DNA of 36,606 bases, from contig CAMLRX010000039.1 in NCBI GenBank assembly GCA_946482545.1, positions 1 through 36,606 on the forward strand, given 5' to 3'. This stretch comes from an uncultured Flavihumibacter sp. (lineage in GTDB: Bacteria > Bacteroidota > Bacteroidia > Chitinophagales > Chitinophagaceae). Below are positions 1-36,606 of this stretch, piece by piece. Position numbers and translations under genes: made by a program. The notes under the pieces were generated by a model. It made no database searches and was not told the origin of the DNA. It saw only the letters and a program-made list of their open reading frames with translations. The first letter of the stretch is position 1, and every line of letters starts with the position of its first letter.

Positions 1-1449
1 CCCATCATTTCCAAAATCTGTAAAGACCTTGGCATTCTTACCGTGGGCATCGTTACAACGCCTTTCGCTTACGAGGGAAAGAAACGCCAGCAACAGGCCC
101 AGAATGGCATCAACATCCTGAAAGATTATGTGGATACCCTGCTCGTGATCAGCAACGATAAGCTGCGGCACCAGTTTGGCAACCTCACCATGAAAGCGGC
201 TTTCAACAAAGCAGATAATGTACTGGCCACCGCCGCGAAATGTATCACCGATGTGATCAACAGCACCGGCCAGATCAATGTCGATTTTGCTGACGTATGC
301 ACCGTAATGCGCAGTGGTGGTGTGGCCATCCTTGGAAGCGCCACGGCACAGGGGGAAAACCGCGCCTTTAAAGCAATCGAAGAAGCGCTGAATTCTCCAT
401 TGCTGAACGACAACGACATCCGCGGCGCAAGGTGGATCCTCATCAACATCAACTCCTGCGAAGGAGAGAACGAGTTCACCATGGATGAAGTAGAAATCAT
501 CCAGAGCTATCTCCTCGAACAGGCCGGTGAAGATACCGATGTGATCCTGGGTATGGGTTATGACAATTCCCTCGGCGACCAGATCGGTATTACATTGATC
601 GCGACCGGTTTCGAGCACAAAGATCCCTTCGTGAAAAAACTAGCCCCCCAGCCGGAGCCTAAGCGCGAAGAGAAAATTACCCTTACTTTGGGTGAAGATC
701 CGGAAGAGAAAAAGAAGTACAACCAGCAGCCGCTGCCTTTCTCTGAAGAGCAGAAAGACCCGCTGGCACCCACGCTGGTGCCGGCTCCGGAACAGCATAG
801 GGAAATTACCAGGGAAGTTTACGGTGAGGCGAATGTGGAAAATAAATCGGCCCATACCGAACCACCGGTTGTAAATTACACCCTCAATAGCAATCAAACG
901 GTTGATCCTCAACCTCAAAATACCAAAGACGCTGTTGTAGCTACCAGCACCTCCGGAGGTTTATTGGCCAAACCTTCCAATATCTACATGGAGACCAAAC
1001 CTGAATCAGTCCAATCAGTGCCTGTTGAAAAACTCCCTTCAGCATCAGTTGACAATGATGAGCCAGGCATGGACATCCAACTCGTTGTGAAGGAAGCACA
1101 TCCAGGAGCGGCGGATACGCCAGGAACGGATCAAACTCAGAACATCATCAATGCTAACAAATCTTCCGTTGAGGATCCGGCGATGCCAGACGAAGCGGAA
1201 GAGCAGAAAAGGAGAGCCGCCGAAAGGATTCAGAAACTGCGCAATCTGTCCTTCAATATTAACGGCAGCGATCCGAACAACGAGTTTGAAACGGTACCGG
1301 CTTACATCCGCCGCAACATGGAACTCTACAACAACCCGCACTCCAGCGTGGAGAATTTCTACAGCGGCTACACAGTGAATTCAAACGAAAACAATCAGGC
1401 TGATATCAGCACCATCAATACTTTCCTCGAAGGAAAGAAGCCTGATTAA
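1..1449 (+). CDS. ftsZ: Cell division protein FtsZ, 5'-truncated by window edge
   Basis: FtsZ is the tubulin-like GTPase that polymerises into the cytokinetic ring at the inner face of the membrane. The open frame runs in from base 1 (482 codons visible) and begins just after where the GTP-binding GGGTGTG signature would lie; the visible start reads PIISKICKDLGILTVGIVTT, typical of FtsZ, followed by the EGKKR stretch. An activation domain covers roughly the first 200 visible residues. A long charged, Pro/Gln-rich linker follows, then a conserved C-terminal peptide (VPAYIRRNMEL). About 40 further residues follow this peptide, ending EGKKPD; I recall this extended tail from other Bacteroidota FtsZ proteins. 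The GTG at 43 is internal and is not the start. A strong terminator sits 38 bases after the stop, so ftsZ is probably the last gene of its division cluster. Confidence 0.97.
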   Translation, partial: PIISKICKDLGILTVGIVTTPFAYEGKKRQQQAQNGINILKDYVDTLLVISNDKLRHQFGNLTMKAAFNKADNVLATAAKCITDVINSTGQINVDFADVCTVMRSGGVAILGSATAQGENRAFKAIEEALNSPLLNDNDIRGARWILININSCEGENEFTMDEVEIIQSYLLEQAGEDTDVILGMGYDNSLGDQIGITLIATGFEHKDPFVKKLAPQPEPKREEKITLTLGEDPEEKKKYNQQPLPFSEEQKDPLAPTLVPAPEQHREITREVYGEANVENKSAHTEPPVVNYTLNSNQTVDPQPQNTKDAVVATSTSGGLLAKPSNIYMETKPESVQSVPVEKLPSASVDNDEPGMDIQLVVKEAHPGAADTPGTDQTQNIINANKSSVEDPAMPDEAEEQKRRAAERIQKLRNLSFNINGSDPNNEFETVPAYIRRNMELYNNPHSSVENFYSGYTVNSNENNQADISTINTFLEGKKPD

Positions 1450-1487
1450 CATAGTGAGGAGTGAGTGATATTTGTTTTTAGTTGTTG

Positions 1488-1515
1488 GTCCCGCAGAGAT
1501 GCGGGACTTTTTTTT
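1488..1515 (+). terminator. Rho-independent terminator after ftsZ
   Basis: Perfect 8-bp stem GTCCCGCA / TGCGGGAC with a GAGA loop, followed directly by eight T residues. It lies 38 bases after the ftsZ stop codon. Confidence 0.93.
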
Positions 1516-1516
1516 A

Positions 1517-1910
1517 TTTCACGCAAAGACGCAAGGGAGCAAGGACGCAATGGGCTGTAGAGGTGCGGCACGCAAGAAGGGATTTCTCGCAACGGCGCTA
1601 CGACGCAACGTTAGAGCGTGATTTTTGTTTCTTGTTCATTGAATAATGAGGGGTATGTTTTTATGGCAAAGAGTTGTTATAACAAGCCATAGCAGCGTAT
1701 ATGCGGAAATAAAAAGCTTACCCATAATATTCAATAGCTATCCCAAATAAAAAAGCTGTAGTGCCGTTGCGAGAAAAAAATCACCACTTAAATGAAGCTC
1801 CCGCCAACCAACTAATGCCTTGCGTCCTTGCTCCATTGCGTCTTTGCGAGGAACGAAGCAGTGCGTTGCGAAGTGCGTAGCACAAAGCAATCGCGTGAAA
1901 CTTTCCCCTC
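1517..1910. repeat. Dispersed non-coding repeat element, copy A
   Basis: A 394-bp stretch with nested inverted repeats. Outer arms: CGCAAAGACGCAAGGGAGC at 1522-1540 against CTCCATTGCGTCTTTGCG around 1831-1848, with further matching modules CAAGGACGCAA / TTGCGTCCTTG beside them. Inner arms: TTTCTCGCAACGGC at 1583-1596 against GCCGTTGCGAGAAA around 1763-1776. The central part between the inner arms is conserved in copy B (17590-17791) at roughly four bases in five by eye, including the run CAACGTTAGAGC and the later CCCGCCAACCAACTAA. The right end carries the CGAGGAACGAAGCA module common in bacterial dispersed repeats. Small open frames here are translations of the repeat and are not genes. The remaining 1911-2126 shows no gene and no clear consensus promoter for the following gene. 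Confidence 0.85.
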
Positions 1911-2126
1911 ACGTGAACTGAATACAACCCAATACTTCCTCCTAAGCATTTCACCTTATCTCCGGGTTAACCCGTTGTTAACCGACATCCCCACGCATAC
2001 ACCTTCACAGAATTTTAACCAATCTTTGAATCAGCAAACGCATTCAGCTATCAGTACCTTATCTGTGAAAAGTAAAAAGGGATGAATACAGGGATGCGCA
2101 AATAAAAAACTTAAACTCCAAATCGT

Positions 2127-3458
2127 ATGAATCCCTACTCTACATCAACAAGTAGAAAGATTGCAGTGGCGATCGCTTTGCTCGGCGTATCGCTCGTATC
2201 GAAGGCCCAGTTGAAAGTGGGCGACAACCCAACCAGCATCCACAAATCATCTATCCTGGAATTGGAAAGTACCCGCCAGGGCCTGCTGCTGCCGCGTTTG
2301 GCGGATACCGCGCAGATCAACGGACTCACGCCTCCGGATGGGATGATCATCTACCTCAACTCTGATAAGAGTTTGCGCCTGCGCAGCAACGGAAGCTGGA
2401 AAAAGATCGCCGATCTTTCAGAAGCCACTTCCAACTGGTCGCTTTCAGGCAACAGCGGCACCAATCCCGCAACGCAGTTTCTCGGAACGGTAGATGGACA
2501 GCCTTTGGTGATCAGGACCGACAACAACGAAAGGATGCGTATTGATGCAAATGGTAATGTAGGCATTGGTACCAATAATCCCACCGCTAAACTGGAAGTG
2601 GATGGCACCGTTAAATTGCAGGGCATCGCTGCAGGTTCTACCGAACTGGATGTACTTGTATTAAACGCGGATGGCTCCGTTTACAAAAGAACGATCTCTT
2701 CATCTTCTTTTGAAAATGCCATCAAAGCGATTAATAACATTCAGGCACAAACGCTTTCTTTTACGGCAGAAACAAGTCTTTCTGAGGATTCTGTAAAAGT
2801 CGAGAACAGAACGGCAGACAGTACCATCGCTTTGTACCTGCCGGTACAGAACGGCTCTTCTGCCAGCAAGCCTTACGGTATGCTCACTTATGCCGATTGG
2901 CAAAAGATCCAGAGCAGTATGCAAACGCTTACTATCGGCGCCGTGGCTTCTTCTTCTAATGTGAATGGCGCCAGCATCGTAACAGATAGTACTTCACGAC
3001 AGATCATTTTGCACCCGGCTGATGCCACCAATGCAGGTATTGTGTCCGTGACCGCGCAAACTTTCGCTGGAAATAAAACGTTCCAGGACAGTGTTTCCGC
3101 CTCAAAGGCAATACTGGTAGGCGCTACAGGCGCAGCCAATTCAACTGTTGAGGTGCAGGGTTCTATCGCGATGGCGATCAAAACGGTAACGTCAAGCTAT
3201 ACCGCCACCGCCGCCGATAATACCATCCTGGCCAATACCTCTTCCAGTTCCATTACACTTACATTGCCTGCCCCGTCAGCATTTTCGGGAAGAATATATA
3301 CCATCAAGAAGATTGGTAACGGGGGCATCGACCGCGAACTCGTGATTACGCCTTCTTCTGGTACCATCGATGGTGGAAGCTCTTACACCATCTATAATGA
3401 CTGGACCTATGTTACGCTCCAAACCAATGGAACAGACTGGTTCATCATTAAGAAATAA
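2127..3458 (+). CDS. Secreted protein built of phage-tail-fibre-like modules
   Basis: This 443-residue protein has no assignable enzymatic function. It has an N-terminal signal peptide ending near residue 28 (...VSKAQ). Residues about 29-92 form a module shared with the protein at 9498-10904, with the matching core QGLLLPRLADTAQINGLTPP. Residues about 104-160 carry the ERMRIDANGNVGIGT...LEVDG pattern found in tail fibres and in many Bacteroidota surface proteins. A KPYGMLTYADWQKI segment and a C-terminal block (TLPAPSAFSGRIYTIKK ... DWFIIKK) also resemble tail-fibre modules. Ser/Thr/Ala-rich composition fits an extracellular beta structure. A hairpin terminator follows at 3490, and the T9SS-sorted protein at 3539 follows on the same strand. 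No sorting domain is visible here. Likely cell-surface or secreted adhesin-like protein; the role is inferred. Confidence 0.85.
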   Translation: MNPYSTSTSRKIAVAIALLGVSLVSKAQLKVGDNPTSIHKSSILELESTRQGLLLPRLADTAQINGLTPPDGMIIYLNSDKSLRLRSNGSWKKIADLSEATSNWSLSGNSGTNPATQFLGTVDGQPLVIRTDNNERMRIDANGNVGIGTNNPTAKLEVDGTVKLQGIAAGSTELDVLVLNADGSVYKRTISSSSFENAIKAINNIQAQTLSFTAETSLSEDSVKVENRTADSTIALYLPVQNGSSASKPYGMLTYADWQKIQSSMQTLTIGAVASSSNVNGASIVTDSTSRQIILHPADATNAGIVSVTAQTFAGNKTFQDSVSASKAILVGATGAANSTVEVQGSIAMAIKTVTSSYTATAADNTILANTSSSSITLTLPAPSAFSGRIYTIKKIGNGGIDRELVITPSSGTIDGGSSYTIYNDWTYVTLQTNGTDWFIIKK

Positions 3459-3489
3459 CTGATTCCTATCCGCCTCACATGAAGAAAAC

Positions 3490-3526
3490 AACGCCCCGTT
3501 GCAACGTACGCGCGGGGCGTTCTGTT
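3490..3526 (+). terminator. Hairpin terminator between the two surface-protein genes
   Basis: Perfect 9-bp arms AACGCCCCG (3490-3498) and CGGGGCGTT (3513-3521), followed by TCTGTT. The T-tract is short, so termination may be partial. The hairpin lies inside the extra 20 codons that an upstream ATG at 3479 would add to the next gene, which argues for the later start at 3539. Confidence 0.7.
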
Positions 3527-3538
3527 AAACCTCCTTTC

Positions 3539-5137
3539 ATGAAGCGCTATTGCCGTTTATTAATACTATTGTGCTGCAGCTGTTGCTTTCTTTTTACGAA
3601 AGCGCAACAAGGCGTGTATGTTCCGAAAAGTGCGAAGGTGTATTTCAAAGGAGATACCGCTACCATTTTTGCTGATGTGCAAAACAAGGGGCGTATCCGC
3701 ATAGGAAAAAAAGCGGTGGTGCAATTCAAAGGGAGACGCTGGGAAAACAGTGATTCTGCTATCATTGAAGCAGAAGAAAACGGTGGACTGATCCGTTTTT
3801 TAACCCCCGATTTGCCGGGAACAGACGGGAGACAGGTTATGATAGGAGGTTATAACGCCGCTACCAAAAGCGGTCCTGCTTTCGCCCGTTTTTCACTCGC
3901 CAACCCCTACGGATTGGTGTTGAATGAAACGAGTTTCCGCGTTACCCACGAACTGATTTTTGAGCATGGGCATATTTATGCGCTCGATCAGTTGCTGTCG
4001 GTGGGCAATGAAGCAGGGCCTGGTATAATAAAAGGATACAATGAAAAAAGTTACGTGGTAACAGGAGGACTTACAGCAGGTGGGTTGCTGCTGCGGGAGA
4101 ATATCGCCGAAAAACATGGGGAAGTTGTTTTTCCCGTAGGCAGTGATGTGGAGCACTACACTCCTGCTGCGATCCGTTCCGGAAGTAGTATACCGGATGA
4201 TGTTTACGCGAAAACATGGTTGGGGGTTTTCACACACATGAATACTGGTAATAACCTGGATGGGATCAGTGTTAAAAACATCTGGCAACTGGGGAAATTG
4301 CGCCGCCCGGGGTCTGGTGTAGTAGGTGTAAAGTTGCAGCACCTGCTCAAAGAAGAAGGCGCGGCGGGTTTCGTACCCAACAGAACTTCGAGTTATATTT
4401 CGCTGTTCAATGGCAATGCATGGGATACCAGCGGTCAGCAGCATAACCCCGTGTCGCCGGCTGTATTAACCTCAGGAGGTGTGCTGTATAATAGCGGGGT
4501 AAACGAACGTATTTTCACCGATGAGATCGGAACCGCGTCCTATCTTACTAAATTTGCCCTGCCATCGAAAGATACTGTTTCGTTCCGGACCAGGTTCAGG
4601 TTCTGGGGCTACCGCAGGAACGCGCAACAGGCGGAACTCAACTGGACCACCGAGCCTGAATTCAATATCCGGCATTTTGTATTGCAACGCAGGCTGGCGA
4701 ACGAAACTGATTTTAAAACCGTGGCTACGGTCCGCTCCCGGGCCATCGGTGGAAGCAGTACGTCGTTGCTGAAATACATACACAACGATCCGAATACCTA
4801 CCAGGGGATCAGCTATTACAGGCTTATCCTGGTGGATTATAACGGACTTGAAGTGTATTCGAATATCGTTCCCATCGGACCTGTTCCCGGTGGTTATGGT
4901 ATTGTTGTATGGCCCAATCCCGCGGCGCAGCGGTTCTTCGTGGGCATCAGCGGCGTGGCACCGGTGAAGGCGGTGGTCGTATGGAACGTGATCGGACAGA
5001 AGGTGATGGAGGAAATGGTGAATGGCAGAAACATCATTCCGCTGGAGATCAGAACACCGGGCACTTATCTGGTGGGCTCCATCACATTCGGCGGAAGGGT
5101 GATTGAAACGAAGAAGGTAATTATTACCGGGAACTAA
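3539..5137 (+). CDS. Secreted protein with T9SS type A sorting domain
   Basis: A 532-residue protein exported by Sec and probably passed across the outer membrane by the type IX system. I chose the ATG at 3539 because it starts a good signal peptide (MKRYCRLLILLCC..., cleavage near TKAQ) and because the in-frame ATG at 3479 would include the terminator hairpin. The middle is a beta-rich region without recognised catalytic motifs. Residues about 375-460 resemble a fibronectin-III-like fold commonly placed before sorting domains (AELNWTTEPEFNIRHFVLQR ... GISYYRLILVDYNGLEVYSN). The last ~75 residues fit the T9SS type A C-terminal domain: VWPNPA, then VWNVIGQKV, PGTYLVGSI and a basic end KKVIITGN. 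Function of the main body is unknown; a surface or biofilm role is a guess. Confidence 0.88.
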   Translation: MKRYCRLLILLCCSCCFLFTKAQQGVYVPKSAKVYFKGDTATIFADVQNKGRIRIGKKAVVQFKGRRWENSDSAIIEAEENGGLIRFLTPDLPGTDGRQVMIGGYNAATKSGPAFARFSLANPYGLVLNETSFRVTHELIFEHGHIYALDQLLSVGNEAGPGIIKGYNEKSYVVTGGLTAGGLLLRENIAEKHGEVVFPVGSDVEHYTPAAIRSGSSIPDDVYAKTWLGVFTHMNTGNNLDGISVKNIWQLGKLRRPGSGVVGVKLQHLLKEEGAAGFVPNRTSSYISLFNGNAWDTSGQQHNPVSPAVLTSGGVLYNSGVNERIFTDEIGTASYLTKFALPSKDTVSFRTRFRFWGYRRNAQQAELNWTTEPEFNIRHFVLQRRLANETDFKTVATVRSRAIGGSSTSLLKYIHNDPNTYQGISYYRLILVDYNGLEVYSNIVPIGPVPGGYGIVVWPNPAAQRFFVGISGVAPVKAVVVWNVIGQKVMEEMVNGRNIIPLEIRTPGTYLVGSITFGGRVIETKKVIITGN

Positions 5138-5169
5138 AAGGACTGGTTCGGTTCAATCCGGAATAATGA

Positions 5170-5198
5170 GATATATACAATAATTGTTGTGATATATC
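5170..5198. promoter_or_regulatory. Candidate operator palindrome upstream of protoglobin promoter
   Basis: Imperfect inverted repeat GATATATACAA / TTGTGATATATC (29 bp including the centre), ending three bases before the -33 TTG at 5201. The placement suits a regulator-binding site. It is AT-rich and could instead be a weak terminator structure of the upstream gene, although no T-tract follows. The cognate regulator is unknown. Confidence 0.4.
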
Positions 5199-5200
5199 AA

Positions 5201-5231
5201 TTGAGTGGTTGTTGTGCTAAAAATAGCTTTG
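5201..5231 (+). promoter_or_regulatory. Bacteroidota-type promoter for the protoglobin gene
   Basis: TTG at 5201-5203, a 20-base spacer, then TAGCTTTG at 5224-5231, matching the Bacteroidota TAnnTTTG -7 element exactly. Transcription would start near 5237, leaving a leader of about 70 bases before the ATG at 5307. Confidence 0.65.
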
Positions 5232-5238
5232 TTATCCT

Positions 5239-5267
5239 GGTTCAAAAGCTGGTCGCAGTTTTGAAGC
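5239..5267 (+). promoter_or_regulatory. Leader hairpin in front of protoglobin gene
   Basis: Arms TTCAAAA (5241-5247) and TTTTGAA (5259-5265) with flanking GG/CC that can extend the stem. It lies at the start of the predicted 5' leader. A run of eight T residues occurs 14 bases later (5281-5288), so an attenuator-like role is possible but not shown. Confidence 0.35.
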
Positions 5268-5306
5268 CGGATGATAGCACTTTTTTTTAACAACAAACCA
5301 TATAAC

Positions 5307-5963
5307 ATGAAACCTTCCTTCTTTTTTACGCTTCTGTTGGCCGTTCTTTTTTGTTCAGGCGTTTACGCGCAGGCAACCCAGCCACCGCATGGGTACACTT
5401 ATGGTACCAAAGAGGTGGCGAAATCGCCATTTAGTTTAGAAGAATTAAAGTTGTTGCAGGAGGCTATGCTGTTTGGCGAAGAGGACATAAAATACCTCAG
5501 AATGAGTTATGATATTCTTAAAGATCAAACCAATGATATACTCGATGTCTGGTATGGATTTGTAGGCTCAACTCCGCAACTGGTGTATTTTTTCAGCAAC
5601 AAAAGTACAGGGAAGCCAGACGGCGCATACCTTGCAAAAGTAAGAGAAAGGTTTGCTGCCTGGATCTTACAAACCGCTGAAGCTAAATATGATCAGCAAT
5701 GGTTAGACTATCAGTACGAAATAGGACTGCGTCATTACACTACGAAGAAGAACAAAACGGATAACGCCAATTCTGTTCCTGTTATCAACTTCCGATATAT
5801 TCCTGCACTTACTATTCCCGTTACTACAACGTTAAAGCCGTTTCTGGCGAAGAAAGGTGCCAGTGCCGAAGCCGTAGATAAAATGTTCAGTGCGTGGTTG
5901 AAATCGGTGCTGCTGCAATCAATTTTGTGGGGACAGCCTTACATGAAAAAAGGAGAATACTAA
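5307..5963 (+). CDS. Exported protoglobin (haem sensor/binding globin with signal peptide)
   Basis: Protoglobins are single-domain globins that bind O2, CO and NO. The mature part follows the remembered Methanosarcina acetivorans protoglobin over its whole length: GYTYG, SPFSLEELKLLQEAMLF, ILDVWYGFVGS, YDQQWLDYQYEIGLRH, TTTLKPFLAKKG. Expected haem-pocket residues are present: proximal His143 in IGLRHYTTKK, distal Trp82-Tyr83 and Phe116. Unusually, residues 1-22 form a clear Sec signal peptide (MKPSFFFTLLLAVLFCSGVY, then AQ), placing the globin outside the cytoplasm. The ATG at 5307 begins this signal; an ATG at 5271 would only add 12 polar/aromatic residues. No kinase or cyclase domain is attached (218 residues in all). 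It has its own promoter and an upstream palindrome, and is followed after 21 bases by a small gene. Family call is firm; an NO/O2-related periplasmic role is inference. Confidence 0.92.
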   Translation: MKPSFFFTLLLAVLFCSGVYAQATQPPHGYTYGTKEVAKSPFSLEELKLLQEAMLFGEEDIKYLRMSYDILKDQTNDILDVWYGFVGSTPQLVYFFSNKSTGKPDGAYLAKVRERFAAWILQTAEAKYDQQWLDYQYEIGLRHYTTKKNKTDNANSVPVINFRYIPALTIPVTTTLKPFLAKKGASAEAVDKMFSAWLKSVLLQSILWGQPYMKKGEY

Positions 5964-5984
5964 TCAGTTTAAAGCCGGGAAAAA

Positions 5985-6233
5985 ATGGATAAACGAAATA
6001 CCTTACACAAAGATGAGACCTTTCTCACGGTACTTACAGATTGTAAAAACAGCAACAGCAAAGTTCATCTGTTGTACGAAGAAGATGGTGTGATCCGGGG
6101 AGAAGGATATGTACAGAAGATTGAAGCAGGAACTGACGTGCCTTACCTGGAACTCACAGATGGGAAGCAGATACTTTTAAAAAATATTATAGCCGTGAAT
6201 GGCATGTTTGATCCTTCTTATTCTGAATGCTGA
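5985..6233 (+). CDS. Small protein, possibly Rof/Sm-like barrel
   Basis: An 82-residue acidic, cytoplasmic-looking protein with no signal peptide or membrane segment. The pattern of alternating beta strands (SKVHLLYEEDGVIRGEGYV, then PYLELTDGKQILLKNIIAV) resembles the five-stranded barrel of Rho-binding antiterminator (Rof/YaeO) and related Sm-like proteins, but only in outline, so the function is left open. It starts 21 bases after the protoglobin stop and is followed at once by a strong terminator, so the two genes are probably one transcript. Residue Cys20 and the C-terminal Cys are the only cysteines. It may be an unrelated conserved Bacteroidota small protein. Confidence 0.75.
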   Translation: MDKRNTLHKDETFLTVLTDCKNSNSKVHLLYEEDGVIRGEGYVQKIEAGTDVPYLELTDGKQILLKNIIAVNGMFDPSYSEC

Positions 6234-6243
6234 GCTGATTTTA

Positions 6244-6287
6244 TTGCATCAGGAGTACAACAAAAATGCTCCTGATGCAATCGTTTT
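6244..6287. terminator. Strong terminator between convergent genes
   Basis: Perfect 12-bp arms TTGCATCAGGAG (6244-6255) and CTCCTGATGCAA (6269-6280), then TCGTTTTTT on the plus strand. It closes the protoglobin transcript. It may also serve the minus-strand kinase gene, whose stop lies at 6288-6290, although the A-tract on that side is poorer. Confidence 0.9.
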
Positions 6288-8972
6288 TTAAATCGCTTTA
6301 AGATAAGTCGACTGATTTTTAGCCACTTTGAATTCTACCGAAACATTGGTGCCTTCTCCGCTTTCCATGCGCAGCGTTCCATGTATTTGTTCAGACAGCC
6401 CCTTCATTAGTTTTAAGCCGAGAGAACTATGCTTGTTGATGTTAAAGTCGGAAGGTAGTCCTTTGCCGGTGTCTTTCAGTTCCAGCTTGTATGTATAGTC
6501 GTCTAAGGATTTCAGTACCACGGTTAGTTCTCCGGTATCCTGGTTGGTAAAAGCATGTTTGAAGCTGTTGGTTATCCCTTCGTTTATGATTAAACCCAAT
6601 GGAACGGCCTGTACCAAATCTAAAGTTAGCGGTTCCACATCCAGGGTTACCTTGATCTTTTTTTGGTCCGATAAGCTTTCCTTCAGGCATTCGGTCAACT
6701 CACACACATATACCTTCATGTCTATTTCATCATTGTTGCCGGACTGGTACAATTTCTGGTGGATCAGCGACATGGCCTGTACTCTCTGCTGGCTTACCTG
6801 TACGGCGGCCAGCGCTTCATCCGACAAGTACGCCGCCTGCGATTCCAGCAGGCTCTGCATAATTTGCAGGTGATTTTTTACCCGGTGGTGCACTTCTTTC
6901 ACCAGCCAGTCTTTTTCCTCCAGCAGTTTTTCCAGCAGGATATTTTGTTCGGAAATTTTCCGACTGCTTTTTTGTTTGATGCGGTATTGGTTGTACAGCA
7001 ATGCGAGGATGATGAACAGCAGGATGAGTCCGCCAATAGTTATTCTTTTAGCAAAGTTGGATTGTTTCAGCGCTGCATCCTGTAGCTCGCTTTTGCGTTT
7101 GAGCAATTGAATATCCTGGGCGTTCAGGCGGATGGTTTTGTCGTTTAGGATTAAACTTTTTTCCCTGCTGGCAGCAAGTGCTTTTTGCAGTTCAGCCTCA
7201 TTTTTCAGTAGCTCGATCCTGCTTTCTTTTACCAGAATATCCCGCAGTCTTTTTTCGTTTTCCAGCTTTTGCAAAAGTCCCTGCCTGGTTAGTAACTCAA
7301 TTTCTTTTTCCCTGCGGAGTATGGCCTGGTCTTTTAGCAGCAGGTCGTTGTTCTTCTTCTCTAATTCGTATCGGGTGGTTATTTCGGCGATAAGTCTGGT
7401 TTTCTTCGCGTTGAAAATCGTATCACTGATTAATTTGTACCTGTTCAGGTGGTTCATGGCGGAAAGGTAATTTCCGTTGGCAGAGTCTGTTTTGTAAAGC
7501 ATGTAGGAAATGTCGGCCTGTACATTGGCCGGAACGACATTTTGGTTCTGCATTACTTCGTCAAAAAATGCTTTTGTTTTATCGAAACGTTTATTGCGGT
7601 AATAGAATTTACCCAGGGCCAGCTTTGGTGCCATTACCCACGCTGGTGCAAGTCCGCTTGCGGGATCGATCATTCGGTTGTAGAAAGATTCCGCTTTTTC
7701 AAACTGTCCGAATGCATCATAGCAATCGCCATAAGCTTCATAAAGATTCATTTTGTCATCCGCCCCATATCTTGATAAAAACGCTTTCTCGATACTTTCT
7801 GTGTACGCCAGCGCTTCTTTCTTTTGGTTATTGGCCAATAACGCTTTGCAATGCCACTTCACCAATACGCCGGGCACAATTTTTCCTGAATCCCTTGATG
7901 CCTTGATGCCCATTTCAAAGGCCCTGATGGCATTTTCGTAATCAGCCAGTTCATAATAAGTTATGCCTAGCCTGGTGTAAGCATGCTCTATATTCCGGCC
8001 TTTGTTTTTTTGAACCTCTTTTATCCCTTCCAGCATGTGCTCTAATGCTTTTTCAAAATCACCCTGCATGCGGTATATGTCGTAAAACCGGGGACTGACT
8101 TTATAGGTGGTATTAAACCCGTTAGTGCGAAGAATGTGCTCTGCGGTTTTTGCCGCGCTCATCGCCAGGTCAAGTCTGCCTTCATCTGTGTAAATATCTG
8201 CGAGATAGATGTGGACATGGGCCAGTTTTTCGTGTTCCTTAGTTTGCTCCAGGAGCGATTTTGCCTTGAGTAAACAGCTTGTTTTTCCAGCAAAGTTTTC
8301 CGGCTTATGCGGTATTTTCTCAGCGATATTATGCCATAATAGCGCTCTTTTTTCAAGGTTATGCTGTGTTTTGTAAATGGAATCAAGGCTTTCCACATAT
8401 TGCCTTCCCACATCAATTCGGTCAGTCATGTGGTAAAAAACAGACAGTGCGTTAAGTCCCCAGATTTCATAATTCAACTGCTTATACAACCTGGCGTAGT
8501 ACAATACTTTGTGACTGTAAAAAATAACACTGTCTGAATTGGAGGGTTTGTTGTTGTAAGTTTCCGCATGCAGATTGGCAACCCTTGCATAAATGAAAGT
8601 CAGGTAAGTGCCTGGTAATAAACTTATTTTTTTGTGCGCTAATGTATGTTCATTCCTGATCAGGTGGAGAATAGCCTGAGAGACCACTCCGCCTCTGTAT
8701 CCGTTGCAACTGGTGTCCACTGCACCTGTTGCTTCAGCCATGCGCTGCCAGTATAACGCACTGTCCAGTGCATGTTTGTTGGTTTTCCTGGTGTCGTAAT
8801 GGGCGGTGCCAAGCAGGTTATATAGCGTTGCTTTTGCTGTGTCAGATTTAGCTGCGGCAATTCTGGTGAATAATTCAGCGATCTGCGTTTGCTGCTTTTC
8901 CTGCGCTAATGTGCCGTTCAGTACAATCAGTATAAAACCCGCGACCCAACCCAATTTAAGTTTCATAAACAA
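6288..8972 (-). CDS. TPR-containing sensor histidine kinase (HisKA_2 type)
   Basis: A membrane sensor kinase of 894 residues. After an N-terminal signal segment (ending near GTLAQ) there is a long run of helical tetratricopeptide-like repeats to about residue 525, predicted periplasmic. A long charged coiled coil (about 530-640) and one membrane helix (about 644-661, IGGLILLFIILALLYN) follow. The cytoplasmic part has a HisKA_2 dimerisation box with EVHHRVKNHLQ (His695/His696 region, phosphoacceptor) and a HATPase_c domain: N box INEGITNSFKH (Asn797, Asn802), G1 box DTGKGLP (Asp834), G2 GLKLMKGL. The HxxVKNHLQ form fits kinases of the HisKA_2/LytS-like side family found in Bacteroidota. No response regulator gene is adjacent, so its partner lies elsewhere. 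Start could be the ATG at 8972 or 8966. A TAnnTTTG match lies 150 bases upstream (TACTTTTG, 9126-9133) but lacks a well-placed -33 box. Confidence 0.92.
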   Translation of the reverse strand: MFMKLKLGWVAGFILIVLNGTLAQEKQQTQIAELFTRIAAAKSDTAKATLYNLLGTAHYDTRKTNKHALDSALYWQRMAEATGAVDTSCNGYRGGVVSQAILHLIRNEHTLAHKKISLLPGTYLTFIYARVANLHAETYNNKPSNSDSVIFYSHKVLYYARLYKQLNYEIWGLNALSVFYHMTDRIDVGRQYVESLDSIYKTQHNLEKRALLWHNIAEKIPHKPENFAGKTSCLLKAKSLLEQTKEHEKLAHVHIYLADIYTDEGRLDLAMSAAKTAEHILRTNGFNTTYKVSPRFYDIYRMQGDFEKALEHMLEGIKEVQKNKGRNIEHAYTRLGITYYELADYENAIRAFEMGIKASRDSGKIVPGVLVKWHCKALLANNQKKEALAYTESIEKAFLSRYGADDKMNLYEAYGDCYDAFGQFEKAESFYNRMIDPASGLAPAWVMAPKLALGKFYYRNKRFDKTKAFFDEVMQNQNVVPANVQADISYMLYKTDSANGNYLSAMNHLNRYKLISDTIFNAKKTRLIAEITTRYELEKKNNDLLLKDQAILRREKEIELLTRQGLLQKLENEKRLRDILVKESRIELLKNEAELQKALAASREKSLILNDKTIRLNAQDIQLLKRKSELQDAALKQSNFAKRITIGGLILLFIILALLYNQYRIKQKSSRKISEQNILLEKLLEEKDWLVKEVHHRVKNHLQIMQSLLESQAAYLSDEALAAVQVSQQRVQAMSLIHQKLYQSGNNDEIDMKVYVCELTECLKESLSDQKKIKVTLDVEPLTLDLVQAVPLGLIINEGITNSFKHAFTNQDTGELTVVLKSLDDYTYKLELKDTGKGLPSDFNINKHSSLGLKLMKGLSEQIHGTLRMESGEGTNVSVEFKVAKNQSTYLKAI

Positions 8973-9497
8973 AGTTTATAGGTGCTCATTGGTTATCTGG
9001 TGTTTTCGGTCGGAAGTTTTGGAAGATGCTATTATCATCGGGATGTTGTTCCCCTTTCAGGGCAATTAACTACTCGCTTCCAGGCTTTCCGGCAGGTAGT
9101 GGATCATAAGGCAGTAAGTTTAACCCAAAAGTACAGTTATTCAAAATATAGAAACCGTGATCGATTTTTTTGAATGATTTGTACAACTGATGGTACTTTT
9201 TATACGATGGCAGATGTTTGATGAATGGCGCGTTGAAAGAGGCCTGAAAGTATATTCCAATAGTCCTGGGAATGGAAACGGTGGATGAACCGATTTATGG
9301 ATGCCGGAACTTTGGGAGAAAGAATGCCTGAATTAAAGAAGTGTTGATTCCTGGTAATTAATACGTTGATTGTGAATTGCTTTTTATGAAGTAGTTCCTT
9401 GCGTGTGTTGCTGACCAATTAGAATAGAGCTGCATATACTTCATAAGCGGATAATGAAATTTATGACTTGCTTCTAAAATAAAGTCACAATATCGGC
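8973..9497. other. 525-bp gap without a recognised gene
   Basis: No convincing coding sequence. The longest frame is 72 codons on the minus strand (9200-9418); its translation (ITRNQHFFNSGILSPK...) is not recognised and no terminator or promoter is clearly tied to it. The plus strand is broken by stops in all frames. A minus-strand TACTTTTG at 9126-9133 may be part of the kinase promoter. The stretch could hold a decayed gene or a small RNA; nothing supports either directly. Confidence 0.5.
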
Positions 9498-10904
9498 TTA
9501 CTTAATCCCCAGGTTCAGCGATTGAACGGCAACGGCTGTATTGTCCGTGTTGTTTTCCACCCAAACTTCAATGTAATCGTTCTTTGCGAGTTGTACGGTG
9601 CAGGAAAGAGAAACGGAAGCCTGGTCGCTGCTGTTGATTAATCTTACTCTTTGTCTTGATTCCTCCAGCACTACGCCGTTTTTAGCAATGTAGAAGGTGT
9701 ATAGTTTATTCGAGAATATTGAACCGTGAATGGCCGTCATGGCGCAGGTTACCTGGAATCTTCTTGTTTTGGTGCCGGTATAGGTAAGGCGCAGGTTGGC
9801 CGGCGAGGTAACCCGGAACAGGTTGCTGGACGTAGTTGTGCCCGCTACCTTTACTTTGGTATTCACATTGGAAAAACTTGTGGTGGCCGTTGTGCTGATG
9901 TATAAATTACCAGTGGCCACATCGTCTTTTTCCGTATCCAGTCCGGTGGATTCCACCTCCCAGTTGCCGGAAAAAACACCGGTTTTATAGGTGCCGTTCC
10001 CATCAAAAAGTACGCTTTTAATTTCCCCGGAAGCAATGCTGGTGATCCCTGAAACATCCATGCCTATGGCTGTGTTGGCAGACTGGCAAATCATATCACC
10101 GCCAATTTTCTGGATGATATTGAAAGTGCCGGTAAACTTCTCGTACGTATTCTTGTTGGAGCCATCCCACAGCTGGTTGCTGAGCACGATATTGTTGTTG
10201 TTCTCGAAAGTGATGCCATTGTTGTTGTAGAAATACGCGATGGTGCTGAAAAATACGGTTCCGCCAAAACCTTTAATGGTGCCAAGTCCGCCGCAGGCAA
10301 GTACGTAACAGTTCTGGAAAATAAGATTGGTATTGGTACCACCCGCGTTCAGGTTGAACAGGTTTGAGGATGATGTAAGCGTGAGCAACCGCAGCGTGCC
10401 GCCCAAACTCCCGGTAAACAGTTCGCCGCCGCCGGTATATATAATTTTATCCTGCGTGGCATTCACACCAATCAGGCAGGAGCCATTCAGGTTGATCTTG
10501 CTGGATAATGTAATGGCGCCGTTTATTTCGTAAGTAGTATTCGCCAAAAGTGTGATGATACCACCTGAGGGAGCGGGCAGGTCTGTAGTACTCTTCACGA
10601 TTACGTGGTTGCTCCTGGTAAGTAGGGCACTGTTCAATGCAAGCCATCCACTATTGCGCCTTACCATCAGTTGTTTGGATGGACTATGGAAGATCACCAT
10701 CCCATCCGGAGGCGTAAGGGCATTGATCAGGGCGGTATCCGCGATACGTGGGAACAGTAACCCCTGGTTGTCGGATTTTAGTTCCAGCACCGCTGATTTT
10801 TCGATGCCATAAGGCTGGTTTCCGAGCCGCAGTTGTTGTGCACTGGTTTGCTGTTGGAAAAAAGTGATGGCAAGAAGCAATGCCACAATGTATAACTTTC
10901 TCAT
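9498..10904 (-). CDS. Secreted beta-rich (beta-helix-like) protein
   Basis: A 468-residue protein with a signal peptide of about 22 residues (MRKLYIVALLLAITFF..., ending near TSA). Residues about 23-88 repeat the N-terminal module of the protein at 2127-3458: LGNQPYGIEKSAVLELKS, then QGLLFPRIADTALINALTPP and DGM. Residues about 95-330 are rich in Asn, Thr, Gly and Ile with short repeating turns (TFENNNNIVLSNQLWDG), as in right-handed parallel beta helices. The last ~130 residues look like a jelly-roll-type module (FYIAKNGVVLEESRQRVRLI ... YIEVWVENNTDNTAVAVQSL) of the kind seen in phage and surface proteins. There is no T9SS sorting domain. Function unknown; a surface or host/phage-like adhesin role is a guess. 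Confidence 0.85.
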   Translation of the reverse strand: MRKLYIVALLLAITFFQQQTSAQQLRLGNQPYGIEKSAVLELKSDNQGLLFPRIADTALINALTPPDGMVIFHSPSKQLMVRRNSGWLALNSALLTRSNHVIVKSTTDLPAPSGGIITLLANTTYEINGAITLSSKINLNGSCLIGVNATQDKIIYTGGGELFTGSLGGTLRLLTLTSSSNLFNLNAGGTNTNLIFQNCYVLACGGLGTIKGFGGTVFFSTIAYFYNNNGITFENNNNIVLSNQLWDGSNKNTYEKFTGTFNIIQKIGGDMICQSANTAIGMDVSGITSIASGEIKSVLFDGNGTYKTGVFSGNWEVESTGLDTEKDDVATGNLYISTTATTSFSNVNTKVKVAGTTTSSNLFRVTSPANLRLTYTGTKTRRFQVTCAMTAIHGSIFSNKLYTFYIAKNGVVLEESRQRVRLINSSDQASVSLSCTVQLAKNDYIEVWVENNTDNTAVAVQSLNLGIK

Positions 10905-11029
10905 AGGCCTGGGTGATATTGGGATTTCACCTCAAAGATGCCCGTATTTTACTGGCGGGAGAAAGATTGCAAAGTAGTTAACCTGCGCTTAACCACGCGG
11001 TAAGTGGGAACGCTTAGTGCTGGTGGGGA

Positions 11030-11225
11030 TTTTTTTCACGCAAGGACGCACTGCTTCGTACCTCGCAGGGCTGTTGATGTGCTGCGGGTTGAGGGAGGAT
11101 GTACTGCTTCGTATCGCGCTGCCTCGCAGAAGTAAAGACGTAAGGCGTTAATTGGTTGGCAGAATTCTTTTTGGATAGAGGGTTTCTCATTTCTCATTTC
11201 TCGCTACGGCGCTACGGCGCAACCC
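11030..11225. repeat. Dispersed repeat element, copy C (inverted, degraded)
   Basis: Read on the plus strand this matches the reverse complement of the right half of copies A and B in the same order: TTTTTTCACGCAA, CACTGCTTCGTACCTCGCAG, AAGGCGTTAATTGGTTGGC and finally TTTCTCGCTACGGCGC. The pieces CTGCTTCGT and CCTCGCAG occur twice (11051-11068 and 11104-11129), suggesting internal duplication. The left half found in A and B is absent. It is non-coding. Confidence 0.65.
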
Positions 11226-11391
11226 TTATTAGTTGGGAATTACTTTTTACGGCGGGCGTCGATGCATCCATTAAATCAGTAAGATTGGATTTACGGCCAG
11301 CAGTAGCGTTGCCTTTGAAGGATGGCCGGTTACTTCGCGTGTACCCGGAAGCTGGTGTATTACTTTTATCAGATGGTAAATGCTGAAACAT
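11226..11391. other. Short region with an unassigned open frame
   Basis: Between repeat copy C and the terminator hairpin lies part of a plus-strand frame (11156-11386, 76 codons) whose first codons fall inside the repeat. Its later part (GVDASIKSVRLDLRPAVAL) is not recognised. The stop sits six bases before a hairpin with a plus-strand T-tract, so a decayed gene end is possible. I do not call a gene here. Confidence 0.3.
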
Positions 11392-11428
11392 GTAAGGGCG
11401 CACCTTGAAGGCACGCCCCTTACTTTTT
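11392..11428. terminator. Terminator-like hairpin at the end of the creD operon
   Basis: Interrupted stem GTAAGGGCG / CGCCCCTTAC (outer 7 bp perfect, one bulge) followed on the plus strand by TTTTT. It lies 24-60 bases beyond the last minus-strand gene of the five-gene operon, so it is placed to stop that transcript, although the better T-tract is on the plus strand. Confidence 0.55.
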
Positions 11429-11451
11429 CATAGTATCAGAGGAAATGGTTT

Positions 11452-12126
11452 TTAAGCCGATGCAGGCCGGAGGAAATGGACTTTCGCTATTTTAATCATA
11501 AGATAGAAGACGGTCATAAGAAAGGAATAACTCAGCGTCATGGCCCATAGTTCAAAAGAGTTTGCGGGGAAGAACACTGCGTTACCAATATCTTTTATAA
11601 GTTCGAAAGGGTTGGAGACTACATCCCAACTGTTGTAACGCCAGTATCGGCCAATATAAACACCGAAAGCGTTTACTACCATGAATCCATAGACGAATAC
11701 GAACTCTTTGAAACGGGATTTATAGGTGATAAGTCTTTCCACCCGGCTTACCGACATAAACCCAAGCAGACAGCCGTTCCAGGCGAAGGACAATATCAGC
11801 AGCAGATCGTACCATAATGGGATATTGCCACGCTGCTTCAGGTGAAAAAGATCGGTGATAATGTAAAAGCTGTTGGGTAGAAAAAGAAGCCATCCCGCAA
11901 GGAAAAAAACACGGGTAAAACCGCTGTATTTTAACGCAAGCTGCGCAAAAAACAAAGGCAGTGCACCTAAAAAAAGGTTCCAGATCAGGAAGTAGAACGA
12001 CCAATCGTGCACGACCAGTGAACGAGCCACCACCAGAGCTATACTGAAACAAACGGAGAGCGCCACCAGCCAGTAAAAATCTGATTTCTTCAGCGTTGTA
12101 TCATTATTGTTCAGTGCAATGTTCAT
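11452..12126 (-). CDS. DUF1361 family membrane protein
   Basis: A 224-residue integral membrane protein with about six or seven hydrophobic helices. The family signature is visible: NLFLGALPLFFAQ, then LLFLPNSFYIITDLFHL and PLWYDLLLI. The polar residues in PNSFYIITDL and the WYD motif are typical of DUF1361, whose function is unknown. Its start codon overlaps the last four bases of the preceding kinase-family gene (12123-12126), so translation is probably coupled. It is the last gene of the minus-strand operon that begins at 14852. Confidence 0.85.
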   Translation of the reverse strand: MNIALNNNDTTLKKSDFYWLVALSVCFSIALVVARSLVVHDWSFYFLIWNLFLGALPLFFAQLALKYSGFTRVFFLAGWLLFLPNSFYIITDLFHLKQRGNIPLWYDLLLILSFAWNGCLLGFMSVSRVERLITYKSRFKEFVFVYGFMVVNAFGVYIGRYWRYNSWDVVSNPFELIKDIGNAVFFPANSFELWAMTLSYSFLMTVFYLMIKIAKVHFLRPASA

Positions 12127-12500
12127 GCTTGTAAGAATTTAGGAATGAAAATGATAAGCCCCACCACGAATGCAATGATTGCTGTTACAAGTACAGCCGC
12201 GGCGGCCATGTCTTTGATGAGCTTCACCAAACGGTGCGGACCAGGGTGCAAGAGGTCCATCGTTTTTTCAATGCACGCGTTCAGTATCTCCGCGCACCAT
12301 ACCATGCCGATGCACAAGAGCAATACGATGGTTTCCCAGGTGGCCATCGGGAAGTACCATATACCGGTGAGTACGAGTACAGTCGCGAGCAAGTGAATCC
12401 AGGCATGTGGTTCTCCGCGCATGAAGGCCGAAAGTCCCTGAAACGCATAGCGGAAGCCCGCTATGCGTTGTGAAGGAGAGAATAGTTTTTTGAATACCAT
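12123..12500 (-). CDS. dgkA: Diacylglycerol kinase / undecaprenol kinase family protein
   Basis: A 125-residue protein of the prokaryotic DgkA family, small trimeric membrane kinases that phosphorylate diacylglycerol or undecaprenol for lipid recycling. Three hydrophobic helices are visible. Key family residues appear: Glu30 near the N-terminal amphipathic region, the AEILNACIEKTMD motif (Glu71, Asn74, Glu78), and KDMAAAAVLV (Asp97). Length equals that of the family. Which lipid is used cannot be told from sequence; in Gram-positive bacteria similar proteins act on undecaprenol. It starts three bases after the creD stop and overlaps the DUF1361 gene by four bases. Confidence 0.88.
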   Translation of the reverse strand: MVFKKLFSPSQRIAGFRYAFQGLSAFMRGEPHAWIHLLATVLVLTGIWYFPMATWETIVLLLCIGMVWCAEILNACIEKTMDLLHPGPHRLVKLIKDMAAAAVLVTAIIAFVVGLIIFIPKFLQA

Positions 12501-12503
12501 GAT

Positions 12504-13838
12504 TTAGTTGTTTGAAGGTGCGGACGTTCCGTACCAGTTTATTCTTCTGGAAAAATACATGATCAGCGCCAGGGTGAAGAACAGGCCTATGCTACCGAAC
12601 AGCAACGCGTTATCTTGTGCCTGGAGCAGGATATAAATGAAGAAGTAGAGCAGGAGCAATACCACACCGGGCAGCAACGCGAGCTTCCATTTTCCGAACA
12701 GGCTCTTCGAATAAAGCGTGATCAGTGTTACTGTTGCGAGGGTAGCGATGATGTAAGCCATATCGAAATTCAGGTACTCGGAGAAAGAAAGCAGTAAGGT
12801 ATAGAATATGCTCAATGCCAGACCGATCAATACGTATTGAATGGGATGCACACTTCTTTTCTGCAGTACTTCAATAAAGAAAAACAGCGAGAACGTTAAC
12901 CCGATAAACAAGATGGCGTATTTCGCGGCACGCATGGTTTTGGCGTAGCCATCTGCAGGCTGGATCAGATTCACGCCAAAACGTACGTTCCCGGGCTTAT
13001 GGGTCGACCCCTTCCAGTATTGTGGTAACCCGGCATTCTGGCCCAATAACTTCCACTGTGCAGTAAAGCCAGAATCGGTCACCACGTGTTCTCCCAGAAA
13101 ATCACCGTCAAAAGCAGGGTCTTTCCACGTACTCTGCAAACTGGCCAGGGTGCTTTCTGCCGAAGGCGAGATAAAGAAACTGTGCGAGCCTTTCAGTTTA
13201 AGGTGAATCGAAAAGTTATAACTGGAAATAGAATCCAGTGTTAAAGGCACAGTTGTTACCAGCCCCTTCCCCACCACATCATTGTTCTCCGCACCCGGTG
13301 AGAACTTATGCGCTGCGCCATTCCATTGCAACACGATGTTCTCTTCCATCCCCCGTGCATCCGTGAGCCCCATAATGATGTGCGCTTTCTGCGGCAGCAT
13401 CTGCTCGGGGCGCAACTGTAATACCGTTGGATCCACAGGTTTGAAGTTCCCGCTCATTGTTACATCGCTTCGGTACAATATTACCTGGTACAAACTCCGC
13501 TTCCGTACTTCCGGATCAAGCTTTCCCTTCACGATTAAATTCTCGGGAAGAAAATACGCGTTCAGTTCCCGGGTTACGATTTTTCCATCCGCCGTCTGAA
13601 CCATTTCCTGGTAAGGCACCACCAGTATGGGACCTGTCAGCGTTTGAGCGGAGGCCCATTTCCCACTCACTTCAGCCTGAACTTCTTCCTGCCGTTGCTC
13701 CCGTTCGCGTACGAGGTCCATGATATAGGAAGCGGGAATCAGCATCAGTAATATCAGGATACCGATCATGGTTCCTTTGAACAAAAGTTTGAATTGCTGC
13801 CAGAAAGGAATTGAAGGTGTTGAAGGTTCTTGTTCCAT
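12504..13838 (-). CDS. creD: CreD family inner membrane protein
   Basis: A 444-residue protein matching CreD, an inner-membrane protein linked in Enterobacteria and Pseudomonas to the CreBC regulon and envelope integrity. The N-terminal membrane helix (about 20-40, LIPASYIMDLVREREQRQ) is followed by the family hallmark SGKWASAQTLTGPILVVPY. A large periplasmic beta-rich domain extends to about residue 305 (LQWNGAAHKF..., VRFGVNLIQPADGYAKTMRA). Five C-terminal membrane helices follow, with QYVLIGLALSIFYTLLLSF typical of CreD. No creBC-type genes are nearby; instead a winged-helix regulator lies just upstream, an arrangement I recall for Bacteroidota CreD. Substrate or activity is unknown. Confidence 0.93.
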   Translation of the reverse strand: MEQEPSTPSIPFWQQFKLLFKGTMIGILILLMLIPASYIMDLVREREQRQEEVQAEVSGKWASAQTLTGPILVVPYQEMVQTADGKIVTRELNAYFLPENLIVKGKLDPEVRKRSLYQVILYRSDVTMSGNFKPVDPTVLQLRPEQMLPQKAHIIMGLTDARGMEENIVLQWNGAAHKFSPGAENNDVVGKGLVTTVPLTLDSISSYNFSIHLKLKGSHSFFISPSAESTLASLQSTWKDPAFDGDFLGEHVVTDSGFTAQWKLLGQNAGLPQYWKGSTHKPGNVRFGVNLIQPADGYAKTMRAAKYAILFIGLTFSLFFFIEVLQKRSVHPIQYVLIGLALSIFYTLLLSFSEYLNFDMAYIIATLATVTLITLYSKSLFGKWKLALLPGVVLLLLYFFIYILLQAQDNALLFGSIGLFFTLALIMYFSRRINWYGTSAPSNN

Positions 13839-13899
13839 TTTATATAAGATTAAAGTTTTGAAAAGCGCTTTGAATTACAAAGTATCTAGGTAAAAAAAT

Positions 13900-14199
13900 T
13901 TAGCCCAGTAGTTTGATCATTTGCTCCAGTGCTTCCAGGTGCGCTTTAAACGCTTTTTCTCCGGCTTTGGAAACCTGGTAAGTTGTGTTTGTTTTTCGTC
14001 CTATGAATCCCTTCTGCACTTTAACGAATCCCTGTTCTTCCAATGTTTTCAGGTGCGACGCAAGGTTGCCGTCGGTCACTTCAATGAGTTCCTTCAGTTC
14101 GTTGAAGCTCACTTCATTGTTGACCATCAGCGCACTCATAATGCCCAGCCTGATCCTGGAATCAAAAATCTTGTTTAAATGTTCAATGGGATTCTTCAT
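13900..14199 (-). CDS. Winged-helix transcriptional regulator (HTH_34/ArsR-like)
   Basis: A 99-residue DNA-binding protein formed of one winged-helix domain: an N-terminal helix (NKIFDSRIRLGIMSALMV), the recognition region (FNELKELIEVTDGNLASHLK), then the wing (FVKVQKGFIGRKTNTTYQVS) and a C-terminal dimerisation helix. There is no Cys metal site, so it is not a typical metal-sensing ArsR. I start it at 14199 because upstream in-frame codons overlap the preceding gene; this leaves a 14-base gap. Placed between a membrane protein and creD, it probably controls this operon; its own binding site was not identified. Confidence 0.9.
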   Translation of the reverse strand: MKNPIEHLNKIFDSRIRLGIMSALMVNNEVSFNELKELIEVTDGNLASHLKTLEEQGFVKVQKGFIGRKTNTTYQVSKAGEKAFKAHLEALEQMIKLLG

Positions 14200-14213
14200 A
14201 AATTTCCTGTTCT

Positions 14214-14852
14214 TCAGCTCCCGGACCGCGCATCGTATTTTCTCCACATGATGATGCCGTAAAGGATATGCAGTACGCCGAAACCAGCGGCCCAAAAGTA
14301 CAATCCTTTACCGGGAATCCATACATTCACCAGTCCAAGGATCACCTCACAATACCCGAGATACCTGATGTCGTCAAAAGTATATTTGCTGGCATTCACC
14401 AATGCGAGTCCGTAAAAAATAAGACAAGCAGGCGCCACGAAGCGCCAGTCGCTGTGCCAAAGCATCCCTAGAATGAATATGGCGCCGGCTGTAAAAGGAA
14501 TCAGAAAACTGCCTGCCAGTTTCCGGGAGCCGGTATCCCAGAGTTTTTCTTTTTGTTTGCGCGTTTTCTGCCAGGTAAAATAAAAGCCGCTCAGCAATGC
14601 CAGAGCCAGCACAATCATTCCCAACTGAAACAATTCTGTTTTCAGGAAAGAAAACCTGTCGTTGCGGTAACCGCCCGTTTCATACCCCTCGTAATAACCG
14701 TCCAGTATAAGTTTTGCACGCGCGGCCCCTATCAATGCGATCACACCGGCGCTTACGCCGCTAAGTCCGCTGAGGGAAAGGAACCGGGAGGAGCGGGACA
14801 TCATTTTCCTGATGTCGGACAATGTTTCTAAATGTTCTTCTTTGGATTGCAT
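14214..14852 (-). CDS. Conserved membrane protein, first gene of creD operon
   Basis: A 212-residue protein with a short charged N-terminus (MQSKEEHLETLSDIRKMMSR) and about six hydrophobic helices (LSGVSAGVIALIGAARAK; LGMIVLALALLSGFYF; LIPFTAGAIFILGMLW; ACLIFYGLALVNAS and others). I do not recognise a named family, but similar proteins preceding a winged-helix gene are common in Bacteroidota, and the protein may act with the regulator as a membrane-linked control pair. The start at 14852 is preferred to 14867 because the predicted transcription start lies near 14864. Confidence 0.8.
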   Translation of the reverse strand: MQSKEEHLETLSDIRKMMSRSSRFLSLSGLSGVSAGVIALIGAARAKLILDGYYEGYETGGYRNDRFSFLKTELFQLGMIVLALALLSGFYFTWQKTRKQKEKLWDTGSRKLAGSFLIPFTAGAIFILGMLWHSDWRFVAPACLIFYGLALVNASKYTFDDIRYLGYCEVILGLVNVWIPGKGLYFWAAGFGVLHILYGIIMWRKYDARSGS

Positions 14853-14869
14853 AAAAGCACTTTGCACTT

Positions 14870-14900
14870 CAAAGTAAAGACAAGTTTCTCAATCCCGCAA
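14870..14900 (-). promoter_or_regulatory. Promoter for the creD operon
   Basis: On the minus strand: TTG (14900-14898), 20-base spacer, then TTACTTTG (14877-14870), one mismatch from TAnnTTTG. The predicted start of transcription is about 14864, leaving a leader of about 12 bases before the ATG at 14852. Confidence 0.5.
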
Positions 14901-14963
14901 CAGTTTTTACAAAAATTTATCTTTCGCTTACTCCACCGGCTGGCCGCTTCCACATTCATTCAC

Positions 14964-14971
14964 TACATTTG
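14964..14971 (+). promoter_or_regulatory. Candidate -7 element for the DUF5686 gene
   Basis: TACATTTG fits TAnnTTTG exactly, but there is no TTG at the proper distance upstream. It lies only four bases before the ATG at 14976, so use of this site would give a leaderless mRNA. Confidence 0.3.
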
Positions 14972-14975
14972 TCGC

Positions 14976-17459
14976 ATGGCACGCTCGTGTATGCTGGTGT
15001 TTCTGCTTACCTTATTTTTAGCCGGAAGCACTTACGCGCAACAAAAAGTTTTGATGGGTACAGTGAAAGACGCTCACAGTGATGAGATCATTCCCTTCGC
15101 CTCCGTATCTTTTTTAAAAAATAAGGCCGGTCTGCTTACCGATTCTTCCGGGCAATTCGTGTTCCGGTTTGAAAAATGGCCACAGGATTCACTGGAGATC
15201 ACCTATGTGGGTTACCAGGCTTACTACCTTTCTCTTTCAGATACTATTACTCAGGATACCATCCGATTTACCTTCGCGCTCGAAAGGGCCAGTATCGGCG
15301 CCGTGGTGGTGAAGTCTAAGTTCAACCGTGGACTTTCGGTATGGAGAAGAATCGTGAAGAACAAACCACGCAACGACCGGTACCGTTTCGCCAATTTCTC
15401 GTACGAATTGTACAATAAACTGGAACTGGACCTGAATAATATTAATAAGGATAAACTGAAGAAAGGGCTGTTCACCAAACCCGTAGGATTCATTTTCGAT
15501 AATGTGGATACCACGGAAGAAAAACCTTTTCTCCCTGTTTACCTCACGGAAAGTATCTCTGATTATTTCTACCAGAAATCACCTAAGCGTTACCGTGAAG
15601 TATTCAAGGCCAGTAAAACGATCGGGATCGAGAACCAGAGCCTTGCGGAGAAACTGGGTGGCATGGACCAGAACGTGAATGTGTACAACAACTTCATTCC
15701 CGTTTTCGACAAACAGTTTGTAAGTCCTGCAAGTGACAACGGAGACGCTTACTACGAATACCGTGTTTCCGACACCCAATACGTCGCTGGAAAACGGTAT
15801 TACCATCTCGTGTTTTCACCGAAAAGAAAGGGAGAAAATACTTTTGAAGGAGATGCCTGGATCCATGATACTACCTTCGCTATCCAGAAGATGAACCTGC
15901 GCCTCGGTAAGGAAGCGAACATCAATTTCGTGGAGAAACTGAGCATGATCCAGGAGTATAAACTGATCAATGATTCCACCTGGTTCTTATCGAAAGATAA
16001 GTTCGTGATCAATATATATCCCGTTGGAAAGAACAGCGTTGGATTCATCGGAAGGAAAACCACGACGTATAAGGATGTGGACGTGAACAGCAATAACGTG
16101 ATCGCGGAATTGCAGAAGAACAAAGTGCCGGAGGAAACCATCCTTCCCCCCGAAGCCAGGGAAAAAACGGATTCCTTCTGGACCGAAAGCCGCCATGAAA
16201 TGCTTTCTAAAAACGAAGCAGCCGTATATGCCATGATCGACACCTTACAAAAGATGCCGCTCTTCAAACGCTATACTGATGTCATCGGCTTCCTGGGAAC
16301 AGGCTACCTCAATACCGGGAACTACCAGATCGGCCCCTGGTACAACTGGATCAGCGGGAACAGTCTGGAAGGTATCCGTACCCGTTTCGACCTCGGCACC
16401 AACAAACACTTCCATAAAGACCTATGGCTGCATGGTTATCTCGCCTATGGCTTCACCGACCAAAAAATAAAAGGGAAGGCCGAAGCACTGTATCTCCTTA
16501 ACAGGCACCCCCGCATGTACCTCTATGGCTCCTACGCCAAAGACCTCGACAATGGGCAAACCTATTACGATGAAATCAGCGCCGACAACATCTTCTCGCT
16601 CGCCATCCGTAAACAAGGGGTGCCCCTGAAATTCATGATGATCGAGGAACAACGTTTCGAATTTTTCAAAGAATGGAACATCGGTTTCTCCGCGTTGCTG
16701 ACCACCAGCAGAAAAACCTTCGATCCGCTGCGTAACCTTCCCGATAAATCTTATTTCAACAACGGCGCAAAAGGCATACCGCTTACCAATTTCGAAACAT
16801 CAGTCCGGTTGCGTTTCGCTTACCTCGAAAAATTTCTGGAGAATAATTTTTTCAGAACAAGTCTGGGTAGTCCGCTCCCGATCGTGGAAGTGAAATACAG
16901 CAAAGGCATTTCAGATATCTTTAACAGCAGTTACGATTACCACAAAATTAGCGGCAGCATCTCTGACTACCATAAGATCCCGCCCTTCGGCAGCGTGTAT
17001 TACAACCTCTTCGGAGGAAGAACAATCGGCACACTTCCCTACATGCTGCTCGATATTCATCCCGGGAACGAAATCTATTATTACAACAAATACGCCTTCA
17101 ATATGATGAACCGCTTCGAGTTCATCGGCGACCGGTATACCGGGTTCAACGTGGAACATAATTTTGGAAACGGCATCTTCCGCCTCACCAATATCACCCG
17201 CAAACTCAAGTTCCGCCAGTTCTGGAGCGCAAAAGGCATCTGGAGCACACTAAGCGATGCCAACAAACAACTGAACTTCGTTCCCGACGCGCCATTCCGG
17301 TCACTGGACAAGAAACTGTACCTGGAACTGGGCACAGGAGTAGATAATATTCTGCGGGTGTTCCGGGTGGATTTTGTGTGGAGAGTATTGCCTACACCAT
17401 TGCCGATACGGCAGCAACAGCGGTTCGGGGTGTTTGGGAGTTTCAGGGTGGCTTTCTGA
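14976..17459 (+). CDS. DUF5686 outer-membrane protein with carboxypeptidase-like regulatory domain
   Basis: An 827-residue protein with a signal peptide (MARSCMLVFLLTLFLAG..., cleavage near STYAQ). Residues about 25-105 form a CarboxypepD_reg-like beta sandwich (VKDAHSDEIIPFASVSFLKN, GLLTDSSGQFVF, ITYVGYQ). The rest fits DUF5686: a conserved WRRIVKNKPRND, then a periplasmic-type segment (YYHLVFSPKRKGENTFEGDA), and a long C-terminal region of alternating amphipathic strands ending in an aromatic residue (FGVFGSFRVAF), as for an outer-membrane beta barrel. There is no TonB plug domain. The start at 14976 leaves out about 48 upstream codons that overlap the divergent operon. Role unknown; resembles TonB-receptor-like envelope proteins common in this phylum. 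Confidence 0.88.
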   Translation: MARSCMLVFLLTLFLAGSTYAQQKVLMGTVKDAHSDEIIPFASVSFLKNKAGLLTDSSGQFVFRFEKWPQDSLEITYVGYQAYYLSLSDTITQDTIRFTFALERASIGAVVVKSKFNRGLSVWRRIVKNKPRNDRYRFANFSYELYNKLELDLNNINKDKLKKGLFTKPVGFIFDNVDTTEEKPFLPVYLTESISDYFYQKSPKRYREVFKASKTIGIENQSLAEKLGGMDQNVNVYNNFIPVFDKQFVSPASDNGDAYYEYRVSDTQYVAGKRYYHLVFSPKRKGENTFEGDAWIHDTTFAIQKMNLRLGKEANINFVEKLSMIQEYKLINDSTWFLSKDKFVINIYPVGKNSVGFIGRKTTTYKDVDVNSNNVIAELQKNKVPEETILPPEAREKTDSFWTESRHEMLSKNEAAVYAMIDTLQKMPLFKRYTDVIGFLGTGYLNTGNYQIGPWYNWISGNSLEGIRTRFDLGTNKHFHKDLWLHGYLAYGFTDQKIKGKAEALYLLNRHPRMYLYGSYAKDLDNGQTYYDEISADNIFSLAIRKQGVPLKFMMIEEQRFEFFKEWNIGFSALLTTSRKTFDPLRNLPDKSYFNNGAKGIPLTNFETSVRLRFAYLEKFLENNFFRTSLGSPLPIVEVKYSKGISDIFNSSYDYHKISGSISDYHKIPPFGSVYYNLFGGRTIGTLPYMLLDIHPGNEIYYYNKYAFNMMNRFEFIGDRYTGFNVEHNFGNGIFRLTNITRKLKFRQFWSAKGIWSTLSDANKQLNFVPDAPFRSLDKKLYLELGTGVDNILRVFRVDFVWRVLPTPLPIRQQQRFGVFGSFRVAF

Positions 17460-17460
17460 T

Positions 17461-17902
17461 CACGCAATTGCTTTGTGCTGCGCGCAGCTTCGTTTCTCGC
17501 AAAGACGCAAGGATGGGAGGGGCGCAAGGAGTGGTTGATTAGGTAGCTGGTTGAGGAATAGCGGAGAGAGCTTTTTTCTTGATTGCTTGGTTTCTCGCAA
17601 CGGCGCTACGACGCAACGTTAGAGCTTGATTTTTGTTTCTCGTTCATTAAATAATAAAGTGTATGGTTTTTCCTGGGCAACGAGTTGTAACAAGCCATAA
17701 CAGCGTATGTGCAAGAATAAAAAGTTCATCCATAATAATCAGCCATCCCAATTAAAACAGCCGTAGCGTCGTTGCGCCGTTGCGAGAAAAAAATACCACA
17801 TCAATGAAACTCCCGCCAACCAACTAAGGCCTTTCGTCCTTGCTCCTGCGAGGAACGAAGCAGTGCGCTGCGCAGTGCGAAGCACAAAGCAGTTGCGTGA
17901 AA
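17461..17902. repeat. Dispersed non-coding repeat element, copy B
   Basis: It fills nearly the whole gap between two convergent genes (stops at 17457-17459 and 17908-17910). Outer arms: CACGCAATTGCTTTGTGCT (17461-17479) and AGCACAAAGCAGTTGCGTG (17881-17899), with CTTCGTTTCTCGCA / TGCGAGGAACGAAG next inward. Inner arms: TTTCTCGCAACGGCGC at 17590-17605 and GCGCCGTTGCGAGAAA at 17773-17788, extended by CTACGACGC / GCGTCGTTG with one mismatch. The block 17590-17898 aligns with copy A 1583-1907. Both strands could fold into a long hairpin, which may also serve as a bidirectional stop for the flanking transcripts. Confidence 0.87.
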
Positions 17903-17907
17903 AAATC

Positions 17908-18888
17908 TCACACAAAATAATTCAGATACACCGCCAGCGCAAACCCCAGCCAATGCAATATCCCCGGCATCAAACCAGCTTTTGGATAGAAATACGCCGC
18001 CGCGTGAAAAGCCGCAAATGGCACTGTGCACAAAATCCAGTTCCCGAAATCCTGGGAAGTGTTGATAAAAGGTATTAGCGTGGAAACAAGTATATACAAC
18101 AGCAACAGGCTCCAGCACTTCCGTGTTTGTATCAGCATCTTGCCGAGATTCGCCTGCACAAAATAGCCGCCGGCCAGAAAAGGAATCACCATCAGCGAAA
18201 TAGCCGCCGCTACCCATATAGATGGACGGAAGCGCAGCATATCAATAGAGATATGTGGAAGGTACTTCGCCGGGGTCCAGTTACCGGAAAGAAACAATAC
18301 GATGAAAAGAAAATAATACGGTGCCAGCAAACCCATCAGCGTGATTACCCATTCCGAGAACCGGAACGGACGCATCAGCAACAACGCGAAAAACACCAGC
18401 AACACGAATGCCGCCGCAGGAAAGAAAAGAAAGGACGCCAGCCCCACCAGGATGCCCATGTTGAACAACTGCGTCTTCGGACTTTGCGTATTGTACAGCG
18501 CCATCATTTTTACCAGCGCCCAGATCAGCAGCGAGTTCACCAGTAAACCTGCGGAAAAAAGGTTCCATTCCGGGAAGAACGAGGTGATGAGCAGATAACT
18601 CATGCCCGCGAGGAAATTCGGTTTCGGGAACAGCCGCTGGTCGTTCACAATCTTGTTGAGGTGCGAAGCCTGTGTGAAAAGCAGGAGAAAACTAAGCAGG
18701 GAAAAAATGGCCGGACTTCCGCCTGAAACGCCGTTCAGCCACGCCACCAGTTCGCGGTACAGGAACCCGTCCTGCGGCTTGGTGACCGGCAGGGATGGAT
18801 GCAGGAACACCGGGAACTTCAGTACCAGTGCGTAAATAAGAAGAATCAGGGCGTTCCCCGGGTTTTTCTGCTTGAATATTGTAATCAC
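17908..18888 (-). CDS. Integral membrane protein, DUF6427-like
   Basis: A 326-residue protein with about nine or ten hydrophobic helices and few charged residues. It begins MITIFKQKNPGNALILLIYA, similar to the N-terminus I recall for the Bacteroidota DUF6427 family; the assignment is tentative. No catalytic motif is seen. It starts 15 bases after the stop of the secreted protein gene 18904-20430, so the two probably share a transcript. The 3' end abuts repeat copy B. Database names such as beta-carotene monooxygenase for relatives are not supported by anything in the sequence. Confidence 0.75.
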   Translation of the reverse strand: MITIFKQKNPGNALILLIYALVLKFPVFLHPSLPVTKPQDGFLYRELVAWLNGVSGGSPAIFSLLSFLLLFTQASHLNKIVNDQRLFPKPNFLAGMSYLLITSFFPEWNLFSAGLLVNSLLIWALVKMMALYNTQSPKTQLFNMGILVGLASFLFFPAAAFVLLVFFALLLMRPFRFSEWVITLMGLLAPYYFLFIVLFLSGNWTPAKYLPHISIDMLRFRPSIWVAAAISLMVIPFLAGGYFVQANLGKMLIQTRKCWSLLLLYILVSTLIPFINTSQDFGNWILCTVPFAAFHAAAYFYPKAGLMPGILHWLGFALAVYLNYFV

Positions 18889-18903
18889 CTTAGGCTGGTT
18901 GTT

Positions 18904-20430
18904 TTAGAAATCTACTTTCGCGAAGCAAAGATAGTTTCTATAAAAACAAGGTACAACCATTTGGCGCGCGGAAACCTGTTTTGCGTAACGCGGCATGAAT
19001 TCGTAGCCTTTATCAAGGTTTTTGATGGTGGGCGAACGGGTGATCTGCCCGTCGGGACTAACAGTTTGTTCGCTCAGGATCAGGCTCCTGCGTTCCACTT
19101 CGTTGAAAAGGAAGTGTAATTGTCCGCCGGTAACCAGCGAAGCGTAAGAGATCAGAAAATCACTTTCATCATCGAACTGTGTTTTGGGGATCACATTGCT
19201 CCATTCCAGTTCACCTTTATTGTTGAAGGAGATCACCATGATGTTGTCAGCATGGTAACGGGTGGCGGGGGTATTGTTGTAACGCCAGGAGTTCCATCCC
19301 CAGGGACTGTAATACCGGTTCCAGAAATAATAATCTGAGGGCATCATCCAGGGGTTCCGGTAGGAGAGGTAATCCCACCTGTTCCAGGTATAGCCGCGGG
19401 AAGTGGTGTAATTGGATTCCGCTGCGAGAATGAATCCACCATCCACACGTGGTATAATTGTTTTGATGAAATAATCGTTGAAGGCCATTTTCAGGTTCGA
19501 TTCCCCTTTCGCCATGCTGCGGAGTTCGTCGTTGAATACAACGGCATTGCTTTTGGAAATGGAATCGGCCTTGTTGTCGTAAGCGGCGGTATACATGCCT
19601 TCTATGTTGCCCCTTCTTTGTTTGTAGTAGAAGGCGGTCAGCAGGAAGTGGTTGTTGAGGTTGTCGATCCTGATTTTCACTTCATCGAGGTACCTGCCGC
19701 CCAGGTCCAGTTCGTGCATCGAGAACTGGTCGGCTCCCGCTGGTTTGGTGACCATGAACAGTTTGCTGATGTTGTCGTTGCCACCTGAACGGATGAATTT
19801 CCCGAAAACGAGTTCTCCGCTGTTGGAAATCTGGAAATCGGTAAAGAAATCGTTTCGTTCGTCCATCGCCATGTTCAACTGTTTTTTCTCCAGTTGTTTC
19901 AATTGGTCGTCCAGCAATACGGTAGTGAAAACAAAATTTTTCGCATTCCTGCTGTTGATCTTCAGCGCCATGATCCTTTTCTTGTCATCGCTTACCAGGG
20001 TGGAGTATAGCTTGTTGTCTGCGGAAAAGCCGATCTGGGTGGTATCAATATCTATAGGTTCTCCGATTTTTTTGCCATCCGGACCAACTTTTACGCCTAC
20101 ACAATGCACGATATTCTTTTTCTGGAACTGGTAGATCATATAGGCGAAATCCGGATATGAAACGAAATCCACGTTAATCACCCGGTCGGGCATATAATCG
20201 TGGTTCACCCTTTCGAGCAGTTTCATGTCGTTATCATATACGCTGATGGCGTTTTCGGCGCGGTTGTTCTTGAACACGAGGTAATTGTTGCCGAGCTTGC
20301 CGATGATTTCAAAATTCGTGCGCTTACTGTCTTCCCGTTCCGGTTCAGAATAGGAAATCCTTTGGGAGAAACCTTCGGTGAGCGAAAAACACAAAGCCAG
20401 GGTAAGCGTTAACAAGCATCTGATGTTCAT
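18904..20430 (-). CDS. Secreted protein of unknown function, aromatic-rich insert
   Basis: A 508-residue protein with a signal peptide (MNIRCLLTLTLALCFSLTEG, then FSQ). The ATG at 20430 is chosen because it starts this signal; the open frame runs further upstream but into the divergent promoter region. The body has repeated beta-strand segments with polar turns (YDNDMKLLERVNHDYMPD; LLDDQLKQLEKKQLN), reminiscent of a beta propeller. Near residues 390-430 there is a strikingly Trp/Tyr-rich stretch (WNRWDYLSYRNPW, YYFWNRYYSPWGW). Other Chitinophagaceae have similar proteins, but I know of no function. It probably lies in the periplasm or at the surface; no sorting domain or lipobox is visible. 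Confidence 0.8.
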   Translation of the reverse strand: MNIRCLLTLTLALCFSLTEGFSQRISYSEPEREDSKRTNFEIIGKLGNNYLVFKNNRAENAISVYDNDMKLLERVNHDYMPDRVINVDFVSYPDFAYMIYQFQKKNIVHCVGVKVGPDGKKIGEPIDIDTTQIGFSADNKLYSTLVSDDKKRIMALKINSRNAKNFVFTTVLLDDQLKQLEKKQLNMAMDERNDFFTDFQISNSGELVFGKFIRSGGNDNISKLFMVTKPAGADQFSMHELDLGGRYLDEVKIRIDNLNNHFLLTAFYYKQRRGNIEGMYTAAYDNKADSISKSNAVVFNDELRSMAKGESNLKMAFNDYFIKTIIPRVDGGFILAAESNYTTSRGYTWNRWDYLSYRNPWMMPSDYYFWNRYYSPWGWNSWRYNNTPATRYHADNIMVISFNNKGELEWSNVIPKTQFDDESDFLISYASLVTGGQLHFLFNEVERRSLILSEQTVSPDGQITRSPTIKNLDKGYEFMPRYAKQVSARQMVVPCFYRNYLCFAKVDF

Positions 20431-20591
20431 AATTCCTGTGTTTATACGATAAATGTATAGCATTGGCGGCACATTTCGGGCAGAAGGGCCTGCTGGCCAC
20501 GGCAATGAATATACTGGTAAACGAAATATGGCCCCGCCGGGTTGTATATAAACTGTGTTAAACTTTCTCAAAAAGCAGTCCGGAAACGCTT

Positions 20592-20621
20592 TTTGAAATA
20601 TCGCCGAACAGTATACCTTTG
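20592..20621 (+). promoter_or_regulatory. Promoter for kup
   Basis: TTTG at 20592-20595, an 18-base spacer and TACCTTTG at 20614-20621, an exact TAnnTTTG. Predicted transcription start is about 20627, which rules out the in-frame ATG at 20542 and supports the GTG start at 20647. Confidence 0.72.
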
Positions 20622-20646
20622 TTCCATATTCCAACAACACAGCAAC

Positions 20647-22617
20647 GTGGGCAAACAACTGAACAAAGTTACCGCAGCGGGCCTTTTAGTGGCGCTGGGT
20701 ATTATTTACGGCGACATCGGAACATCTCCTCTCTACGTTTTCAACGCCATCATCAACGAGAAAGTAATTTCAGAAGACCTGATCCTGGGGAGCCTTTCCT
20801 GCATCATCTGGACCATCACGCTTCAAACCACCGTCAAATACGTGATCCTCACCCTCCGGGCCGATAACAAGGGGGAAGGCGGTACGTTTTCGCTGTACGC
20901 CCTGGTGCGGCGGCGGAAGAAATGGCTGGTGATCCCGGCCATGATCGGCGGGGCCGCCCTGCTTTCGGACGGCATTATTACCCCACCCATCTCGATTACT
21001 TCTGCCATTGAGGGGCTTAAACAGATTCCCGCCCTGCACGATATTGAAAGGATGACCATCGTATATATCGTACTGGGTATCCTGACGCTTTTCTTTTTCA
21101 TGCAGCAATTCGGAACGCATTCCATCGGGCGCCTCTTCGGACCCATCATGTCTTTGTGGTTCCTTATGCTGGCGGGTTTGGGCATCTACCATTTCGCGGA
21201 TGATCTTTCTGTGCTCAAGGCTTTCAGCCCGCATTACGCCATTCAGTTCCTTGTGACGTATCCCGCCGGTTTCTGGGTGCTGGGCGCCGTATTCCTATGT
21301 ACCACGGGGGCTGAAGCGCTGTATTCGGATCTTGGGCACTGCGGAAGAGGCAATATCCGCATCTCCTGGATATTCGTGAAAACCTGCTTGCTCGTTAACT
21401 ACATTGGTCAGGCGGCCAACCTGCTTTCGCACCACAACGGCAAATTCGTGAATGATGCCCTGGGACTGAACGCGTTTTACGACCTGATGCCCCAGTGGTT
21501 CGTGATCATCGGTATCGTGATCGCGACTTCCGCCGCCATCATCGCGAGCCAGGCCATGATCTCGGGTTCTTTCACCCTGATCGCGGAAGCCATGCGCCTC
21601 AACCTGTGGCCCCGTATGAAAGTGAACTATCCTTCCGAAGAAAAAGGACAACTTTTTATACCCGGCGTGAACATATTGCTCTACCTCGGCTGTTGTGGTG
21701 TGGTGCTGTATTTCCAGCGTTCTTCCAGTATGGAGGCGGCTTACGGACTGGCCATCACGTTGTGTATGCTTTCCACGACCATACTTTTTTCGAACTATCT
21801 CGTTTCCAAAAGGGTACCCGCATTCTGGATATATGTGTTCCTCGTGGTGTATATCGTGATCGAATCGTCCTTCCTTGTCGCCAACCTTATCAAATTCACG
21901 CATGGCGGTTATATCACACTCATGATCGGTGGCATCATGTTCCTCGTAATGTACACCTGGCACCGTTCCCGTAAAATCAAGAACCGTTACGTGGAATTCG
22001 TGCGCCTCGACCAGTACATTCCCATGATCCAGGAATTGAGCAACGATAAGTCCGTTCCCAAATACGCCACGCACCTGGTGTACCTCACTTCCGCGAATAA
22101 CCCGAAGGAGATTGAGCACAAGATCATTTATTCCATCCTCAACCGGAAGCCCAAACGCTCCGATATCTACTGGTTCGTACACGTGGATACCCTGGATGAC
22201 CCCTATACCTGCGAATACTCCGTGGACCATATTATTCCCAACGACATCATCCGCGTAGAGTTCAGGCTTGGTTTCCGCGTGCAACAACGCATCAACCTGA
22301 TGTTCCGGAAAGTAGTGGAAGACCTGGTGAAGAACAAAGAAGTGAACATCACCAGTCGCTATGAATCCCTTGAAAAGAACAATGTGGTAGGCGATTTCCA
22401 GTTCATCGTGATGGAAAAATACCTTTCCCAGGACAACGAACTGCCTTTCTTCGAACGCATCATCATGAAACTGTATTTCTGGATCAAAGAGATCAGTTTG
22501 TCGGAAGAACGCGGCTTCGGACTCGATACTTCTAATGTGGTGATCGAAAAATTCCCGCTTATCGTATCTCCCGTAAGTAACCTGCGGCTCACCCGTATTA
22601 ACCAGGACATCGACTGA
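20647..22617 (+). CDS. kup: KUP family potassium uptake transporter
   Basis: A K+:H+ symporter of the KUP/HAK/KT family in the inner membrane, 656 residues with the GTG start. The N-terminal signature GIIYGDIGTSPLYVF lies at about residues 19-33; further family motifs are TLRADNKGEGGTFSLYAL and GDALLSDGIITP-like GAALLSDGIITPPISI. About twelve membrane helices are followed by a cytoplasmic C-terminal domain of ~180 residues (FVHVDTLDDPYTCEYSVDHI). The GTG start is set by the promoter, which would otherwise lie inside the coding region, and by the family's usual N-terminus. The stop overlaps the next start (TGATG), so translation of the rhodanese protein is probably coupled. Confidence 0.95.
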   Translation: MGKQLNKVTAAGLLVALGIIYGDIGTSPLYVFNAIINEKVISEDLILGSLSCIIWTITLQTTVKYVILTLRADNKGEGGTFSLYALVRRRKKWLVIPAMIGGAALLSDGIITPPISITSAIEGLKQIPALHDIERMTIVYIVLGILTLFFFMQQFGTHSIGRLFGPIMSLWFLMLAGLGIYHFADDLSVLKAFSPHYAIQFLVTYPAGFWVLGAVFLCTTGAEALYSDLGHCGRGNIRISWIFVKTCLLVNYIGQAANLLSHHNGKFVNDALGLNAFYDLMPQWFVIIGIVIATSAAIIASQAMISGSFTLIAEAMRLNLWPRMKVNYPSEEKGQLFIPGVNILLYLGCCGVVLYFQRSSSMEAAYGLAITLCMLSTTILFSNYLVSKRVPAFWIYVFLVVYIVIESSFLVANLIKFTHGGYITLMIGGIMFLVMYTWHRSRKIKNRYVEFVRLDQYIPMIQELSNDKSVPKYATHLVYLTSANNPKEIEHKIIYSILNRKPKRSDIYWFVHVDTLDDPYTCEYSVDHIIPNDIIRVEFRLGFRVQQRINLMFRKVVEDLVKNKEVNITSRYESLEKNNVVGDFQFIVMEKYLSQDNELPFFERIIMKLYFWIKEISLSEERGFGLDTSNVVIEKFPLIVSPVSNLRLTRINQDID

Positions 22618-22907
22618 TGAAAGAACTCAGTTGGGAGGAATGGAAGGCGCTTGAGCAGAAAGGGGAACCTTTTGCTTTACTGGATGTGCGCGAAGCTTCA
22701 GAAAGGGAAGCGTACAGTATTGGTGGAATATGGATTCCCCTGGGAGAAATCATGCAACGGCATGCCGAGATTCCGCAAGATGTTCCCGTGCTGGTGTATT
22801 GCAGAAAAGGCATAAGGAGCGGCATCGCCATCCAGCGGCTCGAAGCGCGTTTCGGATGGGCGAATTTGTTTAACCTAAGCGGCGGTTTGCCGGTTCAGAA
22901 GCTGTAG
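22617..22907 (+). CDS. Rhodanese-domain protein
   Basis: A 96-residue single rhodanese domain, cytoplasmic, able in principle to carry sulfur as a persulfide. The domain covers the protein: LLDVREASEREAYSIGG (the DVRE motif), IPLGEI, and the active loop VYCRKGIRSG with Cys62 as catalytic residue and six-residue loop length, as in sulfurtransferases. The end (FNLSGGLPVQKL) is slightly shorter than the usual GGxxxW ending. Its start overlaps the kup stop by one base; its 3' end overlaps the convergent FUSC gene by 38 bases. The physiological substrate is unknown. Confidence 0.9.
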   Translation: MKELSWEEWKALEQKGEPFALLDVREASEREAYSIGGIWIPLGEIMQRHAEIPQDVPVLVYCRKGIRSGIAIQRLEARFGWANLFNLSGGLPVQKL

Positions 22908-25158
22908 CAACGGAACCGGTAGGGCTACCAACATTCTTCCCGAGTTCCTCCACCGTACGTGCAATGAAGATAAACTGGTCGGCGATGGATTTATACTCGG
23001 AAAGTGTTTTCCGCACCGGACTATCTGCCACACCTCTGCCCAATTCTATACTTCTTTCCTGCTTCAATTGCATCACTTCGTTGTTCAACTGTTTTAATGC
23101 CTGTTGTGTGGGAGAGGCATCCTCCGCAAGCTGTTTATCAATGGGAACGCCGTTCAGTTTTTTTTCGATGTCCTCCAGTTGGTGGTTCAGCGCGGTGGTC
23201 AGTTGTTGTAATACCGGTTTTTGGTAATGTTGGGCCAATGGCTGCGCATAGTAGGATACGGTTGCAATATGCGAAGTGAGAACGTGGTTGAGCACTACGA
23301 ACTGGTGCATTTCCTTGCTGTTCTTTTGTTGGTGCACCGGTTCCGACATCATCCGGTTAAACGCATCGGTAAGGTTGGCCAGCGACACGAACGCGTTCTT
23401 TCTGGATAATTTGTATTCAGTATTGGTGTAGGGCTTTCCTGCAAAGGCGCCTGCAATCACTTTAAAATATTCCCGGTTATCGCGGATGGCATGAATCATA
23501 TATTGCCTGATCTGCGTGTATTCCCAGGCGGGTACCAGAAAGTAGTTCGCCAGGAAAGCAATGGCCGAACCAATAGCTGTATCAATCACTCTTTCCGTAA
23601 GCAGGGTTCTGAAATCGCCGGGGAAAAGCAGTTGAAAAAGGATCAGGATATACGGCGTCATCAATACCACACTCAGCAGGTATTTCGCCCGCATGAAACT
23701 GAATGTACCGATCATCAGGAAAATCATGATGGCCAGCAGGATGTTTTTATCCTGGATGAAATACAGCAGCAGTAAACCGATGGCCGCCCCGGCGATGGTG
23801 CCGATCAGTCGTTCCCCGTTTCTTTTCTTGGTAAGACTGTACGCGGGTTTCAGGATCACGATGATGGTGAGCAATATCCAGTAACTGTGTCCAAAAGGGA
23901 GGATCAGTGAAATGAGGTACCCGGCGAAAGTGGCTACGCTCACCCTTACGGCATGCCGGAAAGTGTTGGATTCCAAAGTAAGGTTCGATATAAGCAATCG
24001 CAGGTCGATGGCCTGGTGGGTAACGAAGCGGTCGTAATCTGGTTCTTTGAATTGCTTGCTGAGTGCGGGATCGAAAGTAGTGTATTGGTGCAGGGTGTAG
24101 ATTCTTCCGGCAATATCTTCAATGCTGTCGAGGATATGCCGGAGTGAAATAAAAGCTTCAACGTTTTCAGCAGTGCGGTGTTCATCGCGAAGCTGGAAGA
24201 AGAGTTGGTTTACTTTCTCCGTTTTTTTAGACAGCAGGTCGGTGGGGGTGGATGGGAAACCGCTTTTCAACGCGATGCCTATCCGATCCAGTTCATCAGT
24301 AAGCTGGTAGATGAGGGATTGATAATGGTGGAGAATGGCATGTTGATCGAAAGCCTGGTGTAGGGCGCGGTAATCCTGGTGGGAAGTCATGGCGCGTTCA
24401 AAAAGATCTACAACATCGAGGAAGATCATCACCAGGATTCTGCCTTGCGGCGTGGATTCCCGCACGATATCCCGGCTTTTAAAAAGCATTTCTCTTACGA
24501 GGTCCTGCTTCTCATGCACTATAATTTGTTCTTCCAGTAGTTTCTTATAGGCGGCATCATAATCTACATTTTTGCTGTAGAAAGCGGCTTTGGCGTGCAG
24601 GTAGTTGGCGGTGGCCTGAATACAATCGCCCATAGCCTGCTGGGTGAGTTTATAGGGCCGGATGCTGTATAGCCCAAGACTTAATAATGTGTACCACAAT
24701 CCGCCCCCGAAGATGTATGCTGCATGAATGGCCGCGTCTTCCAACGTTCTTTGCTCATCAATATTCAATACCATTACCAGCAGCACTGCAGTTCCAATGG
24801 CCATGCTCCGGGTATTGAATACGCCGATCATGGAGAAGATGAATGCTGCCGCAGCAACCCAGGCGCCAAGTAAAATTGGGGAGAAGGCCACAATGCCTGT
24901 GATAAAGGCACAACAGGAGGTGAGTATGAAACATACCACCATGGCGTTCTTCCGATGGTGAATAGGGCCGGGGTTGTCTGGAATGCTGGCGCACATGGCC
25001 CCCAGCGATACGACGATGCCTGTTTCCAATGCACCGAAATAGCTGAAAATTACGGCAGGAAGCACTACGCCCACGGTAATGCGCACACCTTCACTGAGGT
25101 AGTGACCGTAGATGAAGTTCTTGTATTCCCTGATGTAGGAGGCCGGCAATTGCAGCAT
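22870..25158 (-). CDS. FUSC family (YccS/YhfK-like) membrane protein
   Basis: A 762-residue inner-membrane protein of the FUSC family, related to YccS and to aromatic acid exporter proteins. Two membrane blocks are present: residues about 20-165 (VRITVGVVLPAVIFSYFGAL; GIVVSLGAMCASIPDNPGP) and about 405-545 (HAVRVSVATFAGYLISLILP; HSYWILLTIIVILKPAYSLT; RLIGTIAGAAIGLLLLYF). The motif KPAYSLTKKRNGERLIGT is typical. Between and after are cytoplasmic helical regions. It probably exports small aromatic or related compounds, but the substrate is unknown. It starts 14 bases after nth and is read in the same operon. Its last 13 codons overlap the rhodanese gene on the other strand. Confidence 0.9.
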   Translation of the reverse strand: MLQLPASYIREYKNFIYGHYLSEGVRITVGVVLPAVIFSYFGALETGIVVSLGAMCASIPDNPGPIHHRKNAMVVCFILTSCCAFITGIVAFSPILLGAWVAAAAFIFSMIGVFNTRSMAIGTAVLLVMVLNIDEQRTLEDAAIHAAYIFGGGLWYTLLSLGLYSIRPYKLTQQAMGDCIQATANYLHAKAAFYSKNVDYDAAYKKLLEEQIIVHEKQDLVREMLFKSRDIVRESTPQGRILVMIFLDVVDLFERAMTSHQDYRALHQAFDQHAILHHYQSLIYQLTDELDRIGIALKSGFPSTPTDLLSKKTEKVNQLFFQLRDEHRTAENVEAFISLRHILDSIEDIAGRIYTLHQYTTFDPALSKQFKEPDYDRFVTHQAIDLRLLISNLTLESNTFRHAVRVSVATFAGYLISLILPFGHSYWILLTIIVILKPAYSLTKKRNGERLIGTIAGAAIGLLLLYFIQDKNILLAIMIFLMIGTFSFMRAKYLLSVVLMTPYILILFQLLFPGDFRTLLTERVIDTAIGSAIAFLANYFLVPAWEYTQIRQYMIHAIRDNREYFKVIAGAFAGKPYTNTEYKLSRKNAFVSLANLTDAFNRMMSEPVHQQKNSKEMHQFVVLNHVLTSHIATVSYYAQPLAQHYQKPVLQQLTTALNHQLEDIEKKLNGVPIDKQLAEDASPTQQALKQLNNEVMQLKQERSIELGRGVADSPVRKTLSEYKSIADQFIFIARTVEELGKNVGSPTGSVATASEPANRRLG

Positions 25159-25172
25159 AGGACCAGCTTGAA

Positions 25173-25829
25173 TTAAGAAGATACCTGTTTTTTCTTTTGT
25201 TGCTGGTAGAATTTACAAAATTCTGTGATGCCGCACTCCTGGCATTTCGGATTTCTTGCCACACAAACATACCTTCCGTGCAGGATGATCCAGTGGTGTG
25301 CTTTGTGCACCAGTTCGGAAGGAATAAATCTGATGAGTTGTTTCTCCGCCGCCAGCGGTGTTTTCGCATTCACGGTTAACCCGATCCTTGCGGAAACCCT
25401 GAACACATGGGTGTCTACGGCCATATTGGGCTGCTGGTCGATCACCGAGGTAATCACATTTGCGGTTTTCCGCCCCACGCCTGGAAGTGTGATGAGTTCA
25501 TTTACGGTAAGCGGTACTTCTCCGTTAAACTCGGTCATGAGTTTTTGCGCCATTCCGATCAGGTGCTTACTCTTGTTGTTGGGATAAGAGATACTTCTGA
25601 TGAGGGCGAAAACGTCTTCAACACTGGCTTTTGATAAACTTTCCGCGTCGGGATACCGCCTGAAGATAGCAGGCGTGGTCAGGTTAACGCGTTTATCGGT
25701 GCATTGAGCGGATAAAATCACAGCTACCAGCAACTGGTAGGGATTGTCGTAAATAAGTTCAGTTTCAGCCTGTGGGATGTGTTCCTGGAAATAGCGGATC
25801 ACACCTTCATATCTTTCCTTCCTGGTCAT
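25173..25829 (-). CDS. nth: Endonuclease III
   Basis: Bifunctional DNA glycosylase/AP lyase of base excision repair that removes oxidised pyrimidines. At 218 residues it equals the family length. Visible features: LLVAVILSAQCTDKRVN; helix-hairpin-helix LPGVGRKTANV with catalytic Lys121; catalytic Asp139 in AVDTHVFRV; and the iron-sulfur cluster loop Cys189-x6-Cys196-x2-Cys199-x5-Cys205. All key residues are intact. It lies 47 bases after the 78-residue gene and 14 bases before the FUSC gene. Confidence 0.97.
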   Translation of the reverse strand: MTRKERYEGVIRYFQEHIPQAETELIYDNPYQLLVAVILSAQCTDKRVNLTTPAIFRRYPDAESLSKASVEDVFALIRSISYPNNKSKHLIGMAQKLMTEFNGEVPLTVNELITLPGVGRKTANVITSVIDQQPNMAVDTHVFRVSARIGLTVNAKTPLAAEKQLIRFIPSELVHKAHHWIILHGRYVCVARNPKCQECGITEFCKFYQQQKKKQVSS

Positions 25830-25876
25830 ACTTTATTCCTGTATAACCACGAAAGTAGCTGAAAAACCGGAATTGG

Positions 25877-26113
25877 TTACTCGTGTGCAGTTATGGGTTC
25901 TGTGTTACGGGCGTAGTTCAGTATGTTCAATACTGATTCGGTCCTGGGAGCTGTTAGCAGGCGCTCCATCCTTTCGTGCGCATCTTTTAACACGGCCATT
26001 TTTTCTCTCAGGGTCCAATCTTCCTGGAGTGCTTGTTCAATGGCGCCTGTTAATGCGGGAGAACTTTCTTTGTATAGGAACAAAAGTAAATCCTCGGGTG
26101 TAAAAGTGGTCAT
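25877..26113 (-). CDS. Small conserved hypothetical protein
   Basis: A 78-residue, mostly helical, acidic protein (MTTFTPEDLLLFLYKESSPA, LQEDWTLREKMAVLKDAHER). The opening EDLLLFLYKE and the later LREK pattern resemble the N-terminal helices of anti-sigma-like proteins, but the zinc-binding HxxxCxxC is absent and there is no membrane helix. I recall similar short proteins in Bacteroidota without known function. It is probably the first gene of the transcript running on through nth and FUSC. Confidence 0.75.
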   Translation of the reverse strand: MTTFTPEDLLLFLYKESSPALTGAIEQALQEDWTLREKMAVLKDAHERMERLLTAPRTESVLNILNYARNTEPITAHE

Positions 26114-26117
26114 TAGG

Positions 26118-26125
26118 CAAACCTA
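26118..26125 (-). promoter_or_regulatory. Candidate -7 element before the 78-residue gene
   Basis: Minus-strand TAGGTTTG, an exact TAnnTTTG, ending four bases before the ATG at 26113. No TTG is found at the usual distance. Use of this site would give an almost leaderless transcript. Confidence 0.35.
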
Positions 26126-26133
26126 TTTATGTC

Positions 26134-26163
26134 CAAAAATTCCTGAAGGGTCCAGCTTCAGGA
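26134..26163 (-). terminator. Rho-independent terminator after ftsB/divIC-like gene
   Basis: Minus-strand arms TCCTGAAG / CTTCAGGA (8 bp, 7-base loop; 26163-26156 and 26148-26141) followed by ATTTTTGG. It separates the division gene from the nth transcript. Confidence 0.75.
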
Positions 26164-26213
26164 TAGTCCGGTATATTAACGGTGGTCAGTATGGGATATT
26201 GCCCAACAGATAA

Positions 26214-26528
26214 CTATTTTTTAACGGAGGTTTCCGTTGTTGGAATCACGAAGAGTTCTTCGTTTGGCTTTTTCATGAAATATTTTTCCCTGGCGTATTT
26301 TTCAAGGAGGGCAGGATTGGAGTCGAGCTGGCGGAGTTCTTTATTGGTAAGACTGATCTCCTGTTCGTAGTAGGCTTTGCTTTGCTGAAGGTCCTGGAGT
26401 TCGGAACGTCTTTCTGTTTGGGTGAGGATGTCGTTTCTATCGAAGAACAGTACCCAAACGGCGAACACGATCAGGGCGATCATGTATTTGTTTTTCAGCC
26501 AGGATGGAATATGCTCTAAGATTTTCAT
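26214..26528 (-). CDS. Septum formation initiator, FtsB/DivIC-like
   Basis: A 104-residue bitopic membrane protein of the septum-initiator family, which in the divisome forms a complex with FtsL and FtsQ/DivIB. A short cytoplasmic N-terminus is followed by one membrane helix (about 15-29, MIALIVFAVWVLFFD), then a periplasmic coiled coil (RRSELQDLQQSKAYYEQEIS) and the conserved end NPALLEKYAREKYFMKKPNE, which fits the family motif of an acidic helix followed by REKY and a polar turn. It lies between enolase and nth on the minus strand; an ftsB-eno neighbourhood is also known from other bacteria. Gene symbol is left blank because ftsB and divIC cannot be told apart here. Confidence 0.88.
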   Translation of the reverse strand: MKILEHIPSWLKNKYMIALIVFAVWVLFFDRNDILTQTERRSELQDLQQSKAYYEQEISLTNKELRQLDSNPALLEKYAREKYFMKKPNEELFVIPTTETSVKK

Positions 26529-26547
26529 TTTCAGAATTTTAGAAAGT

Positions 26548-26579
26548 GGGAAAGCGGTTCATTAAAGAACTGCTTTCCC
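26548..26579 (-). terminator. Hairpin after enolase
   Basis: Arms GGGAAAGC and GCTTTCCC, extended after a one-base mismatch by GTTC / GAAC, loop of six bases. On the minus strand it is 15 bases beyond the eno stop but lacks a strong T-tract, so it may be a weak terminator or an mRNA-end stabiliser. Confidence 0.55.
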
Positions 26580-26594
26580 GCTTATCAGTTCAGT

Positions 26595-27908
<1,314 letters not shown>

Positions 27909-27913
27909 CTAAT

Positions 27914-28837
27914 TTATTGCGGTTTGTTTTGAGCAGTGAGTTCCCGGAAGATGTCTTCCAGTTTTCCGTTTTCGCTTTGCAAAGAAACGATATTCAGGTT
28001 GTGCTGCAAAGCCAGTTCAAGGATTTGCTTCCGGAGTTTTTCAGGGCTGGAAGTAGTGAGCAGCCAGGTGTGAGCGTCTGTTTTTTCTGCGGAAAGGGTA
28101 TCCGGGAGGCGGAGCAGCCATTCAGCTTCCAGCGGTTCACCAAAATTCACGCGCAGTCGCTGCTCGTCACCATTGGTATTTTTCAGGTCTGAAAGCGGCG
28201 CGTCCGCCACCAGTTCTCCTTTATTAATAATGATGACTCTTTCGCAAAGGGCTTCCACTTCCTGGAGGATATGCGTACTGAAAAGAATGGTCTTTTGTTG
28301 CCCCAGGCTCCGGATCACTTCCCTGATCTCAATGATCTGGTTGGGGTCGAGGCCGGATGTGGGTTCATCCAGTATCAGCACTTCCGGATCGTGGATCAGC
28401 GCCGCGGCCAGTCCCACCCGCTGTTTATACCCTTTGGAAAGCTGCCCTGTTTTTTTATGGCTTTCCGGAGTGAGGCCCGTCATGGCGATCACTGCGTTTA
28501 CGCGTTCTTTGGTCTTTTTGCCCAATCCATGCACACCAGCAATGAAATGAAGGTATTCCTTTACATACATGTCATAATACAGGGGATTTGCTTCGGGAAG
28601 GTAACCGATTTTTTTCTTCACCTCCAGTGGCTGGTCCTGCACGGAAATGCCGTTTACGGTTATTTTTCCGCCATCCGGCTGAAGATAACCGGTCATCATT
28701 TTCATGGTGGTGGATTTACCGGCGCCATTCGGGCCGAGAAAACCAACAATCTCACCGGGCTTCAGGGAGAAAGAAATGTTGTTGACCGCTTTTTGTGTGC
28801 CGTAGTGCTTGCTGACTGCCTCGATGGATATTGACAT
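27914..28837 (-). CDS. gldA: Gliding-motility-type ABC transporter ATPase GldA
   Basis: A 307-residue ABC ATPase. Walker A is GPNGAGKST (35-43), the signature LSKGYKQR is at 133-140, and Walker B VLILDEPT is at 153-160, with the switch histidine in LFSTHILQE. The opening, the KIGYLPEANPLYYDMYVKEY segment and the C-terminal extension of about 80 residues fit GldA, which with GldF and GldG forms an ABC system needed for gliding in Flavobacterium johnsoniae. gldF and gldG are not next to it, so a more general ABC-2 type exporter ATPase remains possible. Enolase follows closely on the same strand. Confidence 0.85.
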   Translation of the reverse strand: MSISIEAVSKHYGTQKAVNNISFSLKPGEIVGFLGPNGAGKSTTMKMMTGYLQPDGGKITVNGISVQDQPLEVKKKIGYLPEANPLYYDMYVKEYLHFIAGVHGLGKKTKERVNAVIAMTGLTPESHKKTGQLSKGYKQRVGLAAALIHDPEVLILDEPTSGLDPNQIIEIREVIRSLGQQKTILFSTHILQEVEALCERVIIINKGELVADAPLSDLKNTNGDEQRLRVNFGEPLEAEWLLRLPDTLSAEKTDAHTWLLTTSSPEKLRKQILELALQHNLNIVSLQSENGKLEDIFRELTAQNKPQ

Positions 28838-28964
28838 ATTGGTTACTTCTGCTACGAAAATACGTATAGCATCCGTTAAAAAACGGTTGCGGTACTGTGT
28901 TTTTCTGTCTTTGAAAATTATGTTACCGTTAAAATCAGGCGCAACTTTGTAAAAACTGAAAGAG

Positions 28965-29963
28965 ATGAGTGAGCAGGAGTTGTATGGATCGATCAGGGAA
29001 TTGATTGTTGCGGCAAGAGAAAAGACGCTGCGTGCCGTGAATGTATTGTTGCTTCAAACGTATTGGGAAATCGGGAAGTTGATTGTGGAAGAGGAGCAGA
29101 ATGGGAAAGCAAGAGGAAGATACAGTGACCGAATTCTGAAAAATATTTCCGGTAAACTTGAGAGAGAATTCGGAAGCGGTTACGCCGAGCGAAGCCTTAG
29201 AAATATGAAAGCTTTTCATCAGGCATTTCCAATTCGGTCCGCACTGCGGACCGAATTAAGCTGGACGCATTACCGGTTGATTTCCAGGGTAATAAATCAG
29301 AAAGCACGGAACTTTTATATGGAAGAGTGCGTAGCTGGTGGATGGAGTTCCCGAACATTGGAGCGGAACATCAGCAGTGGCTATTTTGAAAGAATAAAAG
29401 CATTGCCAACCCCCAAAGATGGCATACCGCCATCCGATACCCGCGCCTTCATCAAAGACCCCTATATCTTTGAGTTCCTGGGGTTGTCCGCTGATCAGGT
29501 TCCGGCTGAAAAAGACCTTGAAACCGCGCTGCTTAAACACCTCCATCATTTTTTAATGGAACTCGGAAAAGGTTTCGCTTTTGTAGCAAGACAGCAGCAC
29601 CTTTCTACAGAGACAGGCGACTTCTATGTAGACCTTGTGTTTTATAATTACTACCTGAAGTGTTTCGTGCTGATCGATCTGAAAAAAGGACGTCTCACCC
29701 ACCAGGATATCGGCCAGATGGATATGTATGTACGCATGTACGAAGACCTGAAACGTGCACCAGATGATAATCCAACCATCGGAATCATTCTCTGTACTGA
29801 AAAAGATGAAACTGTGGTGAAGTATTCCGTATTATCCGGTAGTAACCATTTATTCGCAAGCAAATACAGGCTTTACCTGCCGGAAGAAGAAGACCTCAAA
29901 CAACTGATAGCACACGACAGGCTGCGCTTCGAAATGGAAAACATGCAGGAACGTGGCCCCTGA
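28965..29963 (+). CDS. YhcG-type PDDEXK nuclease (DUF1016)
   Basis: A 332-residue protein of the YhcG/DUF1016 family. The N-terminal half (YWEIGKLIVEEEQNGKARGR; SERSLRNMKAFHQAFP-like YAERSLRNMKAFHQ; LSWTHYRLISRV) is the DUF1016 winged-helix-like region. The C-terminal half is a PDDEXK nuclease: GDFYVDLVFYNYYLKCFVLI with Asp223, then Asp238-x-Lys240 in DLKKGRLTH, followed by QMDMYVRMYED. Family members are thought to act on DNA and are often found near restriction or mobile genes, but no such genes are next to this one. It stands alone, divergent from gldA and convergent with the 81-residue gene. A 27-bp perfect palindrome lies within the coding region at codons 89-98. Confidence 0.92.
   Translation: MSEQELYGSIRELIVAAREKTLRAVNVLLLQTYWEIGKLIVEEEQNGKARGRYSDRILKNISGKLEREFGSGYAERSLRNMKAFHQAFPIRSALRTELSWTHYRLISRVINQKARNFYMEECVAGGWSSRTLERNISSGYFERIKALPTPKDGIPPSDTRAFIKDPYIFEFLGLSADQVPAEKDLETALLKHLHHFLMELGKGFAFVARQQHLSTETGDFYVDLVFYNYYLKCFVLIDLKKGRLTHQDIGQMDMYVRMYEDLKRAPDDNPTIGIILCTEKDETVVKYSVLSGSNHLFASKYRLYLPEEEDLKQLIAHDRLRFEMENMQERGP
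29231..29257. repeat. Perfect 27-bp palindrome inside the yhcG-type gene
   Basis: Arms AATTCGGTCCGCA and TGCGGACCGAATT, 13 bp each with a single central base. It is translated in frame as IRSALRTEL between the conserved FP and LSWTHYR blocks of the family, so it occupies a spacer position where the protein can tolerate change. Confidence 0.9.
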
Positions 29964-29984
29964 TCAATAGTGCTTTGTTGCCGT

Positions 29985-30230
29985 TTACACTTCTTCTGAG
30001 TTTTCCGGTAATTTATCATACTCTCCCTTCCAGGCATACCACCCGAAAAGGAAGAAACCGATAGCAATAGGGGCAAAAATGGCTATGATAATGATCCATG
30101 GAACCGGCTGGTTGATTTCAGCTTTTCCGTTCGGATCAATATATATGCCCGCTCCGATGAACAGGGTGAAAAGAAGGGCTGGGGCGATCAGCATCCATAT
30201 TAGGCCAAGTGTTTTTTTAAGTTGATTCAT
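29985..30230 (-). CDS. Small membrane protein, DUF6814-like
   Basis: An 81-residue protein with two membrane helices (about 8-30, LIWMLIAPALLFTLFIGAGI, and 43-66, PWIIIIAIFAPIAIGFFLFG), ending YAWKGEYDKLPENSEEV. This matches what I remember of DUF6814, short proteins encoded beside MFS transporters in Bacteroidota; the family call is tentative. It starts ten bases after the MHS transporter stop and is probably an accessory subunit or partner of that transporter. Confidence 0.8.
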   Translation of the reverse strand: MNQLKKTLGLIWMLIAPALLFTLFIGAGIYIDPNGKAEINQPVPWIIIIAIFAPIAIGFFLFGWYAWKGEYDKLPENSEEV

Positions 30231-30240
30231 GACGTTTCGT

Positions 30241-31689
30241 TTAATCGTTTACGTTTTCATCAATCCGGTTGTTCAGGTAAAGACATCCGATGATAAGGCT
30301 CAAAGCCGCAACACCAACAGGATACCATAATCCTGAAAGTGGCGTGGCGCCAGGTAGGGTGGAGATCAGTACACCTATAAAAGGGACAAGTCCGCCAAAT
30401 ACGCCGTTTCCAATATGGTAGGGGAGCGACATGGAGGTGTACCTGATTTTGGTAGGGAACAACTCAACAAGGAAAGCCGCAATAGGGCCATACACCATGG
30501 TCACAAACAAAACCATGATGAAGATCCAGCCGGTCATTTTCCATTGATCGGGTGAAGAGAGGACCACGTTTTTGACATAAATGACGGCTCCTTCAACAGT
30601 TTTAGGTGTTTCTGTAAGAGAACCGCCATCGGTGAAGGTGGTTACAGTGACGCCTGTTGCGGCCACTGCGGCTTTGGAGGCTACGGTTTTCAATGTAGTA
30701 TCTGCGATATTGCGGAGTTGACCGAACAGCGAGAAATAACTGATCACGCCCAGGAACATCCCGGTGAGCATGATGTTCTTTCTGCCGAATTTATCGGAAA
30801 GGGAACCGAAGATGACAAAGAATGGGGTGGCCGCAAGCAAAGCGATACCAATGATGGTATTGGCCTGTTCATAGTCCACCTTGCAAACGGTCAGAATGAA
30901 ATTCTGTGCGTAGAATTGGCTGGTGTACCATATCACACCCTGTCCCATGGTGGCGCCAAACAGTGCCAGGAGCACCATTTTGAAGTTCTCTTTTTTCCCG
31001 AAACTCTCTTTCAGGGGATTGGTGGATGTTTTGCCTTCTGCTTTCAGCTTGCTGAACAGCGGCGATTCATTCATCTTTAAACGGATAAAAATAGAAACCA
31101 CCACCAACAAAATGGAGACCAGGAATGGATAACGCCAGCCGTTCCCGTTCACGAATTCATCCACGCCTACGATGCGACGGATCGAAAGAATAACGCCCAG
31201 GGATACGAACAAGCCCAGGGTGGCGGTAGTTTGGATCCAACTGGTATAAAATCCGCGTTTTTCTTTTGGCGCATGTTCGGCAACGTAAGTTGCGGCGCCG
31301 CCATATTCTCCGCCTAATGCCAGGCCCTGTAGCAATCGGAGCAGCAATACAAGTGCCGGAGCCCAATAACCAATACTTTCGAAAGAAGGGATGCATCCTA
31401 TAAGGAAGGTGGATCCGCCCATCAGAACAAGCGTTAGGAGAAAAGTATATTTCCTGCCGATCAGGTCACCAAGGCGACCAAACACGAGTGCGCCGAAGGG
31501 CCGCACAATAAAGCCAGCGGCAAAAGTAGCCAGCGTGGAAAGCAGTGCTGCCGTAGGATTCGTGCCCGGGAAAAACTTTTGCGAAATGATGGTGGATAAA
31601 CTTCCGAAAATGTAAAAATCGTACCATTCAATCAGGGTACCAACAGAGGAGGCGGTGATCACCTTCCAGATTCCTTTGGGTGCAGGCAT
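30241..31689 (-). CDS. MFS transporter, metabolite:H+ symporter (MHS) family
   Basis: A 482-residue, twelve-helix transporter of the MHS group (ProP/KgtP/ShiA-like), which imports organic acids or osmolytes with protons. Family motifs: SSVGTLIEWYDFYIFGSL in helix 1, RPFGALVFGRLGDLIGRKY between helices 2 and 3, GLALGGEYGGAATYVAEHAP, and LSDKFGRKNIML in the centre. Between the later helices is an extra polar loop of about 50 residues (LKTVASKAAVAATGVTVTTF ... VYVKNVV-like), not usual in ProP. The ATG at 31689 is chosen because of the promoter just upstream and the family start; the open frame runs on without support. Substrate unknown. The 81-residue membrane protein gene follows after ten bases. 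Confidence 0.92.
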   Translation of the reverse strand: MPAPKGIWKVITASSVGTLIEWYDFYIFGSLSTIISQKFFPGTNPTAALLSTLATFAAGFIVRPFGALVFGRLGDLIGRKYTFLLTLVLMGGSTFLIGCIPSFESIGYWAPALVLLLRLLQGLALGGEYGGAATYVAEHAPKEKRGFYTSWIQTTATLGLFVSLGVILSIRRIVGVDEFVNGNGWRYPFLVSILLVVVSIFIRLKMNESPLFSKLKAEGKTSTNPLKESFGKKENFKMVLLALFGATMGQGVIWYTSQFYAQNFILTVCKVDYEQANTIIGIALLAATPFFVIFGSLSDKFGRKNIMLTGMFLGVISYFSLFGQLRNIADTTLKTVASKAAVAATGVTVTTFTDGGSLTETPKTVEGAVIYVKNVVLSSPDQWKMTGWIFIMVLFVTMVYGPIAAFLVELFPTKIRYTSMSLPYHIGNGVFGGLVPFIGVLISTLPGATPLSGLWYPVGVAALSLIIGCLYLNNRIDENVND

Positions 31690-31720
31690 GTTCGTTAGAG
31701 TATATATTCCGCTAAATATA

Positions 31721-31751
31721 CAAAGCAACTTCGTATAACCATCCTGCCCAA
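31721..31751 (-). promoter_or_regulatory. Promoter for the MHS transporter operon
   Basis: Minus strand: TTG (31751-31749), 20-base spacer, TTGCTTTG (31728-31721), one mismatch from TAnnTTTG. Predicted start of transcription near 31715, leader about 26 bases. It lies directly beyond the terminator of the carbonic anhydrase gene. Confidence 0.5.
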
Positions 31752-31752
31752 T

Positions 31753-31783
31753 AAAAAAAGCCCATCGCCTTGCGGCAACGGGC
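31753..31783 (-). terminator. Rho-independent terminator after carbonic anhydrase
   Basis: Minus-strand stem GCCCGTTGCC / GGCGATGGGC (10 bp with two G-U pairs), GCAA loop, then seven T residues. It is 24 bases beyond the stop codon of the carbonic anhydrase gene. Confidence 0.95.
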
Positions 31784-31807
31784 CTATGGTGTAGAAAGCG
31801 AAAACGG

Positions 31808-32440
31808 TTAAAGGTTATCGTACTCGTATAACGGGTCGATATGTGTACCTGGCGCCATGTCGAATACAGGATTGAGGATGCCATCTTTTAATCCATATAC
31901 CCAACCGTGCAGGTGCGGACGCTGATGGTGTTTCCACGCAGACTGGATAATGGAGGTTTTGGCCAGGTTCATCACCTGCTCTTTGGTATTGAGCTCTACA
32001 AGCCTGTCGGCACGGGCTTCTTCGTCCTGGATACCATCGATTTCGTCGCGGTGGATACGGTACACATCCTTGATGTTCCTGAGCCATTTGTTGATGATGC
32101 CCAGGCTGTGCTGCGTCATGGATGCCTTCACGCCACCACAGCCGTAGTGACCACAAACGATGATGTGCTTCACTTTGAGGTGGTTCACGGCATAGTCGAG
32201 TACGCTGAGCAGGTTGAGGTCAGTATGTACGACCATGTTGGCGATGTTCCTGTGTACGAATATTTCGCCTGGTGCTGTGCCCGTCACTTCGTTGGCGGGT
32301 ACGCGGCTGTCGCTGCACCCGATCCAAAGGAACTCGGGTGTCTGGATTTTGGCCTGGCGCAGAAAGTATTCAGGATCGTCGTCTACCTTTTCTTTTGCCC
32401 ATGCTTTGTTGGTCAGTAATAGTTTTTCGAATGATTTCAT
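31808..32440 (-). CDS. Beta-class carbonic anhydrase
   Basis: Cytoplasmic zinc enzyme that interconverts CO2 and bicarbonate. 210 residues. Zinc ligands and catalytic pair follow the same numbering as E. coli Can: Cys42 and the Asp44/Arg46 dyad in GCSDSRVPA, His98 and Cys101 in [12 protein letters not shown]. Also typical are [12 protein letters not shown] and [12 protein letters not shown]. It follows the SulP transporter gene by 53 bases and is followed by a strong terminator, giving a likely operon for bicarbonate import and conversion. Confidence 0.96.
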
Positions 32441-32493
32441 CTTTAGTGTGTTTTTTCCAGCTTAATGAATGTTTTCCTTTGCAGATAAATTGT

Positions 32494-34095
32494 TTAATGG
32501 GGATCAGACTTCTTCGCCATCACCATTTCCCCGTTCAGGATGGCTTCGTTGAAACCGTGTTCACGGTATAAACTTTTTTTCAGTTCCACTTTGATGTTTT
32601 TTAGTGGCGCGTGTATCATGAAGTCCTCGATAATGTCGACTACATCGGCATCAATGAAATCGGCGCTGGAGATATCAATCAGCACATAACCATCTTCAGG
32701 AATGGCTTCCAGTCTTTGTTTGATGATGGGTTTGTTGAGGAAGGATACATCTTTCCGGAGGCGGACAAGGTGACGGTTACCATCACTTACCACATGCACG
32801 GCTGTTTTGAAATTGCTGCGCAATACAAAGAACAAACCTACTGCAATACCGATCATGATACCGATCAAAAGGTCAGTAAGGAGGATGGCGCCTATAGTGA
32901 TCACAAATGGCGCAAACTGGTTCCATCCTTTTTTATAGAACTCTTTGAACAAAGATGGTTTGGCCAGTTTGTAACCGGTAAATATCAGGATACCGGCCAG
33001 TGCGGAGAGCGGTATTTTGTTCAGCAAACCAGGAATCAGCGCCGCACAGAGCAGCAACAGCATACCGTGGGTAATGGCAGATATTTTTGTTTTCGCACCG
33101 GAATTCACGTTCGCCGAGGTACGCACGATCACCGAGGTAATTGGCAATCCGCCGATGAGTCCTGAGATCAGGTTACCCGCGCCCTGCGCTTTCAGCTCCC
33201 GGTTGGTAGGGGTTACACGTTGGTAGGGATCCAGTTCGTCCGCTGCTTCAATGTTCAGTAATGTCTCCAGACTCGCTACAATAGCGAGGGTGAGCGCAGT
33301 GGTCCAAACAGCCATATTTGTGAGGTGGCTAAAATCCGGGAAAGAGAAAAAGGAGAGGAACCCTTCCACTGAGGTCGCCACCGGAATGTTCACAAGATGG
33401 GATGCTTTGAGCGCAGTGTCCGGGTTGCTTGAAATAAGGTATTCGTTGATGCCAACAGCCACCAGTACCACCACGAATGGCGAAGGGATCAGCTTAAATA
33501 TCTTAGCTTTCTTCACCAGTACTTTTTCCCACAGTACCTGTATGAGTATGGAGATCACGCCGATTGCCATGGCAACGGGAAGTATATAATTGAGGGAATG
33601 GAAAATTCCTGTGAAAGTGTTTTCACCCCCTTTACCCGCAAATGCTTCGTTGCCTTCGAAATCCGCGTCATACCCTACCAGGTGCGGTAGTTGTTTGAGG
33701 ATCAGGATAAGACCGATTGCGGCCAGCATTCCTTTGATTACACTGCCGGGTACATAGTCGCCAACAACACCTGCTTTCAGGAACCCGAAAATAAGTTGCA
33801 GCGCACCTGCAAGCACTACGGCCAGCAGGAATGCCTCATACACCTGGAGTTTAAGTATTGCAGCCGCTACAATGGCCGTTAAGCCTGCGGCGGGTCCACT
33901 CACGCTCAACTGCGAACCGCTGAGGGTGCCAATAACAATGCCTCCGACAATACCGGCGATTAAGCCTGAAAAAGGAGGTGCGCCCGATGCCAGGGCTATC
34001 CCCAAACACAGTGGTAATGCCACCAGGAACACCACCAGCGCTGAAGGAATATCATTCCCCAGCGAGCTGAAATAATTTTTCGCTTTCTTAACCAT
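32494..34095 (-). CDS. SulP family inorganic anion (probable bicarbonate) transporter
   Basis: A 533-residue inner-membrane SulP transporter with about twelve to fourteen helices (N-terminal DIPSALVVFLVALPLCLGIA, then SQLSVSGPAAGLTAIVAAA, and GGLPITSVIVRTSANVNSGA) and a C-terminal cytoplasmic STAS domain over about the last 100 residues (FLNKPIIKQRLEAIPEDGYV; DISSADFIDADVVDIIEDFM). Family members carry sulfate, bicarbonate or other anions. The adjacent carbonic anhydrase gene points to bicarbonate, as for BicA-type members; sulfate is not excluded because no sulfate-assimilation gene is nearby. The start at 34095 lies 144 bases after the preceding small gene, with two hairpins in that gap. 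Confidence 0.93.
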   Translation of the reverse strand: MVKKAKNYFSSLGNDIPSALVVFLVALPLCLGIALASGAPPFSGLIAGIVGGIVIGTLSGSQLSVSGPAAGLTAIVAAAILKLQVYEAFLLAVVLAGALQLIFGFLKAGVVGDYVPGSVIKGMLAAIGLILILKQLPHLVGYDADFEGNEAFAGKGGENTFTGIFHSLNYILPVAMAIGVISILIQVLWEKVLVKKAKIFKLIPSPFVVVLVAVGINEYLISSNPDTALKASHLVNIPVATSVEGFLSFFSFPDFSHLTNMAVWTTALTLAIVASLETLLNIEAADELDPYQRVTPTNRELKAQGAGNLISGLIGGLPITSVIVRTSANVNSGAKTKISAITHGMLLLLCAALIPGLLNKIPLSALAGILIFTGYKLAKPSLFKEFYKKGWNQFAPFVITIGAILLTDLLIGIMIGIAVGLFFVLRSNFKTAVHVVSDGNRHLVRLRKDVSFLNKPIIKQRLEAIPEDGYVLIDISSADFIDADVVDIIEDFMIHAPLKNIKVELKKSLYREHGFNEAILNGEMVMAKKSDPH

Positions 34096-34142
34096 TTTGA
34101 AACTTTTTAAACGTGCTGAATGATGATATAACGATGAGTCTC

Positions 34143-34195
34143 ATAGCCCCTCATGTGCACAAACGAACACATGGCTATTCCCGCAGAAGCGGAAT
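34143..34195 (-). promoter_or_regulatory. Two hairpins in the leader of the SulP gene
   Basis: Hairpin 1 (34143-34178): ATAGCC and ATGTG pair with CACAT and GGCTAT, 11 bp with a four-base bulge. Hairpin 2 (34177-34195): ATTCC and GC pair with GCGGAAT around an AGAA loop. Neither has a T-tract, so they may be mRNA stability or control elements rather than terminators. They overlap by two bases and so could be alternative structures. Confidence 0.35.
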
Positions 34196-34239
34196 CCTGA
34201 AACCTTTACTGATTACAATAAGAAATAAGGAAGAAAAGG

Positions 34240-34632
34240 TTATGCGATAACCTGTTCGGGAGGTGGTGTGTTCAGTTCAAAATGAACTGCAAGACTTTTT
34301 CCTGTAAAATGAAACTTATGATGTGTAAGGTAAGCATCCGTAGCGGGATGCGCTATTTCACTGTGGTCGTGAAGGTACTCGGAGAGAGAGTTGGAGCCGC
34401 TTTCGGCTCTTTCTTCCGCCATGTTGTTGGCGTTGTTTTCAGAAGTATCATTATCAGGTCCGGGCGGAGCAGGAAGGTCATCGCTCTGGGCGATTTGAAC
34501 CAGGCCTTCCGTATCGGGATAGATAAATACATTACTGATGGTGAGGAAGGCAAGCGCAAACACCATCAGGCCAACGGAGAGGAATTTCCGGGCCATTTGA
34601 AATGGTGATATCTGGTTGGTTGCTTTCATCAT
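34240..34632 (-). CDS. Small His-rich membrane-anchored protein
   Basis: A 130-residue protein with one N-terminal membrane helix or uncleaved signal (about 15-38, FLSVGLMVFALAFLTISNVF), then a Pro/Asp/Asn-rich linker (DDLPAPPGPDNDTSENNANN) and a C-terminal His-rich part (YLHDHSEIAHPATDAYLTHH then KFHF, AVHFEL). The histidines could bind zinc or another metal, but no exact site is recognisable. The start could be the ATG at 34632 or 34629. It precedes the SulP gene by 144 bases on the same strand and may be part of its operon. I do not recognise a family. Confidence 0.7.
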   Translation of the reverse strand: MMKATNQISPFQMARKFLSVGLMVFALAFLTISNVFIYPDTEGLVQIAQSDDLPAPPGPDNDTSENNANNMAEERAESGSNSLSEYLHDHSEIAHPATDAYLTHHKFHFTGKSLAVHFELNTPPPEQVIA

Positions 34633-34671
34633 CAGACGTAAAAATAGGGATGTTCCCCCATAACTGGAACC

Positions 34672-34699
34672 CTGTTAATAAAATTAACAATTTTAACAG
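34672..34699. promoter_or_regulatory. Palindromic site between SulP operon and acs
   Basis: TGTTAAT and ATTAACA (34673-34679 and 34683-34689, loop AAA), with a third half-site making CTGTTAA / TTAACAG (34672-34678 and 34693-34699). It lies between divergent genes, 39 bases from the start of the small gene and about 100 from acs, a good place for a shared operator. The regulator is unknown. Confidence 0.4.
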
Positions 34700-34797
34700 C
34701 CAAACCTTGGATGGATCGCAAAAGAAAAACGTAACTATTTGATTTTGTTCATCCCGGAGGAATGTTTTTACTTTATGGCCTCAAAATGTAACGTGCT

Positions 34798-36606
34798 ATG
34801 TCATATCCCTATCAGATCAAATCTTTTGAAAGCTACAAGGATGCGTACGAGAAAAGTGTAAAAGATCCTGAAGGCTTCTGGGCGGAGATCGCCGCTCATT
34901 TCCAGTGGAGAAAAAAATGGGATAAGGTGCTGAACTGGAATTTCTCTGAGCCGAAAGTGGAATGGTTCGCCGGAGGAAGGCTGAACATCACTGAAAGCTG
35001 TCTCGACCGCCACCTCGAGAAACTCGGGGATAAGCCTGCGATCATCTGGGAACCGAACAATCCCGAAGAAAGAACCCGCGTGGTCACCTACGAACGTTTG
35101 CACAAAAGGGTATGCCAGTTTGCCCAGGTATTGAAAAACAATGGTGTGAAAAAAGGTGACCGCGTATGTATTTATATGGGGATGGTGCCTGAACTGGCTT
35201 ATGCCGTCCTGGCCTGCGCACGCATCGGTGCCATTCACAGCGTTATTTTCGGTGGGTTCTCCGCCCAAAGTATCGCCGATCGCCTGGAAGATGCCAAAGC
35301 TGAGTTTATTGTTACCTGTGATGGTGCTTACCGCGGCGCCAAAGATATTCCCCTCAAAAGTGTGATTGACGATGCGCTTATTGGAAACAAACTCGTGAAA
35401 AGGGTAATCGTTTATACCCGTACCCGTACGCCGGTCAGTATGATCAAGGGGCGCGACGTGTGGTGGGAAGATGAAATGCTGAAAGTGACAGACACGCTGC
35501 CCGTAAACGGTTTCGGCGATGTGGAGGTGATGGATGCTGAAGACCCGCTGTTTATTTTGTACACATCAGGAAGTACCGGAAAACCCAAAGGTGTGGTGCA
35601 TTCCTGCGCGGGATATATGGTGTGGGCGAATTATACCTTTGTGAACGCGTTCCAATACCAACCCGGTCAGGTACACTTCTGTACCGCCGATATTGGCTGG
35701 ATCACCGGACACAGTTACATTCTCTACGGGCCACTGAGCGCAGGCGCAACTTCCATTATGTTCGAAGGTATTCCCACCTGGCCCGATGCCGGACGCTTCT
35801 GGGATATCGTGGACAAATACAAGGTGAATATCCTCTATACCGCGCCCACAGCCATTCGCAGCCTGATGGGCTTCGGACTGGACCCCCTCAAAGACAAAGA
35901 TCTTTCTTCGCTTAAAGTCCTGGGAACAGTAGGTGAACCCATCAATGAAGAAGCCTGGAACTGGTACGATGAACACATCGGCAAAAAACAATGCCCCATT
36001 GTGGATACCTGGTGGCAAACCGAAACAGGTGGCGTAATGATCACCAACCTCGCCGGGGTAACACCCGCCAAACCCTCCTGGGCAACATTGCCTTTGCCCG
36101 GTATCCAACCCATCCTCGTGGATGAAAAAGGGGAAGAGGTAACAGAAGCGGATGAAGACGGACTGATCAAAGGGAACCTTTGCATTAAAGCCCCCTGGCC
36201 CGGCATACTCCGCACCACCTACGGCGACCACGAAAGGTGCCGAACCAATTATTTCGCCACCTACGAAAATCTTTATTTCACAGGTGATGGTGCACTGAAA
36301 GATAAAGATGGTTTTTACCGAATTACCGGTCGCGTGGATGATGTGCTGAATGTGAGTGGTCACCGCATTGGTACCGCCGAAGTGGAAAACGCGATCAATA
36401 TGCACGCCAGTGTGGTGGAAAGCGCAGTAGTAGGTTACCCGCACGACATCAAAGGGCAGGGAATATACGCCTACGTTACCGTGAGCGGCTTCCACGGAGA
36501 TGAAGCCTCCACCCGCCAGGACATCATCCAAACGGTTTCCCGCATCATAGGGCCCATTGCCAAACCCGACAAAATCCAGTTCGTCAGCGGATTACCAAAA
36601 ACAAGA
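34798..36606 (+). CDS. acs: Acetyl-CoA synthetase, 3'-truncated by window edge
   Basis: AMP-forming ligase that activates acetate to acetyl-CoA. The frame stays open from the ATG at 34798 to the last base (603 codons of a usual ~640). Motifs seen: N-terminal FWAEIAAHFQWRKKWDKVLN; nucleotide-binding loop YTSGSTGKPKG at about residue 255; TADIGWITGHSY; GEPINEEAW; DTWWQTETGG; FTGDGALKDKDGFYRITGR with GRVDDVLNVSGHRIGTAE, near residue 510-528. The window ends at LPKTR, just before the SGKIMRR loop bearing the regulatory acetylated lysine. A weak promoter may lie upstream (TTTG 34744-34747, 21-base spacer, TACTTTAT); a purine-rich GGAGGAA at 34756-34762 is too far upstream to act as a ribosome site. 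Divergent from the SulP operon. Confidence 0.97.
   Translation, partial: MSYPYQIKSFESYKDAYEKSVKDPEGFWAEIAAHFQWRKKWDKVLNWNFSEPKVEWFAGGRLNITESCLDRHLEKLGDKPAIIWEPNNPEERTRVVTYERLHKRVCQFAQVLKNNGVKKGDRVCIYMGMVPELAYAVLACARIGAIHSVIFGGFSAQSIADRLEDAKAEFIVTCDGAYRGAKDIPLKSVIDDALIGNKLVKRVIVYTRTRTPVSMIKGRDVWWEDEMLKVTDTLPVNGFGDVEVMDAEDPLFILYTSGSTGKPKGVVHSCAGYMVWANYTFVNAFQYQPGQVHFCTADIGWITGHSYILYGPLSAGATSIMFEGIPTWPDAGRFWDIVDKYKVNILYTAPTAIRSLMGFGLDPLKDKDLSSLKVLGTVGEPINEEAWNWYDEHIGKKQCPIVDTWWQTETGGVMITNLAGVTPAKPSWATLPLPGIQPILVDEKGEEVTEADEDGLIKGNLCIKAPWPGILRTTYGDHERCRTNYFATYENLYFTGDGALKDKDGFYRITGRVDDVLNVSGHRIGTAEVENAINMHASVVESAVVGYPHDIKGQGIYAYVTVSGFHGDEASTRQDIIQTVSRIIGPIAKPDKIQFVSGLPKTR

Follow-up and report, generated by a model that had tools for sequence, protein, structure and literature searches.

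We find that an uncultured Flavihumibacter sp. encodes a protoglobin that is preceded by a conserved Sec-type signal peptide and is probably exported from the cytoplasm as a haem protein. The gene lies in a stretch of 36,606 nucleotides, called here the window. Protoglobins contain haem b, form homodimers via helices G and H and are usually regarded as intracellular proteins, which is why an export tag on the window protein and its closest relatives matters. In the literature searched, which lay mostly outside subscription journals and is thus no proof of absence, the available portions of the sources (PMC3287990, PMC1457004, PMC3962134, and PMC12154649 included) held no report of an exported protoglobin, and "periplasmic globin" had no match there; possible signal peptides are mentioned for some fungal flavohaemoglobins in the accessible part of PMC3287990. 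Beyond what a first-pass annotation of the window had described, we observe a large clade of exported-type proteins, an adjacent signal-less protoglobin in some relatives and, near most relatives, a MarR-type regulator with a Cys4 tail.

A predicted single-domain haem protoglobin

Protoglobin (PF11563) is the only Pfam family in the window protein, matching residues 45 to 217 (E = 1.1e-26; 94.1 bits against a cut-off of 25). The structure 2VEB of the M. acetivorans protoglobin (MaPgb) is matched at E = 1.2e-69, query residues 28 to 218 aligning with chain residues 7 to 195, which bears out the first-pass annotation in its view that the mature part tracks this archaeal protein. In the model, residues 27 to 218 align on 2VEB residues 6 to 195, with the N-terminal extension and the full 3-on-3 globin retained, and the residues left after the proposed cut, 22 to 218, make up a single domain of about 195 residues. 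No transducer or signalling domain follows the globin, in contrast to HemAT, AfGcHK, and other globin-coupled sensors, which have a transducer domain there. The family match, the 2VEB alignment and the haem-pocket residues support the reading of the window protein as a stand-alone, single-domain haem protoglobin.

The features and their positions are collected in Table 1. H143 and the pair W82-Y83, named earlier as proximal and distal residues, do align with MaPgb His120, Trp60, and Tyr61, and the residues at MaPgb positions 60, 61, 93, and 120 (W, Y, F, and H) are invariant among the 25 exported rows sampled. Two positions differ from MaPgb, CysE20 being replaced by Ala and Phe145 by Leu; a further difference is the signal peptide of about 21 residues, MaPgb having none in the available descriptions. 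The Aeropyrum pernix protoglobin (7UTE, 8EUM, and 8EUN) is more distant, at 47 to 49% identity, and its aligned chains are also without a signal peptide.

Table 1. Features of the protoglobin gene and its surroundings, in window coordinates
Feature	Position	Strand	Remarks
Promoter-like site TTG-N20-TAGCTTTG	5201..5231	+	upstream of gene; kept in G736
Protoglobin gene	5307..5963	+	218 codons + stop; ORF call, Pfam, 2VEB match
Predicted Sec/SPase I signal peptide, residues 1-21	5307..5369	+	sequence and comparison of 121, 120, and 104 proteins
Mature protoglobin (predicted), residues 22-218	5370..5960	+	base positions computed from residue numbers
W82	5550-5552	+	distal, = MaPgb Trp60
Y83	5553-5555	+	distal, = MaPgb Tyr61
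F116	5652-5654	+	= MaPgb Phe93
A124	5676-5678	+	MaPgb CysE20 position
H143	5733-5735	+	proximal, = MaPgb His120
L168	5808-5810	+	MaPgb Phe145 position
82-aa protein beside globin, function unknown	5985..6233	+	next to or near globin also in L004, L014, and L101

A complete haem site would allow an exported protein to take up haem, but a scavenger or shuttle of haem outside the cytoplasm is highly improbable. In MaPgb, the N-terminal extension and loops bury the haem (accessible text of PMC3680402 and PMC4020757), which is accessed by two tunnels (PMC3680402, likewise in part); the extension is retained here, and no adjoining haem-uptake gene was noted in the loci listed, which are partly annotated.

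A signal peptide precedes the globin

Residues 1 to 21 are MKPSFFFTLLLAVLFCSGVYA, followed by Q22. The segment has a Lys at residue 2, a hydrophobic core, and an A at -1 with a Q at +1, and we propose a cut between A21 and Q22. Directly after residue 21 comes QATQPPHGYTYG, with which the N-terminal loop of the protoglobin begins, so a full globin would be left behind the presumed cut. No twin arginine occurs in the first 14 residues of any of 121 proteins (the window protein and its nearest relatives), so they lack the mark of a Tat signal. A lipobox with Cys at +1 is absent from the window protein, its C16 being preceded by F, and a lipobox-like pattern is seen in 3 of the 121 (P0032, P0035, and P0097). 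The window protein ends with the globin and has no T9SS C-terminal sorting domain by NCBIfam at 0.001; the same search matched TIGR04183 in a neighbour of the globin gene.

A longer in-frame ORF begins at 5271, and the start of the relatives corresponds to 5307. Between residues 2 and 60, the in-frame ATG, GTG, and TTG codons are TTG 11, within the hydrophobic segment, and GTG 37, TTG 49, TTG 50, and ATG 54, all beyond the conserved GYTYG loop (residues 29 to 33). None thus lies between residue 11 and the globin loop, and a start downstream of the hydrophobic segment, which the first-pass annotation had named among the findings that would overturn its claim, has no such codon to use ahead of that loop.

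The nearest genome is G736 (locus L101), a member of the family of L009's genome, a Chitinophagaceae record. Its protein is 92% identical to the window protein, and both share the gene order ftsZ (identified by eye), 443-aa protein, 552-aa protein, globin, 82-aa protein, histidine kinase, and 468-aa protein. At a dS of 1.02, dN/dS comes to 0.043 across the gene, with 0.033 in the core and 0.22 in residues 1 to 21 (9 changes only), so the globin gene is under strong purifying selection. The start-codon position reads ATC in G736 and ATG in the window, with the promoter-like boxes and leader conserved; the ATC may be a rare start, a lesion or a sequence error. The upstream TTG-N20-TAGCTTTG corresponds to the Bacteroidota-type promoter consensus, and three sites of this type occur in the window over both strands against 1.63 expected by chance, which makes the promoter-like site weak alone.

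The signal peptide is conserved among the nearest relatives

N-termini were scored with a home-made rule for the n-, h-, and c-regions, applied to the part before the GYTYG loop with the globin start placed by alignment. Three sets were compared: the window protein plus the best 120 of 2105 matches (exported set); the best 120 of 4083 matches to the signal-less tandem copy of L001 (7385-7960; paralogue set); and 104 new proteins among the best 120 of 5653 matches to the sister lineage L016 (L016 set). The rule is passed by 116/121, 0/120, and 5/104, respectively, and an [AGS]Q site is found in 119/121 of the exported set. All five records that fail there have short N-termini (P0057, P0062, P0098, P0106, and P0112), and four of them retain the [AGS]Q pair. 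Four other window proteins with AQ-type N-termini, used as positive controls, all pass. Shuffled N-terminal extensions pass in 1105/6000 cases for the exported, 9/150 for the paralogue and 53/750 for the L016 set, so the rule is lenient for one sequence, and what counts is how the sets differ. These counts supersede cruder ones (116/121 and 3/120; then 108/121, 0/120, and 5/104), in which the globin start was misplaced and globin helices were scored as hydrophobic.

A charged n-region, a hydrophobic h-region and small residues before the cut are thus shared by the window protein and 115 of its 120 nearest relatives, a near-universal trait among these 121 that none of the 120 nearest paralogues has. 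As to export, the conserved signal peptide and the single clade of exported-type rows stand, and export itself is what we infer from them; for the window protein it is well supported by the comparison. That the segment is an uncut membrane anchor, or that the true start lies elsewhere, is quite improbable: the leniency of the rule and the G736 gene without ATG would favour such a reading, but the split between the exported and paralogue sets, the [AGS]Q site and the distribution of in-frame start codons speak against it.

Five protoglobins of the L016 set pass the rule (P0270, P0281, P0312, P0319, and P0335), P0270 and P0281 being lipoprotein-like. In all but P0312, an internal Met stands ahead of the globin, and two starts are possible. 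In L107 (G201), a signal-less-type protoglobin is extended upstream by MRRTAIIITMGLTTLPVLAQ and contains an internal Met; the extension may be an independent signal peptide or a chance frame.

Exported-type proteins form one clade

A midpoint-rooted tree was built from 99 globin cores with the signal peptide removed. The 42 exported-type rows form one clade with support of 100/100, including the rule misses P0057, P0062, and P0112 and the G736 row. Its sister is L016 (Nitrosomonadaceae), which has no signal peptide, with support of 99/85, followed by Nitrospira and an alphaproteobacterial row; given the midpoint root, the direction of change is not given by this tree. Local tandem duplication as the origin of the globin pair is rejected, as the tandem copies sit across a 99/99 split. 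A second tree, of 78 rows from part of the three sets, has five label changes, or two without P0270, P0281, P0319, and P0335, and its weak deep branches make repeated gain of the signal peptide likely only.

The signal-less Bacteroidota protoglobins belong to the same family and differ in several marks. At position 101, A is found in 119/121 of the exported set, C in 120/120 paralogues and A in 99/104 of the L016 set; position 145 is L in 121/121, F in 120/120, and L in 89/104. CysE20 and Phe145 are thus kept in the paralogues, and since A101 and L145 are common in the L016 set, both changes predate export or do not depend on it. The globin core is without cysteine in 120/121 of the exported set and has at least one in 120/120 paralogues. 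The idea that cysteine was lost in adapting to the periplasm is weakened, because 75/104 proteins of the set near the signal-less sister L016 are also Cys-free. What does track the exported set is a more basic core: its median pI is 8.82, whereas the paralogues are acidic, at 6.47, and the L016 set, with its five signal-bearing proteins, is at 6.22.

The uniform split at position 145, a distal position, could suggest an exported haem enzyme of the peroxidase or oxygenase type, like the secreted rubber oxygenase Lcp. Lcp belongs to a family other than protoglobin, DUF2236. Neither Lcp nor DUF2236 was matched by Pfam at 0.001 or appears among the structure matches listed for the window protein, where absence is no exclusion. 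As described in the available text of PMC6311187, Lcp is a globin-fold haem-b protein that leaves the cytoplasm and acts as an extracellular enzyme, but it exits via Tat with haem in place, whereas the window signal is of the Sec type with no RR. Lcp also has extra N- and C-terminal domains. With the remaining distal residues as in MaPgb, L145 also present in the mostly signal-less L016 set and no substrate gene linked in the loci seen, an enzyme of this kind is rather improbable.

Neighbourhood of exported-type genes

Nineteen exported-form loci were compared (the window, L001 to L015, L034, L101, and L103), some of them close kin, with L009 and L011 nearly the same. A signal-less protoglobin lies directly upstream in five (L001 to L004 and L006). 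In 12 loci a MarR-type regulator shares the globin's strand at a distance of up to about 1.1 kb; in 4 (L005, L007, L008, and L012) it is on the opposite strand, no more than 3 kb away; and in 3 (the window, L014, and L101) there is none within 5 kb. A DUF2024 gene is found within 5 kb in 15 of the 19, all except the window, L014, L101, and L103, and in 7 the gene immediately before the globin codes for a small CPVC protein. The window has neither regulator nor signal-less partner within 5 kb and retains only the 82-aa neighbour from among the recurrent ones. This protein has no family match in Pfam or NCBIfam; it may form one family with a 101-aa protein of L001 (10209-10514), the two matching by hhalign at E = 4e-4 and a probability of 35%.

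Among 32 signal-less-only loci, several of them on short contigs, the regulator is on the same strand in 16, on the other strand in 1 and not found in 15. After removal of L011, L102, L104, and L105 as near-duplicates, 31 of 32 regulator sequences carry the C-terminal Cys4 motif; the exception, from L015, is a shorter frame. Cys4-tailed MarR-type regulators also occur near protoglobins in L022 to L028, L030, L031, L107 to L109, L111, L113, L114, L117, and L119, and loci with both genes come from Bacteroidota, Bipolaricaulota, Acidobacteriota, and one Ignavibacteriota record. In L031, a thioredoxin-like N-terminus and the regulator read as a single frame. Near some relatives are genes for nitroreductase, flavodoxin-like, DoxX, dienelactone hydrolase, isochorismatase, and DJ-1/PfpI proteins, which would be in keeping with a stress response; they vary by locus, and none is beside the window globin.

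An alternative to a detoxifier is an exported O2 buffer or carrier that supplies terminal oxidases at low O2 from the periplasm, and the cbb3-type oxidase-like genes downstream of the L031 protoglobin cluster would fit it. The haem pocket is the same as in O2-binding protoglobin, and a similar role has been proposed for Vitreoscilla haemoglobin (available text of PMC3962134). L031, however, carries the signal-less form only, the periplasmic localisation of Vitreoscilla haemoglobin is called a possible artefact in the same text, and MaPgb autoxidises fast (PMC4020757, in the part available), so that we consider this role unlikely.

No association of the exported form with the denitrification genes surveyed

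A denitrification link of the exported form was sought through NirK, qNOR, and NosZ in 66 genomes of self-chosen groups, with counts tallied by eye, and was not found. The groups comprised 18 exported-form genomes, 20 that had only the signal-less form and 28 without a match, the last among the first listed in the genus and family surveys. The sample leaves out G397, G781, G845, G856, G871, G908, and G987, of the Chitinophagaceae family and with only signal-less or distant matches, as well as the other matches of the G002-class survey and the remaining no-match genomes. NirK was over the cut-off in 5/18, 7/20, and 8/28, respectively; NosZ was found in 7/18, 15/20, and 11/28; and the qNOR N-terminal domain was over the cut-off in 2/18, 0/20, and 3/28. 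Between exported-form and no-match genomes (18 versus 28, uncorrected for kinship), Fisher's test gave p = 1.0 for both NosZ and NirK. For NosZ, the signal-less-only genomes differed from those without a match at p = 0.02 and from those with the exported form at p = 0.047, both uncorrected for kinship or number of tests.

A possible periplasmic role

In the reading we prefer, the protoglobin would leave the cytoplasm via the Sec pathway, signal peptidase I would take off about 21 residues, and the mature protein, comprising the N-terminal loop and the whole globin core, would fold in the periplasm. Haem b would be acquired there, a step that we infer because the signal is of the Sec type, and a dimer would form by analogy with MaPgb, with small ligands bound on the buried haem. 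The pocket is the same as that of MaPgb, which argues for the same chemistry in another compartment, and in vitro MaPgb acts on both peroxynitrite, which it isomerises, and nitrite, which it reduces (PMC4020757, in its available portions). The most likely work of the exported protein may then be to intercept NO, peroxynitrite or related reactive nitrogen or oxygen species outside the cytoplasm, complementing the signal-less protoglobin whose gene is its neighbour in some relatives. We put forward detoxification only tentatively. Relatives near a MarR-type regulator with a Cys4 tail count in its favour; the ATC start of G736, the lack of a regulator or partner near the window gene, the lack of association with NirK, qNOR, or NosZ, and the lenient rule count against the preferred reading as a whole.

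More speculative is a wider arrangement in which Bacteroidota keep protoglobins in two compartments. A signal-less protoglobin and a separately evolved exported one would have been brought together as neighbours near a MarR-type regulator, whose Cys4 tail could sense the same oxidants. The exported form, loaded with haem outside the cytoplasm, might shield against gases or reactive nitrogen in the periplasm, or relay them, and export might have had several origins, with lipoproteins in some lineages.

Protoglobin papers, in the portions available, study purified proteins, with the cellular role unknown there. The exported clade is under strong selection and in some genomes stands beside a signal-less sister, which offers hosts for deletion tests of protoglobin role, named Flavobacterium strains among the loci being candidates. 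How a haem-b globin would acquire its cofactor outside the cytoplasm, once exported by Sec, is a further question that the clade poses.

Genome surveys, with exported type taken as at least 73% identity to the window protein, gave rates that are each biased upward, as the centre genomes themselves carry the gene. Matches to the window protein were found in 11/395 genomes of the class of G002, one of exported type (G002 itself), in 12/299 from the genus to which G004, a Flavobacterium panici record, belongs, with 5 of these 12 exported, and in 24/294 of the family of G005, with 4 exported. An alphaproteobacterial 548-aa frame (L033, 6927-8573) has a C-terminal protoglobin behind a stretch that by eye is alpha/beta hydrolase-like, with no NCBIfam match. 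Elsewhere in the window, positions 28965-29963 (+) encode a YhcG-type PDDEXK nuclease (PF06250 and PF17761).
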